Shown one piece after another: positions 1 to 64,000 of a stretch of 64,000 bases of DNA. Every line of letters starts with the position of its first letter. The stretch's first letter is position 1. The DNA lies in the IMG/VR virus record IMGVR_UViG_3300036801_000470, positions 1 through 64,000 of that record. The stretch is one strand, 5' to 3'. The notes beneath the pieces were generated by a model. The model did no database searches and was not told the DNA's origin. It was given only the letters and a program-made list of their open reading frames with translations. The translations under genes and the position numbers were made by a program. Origin of the DNA: a virus.

Positions 1-309
1 GTGGCCGACCCGGCGGAGATTCAGATCCCGCGCGACGCGGACGACGCGACCCGGAACGTGCAGATCGCGCGGGGGCTCGCGCGCTGGCTCGTCGCCCAGC
101 GGCCTGGTGCATCGGTCTTTCCGATCGAGTCGCTCGCCATCGCCGTCGCCCTGCCGGAGCCGACGCTCGCGTGGCTGCGCGGCCAGGGGCGGAGCAACGT
201 GGAGATCGCGCACGCGCTCTGTCTGCCGCCCGAACTCGTTCGTTTCCGCTCGATTTCGCTGCGCCAGGCGATACCGCAGTCGTCCCGCGAACTCCCCGTC
301 TCGGCCTGA
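1..309 (+). CDS. ImmA/IrrE-like protein, C-terminal part or degenerate copy
   Basis: A 102-residue reading frame begins with GTG at the window edge, so it may continue upstream. Its second half resembles the C-terminus of ImmA/IrrE metallopeptidases: a helix ending in VALPEPTLAWL, then a small helix-turn-helix-like segment (VEIAHALCLPPELVRFR). Members of that family cleave XRE-type repressors to induce phages and mobile elements. The helix that normally carries HExxH reads IARGLARWLVA here, so both zinc-binding histidines and the glutamate are missing if the alignment is right. It is either a catalytically dead relative or a chance resemblance. It lies just upstream of two operator-like palindromes, which suits a lysogeny-control role. 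The family call is by eye and uncertain. Confidence 0.4.
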   Translation: MADPAEIQIPRDADDATRNVQIARGLARWLVAQRPGASVFPIESLAIAVALPEPTLAWLRGQGRSNVEIAHALCLPPELVRFRSISLRQAIPQSSRELPVSA

Positions 310-359
310 TCGAACGCCTCGGAAGGCCTCGCCTCGTGGCCTTCACGCGCGAGGGGCTT

Positions 360-375
360 GACCAGGATGCTGGTC
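360..375. promoter_or_regulatory. Operator-like palindrome, copy 1 (GACCAGGATGCTGGTC)
   Basis: A 16-bp near-perfect palindrome with arms GACCAG and CTGGTC and a 4-bp centre. It is the first of five copies in the window. Copy 2 starts 30 bp further on, close to three helical turns, as expected for cooperative binding of a dimeric repressor. It lies in the 140-bp gap upstream of the gene at 452. Confidence 0.65.
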
Positions 376-389
376 GCTCGTAGGGTGGT

Positions 390-405
390 GACCAGAATCA
401 TGGTC
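390..405. promoter_or_regulatory. Operator-like palindrome, copy 2 (GACCAGAATCATGGTC)
   Basis: Second copy of the 16-bp palindrome. Here the outer symmetry extends by two bases on each side (GTGACCA...TGGTCAC, 388-407), while the inner arm has one mismatch to the consensus. It ends 46 bp before the start codon at 452 and would cover a promoter for that gene. Confidence 0.62.
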
Positions 406-451
406 ACCGCGGACGCGCGTTGTCGCGCCGCGAAGCGCGGAGGCGAGCGTG

Positions 452-754
452 ATGGGGGTTGTGCGTTCAATTCGTGAGTGCGGTACGGCTTCGGCGATGA
501 CGCCGCCCCTGCGGCTTCTTCTCGAGCGAAGCTGGCAGTCGGCGCGGATGCAGGTGCAGCGGCACACGGTGCCGCTCAACGTCGCGGCGGCCGCCGGGCA
601 GCTCTTGACGCTGTTCAAGGACGCGCAGCTCGCGCTCGATCACGTGGAAGGCGCGGACGATTGGGCCGTTCAGGTGCGGTCCTACCTGCGCCACGTCATT
701 CGCGAGGAGCTCATCGAGTCGTCGCGCCGAGCGCGCGAGGCGACCGAGGCTTGA
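452..754 (+). CDS. Hypothetical early protein, operator-controlled
   Basis: A 100-residue protein of unknown function, mostly helical and with no recognised domain. The ATG at 452 is chosen because GGAGG lies 8 bases upstream (439-443); a GTG at 449 and an internal ATG at 497 are alternatives. It is the first gene behind the paired operator-like palindromes at 360-405, so it is probably expressed under the phage repressor circuit. No cysteine clusters, membrane segment or clear helix-turn-helix are visible. Confidence 0.6.
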   Translation: MGVVRSIRECGTASAMTPPLRLLLERSWQSARMQVQRHTVPLNVAAAAGQLLTLFKDAQLALDHVEGADDWAVQVRSYLRHVIREELIESSRRAREATEA

Positions 755-809
755 TCCAGCGCAAGCAACATCCGCTGCGCCCCGACCGAAGAAAGTGAGC
801 CGGTCGCAC

Positions 810-836
810 TTGCGCGCCGTAATAACCGCGCGCATG
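810..836 (+). promoter_or_regulatory. Early-gene head element, copy 1
   Basis: A 27-bp element TTGCGCGCCGTAATAACC followed by GCGCGCATG. Arms TGCGCGC (811-817) and GCGCGCA (828-834) are inverted around a 10-bp spacer that contains TAATAA, a good -10 hexamer, 8 bases before the ATG at 834. That ATG opens an 18-codon frame whose stop (888-890) overlaps the start of the 881 gene. Two more copies lie at 2229 and 4649. It could be a promoter with a near-leaderless start, an operator over a -10 box, or both. Confidence 0.6.
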
Positions 837-880
837 TTTGACTGGAGCGCGACGTCTCGCGCGTCGAAAGGATCACGGAC

Positions 881-2101
881 ATGGCCATGACGCATAGCAA
901 CGCCTCCCAGATGACGCATAGGTCGCCGCAGGACATGACGGGTGCCTACGGCGAGCCGCGTGCGCTGACGCAGATGCTCGAATTTGCTGCGGCCAACTAC
1001 AATCTCGTGTCCCCGACGACGGCCTGCGCGTCGCTCCCGGATGGGTGCGAGGTCGTGCTGTCGAGCGTGCTCATCGACGCGAAGAACGAGACCTACGACG
1101 TCATGGGTGGCAAGAAGGGGCTCGGCAAGAACGCCCTCGACCGAATCGCGGCCGCGGCAGGAATCTCGTGGCTCCCGGACCAATCGCGCCGGCTCGATGA
1201 CGGGTCGGACCCTCGGTACGTGCTCTACAAGGCCATCGGCGTGCTCCGCAGCTTCGATGGGACCGAGCAGATGCTGATCGGGACCAAGGAGATGGACCTC
1301 CGCGACGGAGCTCCTCAGTGCGAGGCGATCGTCGCGAACGCGAGGGAAGGCAAAGACCCCTCGATTCAGATCCGGGAAATGCGTCTGCACATCCTGGCGC
1401 ACGCCGAGAGCAAGGCCCGTCTTCGCGCCATCCGCTCGATCGGCATTCGCAGCTCGTACGCCGCGCAGGACCTGGCCAAACCCTTCGTCATCGCGCGACT
1501 CATGCTCACGGGGGCGACCGCCGATCCAGAGCTCCGGCGCGCGATCGCGATGGAGCGCACCAAGGCGATGCTCGGTCCGCGCGCGCTCTACGGCGCCGCG
1601 CCACTGCCTGCCCAGGGTGTCGCGCTCGATGCCCCCAGGCCCCCACCCCCCGTCGGCGCGCGACCGGCCGACGACGACGAGGGCATCGGGCTTGGAGACC
1701 CCCTGGCCCCCCCTGTCGGGTCGGCACCGCAGCCTCCTGCCCAGTCTCGCCCCCCCGGGCCCCCCGACGGCTTTCCTGCGCGAAACCCGCCCCCCCCTCC
1801 GGGCGGCGCGCAGGCCCCCCAGCAGCCCCCCCCGTCCCCCGCCGCCGGTCCGCAGCAGACCACGTTGCCGGGGACGGGGGGAACGCCGGCGAGCGGGTTC
1901 ACGATTCCCTTCGGCCGGACGCGGGGGACGCCGATCGAGCAGGCCACCGACCGGGACCTCGAGTTCGTCGAGCGCTCGGTCCGCGAAAACCTCGAGGGCG
2001 GCCAGTCGCGCTTTCCGGATCGGGACCGTCGCCTTTTGGACGCGATCCTGAACGAGATGGACCGGCGCGTCGTCAACGACGACCATAAGATCCGGTACTG
2101 A
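881..2101 (+). CDS. Recombination-type phage protein (possible ssDNA-annealing protein) with ExoX-like C-terminus
   Basis: A 406-residue protein. Residues 1-235 form a conserved-looking domain with the stretches GGKKGLGKNALDRIAAAAG and ARLRAIRSIGIRSSY, a pattern I associate with phage proteins that sit beside recombination nucleases. A Pro/Gly/Ala-rich linker follows at about 240-340. The C-terminus (about 345-400) starts TIPFGRTRGTPIEQATD, resembling the small domain at the end of ExoX-like exonucleases. It lies upstream of an SbcD/SbcC pair, so a role as annealing or recombination partner is likely but inferred. The start ATG at 881 follows GAAAGGA at distance; the ATG at 887 is an alternative. 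A 27-bp control element lies 45 bp upstream. Confidence 0.6.
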   Translation: MAMTHSNASQMTHRSPQDMTGAYGEPRALTQMLEFAAANYNLVSPTTACASLPDGCEVVLSSVLIDAKNETYDVMGGKKGLGKNALDRIAAAAGISWLPDQSRRLDDGSDPRYVLYKAIGVLRSFDGTEQMLIGTKEMDLRDGAPQCEAIVANAREGKDPSIQIREMRLHILAHAESKARLRAIRSIGIRSSYAAQDLAKPFVIARLMLTGATADPELRRAIAMERTKAMLGPRALYGAAPLPAQGVALDAPRPPPPVGARPADDDEGIGLGDPLAPPVGSAPQPPAQSRPPGPPDGFPARNPPPPPGGAQAPQQPPPSPAAGPQQTTLPGTGGTPASGFTIPFGRTRGTPIEQATDRDLEFVERSVRENLEGGQSRFPDRDRRLLDAILNEMDRRVVNDDHKIRY

Positions 2102-2106
2102 GCGTC

Positions 2107-2241
2107 ATGTCGCGCCTATCGGACAACGCGCGGCGTCGCCGTCGCCTTCGGGCGCACCGGCGGCGCCATGCGCGCCGGGTCGAGCGCATCGCGGAAGTCG
2201 TTTGGGCGCTCTTTCTCGCTTCCGCCACTTGCGCGCCGTAA
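2107..2241 (+). CDS. Small arginine-rich protein (44 aa), tentative
   Basis: A short frame five bases after the previous stop. It encodes a very basic peptide (runs of five and three arginines in the first 24 residues) ending in a hydrophobic segment (VVWALFLASATCAP). Its stop codon TAA is the first half of the TAATAA box in the second early-gene head element. No ribosome-binding site is evident. It may be a real microprotein or a chance frame in GC-rich DNA. Confidence 0.3.
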   Translation: MSRLSDNARRRRRLRAHRRRHARRVERIAEVVWALFLASATCAP

Positions 2242-2255
2242 TAACAGCGCGCATG
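2229..2255 (+). promoter_or_regulatory. Early-gene head element, copy 2
   Basis: Identical to copy 1 except for one base (TTGCGCGCCGTAATAACA then GCGCGCATG). The palindromic arms TGCGCGC/GCGCGCA and the TAATAA box 8 bases before the ATG are kept. Here the ATG (2253) is in frame with, and may start, the following gene. Confidence 0.6.
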
Positions 2256-2492
2256 ATTCAGAGCATGAAGACGCCCGCACCCTCCCCCTTCCCGCCCGGT
2301 CAGGGCTATGGACCGCGCATCGACGCGGTCATCTACCACGCCGAGGCCACGCGAGACTTCACGCGGGAGGAATGGCTCCTGCTCGCGGCGGCTGCGCTCG
2401 ACCAGGGCGTGAAGGGGGAGGACGGGATTTTCGGAAGGCGCGCCATCGAGGCCGTGCACGAGCTTTGTCTGCCGGTCGAGGACGTAGGTTGA
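2253..2492 (+). CDS. Hypothetical early protein
   Basis: A 79-residue protein of unknown function. The middle has an acidic helical stretch (TREEWLLLAAAALDQGVKG). The ATG at 2253 is the last codon of the head element; an in-frame ATG at 2265 gives 75 residues. Neither has a Shine-Dalgarno sequence, so if the TAATAA box 8 bases upstream is the -10 hexamer, the mRNA would be leaderless. The stop overlaps the next start (TGATG), indicating translational coupling. Confidence 0.6.
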   Translation: MIQSMKTPAPSPFPPGQGYGPRIDAVIYHAEATRDFTREEWLLLAAAALDQGVKGEDGIFGRRAIEAVHELCLPVEDVG

Positions 2493-2782
2493 TGGCCGCC
2501 GCTCTTTCGCTCGCTCCGATCGTGAAAGCGTGCCGATGCGGGCGCGCGTATTCGGCCGAGACGTGGTCGGCGCTGAAGTACGTCGGGACGTCGCGCTACC
2601 CGTGGGGCGAGGTGCAAGAGCTCCGCGACTGCCCATGCGGAAGCACGATCGCGCGCGTGCTCGAGGAGGGGCTGCCGGAGTCGGGCCCGTGCCCGCACTG
2701 CGGCCGCGAACTCGGGGATATCGAGGATCGGGATCTCGCGCCGCACGTGATGGGCGCCTGTCGGGAATTGGGAAGGAAGTGA
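2492..2782 (+). CDS. Small zinc-binding protein
   Basis: A 96-residue protein with three cysteine pairs: CRC at the N-terminus, CPC near residue 49, and CPHC with a trailing cysteine near the end (HVMGACRELGRK). This layout suggests one or two structural zinc sites, as in many small phage DNA- or RNA-contacting proteins. The start ATG overlaps the preceding stop. The partner is unknown. Confidence 0.65.
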   Translation: MAAALSLAPIVKACRCGRAYSAETWSALKYVGTSRYPWGEVQELRDCPCGSTIARVLEEGLPESGPCPHCGRELGDIEDRDLAPHVMGACRELGRK

Positions 2783-2785
2783 ATC

Positions 2786-2995
2786 GTGCCGTCGCGCAAA
2801 AGAACCAGGCCCGAGGAGATCAGTCGTTCGGATCGGCTCGCGCGTTTGCGACGGACCTTCCGCTCTGCGGAAGCCAACCTCGCGAAGCTGCGCGAGAGCG
2901 TGCCGGTGGGCATCGGCACCGAGCTCGTCGAGGAGATGCGCCGGATCGCCGCGGCGCTCGTGGAGGTCACGGTCGTCATCGAGGAGAAGTCGTGA
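2786..2995 (+). CDS. Hypothetical protein, helical
   Basis: A 69-residue basic protein starting at GTG 2786, four bases after the previous stop. It is predicted to be almost all helix, with heptad-like leucines (LARLRRTFRSAEANLAKLRE). The stop overlaps the next gene by four bases (GTGA). The function is unknown; the size and charge would fit a nucleic-acid or coiled-coil adaptor. Confidence 0.6.
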   Translation: MPSRKRTRPEEISRSDRLARLRRTFRSAEANLAKLRESVPVGIGTELVEEMRRIAAALVEVTVVIEEKS

Positions 2996-3222
2996 AGGTG
3001 TCGCTCTCCGACTTGAGCGTCACGCAGCGCCGCGTGCTGCGCATTCTACTCAACGCCGACGGCGATTGGGTCGGGCTCACGTACGGGGAGAGTGGCGCTG
3101 CGGTGCGCCTGGTGGAGATGCAGCTCGCGGAGCGACGCGGGATCGACAAGCACGCGGCGGCGTGGCGCATCGCCGAGGCGGGGCGCGCGCTCTATTCCGC
3201 GGAAGGAGTCTCGACGTCATGA
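2992..3222 (+). CDS. Small winged-helix-like protein
   Basis: A 76-residue protein beginning at GTG within the previous stop. The N-terminal half (LSVTQRRVLRILLNADGDWV) looks like the first helices of a winged-helix domain, which would make it a small DNA-binding protein. The resemblance is weak. The stop overlaps the start of the SbcD-like gene, so the two are probably co-translated. Confidence 0.55.
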   Translation: MKVSLSDLSVTQRRVLRILLNADGDWVGLTYGESGAAVRLVEMQLAERRGIDKHAAAWRIAEAGRALYSAEGVSTS

Positions 3223-4397
3223 AGTCCTTCTCGCTTCTCGGCTCCGCCGATCACCACTGGAAGCGTCTCGGGTCCCGCTTCGCGGAGTGCCAGCGCATCC
3301 ACGCCTGGACGGTGGAGCAGACCCGGCTCCGCGCACCCGACGTCTTCGTCTCGGCCGGGGACCTCTACGAGGAGAACTCGACGCCGGCGGACCGTGAGGC
3401 GACGGCGGACTGGGTCACCGCCATCACCGAGACGTGCCCCTTCGTCATCGCAAAGGGGAACCACGATCGAGATCTGGACCTCGCCTACCTGCGTCGGCTC
3501 CGCACGAAGTTCCCGGTGCACGTCGTCGAGAGCTGCGGCATCGTGCACATCGGCCCCGCGGCGATCGCGGTCGTCGCCTGGCCGAACCGCTCGAGCCTCG
3601 CCGCGATGCTCCCCGGCGCGAACGCCGAGCAGCTCGACGACGCCACCGGGGACGCCCTCCGGAACGTCCTCTCGATGCTTGGCGCCGAGCTCGCGGCGCA
3701 CGACGGCCCCCGGGTCCTCGTCGGGCACTTCCAGATCGACGGCGCCGTCACCTCCGTAGGGCAGCCGCTCATCGGGGGCGGGATGCGCCTCGGGCTCGCC
3801 GACCTCGCCCTTGCGCGCGCGGACATCGCGCTCTGCGGCCACATTCATCGTCCACAAGCGTGGACGCACGGCGGGACCGAGATCGTGATGTGCGGGTCGC
3901 CCTTCCGCACGGCGTTCGGGGAGGTGGAGGAGAAGAGCATCGTCAGCGCGCGCTGGGAGCACTGGGACGGCGAGGTCACCGAGCCGGGGGGGTGCCGATG
4001 GGCACTCGAGGGCTGGGACCGCCTCCCCACCCCCTCGACGCCGATGCTTCTCCTCTCGGGGCGCTGGGAGGGGGACGGCCGGGGGCTCGTGCTCGACGAC
4101 GAGACGGCCGCGTGCGTCGCGGGGGCCGAAGTCCGCTTCCGCTACCAGGTGGCCAGCGACCAGCAGGCGATCGCGCGCGCGGAAGCCGCGAAGCTCCGCG
4201 AGGCGTGGCTCGTCGCCGGCGCCGTGCGGGTCGAGGTGGAGAAGGAGGTCGTGCCGGTCGTGCGCGCGCGCGCGCCGGAGGTGTCGCGCGTGGCCACCCT
4301 CCCCGAGCAGCTCGACATCCATTGGGCGTCGCGCGGCATCACGCTCGACCCGACGCGCCGCGCGCGCCTTCACCAGAAGCTCGGGGAGCTCGGTTGA
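3219..4397 (+). CDS. sbcD-like: SbcD-like DNA exonuclease subunit (metallophosphoesterase)
   Basis: A 392-residue protein with the calcineurin-like phosphoesterase motifs of SbcD/Mre11: D11-x-H13, GD (47-48) in SAGDLYEE, GNHD (80-83), VGH (168-170) and CGHIH (206-210). With the SbcC-like ATPase encoded next, it should form a double-strand-break processing nuclease, like gp47/gp46 of T4. ATG 3219 is preceded by GGAAGGAG at 3201-3208. The C-terminal 130 residues are basic, as expected for the capping and SbcC-binding region. Length is normal for the family. All active-site residues that can be placed are present. Confidence 0.85.
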   Translation: MKSFSLLGSADHHWKRLGSRFAECQRIHAWTVEQTRLRAPDVFVSAGDLYEENSTPADREATADWVTAITETCPFVIAKGNHDRDLDLAYLRRLRTKFPVHVVESCGIVHIGPAAIAVVAWPNRSSLAAMLPGANAEQLDDATGDALRNVLSMLGAELAAHDGPRVLVGHFQIDGAVTSVGQPLIGGGMRLGLADLALARADIALCGHIHRPQAWTHGGTEIVMCGSPFRTAFGEVEEKSIVSARWEHWDGEVTEPGGCRWALEGWDRLPTPSTPMLLLSGRWEGDGRGLVLDDETAACVAGAEVRFRYQVASDQQAIARAEAAKLREAWLVAGAVRVEVEKEVVPVVRARAPEVSRVATLPEQLDIHWASRGITLDPTRRARLHQKLGELG

Positions 4398-4418
4398 CCA
4401 AGGAGATGGGGGTGGGCC

Positions 4419-4646
4419 ATGTCGATGGCAGCGCGGCGGAAAGCCGAGGAGGAGGTCGCCCGCTCGCTCGCGGATAGCCCCTGGGAGCGGGGGCTACGCG
4501 CTGCGAAGGCGGGAGAGTCGGGCGAGCGCCCGAAGCTCGTGATGTGCGCGTGCTGCAAGAGCCGACCGGCGGAGCCGGGCAGCGCCTTCTGCGGAGAGTT
4601 TTGCGCGATCGACGCGGAGATTCGAGAGGCGTTTCGTGACCGATAG
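4419..4646 (+). CDS. Small zinc-finger protein between the SbcD and SbcC genes
   Basis: A 75-residue protein with CACCKSR and CGEFC near the C-terminus, a likely single zinc site of the CxxC-x12-CxxxC type. The N-terminal half is helical and charged. AAGGAG lies 13-18 bases before the ATG. It sits between the two nuclease subunits and may modulate them or simply be an inserted early gene; function unknown. Confidence 0.6.
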   Translation: MSMAARRKAEEEVARSLADSPWERGLRAAKAGESGERPKLVMCACCKSRPAEPGSAFCGEFCAIDAEIREAFRDR

Positions 4647-4648
4647 AG

Positions 4649-4674
4649 TTGCGCGCCGTACTAACGTGCGCATG
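4649..4674 (+). promoter_or_regulatory. Early-gene head element, copy 3
   Basis: A slightly diverged, one-base-shorter copy (TTGCGCGCCGTACTAAC then GTGCGCATG). The outer palindrome is reduced to TGCGC...GCGCA and the box is TACTAA, 7 bases before an ATG. That ATG opens an 8-codon frame ending four bases before the start codon of the SbcC-like gene, so it may act as a coupled leader. Confidence 0.5.
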
Positions 4675-4702
4675 GTGTTTGGACACCGGAGACCGTGACC
4701 TG

Positions 4703-7204
4703 ATGCGATTCGGACGCTTCTACGCCAAAGGCTTGGGCATCTTCGCCGAGCCCTTCGAAGTGAATCTGGACGACGTCCCCGGGCCGCTCGTGGCGGTGAC
4801 GGGCCCAAACGGCTGCGGGAAGAGCACTTTCCTCGAGCTGCTCGGCGCCGCCAGCGTCTACCGCGACACGCCGACGCACGGCTCGCTCGGCGCGCACGCG
4901 CGCTCGCGCGGGGCGGTGCTCGAGGTCGACGTCATCAACGGTGCTCGCTACCGCATCCGGCACACAGTAGACGGCCCGGGCAAGGGCGAGACGCTGGTGA
5001 CCGACGTGAACGGCGTCCCGCAGCTCCCCGACACGAAGGTGTCGAGCTTCGACGCTTGGGCGAAGAAGCACTTCCCGCCGAAGGAGGTCACGTACGCCAG
5101 CCTCCTGGCCGCCCAGGAGTCGGATGGCCTTCTCGACATGGACCCGGGGCCGGCCAAGGGGGTCCTTCTCCGCGTGCTCGGCTGCGAAGAGCTCGAGACG
5201 AAGGCAAAGCGGGCGAGCGAGCGCGCGCGGGAGGCGAAGGCGGCCTGGCAGCTCGCCGGGGCGCGGCTGAAGGACGAGAAGGCGCGTCCCGAGGCGGTGC
5301 CGGTGGAAGAGGCGGAGTCGAAGCTGGCGCGGGCGCGCGAGGTCGTCGTCTACGCCGAGGGGGTCGCGAGCCAGGCGGAGGAGGACCTCGGGAAGGCGCG
5401 CGCCGCGGACGAGGCCCACCGTGCGAGCGTGCGGGAGCACGACGACGCCGTGTCGCGGCGAGCCGTCGGGCAAGCGGCGCTGGAGGCCGAGCAGAAGAAG
5501 CTCGAGGAGCTTCGCGTCCGCATCACGAACAACGAGGCGGTGCTCGCCGAGGAGGCGGTCATCCGCGCCGCCGCGGCGCGCGCGCAAGAGATCGGGGCTC
5601 GCATTCCGGAGCTCCGGACGAAGATCGAGGCCGCGCGGGGAGAGAAGAGGGCGGCGGAGGAAGCGCGGGCGCGCGCGGGGACGACCTCACGAGGGGCGCA
5701 GGATCGGAGGGATGCGGCGCGCGGGCGCGCGGAGACGGCCGACGGTCGCGCGGACGCGCGCGCACAAGAGGCCTCGAAGGCGGAGGCTGAAGTCGGCCCC
5801 CTCAAGGCGGAGATCGAAGCCGTCGATCGCGCGCTCGCCGAGGCGTCTGCGGAGGTGGAGCGGCTGCAGGGCGTGGCGCTCGTGGGGGCGGAGGGGCGGA
5901 TCGAGTCCCTTCGCACTTCCCTCGCCGAGATCTGCGCGATCGGCGCCGAGGACAATCCGTACGCCACCGCCGTCCACGACGCGGAGAAGCGATTCCTTGA
6001 CGCCCAGGATCGCGCCGCGAGCGCCCTGGCGGCTGACGACACCGCGGTGGCTGCCGCGCGCGACACCCCCGCCCTCCTCCGCGCCGCCAAGGCGAAGGAG
6101 ACCCGCGCTCGTTCGCTCCTCACCGAGCTCCGCACGCGCCTCAGCACGACCGCGGCGCGCGCGGCGTGGGCAACGGAGGTGCCGGCGATCCGCGAGGACG
6201 CGGCCGCGGCCCGGCGCGAGGTCGAGGCGGCGGAGCGCGAGGACCTGGCCGCACGGGAGGACTGGGCGCGCGCCAACGCGCTGCTCGAAGGCTTCGGGCC
6301 GAAACTCGCGAGCCTGCAGGCGGAGATCCAAGCCCTCAGCGACGAGAACGTCGCCCTCGCCGACACCCTGAAGAAGCTTCGGCCCCTCGAGGCCGCCCAG
6401 GGTCGACTGGAGGAGCTCCGGCACGCGAGCGCGCAGGCCCGCGAGGCGCTCGCGCAGCGGGAGGCGGAGCTGGCCGCGATCGAGATCCCGCCGGTCGTCG
6501 GATCGGAGGCGCCGGCGCGCCTTCAGCAGGCCGCCGCGACGCACACCCAAGCCGTGCAGCTGCTCGAGCGGGCGCGCGCCGAGGTGACCCGCCTCGCGCC
6601 GACGGTGACGGCCGCGCACGAGAGCGCGGCACGATGCACCGCGCTCGAGGAGGAGGTGCGGCGCGCGGGCGAGGACCTGGGGGACTGGACGCTCCTGGCC
6701 GAGTCGCTCGGGCGGGACGGGCTCCAGGCGCTGCTCATCGACGCGGCCGGGCCCGAGCTCACGGCGATCGTGAACGACCTCCTGCACAACTGCCACGGGC
6801 CGCGGTTCACGATGACGCTCGCGACGTCGCGCCTGTCGGGCGACGGGAAGAAGGAACTCGACGGGCTCGAGATCTCGGTGCTCGACACGCGCGAGGGGCG
6901 CGAGGCGTCGGGGAAGCTCTTCAGCGGGGGGGAGAAGACCTTCCTCCGGGAGGCGCTGTCTCTGGCCATCGTGATCCGGGCGTGCCGGGCGTCGGGAGCT
7001 CCCACCCTCATCCGAGATGAGTCGGGCTCGGCGCTCGATCCGGAGTACGGGCGGGCGTACATCGCCATGCTGCGGCGCGCGGCGGAGCACGTCGGGGCCA
7101 GCCGAGTGTTGTTTGTGTCCCACAACCCCGCTCTCGTAGAGCTCGCGGACGGGGTGATCGATCTGGGGGCGCGGGCGGCGAAGCTTGAGGGGTTCGTCTC
7201 GTGA
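4703..7204 (+). CDS. sbcC-like: SbcC-like ATPase subunit of the recombination nuclease
   Basis: An 833-residue SMC-like ATPase. It has Walker A GPNGCGKS (34-41), a long Ala/Glu/Arg-rich coiled coil (about 160-660), the ABC signature LFSGGEK (739-745), a Walker B-type LIRDES (769-774) and the switch histidine in FVSHN (about 807). It pairs with the SbcD-like phosphoesterase encoded upstream. It is shorter than cellular SbcC (about 1,050), and no CxxC zinc hook is present at the coiled-coil apex; a lone cysteine occurs in EICAIGAEDNPY. The start at 4703 gives the usual MRFGRFYAKG N-terminus; a head element lies directly upstream. Confidence 0.85.
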   Translation: MRFGRFYAKGLGIFAEPFEVNLDDVPGPLVAVTGPNGCGKSTFLELLGAASVYRDTPTHGSLGAHARSRGAVLEVDVINGARYRIRHTVDGPGKGETLVTDVNGVPQLPDTKVSSFDAWAKKHFPPKEVTYASLLAAQESDGLLDMDPGPAKGVLLRVLGCEELETKAKRASERAREAKAAWQLAGARLKDEKARPEAVPVEEAESKLARAREVVVYAEGVASQAEEDLGKARAADEAHRASVREHDDAVSRRAVGQAALEAEQKKLEELRVRITNNEAVLAEEAVIRAAAARAQEIGARIPELRTKIEAARGEKRAAEEARARAGTTSRGAQDRRDAARGRAETADGRADARAQEASKAEAEVGPLKAEIEAVDRALAEASAEVERLQGVALVGAEGRIESLRTSLAEICAIGAEDNPYATAVHDAEKRFLDAQDRAASALAADDTAVAAARDTPALLRAAKAKETRARSLLTELRTRLSTTAARAAWATEVPAIREDAAAARREVEAAEREDLAAREDWARANALLEGFGPKLASLQAEIQALSDENVALADTLKKLRPLEAAQGRLEELRHASAQAREALAQREAELAAIEIPPVVGSEAPARLQQAAATHTQAVQLLERARAEVTRLAPTVTAAHESAARCTALEEEVRRAGEDLGDWTLLAESLGRDGLQALLIDAAGPELTAIVNDLLHNCHGPRFTMTLATSRLSGDGKKELDGLEISVLDTREGREASGKLFSGGEKTFLREALSLAIVIRACRASGAPTLIRDESGSALDPEYGRAYIAMLRRAAEHVGASRVLFVSHNPALVELADGVIDLGARAAKLEGFVS

Positions 7205-7227
7205 TCGAGCCCGCACCGAGAGGAGTC

Positions 7228-7536
7228 ATGACCGAACCGAGAGACATCGCGGATCAGGACCTGCTGACCCGCCTCATCGGCCATATCGAAGAGGGGGGCA
7301 CGCGGGACGGCTCGTGGAAGATCGCGCGCCAATACCTCGTCCAAATCCGTCCCTCCAAGGGCCGCAAGCTGCGTTGCCTCACGCCAAGCGAGCGCGCATG
7401 GGCCAACAAGGAGCTGGACCGGTACGAACCGCGCGGGCCGGCAGCAGAGCCGGCGCCGCTCGTCGCGCCCCGGCGCCCAGTGCCCACCCCCGCCGTCCTG
7501 CAGTCGCTGCCCCTGCGACCGCCGGGGAGGGCCTGA
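7228..7536 (+). CDS. Hypothetical early protein
   Basis: A 102-residue protein. ATG 7228 has GAGAGGAG just upstream; a GTG at 7201 overlapping the SbcC stop would add nine residues. The first 65 residues are charged and helical. The last 35 are Pro/Ala-rich and look disordered. The stop overlaps the NUDIX start. Function not recognised. Confidence 0.6.
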   Translation: MTEPRDIADQDLLTRLIGHIEEGGTRDGSWKIARQYLVQIRPSKGRKLRCLTPSERAWANKELDRYEPRGPAAEPAPLVAPRRPVPTPAVLQSLPLRPPGRA

Positions 7537-7964
7537 TGACCTCTCACGCCCTAGCCTACCTAACCGCCGACATCATCGTCATCGGCGGCGCCGATGGGAT
7601 CTCTGACCACGTCCTTCTCATCAAGCGCGGGAAGGAGCCGTTCGTGGGCCGGTATGCCCTCCCCGGCGGGCATCTGCACGAAGGCGAGGCGCCGGAGCAG
7701 GCCGCGCGGCGCGAACTCCTTGAGGAGACGGGTCTCGACCTCTCGATCGTTCCCTTCGAGTTCGTCGGCGCCTGGGGCGACCCTCGGCGAGACCCGCGCG
7801 GTCGGTACGTGTCCTTCGTCTTCAGCGCGCGCGTGTACGGGCTTCCTGCCGTGAAGGCCGCTGACGACGCTTCTACGGCAGAGTGGATCTCGGCGATTGG
7901 AGGCTTCGGCATCCCATTCGCCTTCGATCATCGGGACATCCTGCGCGAGGCGCTGCGGACATGA
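7536..7964 (+). CDS. NUDIX hydrolase
   Basis: A 142-residue single-domain NUDIX protein with a complete Nudix box (G45-x5-E51-x7-RELLEETGL, residues 45-67), including the metal-binding REUxEE. The domain starts AYLTADIIVIGG, as in nucleotide-diphosphate hydrolases of the MutT/ADP-ribose class. GGGGAGG precedes the start. Substrates in phages of this kind are modified dNTPs, NAD-related compounds or mRNA caps; the sequence does not say which. It lies between the nuclease and nucleic-acid modification genes. Confidence 0.88.
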   Translation: MTSHALAYLTADIIVIGGADGISDHVLLIKRGKEPFVGRYALPGGHLHEGEAPEQAARRELLEETGLDLSIVPFEFVGAWGDPRRDPRGRYVSFVFSARVYGLPAVKAADDASTAEWISAIGGFGIPFAFDHRDILREALRT

Positions 7965-8503
7965 GCCGTCTCCGTCTCCTTCTGCTCCTCGCCCTCGCCG
8001 GCTGCACGCCGCCCATGGAGCTGCTCTCTCAGCCGTCGCCGCCGAGCAGTGGCGTTTCCGCGCTCGACGCCGGCGCCCCCTGGTCCCCTCCCCTCGCGAC
8101 CAACGCGACCGGCTGCGCCGCTCGCGGTCCCCTCCCCGACCCCGCCTGCAGCCCCGGCGCGGTGGGGACGACCGACCTGGCGGTGATCTGCGGCCAGGGC
8201 ACGCGCGAGCGCCGGCACGTCACGGAGGCGACGCGGCGCGCGGTCTTCGAGGCCTACGGCGCCCCCTGGGACGAGCGCGCGGGCTACGAGGTCGATCACC
8301 TCATCAGCCTAGAGCTCGGCGGCAGCAACGACGTCGCGAACCTCTGGCCCGAGCCCGCCGAGCCGCGCCCGGGGTTCCACGAGAAGGACGCCGTGGAGAA
8401 CTACCTGCACCGCGAGGTCTGCGCCGGGCGGATGCCGCTCGCCGAGGCGCAGCGCGTGATCGCGACGGACTGGACGAAGGTTTTGGAGGCCGCGCGCCGA
8501 TGA
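7961..8503 (+). CDS. Predicted lipoprotein with an HNH-type nuclease domain
   Basis: A 180-residue protein starting at an ATG that overlaps the NUDIX stop. Residues 1-15 are a lipoprotein signal peptide (MSRLRLLLLLALAGC, lipid cysteine 15), followed by a Pro/Ser-rich spacer. From about 85 there is an HNH-like core: YEVDHLISLELGGSNDVANL, with H113, N123 and N127, then H140 in GFHEKDAVENYLH and an RVIATDW tail. Secreted HNH proteins of this type digest DNA outside the cytoplasm. Membrane anchoring suggests cleavage of incoming DNA or extracellular DNA. That role is inference; the lipobox and core motif are seen directly. Confidence 0.75.
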   Translation: MSRLRLLLLLALAGCTPPMELLSQPSPPSSGVSALDAGAPWSPPLATNATGCAARGPLPDPACSPGAVGTTDLAVICGQGTRERRHVTEATRRAVFEAYGAPWDERAGYEVDHLISLELGGSNDVANLWPEPAEPRPGFHEKDAVENYLHREVCAGRMPLAEAQRVIATDWTKVLEAARR

Positions 8504-8547
8504 CGCGGGCTTGGGATCGAAGGGAACACGAAAGGAAGCAGGTCGAG

Positions 8548-10626
8548 ATGAGTCTGAGCAACTTGCAGGCGTTCGCCCAGATCGTGGCGGCGTCTTTCCA
8601 GGAGATGGTGAAGGCGCCCAACGTCTTCGTCGTCGATGTCGAAGGGGACGCGCTGTACGAGAAGTACCTGGCGTCCTTCCCTGAGGGCACCAATCCGATC
8701 TTCAAGAAGCGCACGGAGCACGACTGCTCGTGCTGCAGGCAGTTCATCCGCCGCGCGGGGACCCTCGTCGTCATCGACGGGGCGACGCTTTGCACGGCAT
8801 GGGACGATGCCGCCGAACGGGCGCCGGACTTCTACCGCACGGTGGCCACCGCCATGCGCGACGAGGTACGCGGCGGGATCGTGTGCGATCTGTACCGGGT
8901 CGGTTCGATCGAAGGTAGCTTCGGGGCGCCCACGACGTACTCGCAGGACCCGGAGACGCAGGCAGCCATCGCCTGGAATCACCTGTTCACGGGCGAGATT
9001 CCGCGCTCGGTGCGCGCGCCTTCGCCCGACCAGGTGCGGGGCGAGTACCGAACGACCGCGCAAGTCTTCGAACGCGGGCTCGTCGAACTCACGCCGGAGG
9101 CGGTGGACACCGTGATCTCGCTCGTCGAGGCGAACAGCCTGTATCGCGGGGAGGAGCACAAGCCGGCGCTCGTGCAGTTTCAGAAGCTGCAGCGCGTGTT
9201 CCTGTCCAAGAAGGAGGGACGCGAGCGGAACCTCTTCGTCTGGTCGAACGCCGGCAGCCCCGCGGCGCGCTTCCGCAACACCGTGATCGGCACGCTCGTA
9301 CAGGATCTCTCGGAGGGTCAGGAGCTCGAGCATGCGGTCAATAGCTTCGAGACCAAGGTCGCGCCCCAGAACTACAAGCGGACCACCGCGCTCATCACCG
9401 CCGGCATGGTGCAGAAGGCGATGGAGACCATCGAGTCGCTCGGCCTGGAGTCCGCGCTTGAGCGGCGCTTCGCCGTGCTCGGCGACATCTCCGTCAACGA
9501 CGTGAAGTGGGTCGACGGCGCGGTGAAGCCCCTCCTGAAGGGCGGCATCGGTGACGTGCTCATGCAGCACGCCGCGGCGACGACGCGGAGCGCCGCCAAG
9601 GACGAGGAGCGGGCAGAGGACGTCACCCTCGACGATTTCATGACGAGGGTGCTCCCCGAGACGACGGGCATGGAGGTGCTCTTCAAGAACGAGCTCGCCG
9701 GGAACCTCATGTCGCTGACCGCGCCCAAGCACTCGGAGCCGAAGCAGCTCTTTCGCTGGTCGAACGACTTCGCCTGGTCGTATGGAGGCAACGTCGCCGA
9801 CTCCATCAAGGAGCGCGTGAAGAAGGCCGGCGGCAAGGTGGACGGCGCGCGGCTCCGCGTCTCCTTGTCCTGGTACAACTTCGATGACCTCGACCTGCAC
9901 ATCCACGAGCCTCCCGGCCGCGGCGCGCAGGCCTTTGCCCAGCACATCTACTTCCGGAATCGGAGGGGGTGGACCGGCGGCACGCTCGACGTGGACATGA
10001 ACGCCGGTCACGGACACACGCGGGAGCCCGTGGAGAACGTCGTGTGGTCGGAGCCCGTGCCCGACGGCGCCTACCGCGTCGTGGTCCACAACTACCAGGC
10101 GCGCGAGACGAGCAACCCCGGCTTCGTCATCGAGGTGGAGTGCGCCGGGAAACTCGACCACTTCTCGTACAACAAGGCCGTGCGAAGCCAGCAGGAGCTC
10201 GCCGTCGCGACCCTTCACATGAAGGGCGGTGTACTCGTTTGGTACGAGTTCTACCCCGGCATCACGCCCACCAACGTCTCCCAGGAGAAGTGGGGCCTCA
10301 AGACCGAGCAGTACGTGAAGGTCAGCGCCGTCACGCTCTCCCCGAACTACTGGGGCGACAACGCGGTCGGCAACAAGCACACGTTCTTCGTGCTCGAGGG
10401 CGCGAAGAACGACGAGGCCACGCGCGGGTTCTACAACGAGTTCCTGCATCCGCGTCTCGAGCCGCACCGCAAGGTGTTCGAAGTGATCGGCGACAAGACG
10501 AAGTGCGAGCCCACCGAAGGCCAGCTCTCGGGCCTCGGGTTCTCGTCCACCAAGCGAGAGTCGTTTCTCATTCGTGCCCAGCAGGGCAAAAAGCAGCGCG
10601 TTTTCAACGTTCGAGTCGGCGCCTAG
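8548..10626 (+). CDS. Large conserved phage protein with YfaP-like DUF2135 domain
   Basis: A 692-residue protein of unknown function. A cysteine-histidine cluster (HDCSCCRQF) near residue 60 suggests a metal site. The middle is helical. At about 440-550 a beta-sandwich-like region carries the DUF2135/YfaP signatures LRVSLSWYNFDDLDLHI, TLDVDMNAG and YRVVVHNY. I recall such proteins in large phages, usually followed by a short partner like the next gene. The start at 8548 (MSLSNLQAF) is preferred, with AAGGA 11 bases upstream; ATG 8500, overlapping the previous stop, is the alternative. It is probably cytoplasmic, since no signal peptide is present. Confidence 0.7.
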   Translation: MSLSNLQAFAQIVAASFQEMVKAPNVFVVDVEGDALYEKYLASFPEGTNPIFKKRTEHDCSCCRQFIRRAGTLVVIDGATLCTAWDDAAERAPDFYRTVATAMRDEVRGGIVCDLYRVGSIEGSFGAPTTYSQDPETQAAIAWNHLFTGEIPRSVRAPSPDQVRGEYRTTAQVFERGLVELTPEAVDTVISLVEANSLYRGEEHKPALVQFQKLQRVFLSKKEGRERNLFVWSNAGSPAARFRNTVIGTLVQDLSEGQELEHAVNSFETKVAPQNYKRTTALITAGMVQKAMETIESLGLESALERRFAVLGDISVNDVKWVDGAVKPLLKGGIGDVLMQHAAATTRSAAKDEERAEDVTLDDFMTRVLPETTGMEVLFKNELAGNLMSLTAPKHSEPKQLFRWSNDFAWSYGGNVADSIKERVKKAGGKVDGARLRVSLSWYNFDDLDLHIHEPPGRGAQAFAQHIYFRNRRGWTGGTLDVDMNAGHGHTREPVENVVWSEPVPDGAYRVVVHNYQARETSNPGFVIEVECAGKLDHFSYNKAVRSQQELAVATLHMKGGVLVWYEFYPGITPTNVSQEKWGLKTEQYVKVSAVTLSPNYWGDNAVGNKHTFFVLEGAKNDEATRGFYNEFLHPRLEPHRKVFEVIGDKTKCEPTEGQLSGLGFSSTKRESFLIRAQQGKKQRVFNVRVGA

Positions 10627-10644
10627 CAAGGCGAAGGAGACAGC

Positions 10645-11049
10645 GTGATCAACATCTTCGAGTACGCCACCCGCAACAAGCTCCGCTTCGCGTCGCCGCG
10701 CGGCGAGCTCTCCCTCGAGCAGCTCTGGGACGTGCCCCTTCGCTCGAAGGACGACTTCAACCTCAACACCTTGGCGCAGACGGCGAACAAGGCGCTGAAA
10801 GACATCAGCGAGGAGAACTTCGTCGAGACGGCGAAGACCCCCCAGCACACCCGGCTCGAGACGGCGCTCGACGTCGTGAAGTACGTCATCACCGTGAAGG
10901 TCGCTGACGAGGAGACCGCGAAGCTCCGCGCGGTCAAGAAGATCGAAAAGGAGAAGCTCCTTGGCATCCTCGCCGACAAGCAGGCTGGGAAGCTGAGCGA
11001 GCTCACGGAGAAGGAGCTGCAGCGCCGGATCGCGGCGCTCGACGAGTAA
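10645..11049 (+). CDS. Conserved partner of the DUF2135 protein
   Basis: A 134-residue protein starting at GTG 10645 behind a strong GAAGGAG. It begins INIFEYATRNKLRF and contains LEQLWDVPL, a signature I have seen in short phage proteins encoded directly after the DUF2135 protein. The rest is helical, with a long charged C-terminal coil. The two genes form a pair closed by a perfect hairpin at 11061, so they are likely one transcript end and act together. Function unknown. Confidence 0.7.
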   Translation: MINIFEYATRNKLRFASPRGELSLEQLWDVPLRSKDDFNLNTLAQTANKALKDISEENFVETAKTPQHTRLETALDVVKYVITVKVADEETAKLRAVKKIEKEKLLGILADKQAGKLSELTEKELQRRIAALDE

Positions 11050-11060
11050 TCGGACCGAGG

Positions 11061-11090
11061 GAAGGCGGGCGTCACGTGGCGCCCGCCTTC
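11061..11090 (+). terminator. Perfect hairpin after the DUF2135 gene pair
   Basis: GAAGGCGGGCG (11061-11071) and CGCCCGCCTTC (11080-11090) form an 11-bp perfect stem with an 8-base loop, 12 bases after the stop. No T-run follows, so it is a terminator without a canonical U tract, or an mRNA-stabilising hairpin. Confidence 0.65.
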
Positions 11091-11117
11091 GCCACCGAAC
11101 GGGAAACGATGTAGTCC

Positions 11118-11486
11118 ATGCTCGAGATGACCTCCAAGACCCGCTACCGCCTGCGCCGCATCGACCGCGCACCCGACGACCGGACGAAGTCCTACGCAAG
11201 CCGCGAGGAGGCGGAGACCGCTCGGGATCGCGTGCTCTCGGCCAAAGAGGCGGCATCCTGGGAGATCGTGCCGCAGACGAGCGGACCCTCGGGAGCGCGC
11301 GACGAGGCCGCGCGCTCGAAGGTGCCGCGCACGTTCACCCTGGCACCAGAGGTCTGGGAGACCGTGGGCCGCCTGGCGCTCTCGCTCGGCCTCACCAAGA
11401 CGCGCGTGGTCGAAAACGCCGTCCGTCTCTACGACGAGAAGGTCGGCACCGAAGCCTCCCCGCGCCGCGCGCGCCCGAAGAAGTAA
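11118..11486 (+). CDS. Ribbon-helix-helix-like DNA-binding protein
   Basis: A 122-residue basic protein. Residues 69-105 (VPRTFTLAPEVWETVGRLAL, then LGLTKTRVVENAVRLY) have the strand-helix-helix pattern of ribbon-helix-helix repressors, which bind palindromes as dimers of dimers. The N-terminal 50 residues contain a TKSYASREEAETARDRV stretch of the kind that modifies arginine-rich tips. Two operator-like palindromes lie 50-145 bp downstream, before the next gene, making this protein one candidate for their ligand. ATG 11127 is an alternative start. Confidence 0.6.
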   Translation: MLEMTSKTRYRLRRIDRAPDDRTKSYASREEAETARDRVLSAKEAASWEIVPQTSGPSGARDEAARSKVPRTFTLAPEVWETVGRLALSLGLTKTRVVENAVRLYDEKVGTEASPRRARPKK

Positions 11487-11518
11487 GGCGCCCGCCGCTC
11501 TTTCCCGTCTCAAAGCAC

Positions 11519-11535
11519 TTGCTTCGCGCAAGCAA
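11519..11535. repeat. Short inverted repeat TTGCTT-CGCGC-AAGCAA
   Basis: A perfect 6-bp-arm inverted repeat about 33 bp after the ribbon-helix-helix gene and 4 bp before operator copy 3. It could be a small terminator stem or a half of a compound regulator site. It lacks a T-run. Confidence 0.35.
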
Positions 11536-11538
11536 CGT

Positions 11539-11554
11539 GACCAGTATTCTGGTC
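11539..11554. promoter_or_regulatory. Operator-like palindrome, copy 3 (GACCAGTATTCTGGTC)
   Basis: Third copy of the 16-bp palindrome, with both six-base arms perfect. Its centre contains TATTCT, a plausible -10-like hexamer, so a bound repressor could block RNA polymerase. It lies 77 bp before copy 4 in the gene-free stretch 11487-11655. Confidence 0.65.
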
Positions 11555-11615
11555 GATGCTACGGTCCGATTCGATGCAGCGAGCTGCTGCGTCGATCGTC
11601 ACGCACGTCTTGTAC

Positions 11616-11631
11616 GACCAGCATTCTGGTC
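11616..11631. promoter_or_regulatory. Operator-like palindrome, copy 4 (GACCAGCATTCTGGTC)
   Basis: Fourth copy, identical to copy 5 at 50685. It ends 24 bp before the start of a 17-codon leader frame and 85 bp before the zinc-ribbon gene, placing it at the promoter of the rightward early genes from 11656 on. Confidence 0.65.
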
Positions 11632-11655
11632 GTTTGCCGCTGGGGGAGGATGACC

Positions 11656-11709
11656 ATGACCCGGGCCTATCCACGTCGCTACTACAGCGGGTGTGCCCTC
11701 GCTCGGTGA
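11656..11709 (+). CDS. Possible leader peptide (17 aa)
   Basis: ATG 11656 has GGGGAGG ending seven bases before it, the best ribosome-binding site in this area, but the frame encodes only MTRAYPRRYYSGCALAR. It ends eight bases before the GTG of the zinc-ribbon gene. It may be a leader peptide that couples or attenuates translation of the following gene, which has no good site of its own. Confidence 0.35.
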   Translation: MTRAYPRRYYSGCALAR

Positions 11710-11716
11710 AGCCGTC

Positions 11717-11932
11717 GTGAGCGAGTTCACCTGTCCGAAGTGCGGCTCGCATTACTTCAACACCGATCTGCTGGCCAGGACGGGGCACTGCAAAGGCCGC
11801 CTCGTCCTCTCTTTGTACGGGCACTCCTACACGCGCTGCGACTTCTCGTGGCCGCGCGCCGAGGACGCCCGCGTCTTCGCTTCGCCTTCGCCGGAAGTGG
11901 TCTTCGAATCGGGCCTCGTGAAGGCCCGCTGA
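11717..11932 (+). CDS. Small zinc-ribbon protein
   Basis: A 71-residue protein from GTG 11717, with CPKCGS (about residue 5) and a second half HCKG...RCDFSW, a typical four-ligand zinc ribbon of phage early proteins. An upstream GTG at 11693 is possible. It is the first protein-sized gene behind operators 3 and 4, so it is likely repressed in lysogens. The role is unknown. Confidence 0.6.
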   Translation: MSEFTCPKCGSHYFNTDLLARTGHCKGRLVLSLYGHSYTRCDFSWPRAEDARVFASPSPEVVFESGLVKAR

Positions 11933-11984
11933 CGCCTCGAGCTGATGGGAGGGAGGACGCGATGAAACTGCCCTTGAGGACGCC

Positions 11985-12188
11985 GTGAACGCCACGGCGA
12001 TGCAGATGAGTGCGAAGCTCGGCGAGCTCGCGCGCACGGTCGGCCGGAGCTCCCAGTGGGAGAGCCTCGCCGGCGAGGCGGAGATGACCTGGGATGAGGC
12101 GAAGGAGCTGACGCTCCCGGTGTTCACGGCGCGCCTCGTCGTCGTTCGGACGCGGGGTCTGCGCCTTCAGCCTGTGAGGCGATCATGA
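11985..12188 (+). CDS. Hypothetical early protein
   Basis: A 67-residue protein from GTG 11985. Directly upstream an 8-codon frame (ATG 11962, with GGGAGG before it) ends on the same bases (GTGA), again a mini-leader arrangement. The N-terminal 45 residues are helical and acidic. No motif recognised. The stop overlaps the next start. Confidence 0.5.
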   Translation: MNATAMQMSAKLGELARTVGRSSQWESLAGEAEMTWDEAKELTLPVFTARLVVVRTRGLRLQPVRRS

Positions 12189-12472
12189 ACAAGCTGAGCC
12201 TTCGGGCGAGGGTGCTGGTGTCGATCGTCCTCGCGGCCGTCGGGGGCTGCGCGGGCGCCTACTGCGGCGCGACGGAGCATGAGGCGGCGCAGGAGCGCGC
12301 GCGAGCCTCGCGCTGCGAATCGAAGCTCGAGACCTCGCGCCAGATCATCCAGTTCGACGAGGACCTCCTCGACATCTGCCAGGCGGCGCTCGGACCGGGG
12401 AGTGACTCAGGGAAGATCAGCGCGCCCGTCGCGGAGCCGGCCGCGGACAAGGCCCACGGGACGGAGCTGTAG
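12185..12472 (+). CDS. Small membrane or lipoprotein with coiled coil
   Basis: A 95-residue protein. Residues 8-29 are hydrophobic (RVLVSIVLAAVGGCAGAYCG) and serve as a membrane anchor, or as a lipoprotein signal with cysteine 22 in AVGGC. A heptad-like charged helix follows (about 33-62), then a small soluble tail. It could be an inner-membrane protein acting early in infection. Resemblance to an i-spanin is only superficial, since it lies far from the lysis genes. Confidence 0.55.
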   Translation: MNKLSLRARVLVSIVLAAVGGCAGAYCGATEHEAAQERARASRCESKLETSRQIIQFDEDLLDICQAALGPGSDSGKISAPVAEPAADKAHGTEL

Positions 12473-12475
12473 GCG

Positions 12476-13267
12476 ATGCTCACTCCCCTCTGCCAGCGCT
12501 GGCGGGCGCGACGCGCCTCCTATCGTCCCGCGCGGGAGCCGATTGACACCAGGCGGTTCGAGGTCGCTCCCATCGAGCGCGATGTTGCGCGCGGCTATGT
12601 CATAGCCAATCACTACGCGGCGTCATACCCGGCGGGGCGCCTGAACTTCGGTCTATTCCAGGGTTCCGCGCTCGTCGGTGTCGCGGTCTTCTCCCATCCG
12701 GTGAACGAGGCCACGCTGAAGGCGCTCCCCGGGGAGGGTCTCGAACGCATCGAGCTCGGTCGCTTCGTCCTCGACAACGAGGTCGGTGGGAACGGGGAGT
12801 CCTGGTTCCTGGCGCGCTGCTTCGAGCAACTTCGCTCCGAAGGGATCGTCTCGGTCATCTCCTTTTCCGACCCGGAGGCTCGATGCACGGCGGCCGGCGA
12901 GCCGGTGTTCGCCGGGCACATCGGTGGCATCTACCAAGCGAGTAACGCTGTCTACGCGGGGCGTGCTCGCCCCGATACGCAGCGACTCCTACCCGATGGC
13001 ACGGTGCTTCACTCGCGAGCGATCGCCAAGCTTCGGAAGCGTGAACGCGGGTGGACGACGGCCGCTCGTCTGCTCGAGAGCTACGGCGCTGAGCCTCTCC
13101 GTGTCGCCGAGGACGCGGCGGCTTGGGCCGAGCGCTGGGTGCCGCGTCTGACCCGCAAGCGGCGCCACGACGGGAACCACAAGTACCTCTTCGGGCTCAC
13201 GCGCGCCGCCAAGCGCGCGCTTCCCGAGAGCCTCCCTTACCCGAAGCTCGCCGCGAGGCTCGCGTGA
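12476..13267 (+). CDS. Mom-like DNA modification protein (GNAT fold)
   Basis: A 263-residue protein that resembles the Mom family, whose phage Mu member converts adenine to an acylated form and protects DNA from restriction. Supporting stretches are IANHYAASYPAGRLNFGLF (about 43-61), the effector-entry segment IELGRFVLDN (92-101), ISFSDP (128-133) and GHIGGIYQASNAVYAGR (148-164); the last two are the most characteristic. The C-terminus (RHDGNHKYLFGL) also matches relatives I know. A C5-methyltransferase is encoded 1 kb downstream. The modified base cannot be told from sequence. Confidence 0.65.
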   Translation: MLTPLCQRWRARRASYRPAREPIDTRRFEVAPIERDVARGYVIANHYAASYPAGRLNFGLFQGSALVGVAVFSHPVNEATLKALPGEGLERIELGRFVLDNEVGGNGESWFLARCFEQLRSEGIVSVISFSDPEARCTAAGEPVFAGHIGGIYQASNAVYAGRARPDTQRLLPDGTVLHSRAIAKLRKRERGWTTAARLLESYGAEPLRVAEDAAAWAERWVPRLTRKRRHDGNHKYLFGLTRAAKRALPESLPYPKLAARLA

Positions 13268-13443
13268 AGCGCAAGGCCGCCCCTCGCACGCTGGAGGAGC
13301 TTTACCCGAACAGCCGGGCGCGCGCTGTGGCGTGGGACGCGGTGGATGCGCTCTCGGTGAGCGAGCCCATGAGCGTTTACCTCGACACGTTCGACGAGGC
13401 CTATACCAAGGCCGGGGGCAAGAGTCCCTGGAGGCACGCTTGA
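13264..13443 (+). CDS. Small hypothetical protein
   Basis: A 59-residue protein from GTG 13264, which overlaps the Mom-like stop. It is charged and helical (LEELYPNSRARAVAWDAVD), with no recognised family. The four-base overlap suggests co-translation with the Mom-like protein. Confidence 0.55.
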   Translation: MKRKAAPRTLEELYPNSRARAVAWDAVDALSVSEPMSVYLDTFDEAYTKAGGKSPWRHA

Positions 13444-13448
13444 GAGTA

Positions 13449-13970
13449 GTGACTCCGAACCTCCTGCACCCCGAGAGCGACCCTCGCGCGCAGGACGGCG
13501 CCGTCACGCTCTGGCTGGTCATCTACCCCCACGCCGAGTGGCAGATGCTCACGCTCGGGGAGGCCCGGAGCCGCCGCCTGGGCATCCGCACGGACCGCGG
13601 CCGCTACCCCGAGTGGCTCCGTCACGAGCTCGCGCACACGGGCTGGGAGGACATGCTCGGCATCGACTGGGCGCGTCTTCGGAACGAAGACCACGCCCGC
13701 TGGCTTCTGGAGCACGGCGTCGCTCCGGGGCAGCCGTTTCTCGCGCGCATCCCGCAGCCGCGCGGCGTCGTCAGCCGCACGATGGATGGGGACGAGTACG
13801 ACGTCGCGTACGACGGGCCGGAGATCTTGGACCGGATGCCGTGGCCCCGCGAGCGCGTTGTCGCCGCGTGGCGCCGCTGGATCGGACTCGAATGCCTTTG
13901 GCGCAAACTACATGAGGCGTGGCGGCGCGACCTACGCCTGCAGCAGGCCCGCAACGGAGCAGCGGCATGA
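13449..13970 (+). CDS. Hypothetical early protein
   Basis: A 173-residue protein, soluble and tryptophan-rich (several RW/WRRW pairs), with a central RTDRGRYPEWLRHELAHTGW segment. HELAH there is not followed by zinc-protease features, so I do not call it a peptidase. GTG 13449 is used; TTG 13440, overlapping the previous stop, is possible. The stop overlaps the next ATG. Function unknown. Confidence 0.55.
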   Translation: MTPNLLHPESDPRAQDGAVTLWLVIYPHAEWQMLTLGEARSRRLGIRTDRGRYPEWLRHELAHTGWEDMLGIDWARLRNEDHARWLLEHGVAPGQPFLARIPQPRGVVSRTMDGDEYDVAYDGPEILDRMPWPRERVVAAWRRWIGLECLWRKLHEAWRRDLRLQQARNGAAA

Positions 13971-14311
13971 GCGTCGTTCCCAGTCTGGGTCGCTGCATGC
14001 GCCCGATTCACTGCCGACCGAGCGCGCCGAAGTGCGACCACTGCCGGAGGGTGGTCGCCGACGCGAAGAAGCGCGCGGAAGCGATTGTCGCGACGGTGCG
14101 CGCGGAGATCGATGCGGCGGTGGAGGATCTCGACTCGGCACGCGGCCAATCGTCTCCGCAAGAGGTGGTCGCGCAGGTGATCGCGGCCGCGCGCGAGGTG
14201 GATGCGGCGCAAGGCCGGAGCGGGAATCCATACGTCCGCGCCAGGCATCGCCTCCACCAGGCGATCGAGCAACTCGACAACATGGAACGGGAGATGGGGC
14301 TTAGGAAATGA
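13967..14311 (+). CDS. Small cysteine-containing helical protein
   Basis: A 114-residue protein starting ATG 13967 inside the previous stop. Four early cysteines (C10, C16 and a CDHC pair near 23-26) could bind zinc. The rest is a long helix with a coiled-coil look. It ends inside the start of the methyltransferase gene (ATGA), so the two are coupled. It might be a partner of the methyltransferase, but this is only inferred from position. Confidence 0.55.
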   Translation: MSVVPSLGRCMRPIHCRPSAPKCDHCRRVVADAKKRAEAIVATVRAEIDAAVEDLDSARGQSSPQEVVAQVIAAAREVDAAQGRSGNPYVRARHRLHQAIEQLDNMEREMGLRK

Positions 14312-15843
14312 GACCGCCCTCGGTACGACTCTTTGCAGACGAGATCGTCGTCGACAACTTCGCCGGCGGCGGAGGGGCGTCGACGGGGATCGAGCGGGCG
14401 ACCGATCGCTCCCCGGACCTCGCGATCAACCACAACGAGAACGCCCTCTCGATGCACCAGCGCAATCACCCGCGCACGCGCCATCTTCACGGCGACGTGT
14501 GGGACGTGGACCCGGTCGCCGTCTGCGCGGGGCGCCCGGTGGGCCTCGCGTGGTTCTCCCCCGATTGCACCGACTTCTCCCGCGCGAAGGGAAAGCGCCC
14601 CCGATCCCCGCGCGTTCGGGCGCTCGCCTGGGTCGTCATCCGCTGGGCCCGGACGGTGCGGCCCCGGGTCATCTTCATGGAGAACGTCGGGGAGTTTGCC
14701 GACTGGGGCCCCCTCGACGCGGAGGGTGAGCCCGACCCCGCGAAGCGCGGGCGGACGTTCAAGCATTGGCTCGGCAAGCTCCGCGGCGCTGGCTACCAGG
14801 TCGAATACCGGGAGCTCCGCGCCTGCGACTACGGCGCGCCCACCATCCGGAAGCGGCTCTTCCTGATCGCTCGCTGCGATGCTCGCCCCATCGTCTGGCC
14901 GATCCCGACGCATGGGTTTGGCGGCCAGCCGCACCGGGCGGCGGCCGAGTGCATCGAGTGGGCCCTTCCCTGCCCCAGCATCTTCGGCCGGAAGAAAGCC
15001 CTCGCCGAGAACACCCTCCGCCGCATCGCGCGCGGCGTGCAGCGCTTCGTCCTCGAGTCCGGGCAGCCGTTCCTCATCCCGACCACGCACCAGGGCGACA
15101 GCCGCGTCCACTCGATCGCGGAGCCGCTGCGCACCGTCACGGGCGCGAATCGCGGGGAGCTCGCGCTCGTCGCCCCAAGCCTCATCCAGACTGGCTACGG
15201 CGAGCGCCGGGGACAGGCCCCGCGGACGCTCGACATCCTCACGCCCCTGGGCACGGTCGTTGGTGGCGGCCAGAAGCACGGGCTCGTGTCGGCGTTCCTG
15301 GCGAAGCACTATGGCCACCCCGACCGGAAGTCCGGAGGCGGCGCCGTCATCGGCAGCGAGCTGCGGAGCCCGATCGGGACCGTGACGTCGACCGACCACC
15401 ATTCGCTCGTCACGAGCCACATGGTGAAACTGCGCGGTACGTGCCCCGACGGCCAGCGGATGGACGCGCCGGCGCCGACGATCACCGCGGGCGGGACGCA
15501 CCTCGGCGAGGTCCGGTCGTTCCTCACGCGCTTCAACGGCACCGGGGGCCCTGAACCCGTCCAGCTGCCGCTCGGCTCGGTGACGAGCAAGCCGCGCTTC
15601 GGGCTCGTGCGCGTGAGCGGGGAGGACTACGCGATCGCCGACATCGGGTTCCGAATGCTCCAGCCGCGCGAGTTGTACCGGGCGCAGTCGTTCGCCGACA
15701 GCTACGAGATCGAGCGCGGGCACGATGGGCGCGTGTTCACGAAGGAGACGCAGATCTTCCTCTGCGGGAACAGCGTTCCCCCGGTGATGGCCGAAGCGCT
15801 TGTGCGGGCGAACCTCGCGAGCCGGGAAGAGGTGGCTGCTTGA
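14308..15843 (+). CDS. DNA (cytosine-5) methyltransferase
   Basis: A 511-residue class I methyltransferase of the C5-cytosine type. Motif I is VVDNFAGGGGASTGIE (14-29). Motif IV carries the catalytic cysteine 87 in SPDCTDFS, replacing the usual PPCQ; the same variant occurs in other phage enzymes. Motif VI is MENVG (124-128), VIII is RKRLFLIAR (181-189) and the C-terminal motifs are MLQPRELYRAQSF and GNSVPPVMAEAL. The region 270-440 is a long target-recognition domain with repeated TxG...TITAGG-like stretches. No partner endonuclease is adjacent, so it probably protects phage DNA. Confidence 0.92.
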   Translation: MRPPSVRLFADEIVVDNFAGGGGASTGIERATDRSPDLAINHNENALSMHQRNHPRTRHLHGDVWDVDPVAVCAGRPVGLAWFSPDCTDFSRAKGKRPRSPRVRALAWVVIRWARTVRPRVIFMENVGEFADWGPLDAEGEPDPAKRGRTFKHWLGKLRGAGYQVEYRELRACDYGAPTIRKRLFLIARCDARPIVWPIPTHGFGGQPHRAAAECIEWALPCPSIFGRKKALAENTLRRIARGVQRFVLESGQPFLIPTTHQGDSRVHSIAEPLRTVTGANRGELALVAPSLIQTGYGERRGQAPRTLDILTPLGTVVGGGQKHGLVSAFLAKHYGHPDRKSGGGAVIGSELRSPIGTVTSTDHHSLVTSHMVKLRGTCPDGQRMDAPAPTITAGGTHLGEVRSFLTRFNGTGGPEPVQLPLGSVTSKPRFGLVRVSGEDYAIADIGFRMLQPRELYRAQSFADSYEIERGHDGRVFTKETQIFLCGNSVPPVMAEALVRANLASREEVAA

Positions 15844-16310
15844 AGCTCGACCCCATCACGCTCTGCCTCGTCGGCTGCGGCAAGGCGAAGCTGTCCCGCC
15901 GCGCAAAGGCCAAGGCGCTCTATACCGGGAACCTGTTCCGCGCGGCGCGCGCCTGGGCGGAGAACTGCGACGAGTGGCGCATTGTCTCGGCCCGCTACGG
16001 CCTCGTGGACCCGGAGACGGTCCTCTCCCCGTACGAGCACCGGCTCGAGCCCAAGGAGGCTGCGCAGTGGGGGCAGGCCGTCGCGAATAGCATCATCGGC
16101 GAGTTCCTCGAGTGCGGGCCCGTCACGGTCGTCATCCTGGCGGGCGAGGACTACGCGCACCCGATCATGTCCGGACTCCGGGCGAGCGGGGACACCTGGC
16201 GCTGCAACATCGTCGACGTGGTGGCACCGCTGCGCGGCCTGGGGCTCGGCAAGCGCCTGGCGTGGCTCGCCGATGACTCGGCGTGGCTGGCGCAACGGAG
16301 GTCCGCGTGA
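15840..16310 (+). CDS. DUF6884-type protein
   Basis: A 156-residue protein starting at TTG 15840, the only start that fits the coupling to the methyltransferase stop. Typical features are LVGCGKAKL at the N-terminus, ALYTGNLFRAARAWAE, SARYGLVDPETVLSPYE, and a closing GLGLGKRLAWL. Such proteins recur in phages and mobile elements; their biochemical role is not established to my knowledge. Its place right after a DNA methyltransferase and near a Mom-like gene suggests involvement in base modification, but that is inference. Confidence 0.7.
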   Translation: MKLDPITLCLVGCGKAKLSRRAKAKALYTGNLFRAARAWAENCDEWRIVSARYGLVDPETVLSPYEHRLEPKEAAQWGQAVANSIIGEFLECGPVTVVILAGEDYAHPIMSGLRASGDTWRCNIVDVVAPLRGLGLGKRLAWLADDSAWLAQRRSA

Positions 16311-16906
16311 AGCCCGAGACAGAACGTCACGACTGGATCGTCCTGGTGGCCTCCCACATCGCCGTGGCGCCCGATATGCGCCAGCACGGGGGGCTCATGT
16401 GCCTCCGCTGCGGCGAGACGCACGTCGTCGTCTTGCCCGCGCGCATCGACATGGTGGCGGCGACGGGCGAGGCCTTCGAGAAGCTCCATCGGGTCTGCAA
16501 GCCTCACCCGGATGGCGACGCCTGCACAATCTGCCTTCGGCGCGGCCACGACCCTCTCCAATGCCCTATCGGGAATGCCAAGACCGCGGAGGAATGGATC
16601 CGCGGGCCCGACACGGGGCTCAGCTCCAAGACGATCTGGTCGGTGATGATGGGCAATCCGCTCGTGCTCGGGGACTGGGGGCCGCATACCCCCAGCGACG
16701 CGAGCGACTTCGGCCGCTGCTATCGACTGCTCAAGGTCGTTCCAGCGTGGCGCGCCCACCTGCACGAGGTGGCGGCGAAGTACCCGAAGTGGACGAAACT
16801 CGTCGAAGCCTGGGACGAGCTCTCGCGGCTGTACGAAGAGGAGATCCCGAAGGGGCGGGGCCGCGCGCCGAAGCTCTACGCCAAGATCAAGGAGTGCACG
16901 CGATGA
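16307..16906 (+). CDS. Conserved phage protein with N-terminal zinc finger
   Basis: A 199-residue protein from GTG 16307. The first 80 residues have two cysteine groups, CLRCGE and CTICLRRGHDPLQC, compatible with zinc binding. The C-terminal half (TIWSVMMGNP, then PSDASDFGRCYRLLKVVPAW and WDELSRLYEEE) matches a small conserved domain I recognise from many phage early regions, function unknown. Four-base overlaps tie it to both neighbours. Confidence 0.65.
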   Translation: MKPETERHDWIVLVASHIAVAPDMRQHGGLMCLRCGETHVVVLPARIDMVAATGEAFEKLHRVCKPHPDGDACTICLRRGHDPLQCPIGNAKTAEEWIRGPDTGLSSKTIWSVMMGNPLVLGDWGPHTPSDASDFGRCYRLLKVVPAWRAHLHEVAAKYPKWTKLVEAWDELSRLYEEEIPKGRGRAPKLYAKIKECTR

Positions 16907-17556
16907 GCAAGGCGCCCGGCGCTCCGAAGGAGCGTCCCCTCATCTTCTCGGCGCCGATGGTCAACGCCATCCTCGCGGGGACGAAGACGCAGACGCGTCG
17001 GCTCGTGAAGCCCCTACAGGCGCGCATCGCTCCTCGCGTCGCGGCAAGCGACTTGGGGGCCTACTTCTGGCTCCCACCGCTCGGCCGTAAGTCAGGCGGC
17101 TGGATCGAGTGCCCGTATGGCTTCCAGGGTCAGCATCTACGGGTCAAAGAGACTTGGGCTCCGCATGCCGATGAGGAGCGTCACTTCAAGGCCGCGCGGC
17201 CGTGGAGCGCCTCCATCTGCTATCGCGCCGACGGCGCGTTTTGGGACAACGATGACGGGCGCGGGGGCCGTGGCTGGTACGTGCCCGGGGGCGACCCTCA
17301 CATCAACCGGTGGCGTTCGCCGCTCTTCCTGCCGCGTTGGGCGTCCCGGCTCATGCTCGAGATCACGAGCATTCGCATCGAGCGCCTGAAAGAGATCAGC
17401 GAGGAGGACGCGAGGGCGGAGGGGTATGGCGTCGCCTTTGGCCCGGGAATGTTCGCGCGCTCGTTCCCGTCCTACTGGGACTCGATCAACGCCGAGAAGG
17501 CGCCGTGGTCCTCGAACCCTCGCGTATGGGTCATCGGCTTTCGAAAGCTGCCGTGA
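16903..17556 (+). CDS. ASCH/PUA-like domain protein
   Basis: A 217-residue protein that opens PLIFSAPMVNAILAGTKTQT and RRLVKPL, the classic start of phage ASCH-like proteins, followed by GQHLRVKETWAP and a closing PRVWVIGFRKL. ASCH domains share the PUA fold and are thought to bind RNA or modified nucleotides. No catalytic residues are obvious. It lies in the cluster with the methyltransferase and the DUF6884 protein. Confidence 0.75.
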   Translation: MSKAPGAPKERPLIFSAPMVNAILAGTKTQTRRLVKPLQARIAPRVAASDLGAYFWLPPLGRKSGGWIECPYGFQGQHLRVKETWAPHADEERHFKAARPWSASICYRADGAFWDNDDGRGGRGWYVPGGDPHINRWRSPLFLPRWASRLMLEITSIRIERLKEISEEDARAEGYGVAFGPGMFARSFPSYWDSINAEKAPWSSNPRVWVIGFRKLP

Positions 17557-17681
17557 ACATCGCCCACTGCGCCACCTGCGGCCGCGAGCTCCGCTTCTAC
17601 ACGCTCGCGATGGAGCCGCGCCCGGCTCCGCCGCCGCCCATCTACTGCTTTGACCACGACCCGAGGAGAAAGCGATGCTGA
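17553..17681 (+). CDS. Tiny zinc-finger-like protein (42 aa)
   Basis: From GTG 17553, overlapping the preceding stop. CATCGRE near the start and two later cysteines (YCFDHD and the C-terminal KRC) could hold one zinc ion. It overlaps the next gene by seven bases. Function unknown. Confidence 0.5.
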   Translation: MNIAHCATCGRELRFYTLAMEPRPAPPPPIYCFDHDPRRKRC

Positions 17682-18352
17682 CCGGAGTAACCATCACGGG
17701 CGCCGACGACCGCGTCGACCCCGTTGCGCTCGCCCACCTGAGCGAGGAGTTCCCGTTCGTCGAGTGGGGGATCCTGGCGTCGGAGACGCGCGCCGGCACG
17801 CCACGCTACCCGACCAAGGCGTGGGTCGACACGCTCGGCGCCGGTCGCTACGCCGTGCACCTCTGCGGCGCCATGGCGCGGGATGTACTCGAGGGGAACG
17901 GCGCGGTCATCGCGAGCGCGCCTCTCCGCTTCGGACGCATCCAGGTGAACGGCTACAAGCCAGGGTGGCCTTCCTTCCTGCATCTGGTGCGCGTCTGGAC
18001 GGGCCGCCGGCTCATCCTTCAGGTGCGGTCGGAGGATCAGCTTCAGGCTGCCGCAAACGAAGTCGCCGAGATGGGCAGTAGCGGGCGCGCGGAGATCCTC
18101 TTCGACCCGTCCGGTGGTCGCGGCATCGAGACCTTTCGATGGCCCGCCACCCCGATCGGCGTCCCCATGGGCTTCGCGGGCGGCATCAAGCCCTCGAACA
18201 TGCTCGACGTCCTCTCCGAGATCGGGCCGCGGGACGCCCCCTTCTGGATCGACATGGAGAGCGGCGTACGGTCGGGGGAGGACACCTTCGACCTTCGGCT
18301 CGTGCGAGAGGTGCTCGAGCGCGCGGCTCCTTTCGTCGTGAAGGGGCCCTGA
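17675..18352 (+). CDS. TIM-barrel protein resembling phosphoribosylanthranilate isomerase
   Basis: A 225-residue protein preceded by GAGGAGAAAGCG. The sequence VTITGADDRVDP...EFPFVEWGIL, RYPTKAWVD, the HLCG and RIQVNG strands, then MGFAGGIKPSNM and FWIDMESGVRS follow the beta-strand ends of a phosphoribosylanthranilate isomerase-like TIM barrel. Similar proteins are common in large phages, isolated from tryptophan genes, and their substrate is unknown. The usual isomerase active-site cysteine is not evident to me. It probably acts on a nucleotide-like phosphate. Confidence 0.7.
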   Translation: MLTGVTITGADDRVDPVALAHLSEEFPFVEWGILASETRAGTPRYPTKAWVDTLGAGRYAVHLCGAMARDVLEGNGAVIASAPLRFGRIQVNGYKPGWPSFLHLVRVWTGRRLILQVRSEDQLQAAANEVAEMGSSGRAEILFDPSGGRGIETFRWPATPIGVPMGFAGGIKPSNMLDVLSEIGPRDAPFWIDMESGVRSGEDTFDLRLVREVLERAAPFVVKGP

Positions 18353-18873
18353 TGCGCAACCTCGCCGGAAGCCCCGACTGCGACCACTACATCGATGCCG
18401 AGCTCTCGCGCGCCAAGATCGACCTCGTTCACCACGACGCCATGGCCGACGCAGAAGTCCGCTCGAGCATCACGGGCCGCCTCGGCGCGTTCAGCTTCAA
18501 GCGGGCCTGGCGCTACTACATCGCCAGCGGCCCCTTCCCGCTCGACGTGGCAGAACGCCTCTATATCGCCGAGCGCGCCTGGCGGAGCGACGTTCGCGCA
18601 GGGGGCCACTGCGCCTGTCCGGAGCCTCGCACGCAGGCCACGTACTTTGATGCGGATGGCAAACAGCGAGTCTCTCGCGCCGAGGAGGCTGACTTCATGG
18701 CCTTCGCCGCGCGCGGGGACGGCATCGGCGCTCACATTCGCGAAGCCATCAAGACGCTCGTCTTCGTCGAGGACCCGGCGGCAGGCGCGCATCGGTCGAT
18801 CGTCGATACGTTCCACATCGACTCCGAACTCGGCCTCTGGCTCTTCGCTGACGCGGTCGAGAAGCTTCCCTGA
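18352..18873 (+). CDS. Conserved phage hypothetical protein
   Basis: A 173-residue protein whose ATG overlaps the previous stop (TGATG). It has a charged N-terminus (DHYIDAELSRAKIDLV) and a central AFSFKRAWRYYIASGPFPLD-type stretch followed by GGHCACPEP. I recognise the pattern from other phage early regions but know no function. It is soluble. The stop overlaps the HNH gene start. Confidence 0.6.
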   Translation: MRNLAGSPDCDHYIDAELSRAKIDLVHHDAMADAEVRSSITGRLGAFSFKRAWRYYIASGPFPLDVAERLYIAERAWRSDVRAGGHCACPEPRTQATYFDADGKQRVSRAEEADFMAFAARGDGIGAHIREAIKTLVFVEDPAAGAHRSIVDTFHIDSELGLWLFADAVEKLP

Positions 18874-19256
18874 TGGCGTGGTACGGCACGACTCGCGCGG
18901 GGGTGAAGGCGAAGAATGCCCGCCACGCAAAGCGCCGCGCCGAGCGCGAGAAGGCCGCGCACGTGGACGGCGACATCATCGACCTCGATCGCGTCTACGC
19001 CGTTCACAACGGCCGCTGCCACCTCTGCAAGCGCCGCGTCGCGCGCGAGCTCGCCCACTTCGACCACGTCATCGCGCTCGCTTCGGGCGGGGAGCATTCC
19101 GAAGAGAACCTCGCGCCGAGCCACCCCAAGTGCAACCTGGAGAAGGGCGCGCGGGACCCGGGCGCGTCGAAGAAGAAGGGCCTCCGGCGGCGCGCGCCGC
19201 TCCGCCGCAAGCCCAAGCCGTTGCCGCCCGCGCCGGGCGGGGAGGAGTGCTTCTGA
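18873..19256 (+). CDS. HNH endonuclease
   Basis: A 127-residue HNH nuclease with CHLC (zinc), then HFDHVIALASGGEHSEENL and SHPKCNLEKG: the conserved DH, N and N-x-x-K of the family. The C-terminus is Lys/Arg/Pro-rich. Small HNH proteins of this kind help DNA packaging or act as free-standing homing enzymes. The distance from the terminase, at the other end of the window, argues against packaging, though a circular or concatemeric genome would change that view. Confidence 0.82.
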   Translation: MAWYGTTRAGVKAKNARHAKRRAEREKAAHVDGDIIDLDRVYAVHNGRCHLCKRRVARELAHFDHVIALASGGEHSEENLAPSHPKCNLEKGARDPGASKKKGLRRRAPLRRKPKPLPPAPGGEECF

Positions 19257-19561
19257 TGGTCGACTTCGAAGGAACGCATGCGGACCCGCTGACGCTTCCG
19301 CCCGAGCGAGATTGGAGCAGGCTGCTCGAGGAGATGACGGCGGCCGTCGAGAAGATCCGACGCGACTATCCTGACCCGCCGATCCGATGGGAACTCGCGT
19401 TCGATCTGTACGAGCAGCTGAAGAAGCTCGTGCCGGCCGCGATGGCCCCTGAGTCAGGACTGACAGCGCTCGCGGAGATCTTCGGACGCGGCACTCCCAT
19501 CGTCGTCGCGCCCTGGCGGCAGCCCGGAGAATGGGGCCCCATCTTCAAGGCGGGCCGATGA
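19256..19561 (+). CDS. Hypothetical early protein
   Basis: A 101-residue acidic soluble protein starting at the ATG inside TGATG. It is helical from 20 to 65 (WSRLLEEMTAAVEKIRRDY). No motif recognised. Its stop overlaps the next start by four bases. Confidence 0.55.
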   Translation: MVDFEGTHADPLTLPPERDWSRLLEEMTAAVEKIRRDYPDPPIRWELAFDLYEQLKKLVPAAMAPESGLTALAEIFGRGTPIVVAPWRQPGEWGPIFKAGR

Positions 19562-19794
19562 CGAAACCCTCACCGGAGCTACTGGCGCGCGCCCGTGAGA
19601 TGTGGGCGAGCGCCCAGGCCAACGTAGCCGCTCTCGACGCCTGCCAGGGACCGCACGACTTCCTCGACATCACGCCGGAGAAGCCGATCGGCAAGCGCTA
19701 TCGCTGCTCGCTCTGCAGGGGCGAGGTCGATGCCCACGCCGAGCGCTGGTACCGGCAGGGGATCGAGCACGCGCACGCCGCACCGAAGATCTAG
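19558..19794 (+). CDS. Hypothetical zinc-binding early protein
   Basis: A 78-residue protein from ATG 19558. CSLCRGE and earlier cysteine/histidine residues (CQGPHDF) suggest a weak zinc site. It is last in the continuous early series. Its stop TAG shares the palindromic tetramer CTAG with the stop of the convergent minus-strand gene. Confidence 0.55.
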   Translation: MTKPSPELLARAREMWASAQANVAALDACQGPHDFLDITPEKPIGKRYRCSLCRGEVDAHAERWYRQGIEHAHAAPKI

Positions 19795-20057
19795 CCGCAG
19801 AAGGCGAAGTACAGCCCTCCCATCAGCACCAGGAACGGCACGCAGAGCCAGAGGTAGATCGCCGTCGTGTTGATGGGCGGCGGCGGCGGACGCCCCTCCG
19901 CGATGGCCTTCGCGATCTCCACTTCTCGGTTCGCCCTGGCCTGCTCGATCCCGCCGACGATCCCTGCGACGATCGGACTGTCGTACTCGGAGGTATGGGA
20001 GACGCCGTCCTTCGTGACGGTAACCCGGTGTTTGCCCATCGAGCCGAAGGCCACCAC
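19791..20057 (-). CDS. Small membrane protein on the opposite strand
   Basis: An 88-residue protein (GTG 20057; ATG 20039 would give 82). A soluble charged N-terminal half with a helix (IEQARANREVEIAKAIAEG) and a five-proline hinge is followed by a C-terminal transmembrane segment (AIYLWLCVPFLVLMGGLYFA). It converges with the early genes and would be transcribed on its own or by read-through from the late block. Possibly a tail-anchored inhibitor; unknown. Confidence 0.55.
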   Translation of the reverse strand: MVAFGSMGKHRVTVTKDGVSHTSEYDSPIVAGIVGGIEQARANREVEIAKAIAEGRPPPPPINTTAIYLWLCVPFLVLMGGLYFAFCG

Positions 20058-20108
20058 GCGGGCCGAGCTCCCTCAAGATGAGCGCATGCCCAGTGGTAGC
20101 TTGACCTG

Positions 20109-20267
20109 ATGCCCAAGGAGATCGTCATCGCCTGCGAGGTGTGCCGCACGGTCTTCCGCGGCGACCCGAACACCGCCGTGAGCCGCGGTTGGACCAAGAC
20201 GCACCCGACGGTCCCCGGCTCGCGCTGGCGCTGCCCCGAGCACCCGCCCGACGCGGCCACAAAATGA
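20109..20267 (+). CDS. Small zinc-ribbon-like protein (52 aa)
   Basis: MPKEIVIACEVCRTVFRG followed by WRCPEHPPD gives a CxxC...CxxH zinc knuckle in a 52-residue frame. It lies in the gap between two minus-strand genes and runs straight into the hairpin at 20273, as the last gene of a plus-strand transcript would. No strong ribosome-binding site is seen. Confidence 0.55.
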   Translation: MPKEIVIACEVCRTVFRGDPNTAVSRGWTKTHPTVPGSRWRCPEHPPDAATK

Positions 20268-20272
20268 CGAAA

Positions 20273-20300
20273 GGCCCCTGATCCAGAAGGACCAGGGGCC
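20273..20300. terminator. Bidirectional terminator-like hairpin between early and late blocks
   Basis: GGCCCCTG (20273-20280) pairs with CAGGGGCC (20293-20300). The stem continues through TCC/GGA with one A-C mismatch and closes on AGAA. It lies six bases after the plus-strand stop and 25 bases beyond the minus-strand lysozyme stop, so it can end both transcripts. Confidence 0.7.
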
Positions 20301-20325
20301 AGGGGGAAGAGGATGTTGTGCGGCT

Positions 20326-21051
20326 TCAAGTCGCGGTGGAGGATCCCCCCTTCGCGCAGAACGCCGTGAACGCCGCCTCGTCGCCGAGGAAGACGTCGGA
20401 GTCCACGGGTTCCCCCGAGGGGAGCCGCGACCCTCCGCCGTTGCACTGCCAAAAGGTGGCGCGCTTCCAGGGCTGCGGGACGACGAGGAGCGAGGTGTCA
20501 ACCGGGTAGGCGTGCGTCAGCGCGACGGGGTAATCGACGACCCAGAGTGGGTAACGAGCGAAAGAGGGCACGCTCGCCCCGTCGATCCCCAGCCAGTAGT
20601 CCGGGAAGCCGTCATAGAGGACCGGAAGGCACCCGTAGAGGCGCTCGGCCTCCTCGAGGTAGGCCAGGGCCCAGGCGCGCACGCCGGCCGCCGTGAGCTT
20701 GTACGCGTGCCACTTCGCCGACCCCGGCACGGGCCACTCGAGGTCGAGCGCGGGGGGGAGCTCCCCTCCCCCGCTCCCGAGCGCCCCGCACTGCTCGTGG
20801 TGCATGCGCGCCTGGGCCTCGGGCTCCCGCCCGGGCTCGGTCGGGTCCGGGGGGAGCGGGAAGCCGACGTGGTAGGCGCCCACCACGATCCCGGCGTCGT
20901 GCGCCCGCTTCGCGTGTTCGGCGAAGCTGGCGTCCGGGGCATCATTCCCGTCCCCGGCCTTCGCGTACAGGAAGCGCACGCCCTGGCGCGCGAGGGCCGC
21001 CCAGTCGATGCCCGTCTTCTGGATACTCGAGACGTCGATTCCGCGGATCAT
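20326..21051 (-). CDS. Endolysin: GH25 lysozyme
   Basis: A 241-residue glycoside hydrolase family 25 muramidase. The fold starts IRGIDVSSIQ (D6), continues FLYAKAGDG and VVGAYHVGFP, has the catalytic pair D103/E105 in ALDLEW, and ends with FWQCNG and VDSDVFLGD. It cleaves the MurNAc-GlcNAc bond of peptidoglycan for host lysis. No signal peptide is present, so it needs a holin. ATG 21051 has GGAGG five bases upstream. It is the last gene of the late series. Confidence 0.92.
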   Translation of the reverse strand: MIRGIDVSSIQKTGIDWAALARQGVRFLYAKAGDGNDAPDASFAEHAKRAHDAGIVVGAYHVGFPLPPDPTEPGREPEAQARMHHEQCGALGSGGGELPPALDLEWPVPGSAKWHAYKLTAAGVRAWALAYLEEAERLYGCLPVLYDGFPDYWLGIDGASVPSFARYPLWVVDYPVALTHAYPVDTSLLVVPQPWKRATFWQCNGGGSRLPSGEPVDSDVFLGDEAAFTAFCAKGGSSTAT

Positions 21052-21068
21052 CACGCCCTCCGGGGAGC

Positions 21069-21542
21069 TCAGGTCTTCGTGGTCTCGGCCAAAGGCGCCG
21101 GAGGGGGCGGCGAGGGGATGGTCGAGTAGCGCCCGATCATCTGGGCTTCCGCCGCCGCCTCGGCGACCGCCGGCGGCGGCGAGGTCGCGCCAGGCGGCAT
21201 GTTGTCGATGAGCGCCCGGATCTCGCCCTCGGTGAAGGGCTGCGTCGGCTCCCCTTCGACGAGAGGCGTCTTCACCACGAGAAACGGGAGTTCGTGCTGG
21301 TCGGCGTAGCGGCGCGTGCGTTCGACAAGCGCGCGGCCCCGCTCGAGGATCGAGCGCAGCTCGTCGACGTCGGCGGTCGACTCGGCGCCTTGCGCCATCA
21401 CGGCCTCGAGCTGGCTCGCGCTGCAGCGGAGGCTTCTCGCCTCCCCCCGAAGGGTCTCCCCCTCTTCGTCGGTCCGGTCGACGAGGACGCCGACGACCCG
21501 GTCGAGCATCCCCCGCAGGCTCTGAACTTGATGCAGCAGCAT
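21069..21542 (-). CDS. Hypothetical coiled-coil protein beside the endolysin
   Basis: A 157-residue protein. Residues 1-90 are mostly coiled coil (LHQVQSLRGMLDRVVGVLVD and later ELRSILERGRALVERTRRY). A Pro/Ala-rich C-terminus follows. No membrane segment, so it is not a spanin by itself. It lies 18 bases upstream of the lysozyme gene and is surely co-transcribed. Confidence 0.6.
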   Translation of the reverse strand: MLLHQVQSLRGMLDRVVGVLVDRTDEEGETLRGEARSLRCSASQLEAVMAQGAESTADVDELRSILERGRALVERTRRYADQHELPFLVVKTPLVEGEPTQPFTEGEIRALIDNMPPGATSPPPAVAEAAAEAQMIGRYSTIPSPPPPAPLAETTKT

Positions 21543-21551
21543 GGGAACCTC

Positions 21552-21935
21552 TTAGCGGCCGTGGGACTCGCCGATCTTTCCGATCTCCTCGCTCACGTGC
21601 GCCGGCGCCCCGGTGAGCAGGACGCTTCCGAGCGGCAGCGACGGGTGGACCGTGGCGACGTCGCCCAGCGCGTCCTCCCCGCGCCAGACCGCCGGCGTGA
21701 GCCGCCACGAGTACTCGTCCACCCGCACGACGATCCACGAGCCCACGATGGGGCGCGCGTTCGTGCAGACGGGAACCTCGCATTCGACGGCCGGCGCCGA
21801 GGCGATGCGCACCGAAAGCAGAAGCCTCGCGGGCTTGCTCGGGAAGCCGCCCGCCGGAATGAACTCCCACCAGCGGGAGAGATCCCCGGAACCGGAGACG
21901 TGCCGCAACGCGTCGAGCTCGGTGGTAGCGCGCAT
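21552..21935 (-). CDS. Hypothetical protein, lysis/accessory region
   Basis: A 127-residue, mainly beta protein (LLLSVRIASAP, GSWIVVRVDEYSWRL, GSVLLTGAPAHV). ATG 21935 is chosen as the start of the compositionally normal part of a longer open frame. No family recognised. Soluble, without a signal peptide. Confidence 0.55.
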   Translation of the reverse strand: MRATTELDALRHVSGSGDLSRWWEFIPAGGFPSKPARLLLSVRIASAPAVECEVPVCTNARPIVGSWIVVRVDEYSWRLTPAVWRGEDALGDVATVHPSLPLGSVLLTGAPAHVSEEIGKIGESHGR

Positions 21936-21988
21936 GAGCCTCCAGGCGGGCCCCGCGAGGGGGCCGCGCGGCAGCGATCGAGCGGCGC

Positions 21989-22228
21989 TCAGGGCGCGTC
22001 CCCCGCGTCCAAGGGGGCGCCCGCCGGGTCCTTCGTGATGCCGTTCTTCGGGCCTCGGAACGTAGGCTCGCAGACGCCACGGAAGCACTCGCCGTCGCAG
22101 TCGCGGCAGGTGTACGGCGCCGGCGCCTCCGCATCCCCGAAGATGGCGCACGCGCCGAGACCGACGATGAGCGCCGCCGTGATCGACGCGGCCCACGTCT
22201 CGTCAAAGGTCCACGTGAGCCGGGTCAT
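21989..22228 (-). CDS. Small membrane protein with cysteine-rich tail
   Basis: A 79-residue protein. One transmembrane segment (about 13-33, ASITAALIVGLGACAIFG) is followed by an exposed cysteine-rich piece (CRDCDGECFRGVCEP) that could form disulfides in the periplasm. The start ATG 22228 overlaps the stop of the gene before it. It may be a spanin- or holin-accessory protein; no direct evidence. Confidence 0.55.
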   Translation of the reverse strand: MTRLTWTFDETWAASITAALIVGLGACAIFGDAEAPAPYTCRDCDGECFRGVCEPTFRGPKNGITKDPAGAPLDAGDAP

Positions 22229-22458
22229 AGAACGCGGAGCTCCGGCGACGCGTAGACCCAGATCGACTCGACCTGTCCCTCGATGCGAGCGATCCGGCGA
22301 TGGGAGGCGCCGATGCGCTCGACAGGACCGAGCTGGAGGACCTTCCCTTCGACACGTCGGTCGTCTTTCGCGTCCACGTCGGTCACGAGGTAGTCGACCC
22401 GGTCGCCCACCCGGAGGGCCCAGAGCCGATCGATGTCCGCGGGGCTCGCCGCGCTCAT
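22225..22458 (-). CDS. Small beta-barrel-like protein
   Basis: A 77-residue protein with a pattern of short strands (WALRVGDRVDYLVTDV, RRVEGKVLQLG, GQVESIWVYASPEL), reminiscent of small head-tail or SH3-like folds. Unknown function. Four-base overlaps on both sides tie it to the neighbouring membrane and lipoprotein genes. Confidence 0.55.
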   Translation of the reverse strand: MSAASPADIDRLWALRVGDRVDYLVTDVDAKDDRRVEGKVLQLGPVERIGASHRRIARIEGQVESIWVYASPELRVL

Positions 22459-22751
22459 CGCGGGGCGCCCTCGCGGTACTGCACCCGGCGTTTCTTGCCG
22501 CCGATGAGGTTCGTGTTTTCGTCGCCGGGCCCGATCCCGTCCCCGGTGAACTCGCACACGATCGGGTCCTCTTTGCTCTCGTGGCAGAGGACCCCGGCGC
22601 AGTCGATCTGGGCGAGGTTGCAGCACCCCGCATGGCACGCGCACTGGCCGCTGCACTCCTTCACGGGAGGATTCGCCGTGCCGCTGAGCGAGGCGCCGCA
22701 CGCCGAGACGAGGAGACACGCCACCGAGGCGAGAACGTAGAGGTACTTCAC
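22455..22751 (-). CDS. Cysteine-rich small lipoprotein
   Basis: A 98-residue protein from GTG 22751, with AGGAG six bases upstream. The signal peptide YLYVLASVACLLVSAC ends in a lipobox (LVSAC). The mature part has about nine cysteines (ECSGQCACHAGCC...CAGVLC...VCEF), probably disulfide-bonded in the periplasm. It could be an outer-membrane spanin or a surface factor. Confidence 0.65.
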   Translation of the reverse strand: MKYLYVLASVACLLVSACGASLSGTANPPVKECSGQCACHAGCCNLAQIDCAGVLCHESKEDPIVCEFTGDGIGPGDENTNLIGGKKRRVQYREGAPR

Positions 22752-22783
22752 TGGACGCTCCTTCGAGCACAACGCATGAGGGA

Positions 22784-23071
22784 CTACGGACAGGAGAGAA
22801 AGCTTCGGTCGCACGCCACGACCTCGGTGGCCGTGTGCGCGGTCTCGGCGCAGGCGAGCGCCGCGCGCGTCGTCAGGTTCTCGGAGACGGCCTGGCGCAT
22901 CACGTCGGCGCAGTCACGGTCCTTGCCGATCGCGCACCCCACCCGAGCGAGGTTCTCGCAAACGACCGGAGCGTCGGCGAACGGGGGTGCGCTCGGCTCC
23001 TCTCCAGGCGCAGGACGTGGGCACGCCGCGCACGCCGCGAGGAGGAACGCGACGGGAAAGAGGGCGCGCAT
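22784..23071 (-). CDS. Cysteine-rich small lipoprotein
   Basis: A 95-residue protein with signal peptide MRALFPVAFLLAACAAC; either cysteine could be the lipid site. The mature region is Pro-rich, then helical with five further cysteines (VCENLARVGCAIGKDRDCAD). The start overlaps the stop of the cysteine peptidase gene (TGATG); a GTG one codon earlier is possible. Similar in style to the next lipoprotein downstream, but not an obvious duplicate. Confidence 0.65.
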   Translation of the reverse strand: MRALFPVAFLLAACAACPRPAPGEEPSAPPFADAPVVCENLARVGCAIGKDRDCADVMRQAVSENLTTRAALACAETAHTATEVVACDRSFLSCP

Positions 23072-23997
23072 CACGCCACCGCCTTGAGGGAGACCTCGAA
23101 GCGCATCGCGACGACGCAGAGGGCGCGGAACTCGGCACCGGTCACCCAGATGCCCGCCTCCTCACCCCAGTCGCCCCACGAATTGCTGATCCAGTAGGAT
23201 GTCGAACCGTCGGCCTCGGTGCGGTAGTCGAGGACGACCACGCCGTGGAGATCGTTCTCGGTGCAGCCCGTCGGGTCCGCGAAGGGCGCCTGGTTCGGTA
23301 CCCATCGATCCCCCCAGAGCTGCAGGGCGGACGTCGCGTGAATGCCGACGAGCACCGGCCACCCAATCGGGGTGGCCGAGATCGCCGCGCGAACATGGTC
23401 CTCGAAGTCCGCCTGGGTCGGGTCGAGGAGCTGGACGCGCGAGGTGTCAACGCCGCGCTTCCGTCCAAGCTCCGACTCCGCCGCGGTCGGGCGCGCGTGC
23501 ATGTTTGCCGGCGGAGGACTCGGCAGGTTCTTGACGTCGTCCTCCGTCCAGACGTCGGACACGCGCCCGTCGGGGGAGAGCTGGACGCTGCCGTCCGCGT
23601 TGCGCGGCCAGTCGATCATCCCCTGGTGGTCGAGGGCGGTGATGCAATCGACCATGTCCACCCCCTCGTTCGGGAGGGGACCCGTACCGGCGTCTTCTTC
23701 GCTGCGGATCGTGGCCCAGAACCACCGGACCGACGCCTCGAAGGCCTCCCAGGAGGAGGCCGCGAGGCCCAGCGCGACGAGCTGCGCGATGACGACGCGC
23801 ATCGCGGTGCTGAGGGCGTGGGCGACGCAGCCTTCGCTCCGTCCCTGGTTTAGGCGCAGTCGCCGGTGGCGCCGGAGCGATGCCGCCGGCGGCGAGGGCG
23901 CCGCGCCTTCGGTCGGGTGTGGTGCGCCGAGGCGATGGTGCTTCCAGGGACGATGGACCAGTCCCTTGCCATGGATCGGGGTCTGCTCTTCGCTCAT
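23071..23997 (-). CDS. Papain-like (C1) cysteine peptidase
   Basis: A 308-residue protein with the papain-family active site: NQGRSEGCVAHAL (oxyanion Q51, nucleophile C57), DLHGVVVLDY (H251) and YWISNSWGDWGEEAGIW (N272, followed by the invariant SWG). There is no signal peptide; the first 45 residues are basic and histidine-rich and could be a propeptide or linker. ATG 23997 follows GAAGGAACGC. A C1 peptidase in a phage lysis region is unusual; it might digest host envelope or S-layer proteins at lysis, or process virion proteins. The active-site reading is firm; the role is open. Confidence 0.82.
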   Translation of the reverse strand: MSEEQTPIHGKGLVHRPWKHHRLGAPHPTEGAAPSPPAASLRRHRRLRLNQGRSEGCVAHALSTAMRVVIAQLVALGLAASSWEAFEASVRWFWATIRSEEDAGTGPLPNEGVDMVDCITALDHQGMIDWPRNADGSVQLSPDGRVSDVWTEDDVKNLPSPPPANMHARPTAAESELGRKRGVDTSRVQLLDPTQADFEDHVRAAISATPIGWPVLVGIHATSALQLWGDRWVPNQAPFADPTGCTENDLHGVVVLDYRTEADGSTSYWISNSWGDWGEEAGIWVTGAEFRALCVVAMRFEVSLKAVA

Positions 23998-24008
23998 GAT
24001 GCGTTCCT

Positions 24009-24155
24009 TCAGCGGTGAATCAGGAAGAGAACGAGCGCGGCGCCGGCGCCCATGCCGAGCGCGAAGGCGGCCAGCGAGACGAGGACTGCGCGGACGATTG
24101 CGCGCTCCTCGGCGTGGGCTGCGTCGCTTGGGGGACACTCGAGGGCGTCACGCAT
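24009..24155 (-). CDS. Small single-span membrane protein
   Basis: A 48-residue protein from ATG 24155, with an acidic cytoplasmic start and a C-terminal transmembrane segment (VLVSLAAFALGMGAGAALVLFLI). ATG 24200 would add 15 residues and overlap the preceding gene. Size and topology fit a small holin or antiholin, yet there is no further support. Confidence 0.55.
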   Translation of the reverse strand: MRDALECPPSDAAHAEERAIVRAVLVSLAAFALGMGAGAALVLFLIHR

Positions 24156-24174
24156 CGGAGTCGCTGTCCCCGCG

Positions 24175-24435
24175 TTACGTTCGGGTGAGCATTCGTGCAT
24201 ACGCGCCGGCCCCCTCTTGAATGGAGGCAAGCGCCCCGTACGCGGACGCCGCCTTTTGCAAGGCCGCGAGCGCGTCTTCGCGGTTTTGGACCGTCTTGGC
24301 GTCGGTCTGTCTTTCCGTCGCGATTAGAAAGTCGTAGAGCGCGTAGTCCAGCGCACGGGCGATCAGTTCGGCGTGCGCGGCGTCGCGCTCGGTCTCGGCC
24401 GCGTCCGCGCTTCCTTCTTGTGCTGCTTCACTCAT
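24175..24435 (-). CDS. Hypothetical helical protein
   Basis: An 86-residue Ala/Glu-rich helical protein, with LIARALDYALYDFLIATERQ in the middle. ATG 24435 lies eight bases after the nucleotidyltransferase stop. Soluble; no motif recognised. Confidence 0.55.
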   Translation of the reverse strand: MSEAAQEGSADAAETERDAAHAELIARALDYALYDFLIATERQTDAKTVQNREDALAALQKAASAYGALASIQEGAGAYARMLTRT

Positions 24436-24442
24436 CGCGGCC

Positions 24443-25006
24443 TCACGTCTCCCAGGGAGGAACGAGGCCGGGCACGTCATCGAGACGGCGCCGCCGCTCA
24501 TTCAGGTAGCGCATCGCCGTCGGGAGCGCCTGGACCTGGAAGTCGACGGGGAGATGCGTGTGGTTCGCGCCCTGCACGTTCATCTTCGCGATCTCGACGT
24601 GCCAGCGCCGGTCGGCGTCCATCTCGTCGACGTCGGTGAGGACTCGTTCGGCGCTTCGCCAGGGACCGAAGCGCGCCTCGAACTCGGAGGCCAGGAGGAC
24701 GACGCGTACGTCGATGTCGCGCGGCGTGGCGTCCTTGAGCGCGCCACCGCAGAGGAAGACCGGGCGGCCGTAGCGGCTCGCCATGAGGTTCGCCCAGCCG
24801 CGGAGCATGCGGCCCTGCCAGTCGTTGAGCTTGCGATCCGCCCACGATTCGTGGTCGACGCGCGCCTCAAGAACCGCGGCGAGGGACCGGCCGCCGCAGA
24901 CCTTGCAGGAGGCGTCCCCATCGCAGCCGGCGTAGTTCGTCCCCGACTCGCCGACTCCGCGCCAAGCGCCCGGGCACCACCACTCGCCTTCTTTGGGATG
25001 GGTCAT
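24443..25006 (-). CDS. Nucleotidyltransferase-like protein with zinc finger
   Basis: A 187-residue protein. An N-terminal cysteine-rich segment (WWCPG...GCDGDASCKVCGG) is followed by FLCGGALKDATPRDIDVRVV: the GG and D-x-D (D97, D99) of the MNT/polymerase-beta nucleotidyltransferase superfamily. A later acidic strand (LPVDFQVQAL) may supply the third carboxylate. Such phage proteins may transfer nucleotides to RNA or protein targets. The target is unknown. Confidence 0.65.
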   Translation of the reverse strand: MTHPKEGEWWCPGAWRGVGESGTNYAGCDGDASCKVCGGRSLAAVLEARVDHESWADRKLNDWQGRMLRGWANLMASRYGRPVFLCGGALKDATPRDIDVRVVLLASEFEARFGPWRSAERVLTDVDEMDADRRWHVEIAKMNVQGANHTHLPVDFQVQALPTAMRYLNERRRRLDDVPGLVPPWET

Positions 25007-25476
25007 GTGACGTTTCCGTTCGTGATGAAGCCGTGCCAGCAGGACGGCGTCCCGACATCCACGCTCGGCGTGAGCGTGAGATCCTCGAGATTCGTCCCGC
25101 TCATCGTCCAACGCGTCTTGGTGACGCGGTCCCGCCCGGTGATGCCGAAGTTCGCCTCGACGATTGCAGCCCCGCGTGGGTTCGCGAACGGAACGATCAG
25201 CCCGTGCGGGCGCGCCCCGTCGAGTGGGTACTCGGCCTTGCCGTAGCCGCACGGACACCAGAGGTTGATTCCCTGAGCGCCGTCGATGCTCGACAGATAG
25301 CAGAAGGACCCTTTCTCGGTGCCGCGACCGATGAAGGTCGCTTCGAACCACGGATCCGACAGACGAGCGATCACGGCGTCTCCTTTTGCGCGCTCTCGCG
25401 CGACATCGAAGCCAGGCTGTCGGTCCCTCTTCGGTTCCGCCCGGCTCGCCTCTTCGATCACTCCGTCGGCAGGCAC
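25003..25476 (-). CDS. DUF6527 family protein
   Basis: A 157-residue protein ending DLTLTPSVDVGTPSCWHGFI, the typical C-terminal signature of DUF6527, with an earlier LWCPCG pair. Members are common in phages and mobile elements and are thought to bind metal through the Cys/His set; no function is known to me. GTG 25476 overlaps the preceding gene by 19 bases; a shorter start is possible. Confidence 0.65.
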   Translation of the reverse strand: MPADGVIEEASRAEPKRDRQPGFDVARERAKGDAVIARLSDPWFEATFIGRGTEKGSFCYLSSIDGAQGINLWCPCGYGKAEYPLDGARPHGLIVPFANPRGAAIVEANFGITGRDRVTKTRWTMSGTNLEDLTLTPSVDVGTPSCWHGFITNGNVT

Positions 25477-25706
25477 CAGCAGAACGCGCCGGCCGGCTGA
25501 ACAGAGAGGTGCACGATGCTCGTGTGCCGCTCGATCTGCCGCCCGTAAGGGTCGCCCTTCGCCTCATCGCTGCTCACGAGAACCAGGTTGACCCCGGGCA
25601 TCCCGCCAAGGCTCTCCCAGGTGCGCGTGACGAGCGCGTCGTGACGCTCTCGCTGCCCGTCGATGAAGACGATCGCCTGTCCGACTTTGATGTCTCGATT
25701 CGACAT
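25458..25706 (-). CDS. Hypothetical beta-rich protein
   Basis: An 82-residue protein from ATG 25706. IKVGQAIVFIDGQRERHDAL and VNLVLVSSDEAKGDPYGR resemble a small SH3-like or KOW-type beta barrel. It is followed with overlap by the DUF6527 gene; pairs of this kind (short beta protein plus DUF6527) occur in other phages as far as I recall. Confidence 0.55.
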   Translation of the reverse strand: MSNRDIKVGQAIVFIDGQRERHDALVTRTWESLGGMPGVNLVLVSSDEAKGDPYGRQIERHTSIVHLSVQPAGAFCWCLPTE

Positions 25707-25764
25707 GATGTCCGCTGCCCTTTCGCGACTTCGGTGTCGCGCGAGAGCGCGCAGTCCTTCGTTG

Positions 25765-26040
25765 TTATGTTCCCGCTGTCCCACGCCGATCGGCGAGTTC
25801 CTTGAGGAATCCCCAGCAACGATGCGCGCACGCGTTCGCGTGGTCGGCATTGTGCGGGAGACCGCCTTCGGTGGGGAGACAGTGCGGCGGCAGCGAGAGC
25901 ATCGCTCGCTCGGCTTCGCTCATCGCCATCTTGAGCAAGTCGTCGTCTGTCGCGGCTCTGCGACGGTGCCTGGCATATGCCTCGCGGAGCGGCTCGACCA
26001 TCTGCTTCTCTTGCACGGCTGGCTCCCTTCCGTAGCTCAC
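25765..26040 (-). CDS. Hypothetical protein
   Basis: A 91-residue protein from GTG 26040, overlapping the previous stop by four bases. The N-terminal half is helical (MVEPLREAYARHRRRAATDD). The C-terminal half has His and Cys residues (HNADHANACAHRC) that might bind metal. No family recognised. Confidence 0.5.
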   Translation of the reverse strand: MSYGREPAVQEKQMVEPLREAYARHRRRAATDDDLLKMAMSEAERAMLSLPPHCLPTEGGLPHNADHANACAHRCWGFLKELADRRGTAGT

Positions 26041-26294
26041 GCGAACAGCGTTCGAAGCTGCCCGCTCAGCCCCACGATCGGGATGGCGATGCCAGCCACC
26101 TCCGACGCGATCTTCAGCCCCGCCACGAGCCGGTCGAAGACCGACACCGAGGCGATGACGTTCGCGTCGCGGTACGTCCGCAGGAGCAGTTCGAGGTCCT
26201 CCGCCGAGGCCTCGGCGAGCGCCTGAACGTCCGCCGGCTTGAAGCTCGTCTCCTCGGCGATCTTGGCGATCGCCGTCATCATCTCGGGCGTCAT
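26037..26294 (-). CDS. Hypothetical helical protein with hydrophobic C-terminus
   Basis: An 85-residue protein from ATG 26294. The first 50 residues form charged helices. The tail (LVAGLKIASEVAGIAIPIVGL) is hydrophobic enough to insert into a membrane. It could be a pinholin-type protein; weakly supported. Confidence 0.5.
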   Translation of the reverse strand: MTPEMMTAIAKIAEETSFKPADVQALAEASAEDLELLLRTYRDANVIASVSVFDRLVAGLKIASEVAGIAIPIVGLSGQLRTLFA

Positions 26295-26653
26295 GGTCCG
26301 GCGTCCTCCCGCCAGGCGCACGTGCACACGTGATTCTGGCAAACGAGCGATTCTCGGCACGATGAAGGGATCGGCACCGGCTTGGGCGGCGGTGGGGGCT
26401 GGCAGACGATCGCCCCGCCGGCGTCGGGCGGGCCCGCGTCGTTCCGGACGAGCACCCTTTCCGCCGCGCAGAACGCCGCCCGGTCGCGGGCGGCCGCCAG
26501 CGTCGTCTCAGGCCCGCGCTCGTAGTTGCGAAGCGTCAGGTCAGCGACGTCGCGCACGCTCGCCGCGTCCTCGGGGGCGAGCGCGTAGCGCACGCAGGAG
26601 GTCACGGCGAGGACCGACAGCGCGGCGAGCCCGATGCGGAGCGAGGAGCCCAC
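26291..26653 (-). CDS. Small lipoprotein, possible outer-membrane spanin
   Basis: A 120-residue protein from GTG 26653, with a lipoprotein signal (LRIGLAALSVLAVTSC). The mature part is helical with paired cysteines and a Pro-rich piece (six consecutive prolines with KPVPIP), ending in a Cys-rich segment. Proline-rich lipoproteins next to membrane/coiled-coil genes are typical o-spanins, and the gene upstream encodes a membrane protein. The spanin role is inference. Confidence 0.6.
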   Translation of the reverse strand: MGSSLRIGLAALSVLAVTSCVRYALAPEDAASVRDVADLTLRNYERGPETTLAAARDRAAFCAAERVLVRNDAGPPDAGGAIVCQPPPPPKPVPIPSSCRESLVCQNHVCTCAWREDAGP

Positions 26654-26660
26654 GCGCGCC

Positions 26661-27455
26661 TCAGTGGTAGCGCGAGAGCGACGCGATCTGGTCGTGCAGC
26701 GCGGCGCGGTGCGCGACGTACGAGGAGTCGAGCGTCGGCCCCACGCCGCCAAGCGCGGCCCCTGTCTTCGGGTCCGCCCATACGTCCACGGCGGCCACCA
26801 CCCTCGCCAGCGCGTCTTGCGCGTCGGCGATGAGCTTCGCCCAGTCCTGCGCCTTCCCGTCCTGGTAGGCGGCGAGGGCATCGTTGATGGCAGACACGGC
26901 GTCCGCTTCGCTCGACTCTGCCCGATCGAACGCGGCCTGGGCGCTCGCCTGCTGCGATGGCGCTAGGCGCTGCACGATGACTGCGAAGAGCGCCTTGGCG
27001 CCGTCGTTGGCGACGTTCAGGGCCAGCTCGAAGTCGCCCACGTACACGGCGGGGCTCTTGGCGATGTCCTGCGCCAACGAGCACCCCGAGGTCCCTCCGA
27101 GCGCCAGCGCGCCGAGAAGCATGACCGCGGCGCCACCTTTGGCCATGGTCGACGCGCGCGCCCGTCCGAGCGTGAGCCCGTGCGTGTCGATGACCGGTAG
27201 TTTGCCCAGCGCCTTCGCCACGATCGTGAACAGCGGCACCTTCGGGAAGAGAGCGGCCAAGCCGGTGAAGAGCGCCGACAGCAGCGTCCCGACCCCCATC
27301 GCCACCACGATGTAGTGATCGAAGCTCCCGCCTCCGGCGGGCGCCGGAGGGGGAACGGGTGTCGGGTCGGCCTGGATGGCCAGGGCGGCCGTCGTCCCGA
27401 GCAGGACAGCGCCGAAGGTGAAGACCGCGGATCGATGCTTGATGAGGAACTTCAT
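26661..27455 (-). CDS. Membrane protein, candidate holin, with internal lipoprotein-like segment
   Basis: A 264-residue protein. Hydrophobic segments lie at about 9-28, 46-70 and 107-124. Residues 104-125 (MAKGGAAVMLLGALALGG, then TSGC) read as a complete lipoprotein signal starting with an internal methionine, followed by an alpha-helical soluble domain (128-264). This looks like a fusion of a two-span membrane protein with a lipoprotein, or like a gene with two starts. Its place ahead of the lysis genes suits a holin or spanin complex. Confidence 0.6.
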   Translation of the reverse strand: MKFLIKHRSAVFTFGAVLLGTTAALAIQADPTPVPPPAPAGGGSFDHYIVVAMGVGTLLSALFTGLAALFPKVPLFTIVAKALGKLPVIDTHGLTLGRARASTMAKGGAAVMLLGALALGGTSGCSLAQDIAKSPAVYVGDFELALNVANDGAKALFAVIVQRLAPSQQASAQAAFDRAESSEADAVSAINDALAAYQDGKAQDWAKLIADAQDALARVVAAVDVWADPKTGAALGGVGPTLDSSYVAHRAALHDQIASLSRYH

Positions 27456-27529
27456 GCAGACCTCTCCCGTCCGAGCCCGGGGGCTCGGCTGTTGCGGCTC
27501 CGCTGGGAGCCGGTTCGCTATGCGGCCCG

Positions 27530-28210
27530 TCAGCCCTCGTGGCCGTCGGTCGGCACGGCGCCGAGCGTGGGCACATCGACGGGCGGCAGCCTCGACGCGG
27601 CTGCCTTGCAGTCCTTGACGAAGGCGGCGCCGACCAGCGCCAAGAACACCGCGAAGGCCGTCCCCAGCACCTGGCCAATAAGCTTCTGAGAGGTCTCGTT
27701 GAACGAGGCCCCGATGCCTTCGAGCATCGACGTCTGCCGGGCGTTCTCGGCGGCGATGCGCTCGTTCTGGGCGATGACCCGCTCGGTCTTCTCGTCCACC
27801 CGCTCGAGGATCGGCGTCTGCGCCTTCGTCTCCGCGGCCGCCTCGACGGCATTCATCGCGGCAACCCGGAGCGACTCTCGCCCAGAGCGAATCACCTCGT
27901 TCGTCACCGACTGCGCCGGCGGCCGCACCGCGTGTGTCGGGGTCGCCGGCTCGATCGGCGGAAACGCCACTTCGTACGACGGCAGCGATTCATGAACGCC
28001 GGCCACGATCTGCCGCTCGACGGTGTCGAGCCGAGCCTCCATCGCGCTCAGGCGCTTGCCATGGCCCTCGCTCTGCCCCTTGATCAGGTCCACGTTGCGG
28101 CCCATGCGCCGCACGGCCCGCAGCGTCTCGCGCGCTAGCTCGGCGGCGTCCTCGGGCTCGGGAGGGTCGGTGATCGGCGTGCCGTCGTCGGTGTTCGTAG
28201 GATCTTCCAC
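27530..28210 (-). CDS. Coiled-coil protein with C-terminal membrane segment
   Basis: A 226-residue protein from GTG 28210. The N-terminus is acidic and Pro/Thr-rich. Heptad repeats fill about 25-75 and 125-175 (LERVDEKTERVIAQNERIAA). A membrane segment lies at about 183-203 (VLGTAFAVFLALVGAAFV), and a short Pro-rich tail follows. It is possibly a tail-anchored membrane or lysis-regulating protein. The start is only 25 bases from the divergent methyltransferase gene. Confidence 0.55.
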   Translation of the reverse strand: MEDPTNTDDGTPITDPPEPEDAAELARETLRAVRRMGRNVDLIKGQSEGHGKRLSAMEARLDTVERQIVAGVHESLPSYEVAFPPIEPATPTHAVRPPAQSVTNEVIRSGRESLRVAAMNAVEAAAETKAQTPILERVDEKTERVIAQNERIAAENARQTSMLEGIGASFNETSQKLIGQVLGTAFAVFLALVGAAFVKDCKAAASRLPPVDVPTLGAVPTDGHEG

Positions 28211-28235
28211 GGGTTGCGACTTTCTGCCCTACTGA

Positions 28236-29012
28236 ATGGACCTGATTACCGGAGCCTTCGAGACCTCTTACCGTCCTGGCGCGATGATCGCGGTTGACCA
28301 GCTCCCCGCACGCTTCGGCCGTCGTTTGCGTCGCTACACCGCCCAAGCGAGGGCAGGCCTCGCTGCAGGCATCCGTGTCGCGCGCGCGCCGGCGAGCCTC
28401 CTCACGAGCGACCGCGACGTGCGCCTAGCCGTCTCGCGTTACCTCGAGGCCTCGAAGCCAGCCGCCCTGAATCTCGGCAGCGGTACGGTCCCCATGGCCG
28501 GCTGGTTCAACATCGATCTGGACGGCCATGGCCAGATCTCGAGGGACCTAACGCAGGGGCTGCCGTACCTACCCGACGACTCGTTCGACTTCGCGTTCAG
28601 CGAGCACTTTTTGGAGCACATCGAGCGGCGCCAGGCGGCGCACTTGCTCACCGAGGTCCGCCGCGTCTTGCGGGGCGGCGGGCGCCTTCGCCTGGCCATC
28701 CCGGACCTCGATCTCGTGATCGACCGCTATCGAGACGGGCGCTGGAACAGCCGCGACGATGAAGGACTTCAGCGCGGGTTCGCGCCGCACTACGGCGGCG
28801 CGCTCCTCACGCGCGGCGAGTGGATCGACATGGCGTTCCGGCAGTGGGGTCACCGGTACCTCTACAACTTCGAGGACCTCTCGCGCGTGCTCTCGCAGGC
28901 GGGCTTCCGCTCGATCGAGCGCGTCGCCCACAAGCAGTCGCGCGAACCGTTCCTCGCGGGCCTCGAGACCCGGCCGCCGGATGCCTCCGCCCTCGTCGTC
29001 GAGGCGAGCTAG
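28236..29012 (+). CDS. SAM-dependent methyltransferase (moron)
   Basis: A 258-residue class I methyltransferase on the strand opposite to the late genes. Motif I is ALNLGSGTVPM, followed by WFNIDLDG, then LPDDSFDFAFSEHFLEHI (motif IV region) and RRVLRGGGRLRLAIPDLDL. Such type-11 enzymes often act on sugars or lipids in surface polysaccharide pathways. With its orientation and a following membrane gene this looks like a lysogenic-conversion cargo. ATG 28284 is an alternative start; neither has a clear ribosome-binding site. Confidence 0.8.
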   Translation: MDLITGAFETSYRPGAMIAVDQLPARFGRRLRRYTAQARAGLAAGIRVARAPASLLTSDRDVRLAVSRYLEASKPAALNLGSGTVPMAGWFNIDLDGHGQISRDLTQGLPYLPDDSFDFAFSEHFLEHIERRQAAHLLTEVRRVLRGGGRLRLAIPDLDLVIDRYRDGRWNSRDDEGLQRGFAPHYGGALLTRGEWIDMAFRQWGHRYLYNFEDLSRVLSQAGFRSIERVAHKQSREPFLAGLETRPPDASALVVEAS

Positions 29013-29021
29013 GCTCGCGGA

Positions 29022-29168
29022 ATGCTACGCCTCCTCCCTATTGCCGGCCTCACGTTCGTCGCGGTCGGGCCTCTTCTGCCGAACCCCATCGACGTCTGCT
29101 GCATCGTGCTGGGCATTGGGCTCGCCCTCGCCTCGCTCGCTTCGCATTACCGCGCGCAGCATCGCTGA
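29022..29168 (+). CDS. Tiny two-span membrane protein, downstream of the methyltransferase
   Basis: A 48-residue frame, nine bases after the methyltransferase stop. It encodes two hydrophobic stretches (LLPIAGLTFVAVGPLL and VCCIVLGIGLALASLA) and a basic end. It is likely part of the same inserted cassette. Function unknown. Confidence 0.5.
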   Translation: MLRLLPIAGLTFVAVGPLLPNPIDVCCIVLGIGLALASLASHYRAQHR

Positions 29169-29181
29169 TGCCGTAGCGCCC

Positions 29182-29520
29182 TCAAGGAGTCGCGCCTGCG
29201 TCCAGCGTAAGGCCCACCTGATCGCAGCACGTCCTCACGTCGACGGTCGCGCCGTGAAGCGCGGTCACTCGCTCCCCCGGTTGGGAACTCGCGCAGAAGC
29301 GGCTCCACACCATCGAATTCTTCCCGGGGTCGGCTTGGAAGATCGGCCGCAGCTCCGCGCTCTGCGCAGCTACGCACTCGAGAAACGGGGACAGCTCGAC
29401 CTCCGGCGTAGCTGCCCCGAGGTGCTGCCGCGACGGCGCCGGCTCCGGCGGGGAGCCCTTGCATCCCGCACCGCCGATCGACGCCGCCAAGACCGCGAAC
29501 ACACACATTCCGTAGCGCAT
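29182..29520 (-). CDS. Small lipoprotein
   Basis: A 112-residue protein with the signal MRYGMCVFAVLAASIGGAGC (lipid cysteine 20). The mature domain has four cysteines (LECVAAQ, SRFCAS, RTCCDQ) and no recognised family. It lies just downstream of the SGNH-hydrolase gene and upstream of the inserted cassette. Confidence 0.65.
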   Translation of the reverse strand: MRYGMCVFAVLAASIGGAGCKGSPPEPAPSRQHLGAATPEVELSPFLECVAAQSAELRPIFQADPGKNSMVWSRFCASSQPGERVTALHGATVDVRTCCDQVGLTLDAGATP

Positions 29521-29537
29521 TTCTGTTCACTCCTGTT

Positions 29538-31448
29538 TCAGCAGCCGAAGGGCAACGTCGCGCAGAGTTTCGCTTCCATCTGCGCGTGACCGGCATTGTT
29601 GTAGTGCGGGCACTGCGTGACGTTCCCCACGCTCACGGTGCTCGTGTTGTCGAGAAAGGTCGCGAAGCTCACGCCGGCGGCGCTATTGGCGTTGAGGACC
29701 GCCGTGTTGATGACCCCCCGGAGCGTGACCGCCGCGCTCTCCTGCGAGCAGGAATAGGCCGGCGTGTCGGCCAGCACGTGGATGGCGCTGTCGTTGGAGT
29801 GGATGTCCGCCATCAGCGTCTGGTACTGGCTTCCGAAGCTCGGATTGGTGAGCCCGAGGTCATTCTCCCCGAGCTCGATGACGACCCACTTCTGGCCGCC
29901 CGCCTGGACCTTCTGGACCAGTGCCGTGAGGTCGTTGGCCATCGACTGAAGCGACGCCGGCGTCGAACCGTAGAAGAGGTTAGCGTTCTCCGTCAGGCTG
30001 TTGCCGCTCTGGCAGAACGCCGAGACCCCAACGCCCTTGCTGCGATAGGCGTCGCGGAGGAGGGTGAGCCACCCGTCGCGGCCGAGCGGATTGGCAACCG
30101 CTCCGACGCAGATCGAGTCCCCCAGGAAGACGACATGGCCGTTCGCCGGCGGGGTCGTGACCTGCGCGATCGGGCACGTCGAGGTCCGGATCGCGACCAG
30201 CGGCTGGCTCTCCGGCGGCCCCGGCGCCGACGGCGGAAGGCCCGTCAGGATCGCTTCGCCGTCGTCGATCTCCACCGTGTGCGACGTCCCGCTTCCGACC
30301 GTGACCGGGAAGACCTGGCGCGTGCTCGCGTAGGTGAGCACGCTCGGGTTGCAGCTGTCCGGGCCGCACTGCGAGGCGGAGTAGACATCGTCGATGTACG
30401 TATGCGCGAGGATGACGGTGATCGTACCGGACGCATAGTCTGCGTACATGACCTGATCGGTCGTGGTCAGCAGCGTGCGGCCCCACGCCGATGGCATGAC
30501 CGGTGAAGTGATCGTGTCGTACGAGCCTGGGAGGAAGGCAGCGCGCTTCGCGAGGCATTCGCTCACGTTCGCCAGCGTCGGCGCGCCAGTGTTGGTGAGG
30601 GTCGCGGGGCTCGAGCCGCGGGTGGTCCAGGTCGAGGAGACCCCGTTCCAATCGCGCCCGGGCTGCGCATCGAAGATGAGCGACGTGTCGCCCGTGGGCG
30701 CCGTCATCAGCGTGTAGCGATTGTCCTGCCCGTTAGCCGAGATCGCGTACAGCTCCGCGTCGGATAGGACACGCCCGTAGGCTTTGACGTGAAGGACGCC
30801 GCCCATCCACGGCGATGCTCCGGAGGTGCCCGCGCCGATAAACGTCGCAGCCGACGTATCGGGACTCGCATACGTCCCCGATACCGCGACCACGACGGGG
30901 GCGCTCGATCCGCCTACGCCATTCAGGAACGCGCGGAAGTTCCCCCCCGTGTTGGCGATGGCGAGGACGTTCGGACCCGGGCCCGACGGGACGGTGAGAC
31001 CGAGGCTAGCCGTCACACTCCCCGGGTTTTGGACGATCTTGACGACTCCCGACTGGATATCGACGTAGCAGCCGGTGGCTGTGTCGTAATGGCCGAATGG
31101 AATCGCATGCGCCGCCGTCGTCCCACCCGGGTTGTCGAAGGCCAGCACGACGCTGTTCCCGGAGACGCAGAGGTCCGGGCCCTGATTTGTGGCGCTCGCG
31201 TAGTTCGAGCCGGAGAATGTGGTGAAGCGGGTTCCGAATTGCGCGTTCCCTAGCCCGCTCCCACCTCCTCCGGAGCTAGACCCTGAACCGCCGGAACTCG
31301 ACCCAGCCCCTCCCCCCGCGGAAGCGGAATAGCCGACGTTGACCACGCGGCTATTGCAGCATCCGAACAGGATGCCACCGAGGAGGAGCAGCCGGAGGGC
31401 GACCCCTTTCGTAATTCGATGCGAATCTCCGGCTCTCATAGGCGGCAT
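29538..31448 (-). CDS. Lipoprotein with LamG-like domain and SGNH/GDSL hydrolase
   Basis: A 636-residue protein. The signal LRLLLLGGILFGC carries a lipobox cysteine at 30, followed by a Gly/Ser-rich spacer (about 38-66). Residues 70-245 look like a LamG/concanavalin-type carbohydrate-binding domain. From about 437 an SGNH hydrolase begins: VVFLGDS (S445), LGEND (N529), and a C-terminal CPHYNNAGH with the catalytic histidine. SGNH enzymes deacetylate or de-esterify surface glycans. It lies in the tail-fibre position, yet its signal peptide targets it to the cell surface. Confidence 0.72.
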   Translation of the reverse strand: MPPMRAGDSHRITKGVALRLLLLGGILFGCCNSRVVNVGYSASAGGGAGSSSGGSGSSSGGGGSGLGNAQFGTRFTTFSGSNYASATNQGPDLCVSGNSVVLAFDNPGGTTAAHAIPFGHYDTATGCYVDIQSGVVKIVQNPGSVTASLGLTVPSGPGPNVLAIANTGGNFRAFLNGVGGSSAPVVVAVSGTYASPDTSAATFIGAGTSGASPWMGGVLHVKAYGRVLSDAELYAISANGQDNRYTLMTAPTGDTSLIFDAQPGRDWNGVSSTWTTRGSSPATLTNTGAPTLANVSECLAKRAAFLPGSYDTITSPVMPSAWGRTLLTTTDQVMYADYASGTITVILAHTYIDDVYSASQCGPDSCNPSVLTYASTRQVFPVTVGSGTSHTVEIDDGEAILTGLPPSAPGPPESQPLVAIRTSTCPIAQVTTPPANGHVVFLGDSICVGAVANPLGRDGWLTLLRDAYRSKGVGVSAFCQSGNSLTENANLFYGSTPASLQSMANDLTALVQKVQAGGQKWVVIELGENDLGLTNPSFGSQYQTLMADIHSNDSAIHVLADTPAYSCSQESAAVTLRGVINTAVLNANSAAGVSFATFLDNTSTVSVGNVTQCPHYNNAGHAQMEAKLCATLPFGC

Positions 31449-31470
31449 TCCGGGATGTGGCTTTGTCGCG

Positions 31471-33708
31471 TTACGGCGTTCCCCAGTTCAGCTTCTGGAT
31501 CGGCTGAATGATCGTCGTGAGGTCCGACTCCTGCTGCGCGGCTGACACGCCCGCAAGGACCTCCACTTCGCCCAGATCGCCGGGCCACGGGGTGGCCTGG
31601 TCATAGCGAGTGAAGATGGTCAGGCCTACGAGCGGGTCGCTGCCGACCGAGGTTCCGTTGCTGTTGGCGATCTGCGTTCGGTCGCCGTAGAAGAGCGAGG
31701 CGTTCGCTGCCGAGCCGTTGTAGGTACCACCCACGGCATGGGCCGAACTCAGGTTGAAGGCGCTCGCGACGCAAGCCGTATTCGCGGCACCGGCGAAGAA
31801 GCTGATGCGCCGACCGGCGCCACACGACGACCCGTTGTCGTTCAAAAGATCGTTCCGACCGCCGCTTGTCGTGCCCGACCATAGAAACCCGGTGAATGAA
31901 TCTGTCGCCGTCGTCGCATCGGCCACACCATTGATACTGAGTGGCTGCGCCGTGCTCGGGATCGCCGACGTCATGTAGTGCGTCCCGCTGACGTTGGTGT
32001 ACCCGGGCCAGCTGTTGAGCCACGACGTGGTGAGCGTGAGCTGGTTAGCGCCGGTCGCCTGCGTGAGGTTGTACGGCCCCACCTGCGCCTGATCGACCCA
32101 GGTGGAGACGGTCTGGCCCGGGCTCGCCGGGAAGCCCGTGTCGATCGCGATCGCCGGGATGTGCAGTTCGACGACGCTGTTCGGGTAATAGTAGAAGTTC
32201 TTGGTGTTGCTCGTCTGCCCGGCGAGCGTGACTGAGAAGTTGATCGCGCTTCCGGTCGCCGTGCCCGACGGAATCACGCAGGCGGCGTGCGCGCTGTCGG
32301 TGATGGTCGTCGGTACGCCGGTGGTCGACCCAAAGTTGCAGGTCATCCCGGCCGCGAAGTTCGACCCCTTGAACGCGAGGGTTGCGCCGCCGCGCGCGAC
32401 TCCCACTGGGAAGCTCGTCGCCGTGAGGGTGGGCGTGGTCGAGAAGGTGAAGCCGTTGACGAGCGGCGTGAGGACGCCCGAGCCCGTGCACGTCGCCGAG
32501 ACGGTGTACGATCCGACGGTGTACGTCCCCGACGGGATGGAGCAGTTGATCGTGTTGCCGCCGCTGGGCGAGCAGCCCGTCAGCGCCGTGCTGCCGATCG
32601 ACGCCGTGCAGCTCCCGGTGGCCGCCCCCGTGCTGGTGCCCAGCGCGACGGAGTACGGAGACGCGAGGACGTTCGGGCCGCTCGTCGGGGAGATCGTGTT
32701 GATGGTCCCGCTCGAGAACGTGAACCCGTTCGGGATCGTGAACGCGCCGGCCGCCGTGGTCACGGAGACGGTCACCGAACCGCCGGTGTACGTCGCGGCG
32801 GCGAGCGTCCCCTGGACGCAGTCCGTGGATGCGCCGCTATTGCAGGCACCGAGGTTCGTGAGCCCGGTGGCCCCGAGGCTAATCGCGCTCACGGTCGAGG
32901 CGAAGATGTCGTGCGTGCCGAGCACCTGCACGACCACGGGGCTCGCGAGGGTGGTCCCGAGGCTCGCCGGGACGACCTGGTCGATCGAGCGCGCCGGCCA
33001 TGCGGGGGGTAGCGTGCGCTGGTTCGACAGACCGACGGTGACGCAGGCGCCAGCATCCGTCGAGACATTCAGGGCCAGCGTCGGGAGCTGTCCCGCCCCT
33101 CCAGCGTCCCATCCGAGCGCGCAGGACCCGGTCGCCAGGAGGCCACCAAAGTCGTTGAGCGTCGAGATGTCGGTGAGGCCTCCGTCCGCCCACTCGAAGA
33201 CGCCATTGACGTTGGTGCCGTGCCATTCGCGGCGGCAGTGGCTCATCACGCCGCCCGCGTCCGTGACGAGCTGCGCGTTGATGTCGAGGTCGTAGCCTTC
33301 GCCGTTTGCCAGCGGGCCCGACGTCCACACCTTCTGCGTACCCGCGCCGACGCAAACCGGCTCGAAGATCGGCTCCGCTCCCGTCGTGTGCGCCCCGGAG
33401 ATGCCACTGCCCGTGGTCATCTGGCCATTGAACACATAGGCCGGACCTGCACTCGAAGGTAGGGGCACGAAGCTGCCGAGCTTCTGCTCGTGGATCTCTT
33501 TCTTCAGATCGGCCAGCTGCCGCTGCATCTCGGCGATCGCGACCTGCTGCTCCGCGATCTGTCGGGCCGACTCGTGCTGGCCTCTCCAGGCATCGCCCAG
33601 CGCCAGCGCCATCACTAGAATGGCGACGAGGCCTGCGACGATCGTGACGATCCGTACGCGCTGCAGCAGCCGGTTGCCCGCGCCGAGGTCGGTTTTGTCT
33701 CGGTCCAT
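31471..33708 (-). CDS. Membrane-anchored adhesin-like protein with IPT/TIG and lectin-like domains
   Basis: A 745-residue protein. A basic N-terminus and a transmembrane segment (about 20-38, VTIVAGLVAILVMALALG) precede a coiled coil (48-76). Beta-rich domains follow. Two or three repeats read like IPT/TIG folds (INTISPTSGPNVLASPYSV; LTATSFPVGVARGGATLAF). The last 200 residues resemble a LamG-type lectin (DGs such as YMTSAIPSTAQPLSINGV). The position suits a tail fibre, but a membrane anchor is atypical for virion fibres; it may be displayed on the host. Confidence 0.6.
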   Translation of the reverse strand: MDRDKTDLGAGNRLLQRVRIVTIVAGLVAILVMALALGDAWRGQHESARQIAEQQVAIAEMQRQLADLKKEIHEQKLGSFVPLPSSAGPAYVFNGQMTTGSGISGAHTTGAEPIFEPVCVGAGTQKVWTSGPLANGEGYDLDINAQLVTDAGGVMSHCRREWHGTNVNGVFEWADGGLTDISTLNDFGGLLATGSCALGWDAGGAGQLPTLALNVSTDAGACVTVGLSNQRTLPPAWPARSIDQVVPASLGTTLASPVVVQVLGTHDIFASTVSAISLGATGLTNLGACNSGASTDCVQGTLAAATYTGGSVTVSVTTAAGAFTIPNGFTFSSGTINTISPTSGPNVLASPYSVALGTSTGAATGSCTASIGSTALTGCSPSGGNTINCSIPSGTYTVGSYTVSATCTGSGVLTPLVNGFTFSTTPTLTATSFPVGVARGGATLAFKGSNFAAGMTCNFGSTTGVPTTITDSAHAACVIPSGTATGSAINFSVTLAGQTSNTKNFYYYPNSVVELHIPAIAIDTGFPASPGQTVSTWVDQAQVGPYNLTQATGANQLTLTTSWLNSWPGYTNVSGTHYMTSAIPSTAQPLSINGVADATTATDSFTGFLWSGTTSGGRNDLLNDNGSSCGAGRRISFFAGAANTACVASAFNLSSAHAVGGTYNGSAANASLFYGDRTQIANSNGTSVGSDPLVGLTIFTRYDQATPWPGDLGEVEVLAGVSAAQQESDLTTIIQPIQKLNWGTP

Positions 33709-33771
33709 GTCGAATTCCTCAAGCCGGCGCTCACAGTGAGAGCGCCTTAGGAAAAGGGCCGCGCGAGCAGC

Positions 33772-34911
33772 TCAGATGACGGTCCAAAACGGGCGCGTCG
33801 TAAGTGGGTTGGTCACGTCCGCGGGGACAAGTTGGAAGACCAGGGTCTCGCCCCTCTGGTTCATCAGAAACGTCTGGGTCAGCGTTCCTTGATTGGGACC
33901 GGAGGGGTTGAGAATCTGGAACGCACCGCCGTTGACCGTGAGCGGCTTCGCGTCACATGCGAATCCTGTATCGGTCGCCATGACCTGCAATCCGCCAAAG
34001 GAGACCGACGGCAGCGTGAGGGTGAAGGGGCCGCCTACGGTGTTCACTGGCGCCCATTGGCTACCGAGCAGCGTCGTGTTGCCTGTCAAAACGCCGTTCG
34101 GCGCGAATGGGTAGATCCCGTCGCCAACGACCATCCAGAATGGCGCCGTGCTGATCACGTTCGCCGGGTCGGCTGGCGTAAGCGCGAACGAGAACGACCC
34201 CAGCGGGACGTTCATGGAGTACGTGCTCTGAAGAGTCCCCGCGTGCGGGCCGGTCGGATTGAAAACCGGTACCCCATTGCCATCGATGAGCAGCGCGTTG
34301 GTGCCCACCGCGCCCCCGACGTCCGACACGCCGATCTGGTACGGCTGCACGATCGGCGACGGCAGCGTGAGCGTGAAGGGCCCGCCGGCGGTGTTCACCG
34401 GTGCCCATTGGGCGCGCGTGACCTGCGCCGTTAGGATCGTGTTCGAGGTGTAGACCTTGTTCGACGCGGAGGCCGAGCCGCCACCGATGGAGCGGAGGAC
34501 CGGGTTGACGATGGACGTCCAGCCCGCGAGGGCGTGGGACTCGAAGCCCTCGTTCACCGCCATGACGCGGTTGCCAGAGGTCGCGCGGACATAGACCCCA
34601 AACGTCGTGGTCCACGAGGGGACCCAATTGCCGTTCTTGTCGTAGCCGTTGTTGATCTGCGACTGGAATCGGTACGTCGTGCCGAGCCCACCCGCCGCGA
34701 ACTGGCGCGTATTCCCGCCCGGTCCGGTGAGCGAGATCGAGGGCGCGGTCGACGTCTCGTCGGTGCCCACGCACGCGAGCGTCCACAAGTTGACGCCGGC
34801 GGTGCTGAGCAGCTGTACGGAGATGGTGTCTCCGGCCGACACGTCGACGCCATTCGTGGTGAGCACGTAGGCGCCGCCATTGTCAGAGACCTGACAAGCG
34901 GGTGAAGCCAA
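33772..34911 (-). CDS. Tail-fibre-type protein with internal repeats
   Basis: A 379-residue beta-rich protein. Two copies of AQWAPVNTxGGPFTLTLPS (about 168-186 and 286-304), each followed by a similar 90-residue unit ending in PFW, mark a tandem duplication. The N-terminal 110 residues are an immunoglobulin-like domain (DTISVQLLSTAGVNLW). It is a likely fibre or decoration subunit that contacts the host. No signal peptide. Confidence 0.6.
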   Translation of the reverse strand: MASPACQVSDNGGAYVLTTNGVDVSAGDTISVQLLSTAGVNLWTLACVGTDETSTAPSISLTGPGGNTRQFAAGGLGTTYRFQSQINNGYDKNGNWVPSWTTTFGVYVRATSGNRVMAVNEGFESHALAGWTSIVNPVLRSIGGGSASASNKVYTSNTILTAQVTRAQWAPVNTAGGPFTLTLPSPIVQPYQIGVSDVGGAVGTNALLIDGNGVPVFNPTGPHAGTLQSTYSMNVPLGSFSFALTPADPANVISTAPFWMVVGDGIYPFAPNGVLTGNTTLLGSQWAPVNTVGGPFTLTLPSVSFGGLQVMATDTGFACDAKPLTVNGGAFQILNPSGPNQGTLTQTFLMNQRGETLVFQLVPADVTNPLTTRPFWTVI

Positions 34912-34928
34912 GGAAGTAGTCCCCTCGG

Positions 34929-36269
34929 TTATTGGAAGGAGAGAGACGAGATGCCCGAATACGTGAACTTCACGCCCGTGTAGATCGTGGGCCCCCAGCC
35001 GTTCGGGGTGGCCGAGTACGTCGAGTCGTCGAAGAGGACGAGGTGATAGGCGTACGTGCTCTGATCGATCGTCGCGAGCGGCGCATAGGGGGCGAACGTG
35101 ATCGACTGCGCGTAGCCGGCGTTCAGACCCCCGCTCGTGCCGCCCGGCGCCGCGACGGCGGCCGCGAGGACGTTCGGCGGTGGGTCCGACCAGCTGAACG
35201 CGTCACCGGCGGCGTGGTCCGTCGTCGCCCCCAGAAACACGCCCGCGCTGGGCGCGATGGCTTGCACGGGAACCGGCGCGCCGTTCTTGAACGTCCCGCC
35301 CTGCGTGACCTGAAAGGTGTTGTCGAGCGCGTCGGTGGCGAGCTGCCCGGTCGCGATCTTCGCCGATCCGCCGTTGGCGGTGGCCAGCGTGAGCGCTCCT
35401 GAGGCGCCTACGGCATTCGTGTTCGCGTACGCCGCGGGCGAGGCGGGCGTCGGAATGGTGACCCTGGGAGCCGCTCCCGGAGCGACGAGCGGGGTGACCG
35501 TCATGTCGCCCGTCGGGTTCATCCGGTAGAGCGACAGAAGCGGGAAGTAGGCCGGGAGGACCGCCAGGGAGGCGTCGGTGATCTGCGGCCGGAAGTAGAC
35601 CGTCACGCTCTCGAGGAGCGCGCCGTGGTGGAGACGCGAGAGCGGCATGGCGAGGCGGGACTGTTGCTGCCCCATCGCCGACGACACGCCCATGGTGGCG
35701 AAGTCGATGACCCACCCTTTGCCCGACGCCTGGTCGAAGCTGTTGAAGAGCTCCGCCATCGACACGAGAATCGAGCGCGACGTCCGCCCCTGGGTGAGGA
35801 GAATGTCGTCCCCGTCCTGGTGCTGGATGCGGCCGCCCGACGCCGTCTGCACCGACGACGACCCGGCGAAGACGAGCTGGCCGCCCGTGTCGACGTCCAG
35901 ACAGTCGAACCCTCCGCTCGCGGCGAGCGAGATGGGGCCGGCGACCGTGTCCCCGGTCTTGTCGGTCACGCGCGTGGCAAGCGCGGTGTCGAGCGCGGTG
36001 AGCATCGCCGCGCTCACCTCGGATCCATGCTGCCAGAGGACTCCGCCTCGCAGGTACGCGCCGTTGCCCGTGCCGGGCACGCTGATGTGATCGAAGTCGA
36101 CGACCGTGATCGGCTGGTCGGTCACATTGGCGGCGGTGTTCCCCTTGATCCCCGCGGTCGAGACGACCGTGCCGTTCGGGATGTTGTGCCCCGGGATGTG
36201 CAGCACAATCGGAGACACCGCATTGCCGCTCGTGCCGGCAATGGGCCAAAAAGAGATCGGGGGATTCAC
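34929..36269 (-). CDS. Tail-fibre protein, paralogue A
   Basis: A 446-residue protein of the fibre cluster. The middle has the stretch MPLSRLHHGALLESVTVYF and the C-terminus IYTGVKFTYSG; both recur in the two genes downstream. It is the longest of the three and carries an inserted region of about 150 residues rich in Ala/Pro/Thr. It is probably a receptor-binding or fibre-tip subunit. The stop-start overlap with the next gene supports joint translation. Confidence 0.65.
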   Translation of the reverse strand: MNPPISFWPIAGTSGNAVSPIVLHIPGHNIPNGTVVSTAGIKGNTAANVTDQPITVVDFDHISVPGTGNGAYLRGGVLWQHGSEVSAAMLTALDTALATRVTDKTGDTVAGPISLAASGGFDCLDVDTGGQLVFAGSSSVQTASGGRIQHQDGDDILLTQGRTSRSILVSMAELFNSFDQASGKGWVIDFATMGVSSAMGQQQSRLAMPLSRLHHGALLESVTVYFRPQITDASLAVLPAYFPLLSLYRMNPTGDMTVTPLVAPGAAPRVTIPTPASPAAYANTNAVGASGALTLATANGGSAKIATGQLATDALDNTFQVTQGGTFKNGAPVPVQAIAPSAGVFLGATTDHAAGDAFSWSDPPPNVLAAAVAAPGGTSGGLNAGYAQSITFAPYAPLATIDQSTYAYHLVLFDDSTYSATPNGWGPTIYTGVKFTYSGISSLSFQ

Positions 36270-37135
36270 TCGTGCCTTAGATCGCTAACGGAGTAGGTGA
36301 CCTTGCAGCCGACGAAGGCGCTCACGTACAGGCTCGAGAAGGCGCCCGCGTAGTCCTCGTCCGCGATCGCAAGCCAGTAGAGGTAGCGCGAGGCGTCGAC
36401 GACGTTGTTGGCGGCGCAGCTGTAGTGGATGCTGTTGGGCACCCCGCCGTTGATGTACGCCGTCATGCTGCCCGCCGACGGGAAGCCGGCGGGGAGCCAA
36501 CCGGTGTTGAGCGGCTCGACGGTGCCGAGGAACGGGTCCGACCGGAAGGCGATGATCGACGGGTAGTTGAGCGGCAGCGAATGGCCCGAACGCTGCGCGT
36601 TCACGATGAAGGCGACGTCGATCGACTGCATCGTCGCGCCGTCGTGCGCGCGCCCGAGCGGGACAATCAAGACCGCGTTCGCGGCGAGCGGCGAGAGACC
36701 ATCGACGAAGTTTTGCGGGGAGAAGAGCTGGTTGACCTGCCACTGCCAGGTCGGGGAACTCGGCATCCACGGCATGCTCGCGAGGCTGGTCGGGACGCTC
36801 GTGCCGTGGTTGATCGCCTCGTAGAGGTTCTGGTTCTTGACGAACGTGCGCGGGGCGCTGAAGACGGGCACGTCGCCGCTGCCGCATTCGATGCGGGCGC
36901 CGGATCCGCCGGTCTGCGTGTAGAGCTTCGAGCCCGACCCGCTGATCAGGAGGCCCCCCGACTGCCACGTAATGCTCCCGATGGGGAGCACCGTGACCGT
37001 GGACCACAAGGTCCCGCCGGCGGCGCTCTTGTCGAGCGCCTGCATCTGGTTGGCGTCGAGCGCCGCCATGTCGCTCGAGTTGAGCTGGCCGGTATCGGCG
37101 CTCAGGCCGTTTGGCCATCTCCGGGAGAGCGTCAT
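36266..37135 (-). CDS. Tail-fibre protein, paralogue B
   Basis: A 289-residue protein that shares with its neighbours the segment VPLGRAHDGATMQSIDVAF (about residue 160) and a C-terminal FVGCKVTYSV. The N-terminus (LDANQMQALDKSAAGG) resembles the start of paralogue C (TSELAQLDQLLATYG). Overlaps on both ends are four bases. Role as above, inferred from position after the gp48-like baseplate gene. Confidence 0.65.
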   Translation of the reverse strand: MTLSRRWPNGLSADTGQLNSSDMAALDANQMQALDKSAAGGTLWSTVTVLPIGSITWQSGGLLISGSGSKLYTQTGGSGARIECGSGDVPVFSAPRTFVKNQNLYEAINHGTSVPTSLASMPWMPSSPTWQWQVNQLFSPQNFVDGLSPLAANAVLIVPLGRAHDGATMQSIDVAFIVNAQRSGHSLPLNYPSIIAFRSDPFLGTVEPLNTGWLPAGFPSAGSMTAYINGGVPNSIHYSCAANNVVDASRYLYWLAIADEDYAGAFSSLYVSAFVGCKVTYSVSDLRHE

Positions 37136-37908
37136 TGGGAGAAGCGTCGGTCGGCAATCGCCGTGTAGTTCACGCGGATGCCCGTGAAGCGGGTCTTCAG
37201 AGGCCCGGCGACGTTGTTGTTGTCGTCGTTGATCTGAAAGAAGTAGCGGTACGTCGAGGTGTCCACGACATTGCTCGAGAGGCTCGAGATCGTCAGCGAC
37301 TGCACGGTCCCAGGTACGTATGGCCCGCCGAAGGTGGCGAACCCCAGCGCGGTCGACGTGTTGGTGCTGATTTGTTGGCGGGAGATGCTGAAGCTTGGGT
37401 ACTGGCTCGGCACCGAGACGGCGCTCGGAGAGAAGAAGTAGAGCGTCACGCTCGAGATGGTGGCGCCGTTGTGGATCTTCGTGAGCGGGACGAAAATCGA
37501 TGCGCCCGCCGCGTAGGGGTCTTGGAAGAGCCCGAGGGAGTTCGAATCAACGCTCCAGCCGTCGAGCGCGTCGGAGAAGCACGCCTCGGCGCACGGGATG
37601 ACGACCGAGCGGGTCCGCGCGGGGCTGTAGGTGGGGTAATCGTTGTCGCCGAGGATGATGCTCCCGCCGGCGGTGCGCGCCTGGATGCCGCTCCCGATGA
37701 GGCCCACGAGCCCAGACGGTGCCGCGGCAGTGCTCCAGGTGCCGAGCGCCGTGAGTGGGCCCGAGAGGAAGTCCCCCTCCGAATCGAGGCCGTAGGTCGC
37801 GAGGAGCTGGTCGAGCTGCGCGAGCTCGGAGGTCGTCGGCGTGTAGAGCTTGCGCCACCCGACCCCCGACTTGACGGGGCGGATGGTGACGGAGGTGAGG
37901 TTGCTCAT
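37132..37908 (-). CDS. Tail-fibre protein, paralogue C
   Basis: A 258-residue protein directly downstream of the gp48-like gene, the place of the fibre gene in Mu. It has the shared core VPLTKIHNGATISSVTLYFF and ends FTGIRVNYTA. It is the shortest and simplest of the three paralogues and could represent the ancestral copy. Confidence 0.65.
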   Translation of the reverse strand: MSNLTSVTIRPVKSGVGWRKLYTPTTSELAQLDQLLATYGLDSEGDFLSGPLTALGTWSTAAAPSGLVGLIGSGIQARTAGGSIILGDNDYPTYSPARTRSVVIPCAEACFSDALDGWSVDSNSLGLFQDPYAAGASIFVPLTKIHNGATISSVTLYFFSPSAVSVPSQYPSFSISRQQISTNTSTALGFATFGGPYVPGTVQSLTISSLSSNVVDTSTYRYFFQINDDNNNVAGPLKTRFTGIRVNYTAIADRRFSQ

Positions 37909-37911
37909 GGG

Positions 37912-38640
37912 TCAGAAGAGCAGCGCGCGGTAGTTGAGATTCTGCTGGTCGAGGAAGAACCCGAGCGGCGCCACATATGAGGAGAACGTGCACTGCGCGG
38001 GCAGCGCGCCGTCGAGGTACGCGGTCATCAACGCGATCGTGTCCCGGTAGACCGTCGTGGACATCCACGCGGGCTGCGCCGCCACCTGCACGGCGACGTG
38101 GGCGATTGCGGACGACCAGTCCACGTAGGAGACCCCGTCGGTGGTCGTGCCCGCGGGGTCGTAGGGATTCGGGTTGCCGCCGCCCACGCTGTTGAAGCCG
38201 GGGTAGATGGCGCCCGAATCGGCGTCGCCCACCATCTCCACGTCGATAAAAAGCGCGCCTAGGAGATAGGCGAGGTCATCGGCGATCTGCTGCGGCGTGG
38301 GGTTCTTGCCGAGCGCCTGGAAGGCGAAGCCAAGCCGCTGGCGGCGGCTCGAGGGGGTGTCTCCCGGCACGAGCACGAGCTCGAAGATCCGCTCCCAGCG
38401 GGGGAGCATGTCGGTGACCGAGTCGGGGACGAACTGGTTCGCCATCCGCTCGTTCTGGGCCCACTCGGCGTCGATCGCGTCCGCAAAGGCGCGGTTCTCG
38501 ACGGAGGGACCGGAGCTCCAGTCGCTGGTGTCGTAGAGACGCCCGCGCCCTTCATTCAGCGCCTGGGCGAAGAGCTCGGCGCGCCGGGGGCCGCCCCCGA
38601 ACGAGAAGGGGGCGCCGGCGAAGCCGCCGAAGGACCCCAT
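37912..38640 (-). CDS. Baseplate protein, Mu gp48-like
   Basis: A 242-residue protein. DMLPRWERIFELVLVPGDTP, followed by RRQRLGFAFQALG, is the hallmark of the Mu gp48 / P2 gpI group (wedge tip proteins linking baseplate to fibres). It precedes the fibre genes, as in Mu. The N-terminus is Gly/Phe-rich. Length is a little above the usual 190-200. Confidence 0.75.
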   Translation of the reverse strand: MGSFGGFAGAPFSFGGGPRRAELFAQALNEGRGRLYDTSDWSSGPSVENRAFADAIDAEWAQNERMANQFVPDSVTDMLPRWERIFELVLVPGDTPSSRRQRLGFAFQALGKNPTPQQIADDLAYLLGALFIDVEMVGDADSGAIYPGFNSVGGGNPNPYDPAGTTTDGVSYVDWSSAIAHVAVQVAAQPAWMSTTVYRDTIALMTAYLDGALPAQCTFSSYVAPLGFFLDQQNLNYRALLF

Positions 38641-38641
38641 G

Positions 38642-39139
38642 TCAGCTCGCCTTCACCAGGATCTGCGTGCCGACGGCATCGGTCGCCGCGAAGGAGGTGT
38701 TCCAGAGCTGCACGATGATGTCGCTCGTGGAGGCGACCGCGCGCGCGAAGTAGAGGGTCGTCGTGTTGAGCACGAAGACCTCGACCTCGCGAAAGAGAAC
38801 GGGGATGGACGCCGCGGGGTCGATCTCCGTACCGACGAGGGCGGGGAAGTTCACCGCAAACTGCCCCGTCGTACCGCGCGTCAGGAACGGCGGCGCATTC
38901 GTGTTGAGCGCCTTCCACTCGGCTTCCCAGTCGACGAGCTGCGTGGTGAGCGTCGTCGCCCCGGTCTGGAAGATCGCCCAGGCACGGCAGCTCGTCCGCG
39001 TCATCGACGCGACGTCGCCGATCATCTCGGTCGCGGAGCTGGCGTCCCAATCCGTCTTCGGGTTGCGGACCGGATTGGCGTTTTGGAAGCCGCCAGACGG
39101 GACGCCGTAGGCGCTTGCAGTGGAGGCGTTGGGGAGCAT
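38642..39139 (-). CDS. Putative baseplate-associated structural protein
   Basis: A 165-residue protein between the gp47-like and gp48-like genes, where Mu has none. Predicted beta-rich, with an acidic helix (LTTQLVDWEAEWKALN). No family recognised. Its location makes a virion role likely. Confidence 0.6.
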   Translation of the reverse strand: MLPNASTASAYGVPSGGFQNANPVRNPKTDWDASSATEMIGDVASMTRTSCRAWAIFQTGATTLTTQLVDWEAEWKALNTNAPPFLTRGTTGQFAVNFPALVGTEIDPAASIPVLFREVEVFVLNTTTLYFARAVASTSDIIVQLWNTSFAATDAVGTQILVKAS

Positions 39140-39144
39140 TCGTT

Positions 39145-40728
39145 TTACGCCGGGTAGAAGCCGATGAGGTACGGCACGAAGATGTTGGGCGGGTCCGACA
39201 CGGTGCCAGGGAGCGCGGGGGTCGTGGCGCTCTGGTACAGCCAGATCGCCGAGCTGACCTCGGGCCCGCTGCTCGTCAGCGCCTTCAGGAACGCGGCGCC
39301 GAGGGACGACGGGTACGAGCTCGAGGGGAGGGGCTTACGGAAGGCCCGCGGGAGCAGCCCCGCGCTCGCGGTCTTCTCACCGGGCCCCAGGCTCGCGAAC
39401 GCGCTCAGGACGGCGTTCGCGTAGACCTGCTGGTTCACGCACTGCGGCCAGATGTAGCCGGGCGATTGGACGTTCACGAGCGGCGCCGAGAGCGTGAGCG
39501 CGTACGCGCCCGGGGAGCCCGTGAACGAGATCACCGTGGCGTTGAAGATCTTCCAGGTGTTCGGGTCCAGGTAGGCGATGCGGGAGACGCCGGCCGTCGG
39601 GGGGCTCGGCGCGTCGCAGGTGATCTGGGTCGTCGAGGTGACGCTGGTGATGTTGCACTTGAAGCTGCCCGCGCCGTTGAAGTTGTAGGGCCAGGGCTGC
39701 GCATCGAGCCATCCACCGCCGGGGCCCGGCGGCTGCGCGTTCGGGGCGGCCGGCAGCGAGAGGCCGATGGCGATCGAGGCCTGCACGTTCGCGACGGTCG
39801 TGACGACGATCTTGCTGCCCTCGCCGAGCTGCCCGAGGATGTAGGGGGTGATCGTGCCGGTCAGAATCGCGGCGGCGATGTCGCGGTTCCGCGCGTTGCT
39901 CGCGGCGAGGTTGGTCGCGTACCCGACGACCGCGACGTGGTAGCTCGCCGGTCCTCCCGCGGCCGGGTAGCAGAAGCCGGCTTGCACGCCGGCCCAGGCC
40001 TTTTCGGCGACCTCGCAGACCTGGGCGGCGTTCCCCCCGCCCATCGGATTCGCCAGGCGGCGGAGGAAGCGCGCGCGGGCCGTCTCGACGTCCTCGGCGT
40101 CGCCCCCGTTCGAGAGGCCGTCCTCGCCGCCGGTCGTGCCGACGGTGACCGAGGGGCTGCAGTTCGGGGGGGCGATGATCCAGGTGAGCGTGTCGCCGTT
40201 GACGTGCTCGGTGCTCGAGCCGGTGCTGAGCGCCTGGACGGGGACCGGCTGGCCGTTCGAGTACGTGCCGCCCTGAATGACCTGGTAGACCTGATTCAGG
40301 TCGTCGACGAGCTGGTCCCCCTGCCCCGGCGTCGTGCTGCCCGCGATGGGGGTGGGGGCCGAGCAGGTGATCGTGACGTAGCCGCTGGCGCCAAAGGCGG
40401 CCCGCGGCGCCATCCCCACGATCGCCATCCAGCGCGTCAGCGCGTCGAGCGCGGCGCTGTCGGGCATGAAGTCGTCGACGGAGACGACGGTGTTCGCCTC
40501 GTTGACGGCCAGCTGCCGGGCGATCGCATACGCGAGCCGGTAGTAGTCGCTCCCGATCTCGACGTTGACCGGCACGCCCTGTCGCGCGAAGTCGGCGACG
40601 AGGGTGCGAAGGATCGACTGCGCGATCGTCACCTCGTCCCGCGCCGAGATCGGCGGGGAGGCGTTGAGCGTGAGCGCGACCGGAGCCGACGTGGTCGTCG
40701 TGCTCCCGATGGTGGTGACGTTCGCCAT
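39145..40728 (-). CDS. Baseplate J-like protein (Mu gp47-like wedge)
   Basis: A 527-residue wedge protein. RQGVPVNVEIGSDYYRLAYA, AALDALTRWMAIVGMAPR, GGTYSNGQPVPVQAL and the central GGEDGLSNGGDAEDVETARA / RFLRRLANPMGGGNA are typical of gpJ/gp47 proteins, which connect the hub to the fibres. It is about 150 residues longer than the Mu protein because of an insertion near 345-430. The start ATG overlaps the previous stop. Confidence 0.85.
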   Translation of the reverse strand: MANVTTIGSTTTTSAPVALTLNASPPISARDEVTIAQSILRTLVADFARQGVPVNVEIGSDYYRLAYAIARQLAVNEANTVVSVDDFMPDSAALDALTRWMAIVGMAPRAAFGASGYVTITCSAPTPIAGSTTPGQGDQLVDDLNQVYQVIQGGTYSNGQPVPVQALSTGSSTEHVNGDTLTWIIAPPNCSPSVTVGTTGGEDGLSNGGDAEDVETARARFLRRLANPMGGGNAAQVCEVAEKAWAGVQAGFCYPAAGGPASYHVAVVGYATNLAASNARNRDIAAAILTGTITPYILGQLGEGSKIVVTTVANVQASIAIGLSLPAAPNAQPPGPGGGWLDAQPWPYNFNGAGSFKCNITSVTSTTQITCDAPSPPTAGVSRIAYLDPNTWKIFNATVISFTGSPGAYALTLSAPLVNVQSPGYIWPQCVNQQVYANAVLSAFASLGPGEKTASAGLLPRAFRKPLPSSSYPSSLGAAFLKALTSSGPEVSSAIWLYQSATTPALPGTVSDPPNIFVPYLIGFYPA

Positions 40729-41212
40729 CAGAAGAGGTTCGTGACCTGGTCTTGCTGCTGAGATCCGGTGAGGTCGCGCCAGCGCATGTCCACGCGGACG
40801 CCGGAGATGGTCGCGCCCGAGCCGATGGGCGTGACGACGATCGACACGATCGCCATGAGCCCCCGGTTCACGTACAGCGCGAAGGCCGTCTGCACGATCG
40901 CGAGGACGTTCTGCGTGAGGTCCGAGCCGGCGACGTCGAGGCTCGAGAAGTCGAGATCCGCGGCGACGAGCGCAACGATCTGCGGCATCGTCGCTTGCCC
41001 GGACGCGAGCCCTAGCGCGGTGAAGTCGAAGTCGCCGGTCCGCGGGTCGATGATCCGCCCCGTGTCCGAGAGTCCGGAGAGCGGTCCGGGAAGACCACCG
41101 GGATGGCCACCTGGCCGGTCGCGCGAATCCCCGTTCCCGCCGGCGACAAGCCCGCGGGCTGCCCCCCCGCACCGAGCGGCACCGTGATCGGGAACGTGGG
41201 CGGGATGCTCAT
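40728..41212 (-). CDS. Baseplate protein, gp46- or gp25-like, frame interrupted
   Basis: Two frames are needed to read this gene. The start (ATG 41212, MSIPPTFPITVPLGAGG) is in one frame that stops at 41012. The convincing remainder (TGRIIDPRTGDFDFTALGLA, then MPQIVALVAADL to DQVTNLF) is in the -1 frame and has no start codon upstream of ATG 40988. The junction lies somewhere between a run of seven C (41162-41168 on the plus strand) and about 41085. A programmed -1 shift at the G7 run, a single-base error, or a real mutation are all possible. Position between gp45- and gp47-like genes fits Mu gp46. Confidence 0.55.
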
Positions 41213-41514
41213 GTGGAGGAGGAGTTCAGGGGGCAGTCGAGCTGCAGCATCCCCAGGAAGGCGTTGATCTGGTCCACAAGCGCGAGGATCGCCGTGATCG
41301 TCGCGATGTTGAGGATGAGCGGCGGGAGCGGCGTCGCGGGGATGAGGTTGTTCAGCGGGTTGGGGATCGTGATCGTGCAGCAGAGCGTCGCCTGCCCGAG
41401 ATTGATCCCGAGCTCGGAGGGCCCAAAGGAGAGCCCGGGAATGCTCGGCAGCCCGATCGACAGCGGGCTCTGAAGCGAGGCCGTCGGAAGGAGCGGGACA
41501 TCGAAGCAGGGCAC
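41209..41514 (-). CDS. Putative baseplate structural protein
   Basis: A 101-residue protein, hydrophobic and Pro/Leu/Ile-rich (NPLNNLIPATPLPPLILN), with three cysteines. It ends inside the start of the interrupted baseplate gene (ATGA). No family recognised; lying among baseplate genes, it may be a small hub or spike-packing protein. Confidence 0.6.
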   Translation of the reverse strand: MPCFDVPLLPTASLQSPLSIGLPSIPGLSFGPSELGINLGQATLCCTITIPNPLNNLIPATPLPPLILNIATITAILALVDQINAFLGMLQLDCPLNSSST

Positions 41515-41518
41515 GGCC

Positions 41519-42304
41519 TCAGATCCCCACGCGCACGCTGTTGGAGGTGAAGAGGCCGATCGGGGCGCCGAAGCCCGCGGCGATGATGGGCACGCCGGGC
41601 ATCGTGAGCGGCACCTCGGCGAAGCCCCACGCCACCGGGCTCCACGCGGGGCCGACCCCGAGGAAGCAGGCGCCCGCCTCCGCCTTGAAGAGCCCCGCCT
41701 TGAACTGGATGGCGCTGGAGAGCCCGGGAATCGGAAGGCCGCCGGTCTGCCCCATGTCGAACGAGACGCCCGACTGATGGGTCATGTGGAATCCCGTCTG
41801 ATCGAAGACGAGCTTTCCCCAGGGCCAGACCAGCATCCATCCCTTGCTCGGGTGGATGCGCTCGTAGGAGGCGCTGCCCGAGTCGTCGTTCGTACTCGTC
41901 GTGTAGTGGGTGATCGACCCGTCGGCCTTCCACATCGTGCGCGCTTGCGCCTTGCCGTCGGGCCCCGGCGCAAACACGCACGTCTCGCCGGGCGAGAGGT
42001 TGCCGTAGATCTGGTTCGTCCGGACGTCGCGGGAGGCGATGACGACGTCGCGGTTCGAGCAGCGGATCGCCACACCTTGGCAGGCGGCGACGCCGTTCTT
42101 GGGATTGACGGGCCGCGAGGCGAAGCCGGTGTGCTGCCACCATTCCGCGTTGTCGCAGTCGGTGACCTGTTTTACCGCGTCGCCGGTCTGCGCCAGGATC
42201 GTCCCGGTCTGCTGCCCATTGTCCGGGTTGGTCTGCGTCCCCAGGATCGTGTTGAGGATATCGACGCCGATCTGGAAGACGCCGGAGATGGTGGGGGCCG
42301 ACAT
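41519..42304 (-). CDS. Baseplate spike / assembly protein, Mu gp45-like
   Basis: A 261-residue protein. EWWQHTGFASRPVNPKNGVA, then IRCSNRDVVIASRDVRTNQ and LSPGETCVFAPG, match the OB-fold of Mu gp45 (central spike that pierces the outer membrane). The C-terminal 110 residues, with many GLP/GVP motifs, could form the beta-helix and tip; no obvious iron-binding HxH is seen. Confidence 0.75.
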   Translation of the reverse strand: MSAPTISGVFQIGVDILNTILGTQTNPDNGQQTGTILAQTGDAVKQVTDCDNAEWWQHTGFASRPVNPKNGVAACQGVAIRCSNRDVVIASRDVRTNQIYGNLSPGETCVFAPGPDGKAQARTMWKADGSITHYTTSTNDDSGSASYERIHPSKGWMLVWPWGKLVFDQTGFHMTHQSGVSFDMGQTGGLPIPGLSSAIQFKAGLFKAEAGACFLGVGPAWSPVAWGFAEVPLTMPGVPIIAAGFGAPIGLFTSNSVRVGI

Positions 42305-42308
42305 GGGA

Positions 42309-42968
42309 TTAGGACGGGAGGACCTGGATCAGCGCCGGGCCGAGCAGCGCGCCCGAGCCGGTCTTGCTGACCTGGTAGGAGAGGACGTCGCCGGCGCTGA
42401 GTGCGACGGCGCCCCCGAGAAGCGGGATCGAGGTTCCCGCCCATGCCGCCCACGCCGTCCCCGAGCTCGCCAGCTGCGCGATCGCGCTTGGGCTCCCCGT
42501 GCCGCCGGCGCGGCGGTTGACGGTGAGGGTGAGGTAGTTGGACGGGTCGGCGGTGACGGCGTTCGCCTGCACCTGCAGGACGAGCGAGCCGACGACGCAG
42601 GGATGAATGGCCCGCCCGAGGAGGGTCTCGGGAACGGCGGTGGACGCCAGCACCTCGGTCGCAAACTGCACGGCGAAGAGCGGCCGCGGAGTCGCACCCG
42701 AGACCGCAGCCGCCTGCGCGTTCGTCTGCGCGGCGACGTTCTGCATCACCCGCCCCTTCATGGTCGTGACGGGGCTCGTCGTGACGTCGACGACGTCTGC
42801 GAGCTGCGCGGAGGTCATGCTCGCCAGGACGAGGGGGAAGGCCTGCTCGAAGAGGGCTTGCGCGAGGCTCGTGGCCGTGAGGGGGTTCCCGAAAGGGCCG
42901 AGCGTCGGGACCGCCGTGTAGGTCCCGTCGCCCTGCACCGTCACGACGCCGGCGGTCGTCTGGGTCAT
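42309..42968 (-). CDS. Putative baseplate/hub structural protein
   Basis: A 219-residue Ala/Val/Thr-rich protein between the gp44- and gp45-like genes. The segment TSLAQALFEQAFPLVLASMT suggests helices; the C-terminal half is beta (YLTLTVNRRAG, VLSYQVSKTGSG). No recognised family. Virion role inferred from position. Confidence 0.6.
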   Translation of the reverse strand: MTQTTAGVVTVQGDGTYTAVPTLGPFGNPLTATSLAQALFEQAFPLVLASMTSAQLADVVDVTTSPVTTMKGRVMQNVAAQTNAQAAAVSGATPRPLFAVQFATEVLASTAVPETLLGRAIHPCVVGSLVLQVQANAVTADPSNYLTLTVNRRAGGTGSPSAIAQLASSGTAWAAWAGTSIPLLGGAVALSAGDVLSYQVSKTGSGALLGPALIQVLPS

Positions 42969-42969
42969 C

Positions 42970-44313
42970 TCAGGGGAACTCCATCGTGTGCGGGAGGATC
43001 AGCTGCAGGTGCGTCATCGGGCTTCGCCCCTGCCGGATGAAGGAGCGGCCGCCGACCCACATGGGCGCGTGGAAGTTGGAGTGGTCGTCGTCGACGTCCA
43101 CGATGGTGTTAACGGTCCAGGGCACGCCGTTGTACGTGTGCCCGTGCACGACGTAGTCGCCGACCCACATCTCGCATTGGATGTGGCTCATCTCCCGCTG
43201 CACGAACCGAATCAGCTGATCCTGCGTCTTCGCTTCGTCGTCATGCAGGAACGTCACCGTGGAATACGGCAGTGGGCGAAGAACCGAGTCCGGGAACTGG
43301 CGTGGCGAGAGGACGAGGCAGTCGTCGTTCTCGAGGAAGATGTCGTCGAGGTCCCTGCGGACGTTCAATCGCGAGTCTGAAAAGCGCGAGTCACGGAAGA
43401 CATTCGTGAGACCCGGCGAGCGCGGACTCGTCGTAATGCTCCCTTCGAAGGCGCCGAGCTCGATCCCGGTGGCGATCGTGACGAGCTCGTTCATCATCCC
43501 CACCTTGTAGTGGGACCGTGGCCACTCCCCTCCCCCGGTGAACCCCGTGGCGATGATCGCGCCGACCTGTCGCGAGGTGCGGCACTTCACTCCACCGCTC
43601 AGAATGTTGTTCGCCGTCGGGTCGTCGATGCGCCGCGTGAGCTTCGCGATCGCGGCCTGCTCGTAGTCGGGGAGCCCGACGACAACCGAGGTGCCGTCGG
43701 CGCTCGGCCAGAAGAAGTAGCCTGCGCGGTTGATGATGCGCGTGGCGTACTGATGGATCGACTCGCCGGGATGCGGCTTCAACTGCTCGGTGAAGATGGA
43801 AGACTTGATCGGCTTCCCCTTCACCTTCGTGAACTTCTCGGCGCGAAGCCCCGTGCGTACGGCGCGATTGGCCGCGTCGCTCTCGGTGTAGGTCTTGAAT
43901 CCGTACGGCGCGAACACGCCCTCGACGAAGTCGGCGAGCGTCTGGTTGGGGCTGAACTTCAGATTGAACGGGTCGGCTCCGCCCATCACGAGCGGGCCCA
44001 TGACGTCCTTGCCGGTGACCTTCAGGATCTTGCCCTTGCTGGGGCTCGTGTCCGGCTCGACATCATCGATGTAGCCGGTCGCCTGGACGAGCCCGCGAAT
44101 GCGCAGCTGCACGCGAGCGCCGGGCTTGAGCGCCTCGACCTCCTTGGCCGGCGGGTTCTCCTTGCCGCCCGTCTCGAGCGAGAAGCCGTCGGCGGCCGTG
44201 CGGAAGTTGGACCCGAACTCGTAGGCGTTCCAGCGGGTGAGCGTCTGGCCGGTGTCGACGACCTGGAGCTCGAGGAGATCCTCCTCGGGCGCGCTTTCGC
44301 CGGGGGCGCTCAT
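42970..44313 (-). CDS. Baseplate hub protein, Mu gp44-like (gpD type)
   Basis: A 447-residue hub protein. The N-terminus (LELQVVDTGQTLTRWNAYEF) and KPGARVQLRIRGLVQATGYI, then FAPYGFKTYTE and HPGESIHQYATRIINRAGYF followed by W, resemble Mu gp44 / P2 gpD-type cell-puncturing hub subunits. It follows the gp43-like gene with a four-base overlap, as in Mu. ATG 44313 is chosen for this reason; the open frame extends upstream but with shadow composition. Confidence 0.75.
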   Translation of the reverse strand: MSAPGESAPEEDLLELQVVDTGQTLTRWNAYEFGSNFRTAADGFSLETGGKENPPAKEVEALKPGARVQLRIRGLVQATGYIDDVEPDTSPSKGKILKVTGKDVMGPLVMGGADPFNLKFSPNQTLADFVEGVFAPYGFKTYTESDAANRAVRTGLRAEKFTKVKGKPIKSSIFTEQLKPHPGESIHQYATRIINRAGYFFWPSADGTSVVVGLPDYEQAAIAKLTRRIDDPTANNILSGGVKCRTSRQVGAIIATGFTGGGEWPRSHYKVGMMNELVTIATGIELGAFEGSITTSPRSPGLTNVFRDSRFSDSRLNVRRDLDDIFLENDDCLVLSPRQFPDSVLRPLPYSTVTFLHDDEAKTQDQLIRFVQREMSHIQCEMWVGDYVVHGHTYNGVPWTVNTIVDVDDDHSNFHAPMWVGGRSFIRQGRSPMTHLQLILPHTMEFP

Positions 44314-45317
44314 GCGGCGAGGTAGTAGCGAACGCTCGTGTTTAGGGGGATGACCGCGCTCCGAAGGAGCGTCGGGTTCAGGGTGATGAGGTCGAGCGTC
44401 GAGGCGCTCAGCTGCTGCGCGACCGACGCGAGCGTCGTCGGCTGCAGCCCCACCGAGTAGAGCCCAATCTTCTTGCCGCTCGTGTTGAGGTTGCCCTGAA
44501 GAGCGATGCACGCCACGCGGAGGCGGTCAATCGCATCGCGGGCGGGCCCGTTCTGGACGCTCTGGATCGCCTGGGCGGGCGAATTCACGGCGCCGCCCAT
44601 GGCGTCGAGGATGGCGTTGCAGCGGTAGCCGACCTCGTTGATCTGGCCCGCGACGCGGCGCGAGAGGAGGGCGGCGGTGTCGAAGACGCCCTGGATGCTC
44701 CGCATCGTGTCTTGGAAGTTGGGCTGGTACTGCGGGAGCTTCGGTAGCGCGGGCTTGATCTGCGGGATGAACGAGTCGAGGTCGGACGCCGCGCCGATGG
44801 CGGCGCTCATCGGGTTGACCTGGACGAGTACTGCGGTCGTGTCGTTCGTCGCGTCGAAGGTCTCGCGCCAGGTGGCGGTGACCCAGACGCCGTCGGTCGT
44901 CGCCTCGTCCCAGTCCGTTTCGGCGTGGATGAAGCGGCAGGTGATGGCGCCGAACTCGGGGTGGTCCAGCGTGCCCTTGCTCTTTTTGGCACACGCGGCC
45001 GTGAACTGCCGGTAGACGCCCGGGTAGAGCGCCCCCGGCGGCCACTTCTCCTGGGGCCCCGGGGTGAGGCTGTTCAGGAACGGGATGCGGGCCTCGAACT
45101 CGAGCGGCATGCGCCCGAGTCCTTCGAGCTCGGCCCCGTCCTTCTCGACGTAGCGATGCTCGGCGATGTCCTGCGCGAGGTGCACACGGAAGCTCTTCGT
45201 CGGGAACGAGATCCCCTTCCACCGGAACTCCGGAAGATTCCGCACCACGAACTTCGCGAAGTCGGGGACGATCTTCAGGTTCGGGACGAAGGCGTTGGTG
45301 AGCGTCGTGTTCGACAT
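44310..45317 (-). CDS. Tail/DNA circularisation protein N (Mu gp43-like)
   Basis: A 335-residue protein. FRWKGISFPTKSFRVHLAQD, EHRYVEKDGAELEGLGRMPL and ARIPFLNSLTPGP match the N-terminal domain of the Mu N / DNA-circularisation family, a baseplate protein placed right after the tape measure. The C-terminus is helical. Length is below Mu N (about 490). Confidence 0.85.
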   Translation of the reverse strand: MSNTTLTNAFVPNLKIVPDFAKFVVRNLPEFRWKGISFPTKSFRVHLAQDIAEHRYVEKDGAELEGLGRMPLEFEARIPFLNSLTPGPQEKWPPGALYPGVYRQFTAACAKKSKGTLDHPEFGAITCRFIHAETDWDEATTDGVWVTATWRETFDATNDTTAVLVQVNPMSAAIGAASDLDSFIPQIKPALPKLPQYQPNFQDTMRSIQGVFDTAALLSRRVAGQINEVGYRCNAILDAMGGAVNSPAQAIQSVQNGPARDAIDRLRVACIALQGNLNTSGKKIGLYSVGLQPTTLASVAQQLSASTLDLITLNPTLLRSAVIPLNTSVRYYLAA

Positions 45318-45320
45318 GGC

Positions 45321-47738
45321 CTAGCCGTGGTCGTGCCCCGGGCGCTGCTGGTTCGGCGGCAGGTGGCGCGACATGTTGAAGTCCGCCGAGCCGCCGCCGG
45401 CGGTCGATGCGCCCGCGCTGTTGGAGAACTGATCGAGCGTGTCCTTGGCGCGCTTCAGGGCGCGCACGAGGTCGTCGAGGTGGTCGAGGTACTGGCTCTG
45501 CTTGTTGTAATCCTCGACCTGCCCGCGCTGCCCAGGCAGTGGAGATAGCGCCGCGGCGCCCGCGCCGAGCGCCGCCATGGGCCCCGTGTTGTCCTTCGCC
45601 TGGGAGATGCGCGCCTGGATCTCGCGCACCCGGGAGCTCAGCTCCTCAGGCTTCGCGGTCCCTTCCTCGATATCGCGACGCAGCACTCGAAGCGAAGTGA
45701 GGTCCTTCTGCGCCTGGTCTTCCCCGGCGTAGGCGCCCCCCTTCCCCCGGGCGATGACGTCGTCTCCGGCCACCACCGCGAGTACGCCGGCGGCGATGGG
45801 CGCAGCCAGAGCCGATCCCGCTCGGGCAGCCCCGGCGACGCGCGGCGCGACCGCTCCGGCCGCAACGCCCCCCGCCGTGGTCAACGCCGCGCCCGCGCGG
45901 CCCGCCGCGCCGCTCACCACCCCCGCAACCGTGCCGGCCGCTTGGCTGTTCAGAAGCGCGGTGAGGACGCCGCGGACCGCCGCGCCAATGCCGGCGGCGG
46001 CAAGGTCTCGGCTGATGGAGGCGGCGACGATCGCGCCGAGCCCCTTCCAGGGGTTCTCGATGAGGTAATCGGTCGCCTTCGCGATGCCATCGACGAAGTG
46101 CTCGATCTTGTCCGGGTTCTTGGAGAGCGCGTCGATCCACCGCTCGAGGATGGGCGTACCCTTCTCGGCGATGACCTCTTCGAGATGGATCATCGCGGCG
46201 CTGAGCTTCTGGGAGTCCTCCGCCATGACGCGCGAGAAGTCGGCGCCGACGTTCGACTCGGCGTAGGAGGATTGTTCGAAGTCGATGACCTTGCTCTTGA
46301 CCGCGCCGTATCCGCTCCCCTTCTGCTGGGCCTCGGCTCCGCGGTAGGTGTCGGTCAAGGCAGCGAAGACCTTCATGCCGCGCTCGCCCAAGATCTCTTG
46401 GGCGAGGTCGGCGCGCCCCTTGGTCGCCTTGAACACGTTCGGGAGCAGCTCCTCAGGGCCGAGGAGCCCCTTGGCCGGATTGCCGCCGACGTAGATGTCC
46501 TTGAGGGGCATGCCTTTCTTGTGCCCCTTGCGCATGACGTCTTCGCCGAGGTGCTTCACCGCGGTCGCCGTCTCCGCGGCATCGCCGCCGGTGGCAGGGC
46601 CGACGAGCTGCGCGAGCCCCAGGAGCTTCTGCTGGTTGATGCGGACGTCCCCGCCATAGAAGCCCGCGGTCTCGGTGATCGTGCCGACGTTCGCGGCGAG
46701 CTGCTCGAGGGGGAGGTTGCCTTTCTTGCCGCCCCCGATGATGCCGCGCATGTTCTGGAGGAGCTCGTCCTGGCTCATCTCGGGCTTCGCGGCCTTCATG
46801 GCCGCCGCGGCCCGCACGTACTGCCCCAGGTCGCCCCCGGAGCCGCGCGCCATCATCGCGAACTCCTCGAGGTTCGACCGGCCCGTCGCCTTGCTGGGCG
46901 TGCTGATGCCGGCGAAGTCGGAGGCGTTGCCGACGTACTCGTGGATGTAGTTGGCGAGGTCGGTCTTGTCGAAATTGGTCGCCTTCTCCACGTGGCGCGC
47001 GAGCGCCATGATCTTTTCGGGACTCGCCGCCGCGCGCGTCCGGGTGGCATCCCCTTCGACGAAGGCGGCGTTCGAGGCCTGGACAGAGGCCTCTTTGAAC
47101 TGCATCTCGTTGCGGAGGCTGTCGGCGATCGAGAATCCGCCGCCGATCGCGAGGGCCGCTCCCCCGAGCGTCAGCGCCGTGTTGACGACGCGCCCGGTGC
47201 CAGAGCCAATCGCTCCGGAGATGGTGCTCGCGTACTGCGCGCGCCGCTGGCGCGTCGCCTGGCGCTGCATCTGGGCCTGGTGATCGAGATTCGCCCGCTC
47301 GCGGAGGCTCTGGCGGAAGATGCGCTCCTCGGTCTTCGCCTCCTGCGTCGCGATGCGCTCCCGATCGCGCGCAGCGCGCTCGCGGTCCCGCGTCGCCTCG
47401 CGCGTATAGCGCTCGCGATCCTGGGCGATGCGCTTCTCCGCGGAGCTCTCCTTGGCCGCGAACTGCTCGGCCGCGCGCTCGCGCTCCTTGCCGGCGCGCG
47501 CCGCCTCACGGGAGAGCTCCTTTTCCCACCGCTCCGCGTCCTTGACGAGCTTGTGGTAGTCCTTCTCGCGCGCGTCGACCTCCTTCTTCGTGACCTGGAC
47601 GCGCTCGCGCGAGGCCCGCTGCGACTGCGAGACGGTCTGACGCTCGGCGCGGACCATGCGCTGCTCGAGCGAGTCGAACGCGCGCATGACATCCCTCACC
47701 CCGCCGGCGAGGAAGTCGATCTCTACGGGTGCGGGCAA
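45321..47738 (-). CDS. Tail tape measure protein
   Basis: An 805-residue protein. Residues 20-190 are coiled coil, rich in Glu/Arg/Lys (ERQTVSQSQRASRERVQVTK). Hydrophobic segments at about 195-215 and 545-660 (ALTTAGGVAAGAVAPRVAGA) are the usual membrane-interacting regions. The middle (YGAVKSKVIDFEQSSYA, GGNPAKGLLGPEELL) resembles phage-related minor tail proteins. By the usual ratio of about 0.15 nm per residue it predicts a tail near 120 nm. It lies between chaperone and N genes. Confidence 0.85.
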   Translation of the reverse strand: MPAPVEIDFLAGGVRDVMRAFDSLEQRMVRAERQTVSQSQRASRERVQVTKKEVDAREKDYHKLVKDAERWEKELSREAARAGKERERAAEQFAAKESSAEKRIAQDRERYTREATRDRERAARDRERIATQEAKTEERIFRQSLRERANLDHQAQMQRQATRQRRAQYASTISGAIGSGTGRVVNTALTLGGAALAIGGGFSIADSLRNEMQFKEASVQASNAAFVEGDATRTRAAASPEKIMALARHVEKATNFDKTDLANYIHEYVGNASDFAGISTPSKATGRSNLEEFAMMARGSGGDLGQYVRAAAAMKAAKPEMSQDELLQNMRGIIGGGKKGNLPLEQLAANVGTITETAGFYGGDVRINQQKLLGLAQLVGPATGGDAAETATAVKHLGEDVMRKGHKKGMPLKDIYVGGNPAKGLLGPEELLPNVFKATKGRADLAQEILGERGMKVFAALTDTYRGAEAQQKGSGYGAVKSKVIDFEQSSYAESNVGADFSRVMAEDSQKLSAAMIHLEEVIAEKGTPILERWIDALSKNPDKIEHFVDGIAKATDYLIENPWKGLGAIVAASISRDLAAAGIGAAVRGVLTALLNSQAAGTVAGVVSGAAGRAGAALTTAGGVAAGAVAPRVAGAARAGSALAAPIAAGVLAVVAGDDVIARGKGGAYAGEDQAQKDLTSLRVLRRDIEEGTAKPEELSSRVREIQARISQAKDNTGPMAALGAGAAALSPLPGQRGQVEDYNKQSQYLDHLDDLVRALKRAKDTLDQFSNSAGASTAGGGSADFNMSRHLPPNQQRPGHDHG

Positions 47739-47847
47739 AGGTCACGCTGGGGACGAAGCAAGAAAGAGGGGGGAGGATGCCGAGAGGCCGGCGAAGAGGA
47801 AGTGGCAGGGAGGGCATCGACCGGGGAGGGACGCCCTGAGGGGTGAA

Positions 47848-48660
47848 TCAGTCGAGCGAGGGCTCGGGGAGCTCCTCGACGTCTATGTCCGGGGGCTCAT
47901 CGAGGCCGCCCGCGTTCGCGCTGTCGCTCTCGCTCGAGTCGCCGGTCGACCTCCCGGAGCCGTCGTGCGGCGTACCAGAGGAGGATGTGGCCATCCGTGA
48001 GTTGCGTAGGTGAAAGACCAAACGCAAGATCAGGTCGATCAACGCACCCGAGGAGAGTGAACCTAAAGGGTCGGTGCGCGCCCCCGCGGCGAGCTTCTCG
48101 ATCCAGAGATCGCACTCCTCGTTGGTGAGGTAGGCGAGGATCGGTCCGCACTCGATCTGGACCCGAAGGTACAGATTCATCAGCACGCCGACCTCGTCGG
48201 CGAGCATGTTGTGTCGCATCCATTGCGGGGACGGAAAGGCGTTGTCGTCGAGCTTCGACGTTGGCTTCCGGCACGTGCGGTAGAGCAGCTCGACGGTCGC
48301 CGCGTTCTTGTAGACGTTCGCGTAGCCGAGCGTGGTCGCGTCCACCGACTTGCTCGGGTCCTTCTTGTTTCGAAGGACCTCCTGCGTGTACAGCTCCGCG
48401 GCCGCCTGCGCGAGGATCTGCTCCTGCTGTGTTGCGGGGACGATCGCGATCTCGCCGATCGACGTGTCGGTCCCGGGCATCTTGCGCGGGTAGTCGACCT
48501 TCTTCGAGGGGCGCGGCACCTGCTCGAGCATCGCCACGAGCTCCCCAGGGGAGATGTGCTCGGGGGGCCCATGCGCCATCGCGCGCGGCGCCTGTCCGTC
48601 CGCGTGCTGCTCTTGCGCCGGCTTGCCGTGCGACGCCGATTGCTTCTTTTGGATCGTCAC
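47848..48660 (-). CDS. Tail assembly chaperone, zero-frame product
   Basis: A 270-residue protein between tail tube and tape measure genes, the fixed place of the gpG/gpGT-type chaperone. A helical core (TQQEQILAQAAAELYTQEVL; ATVELLYRTCRKP) is followed by DLWIEKLAAGARTDP and, after residue about 215, a disordered acidic Ser/Gly/Asp tail. The core should bind the tape measure during assembly. A slippery heptamer at 48064-48070 allows a second product. ATG 48660 is used, 12 bases after the tube gene. Confidence 0.7.
   Translation of the reverse strand: MTIQKKQSASHGKPAQEQHADGQAPRAMAHGPPEHISPGELVAMLEQVPRPSKKVDYPRKMPGTDTSIGEIAIVPATQQEQILAQAAAELYTQEVLRNKKDPSKSVDATTLGYANVYKNAATVELLYRTCRKPTSKLDDNAFPSPQWMRHNMLADEVGVLMNLYLRVQIECGPILAYLTNEECDLWIEKLAAGARTDPLGSLSSGALIDLILRLVFHLRNSRMATSSSGTPHDGSGRSTGDSSESDSANAGGLDEPPDIDVEELPEPSLD
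47897..48660 (-). CDS. Tail assembly chaperone, -1 frameshift product
   Basis: Shares residues 1-199 with the zero-frame product. A -1 shift on CCCTTTA then adds 55 residues from AGG onward: RFTLLGCVDRPDLAFGLSPT, then QLTDGHILLWYAARRLREVD and a charged end, stopping at 47897. The added part has the tryptophan-tyrosine helix typical of the second half of phage tail chaperones, which recruits the tube protein. Total about 254 residues. It is unusual in being slightly shorter than the unshifted form. Confidence 0.7.
48064..48070 (-). other. -1 ribosomal slippery heptamer CCCTTTA
   Basis: In the zero frame the codons are GAC CCT TTA GGT, so the heptamer fits X XXY YYZ exactly (X=C, Y=T, Z=A). 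After slippage both tRNAs re-pair on CCC TTT. It lies between the core and tail of the chaperone gene, where programmed shifts occur in many tailed phages. Confidence 0.7.
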
Positions 48661-48672
48661 CGAGACCTCGGG

Positions 48673-49053
48673 TTACTGCCAGATCGGGAACGTGCCGATG
48701 AAGCTGAAGTCGTACTTCGCCTCTTGATCGGTGGCGTGCGAGTGCGCGTCCTTCATGATGAAGCCGTTCACGACGCACTGCTTGCCGTCGCTCCGGATCA
48801 CGCCGATGTTCACGGGCGTGTACGTCACGATCACCTGGCCGGCGTCGTACTCGAGCCCCGTCGCGGGGATGACGTTCATGACGCGGCCCGAGCACATGGA
48901 TGAGCCGGGCGAGACGCCGGCCAAACCTTTGGCCGTCGTCTTGACGATGTTGCCGCCGCCGTCTCGCTCGAAGTCGACCGAAGCCTCCTCGGTGAGGAGC
49001 GCGCCGTTCACTCGCGCGTAGAGCAGCGAATAGAGCTGAAGATTCCCAGCCAT
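48673..49053 (-). CDS. Tail tube protein
   Basis: A 126-residue protein of typical tube size. GNLQLYSLLYARVNGALLTE, ending in KYDFSFIGTFPIW, with predicted beta strands throughout, fits the Mu M-type tail tube; it precedes the chaperone as in Mu. CCCAAGGAG lies upstream of the ATG. Normally the tube follows the sheath directly; here 1.6 kb with an endonuclease and a lipoprotein gene has been inserted between them. Confidence 0.75.
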   Translation of the reverse strand: MAGNLQLYSLLYARVNGALLTEEASVDFERDGGGNIVKTTAKGLAGVSPGSSMCSGRVMNVIPATGLEYDAGQVIVTYTPVNIGVIRSDGKQCVVNGFIMKDAHSHATDQEAKYDFSFIGTFPIWQ

Positions 49054-49220
49054 AGGGCAGGACTCCTTGGGGTAAGAGAAGGGGGACGCGGGCCAAAGGG
49101 CGCCTGGCCGCTCGCGCGTCCGGGGCGAGAGGTGCGCGGCAGCAAAAGGCTTGGCCGCGCTGCGGGCGCTGAACGGGCGCGCTCCGTAGACGGCAAGGCT
49201 GCGAGCGTTACGCTCTCAGC

Positions 49221-49916
49221 ATGAACGTGTGGCGAATCGCGGTGTTCGGAGGGCTGCTCGCGCAGCTGCTCGCGTGCGGGCCCGCGAACGAGGTTCCGTA
49301 CATCATCGTCGAGGGACTCGACGCGGGCCTGGGCAGCGCGAGCCCCGACGCGGGATCGGCGGAGGGCGACGCGAGCGACCCCGCTCCCGACGCCTCGCCG
49401 CCCCCCAGCCTCGACAGCGGCCCCCCTGCGCATCTCGATGGCGGAACCAGTCCGCAGCCGGATGCCGGGGAGCACGACGCGGCCAGCCCGGATGCGGGCG
49501 AGCCGGTCGATGCCGGGTCCGAGCCCGACGCCTCCGCGCAGGATGCCGGGGAGGACGCGGCTCCGATCTGCACGGGCCTCGTGGGCGCTCGCACGTCGAG
49601 CGCCACGTGCACCGCCCCCGCGGGCGACGCGGTCTACTGCCCCGCGTGCGCCCCCTTCGCGTACGAGTGCCTCTTGCCGTCGCAAGAGCCCGCGGAGTTC
49701 GAGGCGCCGGGCGCGCCGTCTCTCTACCAAGGGACGCTCGGGAGCGGCCTCGTCGTCTGCTCCCCTACCCCGCGGTGCATCCAGCAGACGGGCGCGCAAT
49801 TCTGCTTGGCGGGCACCGTCTACTGGTGTCCGGTCGCCGGCGGCGTGCAGGCGACGCCGCCGGGCACCGGGTGTCAGCCCGTCTCAGGGCAGCCGAACGC
49901 GTTCTGCTGTCATTGA
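49221..49916 (+). CDS. Surface lipoprotein with DAG-rich linker (moron)
   Basis: A 231-residue protein encoded against the late genes. The signal MNVWRIAVFGGLLAQLLAC has its lipid cysteine at 19. Residues 34-115 are a disordered linker of repeated PDAG/DAGE/EPDA units. The C-terminal 110 residues hold about ten cysteines (CPACAPFAYECLL; CIQQTGAQFCLAG), a likely disulfide-bonded exposed domain. This architecture is common among Myxococcota lipoproteins. It may have been captured from a host and may alter the surface of the lysogen. Confidence 0.72.
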   Translation: MNVWRIAVFGGLLAQLLACGPANEVPYIIVEGLDAGLGSASPDAGSAEGDASDPAPDASPPPSLDSGPPAHLDGGTSPQPDAGEHDAASPDAGEPVDAGSEPDASAQDAGEDAAPICTGLVGARTSSATCTAPAGDAVYCPACAPFAYECLLPSQEPAEFEAPGAPSLYQGTLGSGLVVCSPTPRCIQQTGAQFCLAGTVYWCPVAGGVQATPPGTGCQPVSGQPNAFCCH

Positions 49917-50683
49917 ACCGTTGGCGTTGAAGCTCGCTCGGTGAGCGCCGACAGGCGCTCGAAGAGAGGCTCCGCGTCATCGTCTGCTTCCGACTTCGAA
50001 GCCTGCAGCAGTGTCACGAACGCACGGAAGCGCTCCGCAGTCGTTTCGCTGCGACCGAGATTCGCAGCCATGCAGCAGAGGACGACGTTGTCGGGCGTGT
50101 AGCCCTTGTCGTTTTCGAGTCGGTCGATCGATGGCCGCTGCGGATCGCGATGAACGCCGCTCGGCACGATCGGTATGCCGAACCAGTAGCAGCGGCCTTG
50201 CTGCCGCTCCCAGATGGCTCGCACCGTCTCTTCGTCCAGGGCGAAGTCGAGGCCGCGGCGGCGCGCGCTCGCCTTCGTGATAGCAAGGAGAGAGGAGAGC
50301 CAGTGCTTGGTGCGCTGATTCTCCCGCCAGACGCCGCCACGCTTGGCGTGTCTCGCGCGCGATGCAGCGAGCATCTGCTCCTTGTTGGCTTCATATCGCC
50401 TTTGTTGATACGCGCCGACGCAACCCTTGCAGTGAGCGCCGAATCCACCTCTTCCGGTCTTCAGCGGATAGAAGTGTTCCTTGGTGCACGGATAGACCTT
50501 CTTGCACTTCGTGCAGGCTTTCTCCGACAGGAACTCAGGTCTGCGTCGTCTCGCCGCGCGGACGTTTCGCTGCTTCTGGCACTTTTTGCACTGCGTGTGA
50601 AGCCCGCCACGGCAACCGCTATGCGCGTAGAAGAACTCCGTCGTCTCCGGCTTCTCAAGCCCACACGCAGTACATTGGCGCAT
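49910..50683 (-). CDS. HNH endonuclease with N-terminal zinc fingers (inserted)
   Basis: A 257-residue protein. Two similar zinc fingers (MRQCTACGLEKP ... CKKCQKQR and CTKCKKVYP ... CKGCVGAY) precede an HNH nuclease: QGRCYWFGIPI, then PSIDRLENDKGYTPDNVVL (D-R-L-x-N-D-K-G-Y) and CCMAANLGRS. This is the typical layout of free-standing homing or mobile HNH enzymes. It separates the sheath and tube genes. An operator-like palindrome abuts its start codon, so unlike its neighbours it is probably under control of the phage repressor. Confidence 0.82.
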   Translation of the reverse strand: MRQCTACGLEKPETTEFFYAHSGCRGGLHTQCKKCQKQRNVRAARRRRPEFLSEKACTKCKKVYPCTKEHFYPLKTGRGGFGAHCKGCVGAYQQRRYEANKEQMLAASRARHAKRGGVWRENQRTKHWLSSLLAITKASARRRGLDFALDEETVRAIWERQQGRCYWFGIPIVPSGVHRDPQRPSIDRLENDKGYTPDNVVLCCMAANLGRSETTAERFRAFVTLLQASKSEADDDAEPLFERLSALTERASTPTVQ

Positions 50684-50684
50684 C

Positions 50685-50700
50685 GACCAGCATTCTGGTC
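50685..50700. promoter_or_regulatory. Operator-like palindrome, copy 5 (GACCAGCATTCTGGTC)
   Basis: Identical to copy 4, though 39 kb away. It begins one base from the ATG of the HNH gene (50683) and 26 bases from the sheath stop, the only gap in this stretch. Binding here would block initiation at, or translation from, a local promoter. Confidence 0.65.
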
Positions 50701-50725
50701 ATTCGCCCAACTCGTCGCAAGCGGC

Positions 50726-52270
50726 TTACGCCACCTGCAACAAAAGGACAGCGAATTGATCAATGATATCGACGGGCTGTAGAGGGCTCTCCACGTCGAT
50801 GCGGTTGTTGTTGTTCGGGTCCTGCTGGACGATCGTACCGGCTTTGATGTCGGCCACGTTCTTGAACAGATTGCTCTGTCCATAGAGGTCGATGAGGTTG
50901 AAGACGTCGCCGCGGTACAGGTTCGGCGTGATCGTCGAGGAGTCCGGCGGCGGTGAGCCGGGCTTCGGGTCCTGCGCGAAGACCTTCTGGCTCCAGTTCG
51001 TGTTGGTGAGCGAGTAGAGGTCGTCGCCGAAGAAGTCGCAGACGGTGACCTTCCCCGCGTCGCGAACCCGGTAGTCCGGCACCGAGCCGTTGAGCGAGTA
51101 GCTCGTGATGCGCTTGACGAGGTAGGTCTTGGTCGCGCTCGACCAGCCGACCGGCGTGACGCCGTTCTGGAGCAGCCCCTTGATCGTGGTGCGCGTGGGC
51201 TGCTTGGTCGTGTCGCGGGACGGAGGGATGGGCCAGGTGTCGTTCGGCCCCTGTCCGTACCCGCTCCAGTTCAGCTTCGGCTTCGAGCCGCTGTTCTCGT
51301 ACAGGGCATAGAGCCCCGCCGCGACGCAGGCGATCTCGAAGGGCGTGTATGGGCACGCCTGCGACCAGACGAACTCCGCGCGCGGGTTGTTCACCGTCGT
51401 CGCGAGCGTGGTGACGTTGCCGCTGCTGTCCACGCTCCCGCAGAAGGCGCGCTGGCGGATGCCATTGGTGGGCAGCGCCTGCGAGCTCACCTGCGCCGCG
51501 AGGGCTCCGAACTGCGTGGAGTCCTCGGCGGCCGAGACCAGGTAGTAGTAGCGCTTCGGGTTGATCGTGCCGAGCGCGGTGGTGTTCGAGTCCGCCGTGG
51601 TGCCGCCCGTGAAGAAGGCGTCGGCGGTGTTCGTCACCGTCATGTTCGAGACGATGCCGGCGGGCGGGAGGATCTGCGCCATTCCGCGCAGCCAGTTGCC
51701 GCGGGGGCCCGGCACCTTGGCGGTGAGCGTGACGCTGTCGTTTGACGTCGAGACGGTGGTCTGCGACGCCGCGAACGGCAGCCAGGACCGCGAGTTGATG
51801 TTCAGGACCGCGGCGGCGGTGATGCTCGCCAGCGTGTCGCTCGCGTTGTAGCCGGTCTCGACGAACTCGTCGGCGCCGAAGATGCGCAGCGTGCCGCCCG
51901 AGGTCGGGACGTTCGCCAACGTGAAGACCATCGTGGCCGATGCGCCGCCGCTCGCCGTCACGGCGAGGAGGTAGACGCTCGTGGTCTTGTTGTACTGCGT
52001 GAGCTTCCGCCACCCGCGATGGAGCTCGGAGCCGGGACCGGCGAGGCCGATGACGTCCTGCTCGGTCTGGCACTGCGCGCCCTGGATGTCCGGTCCATAG
52101 ACGACCGTGTCCGGCGTCATGGTGCCCGCGGAGCTCTTGTTCCCGATCAGCAAGATCGGGCGATTGCCCTGGTAGCCGCCGGCGGGTCCGGCCGCGAACT
52201 GGATCTGGAGGTAGGTGCCGGGGACCGGATCGTTGCTCGCGAGGCCGGTCAGCTGGATCGACGCGGGCAT
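50726..52270 (-). CDS. Tail sheath protein (Mu L-like)
   Basis: A 514-residue contractile sheath protein. The N-terminus (IQLTGLASNDPVPGTYLQIQ, then FAAGPAGGYQGNRPILLIG) and later TINPKRYYYLVSAAEDSTQF, LYALYENSGSKPKLNW and the C-terminal NLFKNVADIKAGTIVQQDPN agree with Mu gpL-type sheaths. It shows that the tail is contractile. The final 70 residues form the conserved core that contacts the tube. Confidence 0.88.
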   Translation of the reverse strand: MPASIQLTGLASNDPVPGTYLQIQFAAGPAGGYQGNRPILLIGNKSSAGTMTPDTVVYGPDIQGAQCQTEQDVIGLAGPGSELHRGWRKLTQYNKTTSVYLLAVTASGGASATMVFTLANVPTSGGTLRIFGADEFVETGYNASDTLASITAAAVLNINSRSWLPFAASQTTVSTSNDSVTLTAKVPGPRGNWLRGMAQILPPAGIVSNMTVTNTADAFFTGGTTADSNTTALGTINPKRYYYLVSAAEDSTQFGALAAQVSSQALPTNGIRQRAFCGSVDSSGNVTTLATTVNNPRAEFVWSQACPYTPFEIACVAAGLYALYENSGSKPKLNWSGYGQGPNDTWPIPPSRDTTKQPTRTTIKGLLQNGVTPVGWSSATKTYLVKRITSYSLNGSVPDYRVRDAGKVTVCDFFGDDLYSLTNTNWSQKVFAQDPKPGSPPPDSSTITPNLYRGDVFNLIDLYGQSNLFKNVADIKAGTIVQQDPNNNNRIDVESPLQPVDIIDQFAVLLLQVA

Positions 52271-52273
52271 GGC

Positions 52274-52771
52274 TTACCCCTCCTTCGGCGCGCTCGGCGC
52301 AGGCGGCGTGGTGGTGGGCGGGACGGGCGTGACCGGCTTCGGGAGGACCGGGATGCGCGCGGCTTCCTGCGCGGCCTTCGCCTGCTCGGCGTTCTTCTCG
52401 CCGGCGCGCAGCGCCTTGTCGGCCGCGCGGCTCTTCAGGAACTCCTTGACCTCGTCGACTTCCCCTCCGAAGTTCGGGTCGAACGGCACCTTCGCGAGGT
52501 CCGCCGTCTCCTTGTCGGCGGGCCAGAGGTCGCCGTCCTTCAGGTGCGTGATGTACTCGGGGCGGACCGGCAGCTCGTGCGGCTCGGTGCGCGGACGCCA
52601 GCCGCCGGAGCTCGTCTCGTCGGCGAGCTCGGGGTCGAAGACGCGCCCGATGAACCCGCGCCGCGGGAGCGTAGGGTGATCGAGCAGCTCGTGGTCGCAG
52701 ACCATCGCATCGCCGCGCGCATAGACGCGAAGCGTGCTGCGCTTCGTCTTCTGCAGGATCTTCAGCGCCAT
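52274..52771 (-). CDS. Small sheath-associated protein (Mu gp38 position)
   Basis: A 165-residue protein just before the sheath gene, as gp38 in Mu. Beta-rich at first (STLRVYARGDAMVCDHELL), with the signature EYITHLKDGDLWPADKETA found in several phage relatives, then a Lys/Ala helix and a Pro/Thr-rich tail. GGAG six bases upstream supports ATG 52771. Confidence 0.6.
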   Translation of the reverse strand: MALKILQKTKRSTLRVYARGDAMVCDHELLDHPTLPRRGFIGRVFDPELADETSSGGWRPRTEPHELPVRPEYITHLKDGDLWPADKETADLAKVPFDPNFGGEVDEVKEFLKSRAADKALRAGEKNAEQAKAAQEAARIPVLPKPVTPVPPTTTPPAPSAPKEG

Positions 52772-52819
52772 GAACGACTCCAAGGGCGCGGGCTCGTGGG
52801 AGAGCGCGCGCGGGTAAGA

Positions 52820-52840
52820 GCCACGCGAGAGAGGCGCGTG
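52820..52840. other. Perfect hairpin upstream of the sheath operon segment
   Basis: CCACGCG (52820-52826) and CGCGTGG (52834-52840) form a 7-bp perfect stem with a seven-base loop, in the 134-bp gap between two late genes. No T-run follows in either direction. It may trim or attenuate the late mRNA. Confidence 0.45.
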
Positions 52841-52905
52841 GAGGTTGGGTAAGCGACAGACACGCGCGCCGCGGCGGCAGAGCGCGCGCGGGCTTTAGCG
52901 ACGCT

Positions 52906-53730
52906 TCACGGCGTCTTCGGGAGCGGCACCCACGAGTTCACGTCGGCGACATCGCGCACCGTCGTCCCGCTCGCGGAATCGAAGATGTCGAGGCGCGCCG
53001 ACACACCGCCGTCGAACGGCGGATTGTTCGAGTACGACGTCCCGCGCTCCTTCACGCGGATCGTGGCGACGATGCTCGGGAGCCAGAGCTCGTCCCCCCA
53101 GCCGGCGATCTTGCCGTACTCGGCGCCGACGAAGTCGATGCGGTCCAGGTTCGCGTAGGCCTTGGACCAGACCTGGTCCCCCTTGGTTCCGCCCGGCGGC
53201 GTATAGGCCGGGTCCCAGCCCAGCTGCGTCGCGTGCTGCAGCACGATCTCGATCGCGCGGAGAATGGGGCCGAGGTCCTCCTCTTGCGCAGCGGTGAGCG
53301 GCGGGAGGATGTATGCGCAGCGCCAGGTGACGGCATCGCGTGCATGGACGACGGTGATCTGCTCCGAGTCCGACTTCATTCGCCAGAGGGCGAAGAGCGG
53401 CAGGCGCATCTGCGCCTTGGTCAGGTGCTCGGCGGGGTCGTACGGGATCTGCTCGTGGACGGCGGCGGGAATCTCCGCCGACAGGTTGAGCGCGGCGACC
53501 ACCTGCATCATGCGGGCCCCGACGTACTGCCCAATCATCCAGGCGTAGTAGTCGAGCGCGAAGTTGAGTGACGGGTCGGCGTCGCGAAGAAGGGTGTTCC
53601 CGCTCGTCGTGGAGAGCGGGAAGGTAACGCCGCCCCACTGCCAGGTGCCGTAGCTCGGCGGCGGGATGATCGTCGCCGCTGCGCTCCCGCTCGAGGTCGA
53701 GAGCCCCGTCCCGGTGATGGGGATCGCCAT
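52906..53730 (-). CDS. Neck/tail completion structural protein
   Basis: A 274-residue protein between the neck genes and the sheath. The first 40 residues are Ser/Thr/Gly-rich. The body is mixed alpha/beta (YYAWMIGQYVGARMMQVVAA, ITVVHARDAVTWRCAYILPP). Its length and place suggest a tail terminator or Mu gp37-like protein; no sequence signature confirms this. Confidence 0.6.
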   Translation of the reverse strand: MAIPITGTGLSTSSGSAAATIIPPPSYGTWQWGGVTFPLSTTSGNTLLRDADPSLNFALDYYAWMIGQYVGARMMQVVAALNLSAEIPAAVHEQIPYDPAEHLTKAQMRLPLFALWRMKSDSEQITVVHARDAVTWRCAYILPPLTAAQEEDLGPILRAIEIVLQHATQLGWDPAYTPPGGTKGDQVWSKAYANLDRIDFVGAEYGKIAGWGDELWLPSIVATIRVKERGTSYSNNPPFDGGVSARLDIFDSASGTTVRDVADVNSWVPLPKTP

Positions 53731-53733
53731 GGG

Positions 53734-54129
53734 CTAGTTCAGCTGGAGGACGAGCGCGCCGATCGCGAACTGCACTTGCTGGCCGTTGAGAACAGTGACG
53801 CCGGCGCCGAGAGGGCTCGGTCCCCAAAGGGCATTGCCGGCGCTCGCCGCGTCGTAGATCGCGAACTGCGTGGCCTGGACCCAATCGGCGGTCGCGAGCG
53901 GGAACTGGATGACGAGGGCGTTCGACACGAACTCCGGCGCCGCGCCCGCCGGCGCCGAAAACGCGCCGGAGTTGTTCGCCACCTGGACGCGCGCGTAGCC
54001 GTTGCCGGCGAGCTCGGCGCTCCCCGCGGTGAGGAGCGCGACGTACAGGAAGCCGGGCACGGGCGCCGGCACCGCACCGAACCACTGGCCGAGGGTGGCG
54101 CGGCCGGCGTAGGTGGAGAAGCCGCTCAC
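53734..54129 (-). CDS. Phage structural protein of the 'phage tail fiber protein' type
   Basis: A 131-residue protein. FLYVALLTAGSAELAGNGYA followed by RVQVANN, then DWVQATQFAIYDAASAGNAL and a closing FAIGALVLQLN, match a widespread small phage protein usually found near the neck or fibres. It is soluble and beta-rich. Exact virion position unknown. Confidence 0.7.
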   Translation of the reverse strand: MSGFSTYAGRATLGQWFGAVPAPVPGFLYVALLTAGSAELAGNGYARVQVANNSGAFSAPAGAAPEFVSNALVIQFPLATADWVQATQFAIYDAASAGNALWGPSPLGAGVTVLNGQQVQFAIGALVLQLN

Positions 54130-54602
54130 TTGTTGTGCTCGCGGATGGCCACGTTGAGCTCTCGGACGGTCTGCGCGCGGAAGGACGTCTCGACCTCATC
54201 GCGCGCCTTGTCGATGAAGTGGGTCGGCTGGATGCCGGGGTGCATAACGAAGCGGCGGAAGAGGACGCGCCCGCCGGCGACGACGAAGCGGAGGATCTTG
54301 CCCGACCCCCCGCCAAGCTTCGGGATGCGGTAGCGGGCCCGCTTCGGGCCCCAGAGGCCCGTTCCGGAGTTGAGCCAGCCGGCGGCACCACCGATCTTGA
54401 AGCGCCATCGGTAGGGCCCCGCGATCTGCGCCTTGGCGCTGTCGCGTGTCTTGTGGGACCGGTCCTTGAAGCTGCGCTGGGCGCGCACCTTCTCGACCAT
54501 CTTCTCGGCGGCGTGCTGCACGCCCAGGGCGATGGCGGCGTCGACGCCGACCTTCAGCTGGAAGAGCGCCCGCCGCGCGGCGGCGGTTCGGATGCGACTC
54601 AC
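54126..54602 (-). CDS. Tail completion protein, HK97 gp10-like
   Basis: A 158-residue protein from GTG 54602. The pattern of an N-terminal helix (AIALGVQHAAEKMVEKVRAQ), a basic middle, YRWRFKIGGAAGWLNSGTG and a C-terminal helix (GIQPTHFIDKARDEVETSFR) fits HK97 gp10-type proteins that bridge head and tail. Four-base overlaps to both neighbours. Confidence 0.68.
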   Translation of the reverse strand: MSRIRTAAARRALFQLKVGVDAAIALGVQHAAEKMVEKVRAQRSFKDRSHKTRDSAKAQIAGPYRWRFKIGGAAGWLNSGTGLWGPKRARYRIPKLGGGSGKILRFVVAGGRVLFRRFVMHPGIQPTHFIDKARDEVETSFRAQTVRELNVAIREHNK

Positions 54603-55108
54603 GGCTGCCCGCCGGGCTTTTGGTTCGCGCTGCGCCGAAGGACGAGGAAGTAGCGCGTCGCGCTGGCGACCTGGTCGCCCTTGCGCTCGAACCAGACGGG
54701 GAACTGGAAGCCGCCGCCCGTCAGTTTGAAGAGGATCTCCTTCGTCGCGCCGACGCCCCCTACGGGCGGGTCGAGCTGCGAGGGGAGATAGCCGCCCGAG
54801 GGGATGCCAGGGGATGCCGCGAACGCGGGGGTGAGCGGACCTACCTTGAAGTCCTGCGTCGTGTAGAGGCCCCCGGACGCGATGACGTCGCGGTCCGTGA
54901 GCTGCAGGACGCGCGGGTTTTGGGTCGCCCATCCGACCAAGAGCGGGGTGTCCACGAGCGAGGTGGGCGCGCCGCGGCTGGGAGCCCCGGGCCAGCTGAT
55001 CACGCGGATGGTGACCGAGATGGGGCGGAAGCCGAGCGCCCCCGAGATTCCGCGGACGGAATCGAGCAGTGGGAGGAGCCCCTGCGCGAGTGAGGGGGGG
55101 GTCGCCAT
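54599..55108 (-). CDS. Putative neck structural protein
   Basis: A 169-residue protein in the head-tail junction cluster. Predicted strands (FRPISVTIRVISWPGA, EILFKLTGGGFQFPVWFERK) suggest a beta-rich fold. No family recognised. The stop overlaps the gp10-like start. Confidence 0.6.
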   Translation of the reverse strand: MATPPSLAQGLLPLLDSVRGISGALGFRPISVTIRVISWPGAPSRGAPTSLVDTPLLVGWATQNPRVLQLTDRDVIASGGLYTTQDFKVGPLTPAFAASPGIPSGGYLPSQLDPPVGGVGATKEILFKLTGGGFQFPVWFERKGDQVASATRYFLVLRRSANQKPGGQP

Positions 55109-55193
55109 GGCGCAAAGGAGAGGAAGCTAAGACGGCGGGTCAGGCCGTAAGAAGCCGCGGGCTCCGGGGGAGGGCACCCGCCGCGGCCAGCCA

Positions 55194-55862
55194 TCAGAAC
55201 GGCTCGAACGACTGTCCGCGTCGCTTGCGGACGTCCGCGAGGTACGGGATGCCGAGGACGCCGCAGAGGTCGCGGCGCGCCTGCTCGCGCTGGGCGATCA
55301 GGTCGTCGAACTTGTTCCGCTCGCTCCCCTGCCGCCCGCCCCGTCTCGAGCCGTAGAACTTCGCGTCGCCCACCGCCTCCTGCACGCCCGCGAGGAGCGG
55401 CGCGAAGGTGTCGAGCTGCGCATTGATCGCGTCAAGACGCGTGAGGTAGGCGCGAACCTGGTACTCGGCACCCCACGGCTCGACGAGGTAGGAGCCGAGC
55501 GTGCCGTGGGCGTTCGCCAGGGTCACCACGATGACGAGCCCGGTGATCGACTGAATCACCGACGTCTCCTGGCTCGGTCCGATGTCGACGACGATCTTGC
55601 TCTGGAGCGCGAAGGTCAGCGGCTGGACGTTGTTGCCGGGCGCCGGGGGGTTCGCGGCGAGCGTAATCGAGACGGCGGCCCCGCCGGGGGCGGCGGTGAC
55701 CGCCGTGCTCGAGGTCGTGGACTGGTCGATGAGGTACGGCTGCACCGCCCGGTCAAAAAGGGCGACGTACCCCGCCATCCCGCTGTACGCCTCCGCGCCG
55801 ATGCCGACGACGTTGTAACCGCAGGCCCCCTTGAGGCGCAGAATCTCGTCGTTGGTCAGCAC
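55194..55862 (-). CDS. Putative head-tail connector protein
   Basis: A 222-residue protein close downstream of the capsid genes. An N-terminal helix (NDEILRLKGACGYN), a beta-rich middle (VIQSITGLVIVVTLANAHG) and a long C-terminal helix (ERNKFDDLIAQREQARRDLC) are compatible with an adaptor that docks under the portal. Called from position; no direct signature. Confidence 0.6.
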   Translation of the reverse strand: MLTNDEILRLKGACGYNVVGIGAEAYSGMAGYVALFDRAVQPYLIDQSTTSSTAVTAAPGGAAVSITLAANPPAPGNNVQPLTFALQSKIVVDIGPSQETSVIQSITGLVIVVTLANAHGTLGSYLVEPWGAEYQVRAYLTRLDAINAQLDTFAPLLAGVQEAVGDAKFYGSRRGGRQGSERNKFDDLIAQREQARRDLCGVLGIPYLADVRKRRGQSFEPF

Positions 55863-55869
55863 GTTGGGA

Positions 55870-56316
55870 TCACGGAGTGATGAAGAAGCGCTTCAGCCAG
55901 CCGAAGGTGATGGTGATGTTGTCGCCGGCGGCGCCGGTGGCGCCCGTGCTCTTCACGGCCGCGCGCACGTATTGGCAGGCCGCGGCGTCGCCGAAGTCGA
56001 ACCACTGGCGGTAGGTCGTGGTGACGAGGCCACCGTTCCCGGTCGCGGCCACCTGCACATACGCGGCGCCGTTGCCGGGGAAGATCGTGTCCCAGTTCGT
56101 GCCGTCGTCGGACGCCTGCCACATCGTGACCACGACGAGCGAGGTCGTCGTGATGGCTGCCGACACGCGCATGTAGAGCGCGGTCGGTCCGACCCGCTGC
56201 GCATCGCCGGGGGCGAGCTGCGGGCCCGCGGTGACGGTGCCGGTAGTGACGCCGTTCAGCGCGACGACGCTGCCCGACGGGGCATAAGCCTTCTGCCGAT
56301 TCGAGTTGTAAGACAT
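55870..56316 (-). CDS. Capsid-associated structural protein
   Basis: A 148-residue beta-rich protein, well expressed by appearance: AAAGGAG lies upstream of the ATG as for the capsid gene. It has LYMRVSAAITTTSLVVVTMW and YRQWFDFGDAAACQYVRAAV. No family recognised; a decoration or neck protein is likely from position. Confidence 0.62.
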   Translation of the reverse strand: MSYNSNRQKAYAPSGSVVALNGVTTGTVTAGPQLAPGDAQRVGPTALYMRVSAAITTTSLVVVTMWQASDDGTNWDTIFPGNGAAYVQVAATGNGGLVTTTYRQWFDFGDAAACQYVRAAVKSTGATGAAGDNITITFGWLKRFFITP

Positions 56317-56357
56317 GGAAAGAACTCCTTTGGCGGAGACGTGGGCAGAGATGCCCT

Positions 56358-56385
56358 CCCGGCGCGCTCAACGGAACGCGCCGGG
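56358..56385 (-). terminator. Perfect hairpin after the major capsid gene
   Basis: CCCGGCGCG (56358-56366) and CGCGCCGGG (56377-56385) make a 9-bp perfect stem with a 10-base loop in the gap just downstream of the capsid stop. No U tract follows. It may partly terminate, or protect the capsid mRNA 3' end. Confidence 0.5.
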
Positions 56386-56417
56386 CCGGCCTTCCTCTCG
56401 CGCGGGGCGATTGCCCG

Positions 56418-57530
56418 TTACGAGGTGTGGACGTTGACGACGAAGCGCTGGTCGAGCAGCCCGATCGCGAGGTACGTGAGCCAGATCACGAGGGCCGACT
56501 CGCCGTAGTTGTCCTGCGTGTTGTACGCGGTCTCCGGGAGACGACCGAAGCCCGCGCCGAAGACGCCTGCGCCGAAGAACTGCGAGCTCCGGATCTGGAT
56601 GCTGTTGCCGTTCGCGGTCGAGATGAGCGACGTGGACTCGAAGAGATCGATCCCGCCGACGCGCGCGATGAAGTTCTGGAACAGCGGGTTGGTGCTGCCC
56701 GCGTACGGGTTGTCCTTCGCGTAGGTCGCGAACTGCGGGTCGTTCTTCAGCTGCCGCGAGTCGGTCGGGCCGATGACGCCCATGTACTTCCCGTTCGGGA
56801 AGCGCGGGATGCTCGCGTTCTTCAGCGTCTCCTCGACGCGGAAGATCGTGTCGACGTCCATCGCCATGTCGCCGGCGACCGTCGAGTTGTTGTCCGCGGT
56901 GAACGACTGCGGCCAGAGGGTCACGCTCGCGAGGTTGCCCATCGCGACGAGCACCTGGTCGACCCACTTGTCGAGGTCGCGCTGGAGGTGCTTGCCGACG
57001 ATCTGCGACTCGGAGTGGACGCTCCGGGTGCTGTCGAACTTGTCGACCGCGATCGGCGCCACGTTGTTGTTCACGGCGTCGTAGGGACCGCCGTAGCGCT
57101 TGATCGTGAGCGTGACCTGCTCGCTCGCGACGTCGATCGCCGTCGTCGAGATGCTCGCGCCCGAGGGGATCTCGCGCGCCGACAACGAGAACCCGCCCGA
57201 CCCGAACTTCGGCCGGTTCAGCTTCACGGTGTGACCGACCCGCTGGGTGATCTCCTCCGGCATCATGACCGCGCGCGCGTACGCCGGGTCGGGCGTCGCG
57301 AGCATCAGGCGGTCGTACTCGGGCGACGTGTACGCCGCGCCGCCGTCCGCAATCGGGCGACCGGGGACCGGGAGGCCGAGGGGGCCGCCGAAGGGCAGCT
57401 TCATCGAGGCGCTCAGCGCCATCTTGAGAAGCAGCGCGTGGAAGTACGCCGGCTCCGGCTGGACCAGAAGCATCGCCGACGTGACGTCGAAGAACTCCTC
57501 GGGCAGTGAGGCGCGATTCACCAAAGCCAT
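56418..57530 (-). CDS. Major capsid protein
   Basis: A 370-residue protein, of usual capsid size, preceded by a strong AAAGGAG. VGHTVKLNRPKFGSGGFSLS, the SEQVTLTIKRYGGPYD strand, the E-loop-like QSFTADNNSTVAGDMAMDVD and GKYMGVIGPTDSRQLKNDPQ (P-domain) match HK97-fold phage capsid proteins. It follows the scaffold-like gene and precedes neck genes. No separate protease gene is seen, so processing may not occur. Confidence 0.85.
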   Translation of the reverse strand: MALVNRASLPEEFFDVTSAMLLVQPEPAYFHALLLKMALSASMKLPFGGPLGLPVPGRPIADGGAAYTSPEYDRLMLATPDPAYARAVMMPEEITQRVGHTVKLNRPKFGSGGFSLSAREIPSGASISTTAIDVASEQVTLTIKRYGGPYDAVNNNVAPIAVDKFDSTRSVHSESQIVGKHLQRDLDKWVDQVLVAMGNLASVTLWPQSFTADNNSTVAGDMAMDVDTIFRVEETLKNASIPRFPNGKYMGVIGPTDSRQLKNDPQFATYAKDNPYAGSTNPLFQNFIARVGGIDLFESTSLISTANGNSIQIRSSQFFGAGVFGAGFGRLPETAYNTQDNYGESALVIWLTYLAIGLLDQRFVVNVHTS

Positions 57531-57601
57531 GGCAAGACTCCTTTATTGGGAAAGCGAAGTTGGGGAGCCGGCGCGCGGGCGCGCGGGCGCGAACGAGCAC
57601 G

Positions 57602-57627
57602 CCTCTCCCCCGAAGTGGGGATAGAGG
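57602..57627. other. Hairpin between scaffold and capsid genes
   Basis: CCTCTCCCC (57602-57610) pairs with GGGG (57617-57620) and AGAGG (57623-57627), with a 2-base bulge and a six-base loop. In the gap just before the capsid gene on the late transcript, it could adjust capsid expression relative to scaffold. Confidence 0.4.
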
Positions 57628-57645
57628 AGCCGGCAGTCGGACTAG

Positions 57646-58542
57646 CTACTTGCGAAACGAATCGACGTAAGCGCGTGAGTTGTTCAGGATGGCGACGCGC
57701 GCGAGCAGGTGGTCCCGAGGGTCACTGCTCTTGGCGAGGCGCTCGACCTCTGAACGCACATTGAATTCGGCGCCGGGCTGCGCGGGCGCGGGCCCGGGCT
57801 GCGCGGGGGCGCTCGAGGCGGGCGCCGGAATGGGCGGAGCCGCAGCGGGCGGTGCAGCCGCCGGCGGCGTCGCGGGAGGCGCGGCGGCGGCGGGGGCCGC
57901 GGCCGGAGGTGACGCCGGCGCAGCGGGGGGCGGTGCTGCCGCGGGTGGGGCGGCCGCGGGGGGCGTGGCCGTCGCCGGCGGGGCGGCGCTGCCGGGCAGC
58001 TGCACGCTGAGTCCCAGCGAGGCTGCCGAGAGCTTGTGCATGGCGATCATCTCGAGCTGCTTGGCGGCGCTCTTCTCCGCCTTCACGACCGCGCGCACGG
58101 CGTCCGGAAGGGAGGGGAGCTCGGCCTCGACGTAGATGCCGATGGTGGCGTTCGCGATCGCGGCCTGCTCGGCAAGGGGCTCGAGCTCCGTCACCCGCTT
58201 CTTCACCGCGTCGTACTTCTCCTTGCGGGTGGAGAGCTTGTCGGTGATCTCGGCGATCTTCTCCTCGATGCTGTCCTTCTTGCCGATCTTCACGCCCGCC
58301 GTGGCGCCGATGGCATTGGCGATCTTGCGGCGCTCTTCTTCGAGGCGCGCGGGCAGCCACGCGGGGTCCTTCGGACCGCTCGTGACCGGAGGGACCGCAG
58401 GGGGTGCGGCGGCGGGGGGGGGCGCCGGAGGAGCCGCGGCGGCCGGAGGAGCCGCAGGCGGCGGCGTAGCGGGCGGGGCGCCGCTGGCGCCTCCCGGAAC
58501 GACTTCGTCGGGGGCGCGCAGCATAAGCAGGAAACGACGCAT
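57646..58542 (-). CDS. Probable capsid scaffold protein, Pro/Ala-rich
   Basis: A 298-residue protein directly upstream of the capsid gene. Residues 1-55 and 190-260 are long low-complexity Pro/Ala tracts. The centre (65-170) is a charged coiled coil (DSIEEKIAEITDKLSTRKEK; YDAVKKRVTELEPLAEQAAI). A helix-rich C-terminus follows (NVRSEVERLAKSSDPRDHLL). The capsid-adjacent place and coil suit a scaffold. No protease motif seen. The low-complexity tracts, almost only GCC/GCG/CCG/CCC codons, are unusual for a phage. Confidence 0.6.
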   Translation of the reverse strand: MRRFLLMLRAPDEVVPGGASGAPPATPPPAAPPAAAAPPAPPPAAAPPAVPPVTSGPKDPAWLPARLEEERRKIANAIGATAGVKIGKKDSIEEKIAEITDKLSTRKEKYDAVKKRVTELEPLAEQAAIANATIGIYVEAELPSLPDAVRAVVKAEKSAAKQLEMIAMHKLSAASLGLSVQLPGSAAPPATATPPAAAPPAAAPPPAAPASPPAAAPAAAAPPATPPAAAPPAAAPPIPAPASSAPAQPGPAPAQPGAEFNVRSEVERLAKSSDPRDHLLARVAILNNSRAYVDSFRK

Positions 58543-58632
58543 GGAATGCCTCTTTGGCCGCCTCGATTGGGCGGTTTCTCTTCACCGGGTGGAGCGGGAC
58601 CCGTGGCCCGAATGCGAGACATGGCGCGGCCG

Positions 58633-58658
58633 GGGCGCCTCCCTCTGGGAGGGCGCCC
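58633..58658. other. Strong GC hairpin in the late operon
   Basis: GGGCGCC-TCCC (58633-58643) and GGGA-G-GGCGCCC (58647-58658) form an 11-bp stem with one bulged G and a three-base loop, in the 143-bp gap between two capsid-region genes. No T-run. A third such hairpin in the head module. Confidence 0.45.
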
Positions 58659-58685
58659 TCTCGACCGCGCGCGCGAGCGTGAGTC

Positions 58686-59126
58686 TTAGTAGCCGGTCGC
58701 CTGGCCCATCACGAAGATGGCCGCGGCGGCGTCCCATCCCGTGGCGGTCGCCGTGATCGCCGAGCCGCCCGTGATGGCGTTGAAGAGCACGATCGAGCCG
58801 ATGTTGCCGGTCGAGACCGCGGCGCTCTGCACGTAGAGCTCGGGGCCGTTCGTGGCGGCCGCCTGGCGACCCGGGGGACCGGCGAAGACGCCGTAGAGCG
58901 TCACGGTCTTGCCGTCGCGCCGACGGTTCTGGATCAGCTGGGCGAGGGTCAGCGTCGTTGCGATGCCCGCGTCGAAGCCGCCGCCTCCGATCTGAATGGT
59001 GTCGGAGCCGCCGGTGTAGACGACGCCGAGGAGGTCGAACGTGACCACCGCGAGAAACTCGAGGGCGGAGCCGCGGGGCTCGTAGAGGAAGTTGATGCCC
59101 TTCACGTTGGCATTGCGAGTCGCCAT
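58686..59126 (-). CDS. Capsid-region structural protein
   Basis: A 146-residue protein with GGAG upstream of ATG 59126. Beta-rich: GSALEFLAVVTFDLLGVVYT, DTIQIGGGGFDAG, then IGSIVLFNAITGGSAITATA. Typical of head decoration proteins, but no family is recognised. Confidence 0.62.
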   Translation of the reverse strand: MATRNANVKGINFLYEPRGSALEFLAVVTFDLLGVVYTGGSDTIQIGGGGFDAGIATTLTLAQLIQNRRRDGKTVTLYGVFAGPPGRQAAATNGPELYVQSAAVSTGNIGSIVLFNAITGGSAITATATGWDAAAAIFVMGQATGY

Positions 59127-59206
59127 GGCGATTGTCTCCTAAGTGAGGTGGAAGAAAGGGCGGCGTCTCGCGGCCGCAGCGCGAACGTAAGTGGAGAGAG
59201 GGTCCA

Positions 59207-59596
59207 TCACATCTTGGTGACGAGCCCGATCAGCGAGATCTCGATGGTCTTGCCGGCAGTCACCGACGCCGCCGTCGCTTTCAGGTTCAGGCCGGGGTAG
59301 CCAAACAGCACGCCGACGGGCAGGTTCATGACGATGGGCGACGTCGTCGACACCCTCCCCTGAAAGAGGACCGTCGGATTGGTCGTGGAGTTGTCGGTGA
59401 TGGTCACGACCTCCGGCGTCGCATCGTCCGCGGTGATGGCGAGCGACACGACGCAGATCCGCTCCTTCGCGCCGAGTACGTACGCGGTGGCGACGTCGCG
59501 CCCTCCGGCGAAGATGGGGATAGCCGCGCTGGGCGCGCCGTTCGTGAGGGAGAGATGTCCGACGAGCGGATTGCCCTGGTAGGCATTGACGCTCAT
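59207..59596 (-). CDS. Capsid-region structural protein
   Basis: A 129-residue beta-rich protein (PSAAIPIFAGGRDVATAYVL; SPIVMNLPVGVLFGYPGLNL) that looks like a jelly-roll or Ig-like decoration subunit. No family recognised. Its gene follows the small zinc-ribbon gene by ten bases. Confidence 0.6.
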   Translation of the reverse strand: MSVNAYQGNPLVGHLSLTNGAPSAAIPIFAGGRDVATAYVLGAKERICVVSLAITADDATPEVVTITDNSTTNPTVLFQGRVSTTSPIVMNLPVGVLFGYPGLNLKATAASVTAGKTIEISLIGLVTKM

Positions 59597-59602
59597 CGGG
59601 GC

Positions 59603-59866
59603 TTACTCCTTCTCCGGATCGTGGCCTTCGTCGTGGTCGGCCGGCTCGGTGCCCTGGGGGGCGGGAGCGTGCGGCTCCCCTTCCCCGCCGTCGGGCGGTG
59701 GCGGGTCGTCGCTGGGCACCTTGGCGGTCCCCTCACCGTGGCCCTCGCCGAGCTTCGTGGGGGGCGTCGGTTCCGGCTTCTCCTCGTGCAGCCAGGAGGC
59801 GCCGCCGCAGTTCAGGCAGTGGGGAGCGCCGTCGGGCGCCTTCGTGCCGCATTCTCCGCAGATCAT
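59603..59866 (-). CDS. Small zinc-ribbon protein with acidic tail
   Basis: An 87-residue protein: MICGECGTKAPDGAPHCLNC forms a clear CxxC-x12-CxxC zinc ribbon; from residue 28 onward it is disordered, Pro/Glu/Gly/His-rich. It may bind DNA or a head protein during assembly. ATG 59866 is used because the longer open frame upstream is a shadow of the next gene. Confidence 0.62.
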   Translation of the reverse strand: MICGECGTKAPDGAPHCLNCGGASWLHEEKPEPTPPTKLGEGHGEGTAKVPSDDPPPPDGGEGEPHAPAPQGTEPADHDEGHDPEKE

Positions 59867-60384
59867 GGGGGCGTCCCTTCTCGGCGTTCGTTGCCGGTCA
59901 GACGCGCATGCTCCCGGCGGAGCGCGCGCACTTCGGTTTCCAGGCCGCGCATGCGGCACTGCTCGATCTTGAGCCGCGCGAGTTCGGCTTCGGCCTCCGC
60001 GAGGCGCGCGGCCACGATCTCCGTGGGCGAGAGAGTCTCGCTGGCCTGCTCCTCCGGCAGCGCCACCTCATCCAGGTCCAGAACGCGCCGCGCGAGCTCG
60101 GGGGATGCGCGCGTCGGACGCGGACGCTGCATGGGCACCACGCGAGCGCCTTGGTCCGCCTCGCGCTTGGTCGGGACGACCCGCTGCAGCGGCACGCGAT
60201 TGCCGTCCTCGGCGATGCCGCCGGCGACCGAGCCGGTCACCGCGATCCCGAACTCGACGCCGCACTTCACGCACTGCGGTCCGATCTGCCCGGACTTGAG
60301 CAGCGCCATCGTGGGCACGCTCGTCGTGCCGCAAGCGTTGCAGTGCATCGGCGTCACGGGCTTGGCCTGCGGCTGCGCGCCCAT
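59863..60384 (-). CDS. Zinc-finger/coiled-coil protein in the head module
   Basis: A 173-residue protein. The N-terminus has HCNACGTTS and CVKCGVEF (zinc ribbon), and the C-terminus a coiled coil (EIVAARLAEAEAELARLKIE). ATG 60384 overlaps the previous stop (TGATG) and its own stop overlaps the next zinc-ribbon start. Function unknown. Confidence 0.6.
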   Translation of the reverse strand: MGAQPQAKPVTPMHCNACGTTSVPTMALLKSGQIGPQCVKCGVEFGIAVTGSVAGGIAEDGNRVPLQRVVPTKREADQGARVVPMQRPRPTRASPELARRVLDLDEVALPEEQASETLSPTEIVAARLAEAEAELARLKIEQCRMRGLETEVRALRREHARLTGNERREGTPP

Positions 60385-60896
60385 CAGGCGAGCCCCACGC
60401 CGAAGACGCTCCGGGCGCTCTCGGCGACCTCGCGCACGGCGCTGTTGATGGTCTCGGCGATCGTGCGGCTGAACGGCGCCTCGAGGTCGAACTTCGAGAG
60501 CGGCCCCTGCACCGTCCAGTGCAGGCACGGCCGGTCGCCCTTCATGTGGACCTGCAGCGCGAGCCGGCGCGTGTCGCCGAGCTCGTAGGTGAACCACACG
60601 AAGCCTTCCGGATCCGCGCCCGGCGTCGGCCGCGGCATCCACGGCGCCGCCCAGGCCACCTTCATCGCGACCTTGAACGCGTCCTGCCAGTCGTCCTTCG
60701 CGATGGGCTTGGCGCCCACGTCAGTGGGGTCGCGACTCAGCTCCTCGCCGGTCTTGTTCCAGCCGACCTGCGCGGTGATGCAGATCTTGAAGTTGGGATC
60801 GTCGCCGTACATGAAGCGGCGGATGTCCGCGGCCAGGAGCTTCAGCTTCTCCTCGAACGGTTCGTCCGCGAGCTTGGCGATGGAGGCTTGGTGCAT
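60384..60896 (-). CDS. Hypothetical protein, head module
   Basis: A 170-residue soluble protein. Helical start (KLADEPFEEKLKLLAADIRR), a mixed middle (FKICITAQVGWNKTGEELSR) and a helical end. No family recognised. Its place between gpF-like and zinc-ribbon genes suggests a role in head assembly or an inserted accessory gene. Confidence 0.58.
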   Translation of the reverse strand: MHQASIAKLADEPFEEKLKLLAADIRRFMYGDDPNFKICITAQVGWNKTGEELSRDPTDVGAKPIAKDDWQDAFKVAMKVAWAAPWMPRPTPGADPEGFVWFTYELGDTRRLALQVHMKGDRPCLHWTVQGPLSKFDLEAPFSRTIAETINSAVREVAESARSVFGVGLA

Positions 60897-60914
60897 GAGC
60901 GTACGGTCTCGGGA

Positions 60915-61670
60915 TCAGCGGCGCGCGCGCGGGGGCGCGACGCCTAGGTGCAGGAGCACGTAACAGCGGCATCGGACGTGGAGCGGCGGGTCCCCCTCGG
61001 GGAACTCGTCGTCGCCTTCCACCACGAGCTGGTCGAGCGCCTCGCATACCTTGCAGGTGCGCTCATCGACGTCGGCGACCCACTCGCGCGAGAGGATGAC
61101 CCCAATCTCGGCGGCGGCGGCCGCTACGTCCCCGATGCCGGCGTTGAAGGCGCTGGCGTTCTCGTGGACGGCCCCCGTGCGGAGCCGGGGGGTGAGCTGC
61201 TCGTTCGCTCGCTCGAAGGCGCGCTCGAGCGCGCCGGGCTCGGAGGCCTTCGCCTTCCGGAGCTCGCCGAGCGCCATCAGCCCCCACGCAGAGGCTTGGG
61301 CGGTCGCCGTCGTCCGGGCGTGGACGGCGTCTTGCTCGGCGCCGTCGGCGTCGCTGCGCTCGGCGGGGAGCTCGACGCCGTCGCGGGTGAGGTAGTGGGT
61401 GGTGGTTCGCCAGCCCGCCTCGCGAGCCCGCACGCGGGCGTCGAGGTAGGTCTCGGCGAGGCCCTGCGCGAGCGCCGCGACGCTCACGTCCACCGCGCGG
61501 CGTGCGGCGCGCTGATCGAGCCCGACGAGCGCGCGGGCCGAGGAGGCGTGGAGGGCGAGGACCGCCAGCACGGCGGCGGCCGTCCTCCCCTCCTGCGAGT
61601 CGAGCGCCGAGCGGAGCTCGCCCTTGCGGCGCGAGAGCTCCGCGGCGCGTGCTCGTCTCGGCTTGGGCAT
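60915..61670 (-). CDS. Head morphogenesis protein (Mu F / SPP1 gp7-like)
   Basis: A 251-residue minor head protein. The helical N-terminal two thirds are followed by the diagnostic C-terminal motif REWVADVDERTCKVCEALDQ ... GDPPLHVRCRCY, as in phage Mu gpF. These proteins bind the portal and travel into the head. It is four bases after the portal gene, as expected. The CxxC and CRC cysteines could bind zinc. Confidence 0.85.
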   Translation of the reverse strand: MPKPRRARAAELSRRKGELRSALDSQEGRTAAAVLAVLALHASSARALVGLDQRAARRAVDVSVAALAQGLAETYLDARVRAREAGWRTTTHYLTRDGVELPAERSDADGAEQDAVHARTTATAQASAWGLMALGELRKAKASEPGALERAFERANEQLTPRLRTGAVHENASAFNAGIGDVAAAAAEIGVILSREWVADVDERTCKVCEALDQLVVEGDDEFPEGDPPLHVRCRCYVLLHLGVAPPRARR

Positions 61671-61673
61671 CGG

Positions 61674-63545
61674 CTACGCGGCGGCTTTGGTCTTCGGCGT
61701 CTTGCCGTCGGCCTTCGGGGGCTTCGCCTTGTCCTTCGGCTTCTTCACCGCCGGGCCGATGCCCGGGGGCTTGCCGGTGACGCCGGCGGCGAGGGCTCCC
61801 GCCTTCGCCATCGTCACCATGCGGTTGGCCTCCTGGCTCTCCCTCTCGAGCCGCTCCTTCTCGAGCGTCTCGAGGTACTGGTCGGCGTTGCCGATGTCGT
61901 CGAAGACACCCTTGATCTTGAGGAGCGCGGATTTTTTCGTGATGAGCCCCGCATCAAGCGCGCTCTCGGCGGTGGTCACACGCGACTGCTCGTCAGCGTC
62001 GGAGGCTTCGAAGTAGTCGCCCCAGGACAGCTTGATGGTGGGGTCGAACCACTGCCGCCGGGTCGCCTTGGCATCGCCTGCGCGGGCTGCGGGGGCGATG
62101 CTCGCCATGTCGCTCGCCGGAGCGGTCTGCAGGACGGTCACCTCCTGGTAGAAGCGCGCCAGGATCGGCAGCGCCTTCTTCGAGCCGGCCAGGTACAGGC
62201 CCGTGCCCGAAGCGAGCGCGATGCGGAGGAGCATGTTGACGAGCGGGAGCAGGCAGTTCGCGCCGAAGTCCTCGCGGAGCTCGTTGCAGATGGCCACCTG
62301 CGGTCCGAAGAGCCGCTCGATCGCCTTGCCCGATAGGTCGCTCGAGGAGAGCGTCTTGGCGTCGATGGTGACGTGCCCGAGGCTCTCGCGCAGCGTCGAC
62401 CGGTTGTCGTCGATGTCCCCGACGAGCGGGTCCAGGCCGCCGTTGGGGATGGTGAGCATGTTCACCTTCGACTCGGCGTTCGTGTAGGTCCAGATGACGC
62501 CGGGGCCCTTCTTTCGGACCTGCGCGCCGGAGCGCCCGCTCAGCGGCATCTTCCAGCCGGTGGGGTCGCTGCCCATCTGGGCGGCGGTGGAGGCGCGCCC
62601 ATACGGCGCCTCGACCGACGCCTCGTCGTCGACGCCGGTCTCGTAGACCTGCGGCTCGCCGCAGTAGAGCGCCGCGCGGAAGCGCTGGGAGAGGCCGAAG
62701 TTGACCGAGTCGCAGAGCGATAGAAGGCCCCAGTGGATGGGGCGCCCATCGATCTGCGAGACGTCCGAGACGGTCTCGAGGAACCGGTACCAGATGGCCG
62801 GGCAGAAGCCGAAGCCGTGGACGAAGCGCGACTTTTCCTTCGTCTGGAACTGCGACGCCCGAAGGAGCTTCAGCGGCACGTCCTCGACGGCGCGGATCTC
62901 GATGGGCTCGAAGACGATGTCCGTCTGCGCGTCGATGCGCCGGCGGTACTGGTAGACGCGCTTCTCGAAGCGCTTGTCCGCCTCGTTCCAGACGTTGGGG
63001 TCGACGTAGAGATACCGAACCTCGACGGCGGCGAGGGTGACGCCGTCCTCCTCGAACTCCGGCCAGCAGGTCTTCGGATCGAGCTGCGTCACGCGCAGCT
63101 TCCCCTTCACCACGCTCGGCATCGGCACGCAGGTGCCGGCGCCCATGGCGTGCTCGAGCAGCTGCTTGGACACCGCCGGTAGGCGCGCCTGCTCGCAGAT
63201 CTTGCCGAGGTAGGCGTCGATCACCTCGCTCTGCTCGGGCGTGAGGCCGAAGCGATCGTCGAAGGCGCCGTCGTCCTCGCTCGTGAGCGTGGTCATGACC
63301 GGGAAGCGCCGGTCGCCGAGGGCCATCGAGGAGAAGGATCGGATGGCGTTGCGAACGCCGGGGTAGATGACGCAGGGGGCGCGCTCGGTGAGCGGCTTCT
63401 CGCTGCCCTGGTCGAGGAAGCCCGCGCGCCCCTCGTAGACCGTCCCGTCGACGTACCGCTGGTAGATGGAGACGCGCTCCGCCCGCGGCGTCATCGCGAG
63501 CTTCAGGACCTTCGCGATCTCATCTTCGGAGAGGGGGGCGGACAT
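61674..63545 (-). CDS. Portal protein
   Basis: A 623-residue protein. ERAPCVIYPGVRNAIRSFSS, the stem/wing part VRYLYVDPNVWNEADKRFEK and HWGLLSLCDSVNFGLSQRFR, plus LSSSDLSGKAIERLFGPQVA, agree with large phage portal proteins; the C-terminus is a Lys/Pro-rich tail. It forms the dodecameric DNA entry channel. Its neighbours are gpF downstream and, beyond a small gene, the probable terminase upstream. The call rests on size, order and motif style. Confidence 0.8.
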   Translation of the reverse strand: MSAPLSEDEIAKVLKLAMTPRAERVSIYQRYVDGTVYEGRAGFLDQGSEKPLTERAPCVIYPGVRNAIRSFSSMALGDRRFPVMTTLTSEDDGAFDDRFGLTPEQSEVIDAYLGKICEQARLPAVSKQLLEHAMGAGTCVPMPSVVKGKLRVTQLDPKTCWPEFEEDGVTLAAVEVRYLYVDPNVWNEADKRFEKRVYQYRRRIDAQTDIVFEPIEIRAVEDVPLKLLRASQFQTKEKSRFVHGFGFCPAIWYRFLETVSDVSQIDGRPIHWGLLSLCDSVNFGLSQRFRAALYCGEPQVYETGVDDEASVEAPYGRASTAAQMGSDPTGWKMPLSGRSGAQVRKKGPGVIWTYTNAESKVNMLTIPNGGLDPLVGDIDDNRSTLRESLGHVTIDAKTLSSSDLSGKAIERLFGPQVAICNELREDFGANCLLPLVNMLLRIALASGTGLYLAGSKKALPILARFYQEVTVLQTAPASDMASIAPAARAGDAKATRRQWFDPTIKLSWGDYFEASDADEQSRVTTAESALDAGLITKKSALLKIKGVFDDIGNADQYLETLEKERLERESQEANRMVTMAKAGALAAGVTGKPPGIGPAVKKPKDKAKPPKADGKTPKTKAAA

Positions 63546-63572
63546 GGGAGGGGCCGGCGTCTCTCCGCCGTG

Positions 63573-63953
63573 TCAGTCGGGAGCGTCGCGCTCCCACGTT
63601 CGAAGGCGGCGCCGGCGCGGGCGTCGCTCGCGCTCCCCCGACTGGCGCCGTGACCAGGGCGGCGTGCGTGGAGCGTCGCGCATCGTGCGCGGTTCGACCC
63701 GCAGCGCCGTGCGGAGGTCGAAGTCGCCAAGTGGGTAGCGGTGGGACGTGCCCGAGCAGCGCGAGAGGCCCGGGAACATGCGCTCGCCGTACCAGCAGGA
63801 CGCGCGCATCTCCTCGACGAGGCCGAGCATCCGATCGCGGAGCGAATGCATCCGGTTCTGAAGCGACTCGCCGGTGACGTACCCGAAGTCGATGCGGATG
63901 ACGTACGGGTCGTAGATCGACGCGTTCGTCGTCCCGGAGGTCTCGCCGATCAT
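63573..63953 (-). CDS. Hypothetical protein upstream of portal
   Basis: A 126-residue protein from ATG 63953. The first part (YDPYVIRIDFGYVTGESLQN) and a C-terminal Arg-rich stretch suggest a small DNA- or portal-contacting protein. The start overlaps the stop of the preceding gene (ATGA). Confidence 0.58.
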   Translation of the reverse strand: MIGETSGTTNASIYDPYVIRIDFGYVTGESLQNRMHSLRDRMLGLVEEMRASCWYGERMFPGLSRCSGTSHRYPLGDFDLRTALRVEPRTMRDAPRTPPWSRRQSGERERRPRRRRLRTWERDAPD

Positions 63954-64000
63954 GCTCCGTCGACGTCCGCCTTGGCCGAGACCTCCAGCGGCGCGGCGTC
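63950..64000 (-). CDS. C-terminal 16 codons of the gene before, probably terminase large subunit
   Basis: At the right edge the frame ends DAAPLEVSAKADVDGA and a TGA that overlaps the following ATG. Too little is visible to identify it. Terminase large subunit is proposed only because it precedes the portal in Mu-like phages. Confidence 0.35.
   Translation of the reverse strand, partial: DAAPLEVSAKADVDGA

Follow-up and report, generated by a model that had tools for sequence, protein, structure and literature searches.

Operator dyads placed between the -35 and -10 hexamers are common in repressor-controlled phage promoters. Sigma-70 promoters tolerate a 16-bp spacer, and MerR-type promoters have a 19-20-bp spacer that holds the dyad. 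In RNA, the MS2 coat-protein operator consists of a bulge, two pairs, an ANYA loop, and an AUG. The gp43 operators of T4 and RB69 carry UAAC as their loop sequence (PMC3014915), and the -10 motif of Deinococcus leaderless promoters, which has the form TANNNT, is located ∼6-7 bp ahead of the ORF (PMC12340547). The three-copy dyad element described here, which was compared with these systems, is real and phage-specific, a new sequence that represents a known kind of element.

The element was found in the genome of an uncultivated myovirus with a GC content of ∼69% (IMG/VR record IMGVR_UViG_3300036801_000470; 65,612 bp). The window, the whole stretch of DNA that was analysed, comprises 64,000 bases, positions 1 to 64,000 of that record. 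The early genes are on the + strand and the structural genes (tail sheath, major head protein) are on the - strand. A recombination block follows the elements and consists of the gene at 881-2101, a small-ORF/SbcD block, and the SbcC gene (4703-7204).

810..836, + strand: copy 1 of the element, TTGCGCGCCGTAATAACCGCGCGCATG, dyad at 811-834
881..2101, + strand: gene 1, phrog_13782 protein, behind copy 1, Shine-Dalgarno sequence AAAGGA
2229..2255, + strand: copy 2 of the element, TTGCGCGCCGTAATAACAGCGCGCATG, dyad at 2230-2253
2253..2492, + strand: gene 2 (start at 2253 or 2265), function not assigned, behind copy 2
3219..4397, + strand: SbcD-like metallophosphoesterase, downstream, within the block headed by copy 2
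4649..4674, + strand: copy 3 of the element, TTGCGCGCCGTACTAACGTGCGCATG, 26 nt, dyad at 4650-4672 and 1 base shorter
4703..7204, + strand: gene 3, SbcC-like ATPase, behind copy 3, Shine-Dalgarno sequence GGAG

The product of gene 1 can tentatively be assigned as a RAD52-like single-strand annealing protein; the best PDB matches of its low-confidence structure model were to RAD52 and were weak.

The pattern TTGCGCGCCGTAnTAAC(n)GYGCGCATG occurred three times, at 810-836, 2229-2255, and 4649-4674, in each case on the + strand, and a scan of the full 65,612-bp record revealed no copy beyond these. The full 27-mer is exact in copies 1 and 2, which differ solely at N, and 0 matches to the 27-mer were expected in shuffled sequence. 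With flanks included, copies 1 and 2 are identical at 31 of 33 bases, CACTTGCGCGCCGTAATAACnGCGCGCATGnTT. Copy 3 has a central A>C change, a deletion of N, and a C>T change in the right arm. A previous interpretation made from the letters of this DNA (the sequence-only reading) had described a pair with one mismatch and a diverged third copy, inverted arms TGCGCGC/GCGCGCA, and a TAATAA box before the terminal ATG; all of this was confirmed, with TACTAA as the form of the box in copy 3. The dyad can be written as TGCGCGC-n-GTnATnAC-n-GCGCGCA and is symmetric at 20 of 24 positions in copies 1 and 2 and at 16 of 23 in copy 3. Outside the elements TAATAA is absent from both strands of the window, and TACTAA recurs only once, at 58686, where a predicted gene ends and the hexamer falls on its stop codon.

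The placement of the copies is unusual in two respects. Only 5.3% of the 24-mers in positions 1-7204 are wholly outside ORFs, as judged with our own ORF set, which omits a questionable frame of 44 aa (2107-2241) whose end falls within copy 2, yet all three dyads are. An ATG begins at only 6.6% of A's, yet every one of the dyads ends in an ATG, and the distance from TAnTAA to that ATG is 8, 8, and 7 bases in copies 1, 2, and 3, respectively. The frames opened by these ATGs are as the sequence-only reading had described. The ATG of copy 1 (834) opens an 18-codon frame that ends at 890, across the start of gene 1, the ATG of copy 2 opens gene 2 itself (2253), and the ATG of copy 3 (4672) opens an 8-codon frame with its end at 4698, 4 bases ahead of the ATG at 4703.

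Exact and relaxed DNA scans of IMG/VR and GTDB genomes detected no true copies of the element. The chance matches, 1 in IMG/VR and 12 in GTDB genomes, were in unrelated organisms, and most were without the hairpin fold of the element; one (L028) folds into this hairpin but reads as coding in our own reading of its frame. Another 14 matches from these scans all lacked the AT-rich core. When relatives were identified by protein, the annealing protein was found in 3 contigs, SbcC in G001, G004, and G005, and the major head protein in 8; closer inspection covered the relatives other than those with the major head protein and no recombination genes. The closest relative found with the same gene set was G005 (IMGVR_UViG_3300010371_000039; head protein, 69%; annealing protein, 35%; SbcC, 40%), which was searched and had no copy, as was the case for the relatives generally. 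The annealing gene of G005 has an unrelated single 17-bp dyad, CGCAACTGGCAGTTGCG, ∼36 nt upstream, and this dyad shares bases with the end of the ORF before it.

Shine-Dalgarno sites precede the starts of genes 1 and 3 (881 and 4703), with pairing energies of -5.7 and -6.6 kcal/mol, whereas the element ATGs lack any such complementarity (+1.2 to +1.7 kcal/mol). Because the ATGs at 834 and 4672 lack such sites and the starts at 881 and 4703 have them, the two short frames (18 and 8 codons) are unlikely to be genes and probably go untranslated unless the transcript begins exactly at their ATG. Gene 2 has no Shine-Dalgarno site at either 2253 or 2265, which is unique among the early genes examined and is to be expected if its mRNA begins at the ATG. 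Near-leaderless transcripts had been proposed for the elements as a group. With gene 2 lacking a Shine-Dalgarno site and genes 1 and 3 possessing them, copy 2 is the only one for which leaderless translation is plausible.

Given that the elements are intergenic, share one orientation, stand at the heads of three genes, and have dyad symmetry, a promoter with an overlapping operator is the best class of explanation. Judged from three copies in a single genome, the elements probably constitute a set of regulated promoters. They resemble repressor-controlled promoters of phages and bacteria in the position of the dyad over the promoter core, here a 16-17-bp spacer, and in the presence of several copies, with one presumed regulator, at separate transcription units. 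They differ from those promoters in their weak hexamers, in a GC-rich 24-bp dyad with an AT core, and in a sequence that is found only in this phage. In the version that we prefer, and to which we give slightly less than an even chance, TTGCGC is the -35, CATGnT is the -10, and the dyad in the spacer is the operator.

810..815, 2229-2234, and 4649-4654, + strand: proposed -35 hexamer TTGCGC
833..838, + strand: proposed -10 hexamer CATGTT of copy 1, 17-bp spacer
2252..2257, + strand: proposed -10 hexamer CATGAT of copy 2, 17-bp spacer
4671..4676, + strand: proposed -10 hexamer CATGGT of copy 3, 16-bp spacer, weak score

With these hexamers, the three elements would be co-regulated internal promoters of the early recombination block. 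Host-type sigma-70 RNA polymerase would bind each element at its two edges, with TTGCGC on the left and CATGnT on the right, and transcription would start at ∼845, 2264-2265, and 4683. A putative dimeric DNA-binding protein, encoded by phage or host, would block the polymerase when bound to the TGCGCGC/GCGCGCA dyad, and the AT-rich centre GTAnTAAC would be the operator core, not a -10 box. Copy 2 would yield a leaderless or near-leaderless mRNA for the gene at 2265, and for genes 1 and 3 the leaders would be ∼36 and ∼20 nt long and contain the Shine-Dalgarno sites.

The TTGCGC-17/17/16-CATGnT pairs had weight-matrix scores of 3.2, 5.0, and 1.2 in copies 1, 2, and 3, compared to -1.0, 0.0, and 3.0 with TAnTAA as the -10, the matrix being a generic, E. 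coli-like one that may not suit the host. CATGnT was thus higher in copies 1 and 2 and lower in copy 3, where an upstream hexamer, TAGAGT, also scored above the CATGGT pair (4.1). Scores of 3.2 and 1.2 arise readily by chance, at rates per 40 nt of one strand of ∼0.08 and ∼0.34, respectively, and the rate for 5.0 is 0.014. In favour of the proposed pairs, TTGnnn-N16/17-nAnnnT is present in only ∼1.8% of 40-nt stretches. The proposed hexamers are weak (3/6 for the -35 and 3-4/6 for the -10), none of the three copies reaches a threshold of 9 of 12 consensus positions, and, because the three copies are one motif, the promoter match counts as approximately one independent observation. CATGnT came to be preferred to TAnTAA post hoc, with the sequences already seen, and this preference is offered as a hypothesis and not as a result. 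The one-base deletion in copy 3 results in the 16-bp spacer, and its 1-bp-shorter dyad is awkward for a dimeric repressor. The element does not fit a MerR-type promoter, the spacers being 17, 17, and 16 bp versus the 19-20 bp of that type.

The promoter and operator proposed in the sequence-only reading survive as a class, on the basis of placement, orientation, and symmetry, but the support for their detailed assignment is weak: TAATAA, with no T at its last position, makes a poor -10. The -35 regions had been reported as unlike one another, and a phage factor had been suggested to compensate. The former holds only if TAATAA is the -10. TTGCGC is identical in all three copies, and thus no phage sigma factor or other special phage factor would be required on the TTGCGC/CATGnT reading.

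The main rival is that the element acts in RNA, as a hairpin operator through which a phage RNA-binding protein or RNase controls translation or processing of the recombination-gene mRNA, which we consider unlikely. The predicted fold has a 7-bp stem, UGCGCGC/GYGCGCA, a one-base mismatch or bulge, GU/AC pairs, an AnUA tetraloop, and an AUG at its end. Folding energies are -14 kcal/mol for the 27-nt copies (z -3.2) and -11.2 kcal/mol for copy 3, and 27 of 27 pair cells are standard across the three copies; however, copy 3 in its context favours another register, with a stem probability of 0.01-0.12. The differences in copy 3 are compatible with the structure (they affect the unpaired N and one base of the loop, and a C>U change gives G.U), and the chance that a random deletion and two substitutions would all be structure-neutral is 0.03-0.045, but this neutrality concerns three changes in a single copy, and no two-sided compensatory change was found among the three copies. 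An AUG terminates every copy and UAAC is present in the apical region, as in the T4 and RB69 gp43 operators (PMC3014915). Nevertheless, this AUG is without a Shine-Dalgarno site, the hairpin is 47 and 31 nt from the Shine-Dalgarno-led starts of genes 1 and 3, with only copy 2 adjoining its start, and the loop of copies 1 and 2 has a partial dyad symmetry of its own, which would be expected for a DNA site. The element had no match in an Rfam search. An RNA covariance search of the window and the relatives found no further copies, the other low E-values belonging to the reverse strands of copies 1 and 2 and to a weak L023 match without an ATG.

The likeness to the gp43 (PMC3014915) and MS2 operators extends to a hairpin near start codons, the apical UAAC, and a bulge two pairs under a four-base AnUA loop. 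Unlike in those systems, the element belongs to a dsDNA myovirus, its bulge is a C, and the distance to the ribosome sites is 31-47 nt for two genes. No family match to a binding protein of the gp43 or MS2 type was found among the genes scanned. It seems quite improbable that the hairpins are a shared translational operator that co-ordinates the recombination genes and converges on the MS2/gp43 logic, possibly with gene 1 as an autogenous repressor.

Retaining TAnTAA as the -10, with the A of the final ATG as the transcription start and the dyad as an operator or activator site that overlaps the -10, appears rather unlikely. TAATAA/TACTAA is essentially restricted to the elements, its spacing to the ATG is constant (8/8/7 bases), the element ATGs lack Shine-Dalgarno sites, and TAnTAA outscores CATGnT in copy 3 (3.0 versus 1.2). 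However, the -35 partners of TAnTAA differ between copies, and the scores in copies 1 and 2 are low. An AT-rich hexamer 7-8 bp before an ATG that is without a Shine-Dalgarno site is reminiscent of Deinococcus-Thermus leaderless promoters, in which the -10 motif is similarly close ahead of the ORF (PMC12340547), but TAnTAA does not have the TANNNT form, base 6 being A in all three copies, and two of the three ATGs are not gene starts and open only very short frames.

It is improbable that the element is a DNA site apart from promoters, serving for instance a regulator, the nucleoid, recombination, or replication, or that it is a small mobile palindrome which was copied inside the phage. Recent copying could account for the strong symmetry and for the near-identity of copies 1 and 2 across 33 bp, but the common orientation, gene-head position, and conserved ATG point to gene expression. 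No copies turned up in the rest of the phage, in IMG/VR (ATG-anchored pattern), or, chance matches aside, in GTDB, so the element does not belong to a known widespread repeat. An N4-type hairpin promoter was rejected, since a very large virion polymerase is absent (the predicted frames reach 909 aa at most), and a possible resemblance to Xer/dif and rolling-circle nick sites was dropped on the basis of geometry, which did not match.

Internal support for the TTGCGC/CATGnT reading is provided by a second palindrome in the same phage, GACCAGnATnnTGGTC (GACCAG), which has 5 sites where ∼1 pattern match is expected. Three of these sites overlap promoter-like pairs.

358: second palindrome with TTGACC-17-TAGGGT, the predicted early promoter at 358-386
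11537: second palindrome with GTGACC-17-TACGGT, the pair read from the sequence
50720, - strand: second palindrome with TTGCGA-17-CAGAAT

The spacer is 17 bp in each pair, as in copies 1 and 2 of the element. The hexamers at 50720, TTGCGA/CAGAAT, are like those proposed for the element.

If the three elements are an RNA operator, they would represent a rare case of a dsDNA phage with a repeated translational operator. If they are a promoter-operator set, then the recombination genes would form a separate regulon beside the GACCAG system, which overlaps predicted early promoters, and the phage would offer two concrete operators that could be used for finding their regulators.

A second palindrome in the window, which carries GACCAG and is separate from the three-copy element, is probably the main operator of the phage. 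Its copies, and other genes of note in the window, are as follows.

360-375, 390-405, 11539-11554, 11616-11631 and 50685-50700: palindrome GACCAGnATnnTGGTC, in five places
881-2101: early protein, phrog_13782 (function unknown)
11118-11486: small ORF, weak match to transcription-regulator family phrog_3887
12476-13267: Mom-like protein (PF25680)
14308-15843: DNA methyltransferase, near the Mom-like gene

A good promoter-like pair, TTGACC-17-TAGGGT (358-386), has one copy of the palindrome on each side of its -10 box. At 11537 and at 50720 (minus strand), promoter-like pairs overlap further copies. Two copies lie directly downstream of the small ORF, the C-terminal half of which was judged by eye to be ribbon-helix-helix-like, and its product is a candidate for the protein that binds them.

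The phrog_13782 protein, which adjoins the SbcCD genes in the window and likewise in relatives G001, G004, and G005, is a candidate annealing protein; its RAD52 matches were weak and came from a low-confidence model. In G005, the ORF that precedes the annealing-protein gene carries at its end a single perfect dyad, CGCAACTGGCAGTTGCG (47992-48008, record coordinates), with no second dyad of equal symmetry in that record. In the related contig L023, downstream of the SbcD match, a hairpin has an 11-bp stem and a loop of 4 bases; its 3' arm holds GGAGG, and an ATG follows directly (ATGAAACTC, 7760-7788).

The Mom-like protein and the nearby methyltransferase likely represent DNA modification or antirestriction genes.
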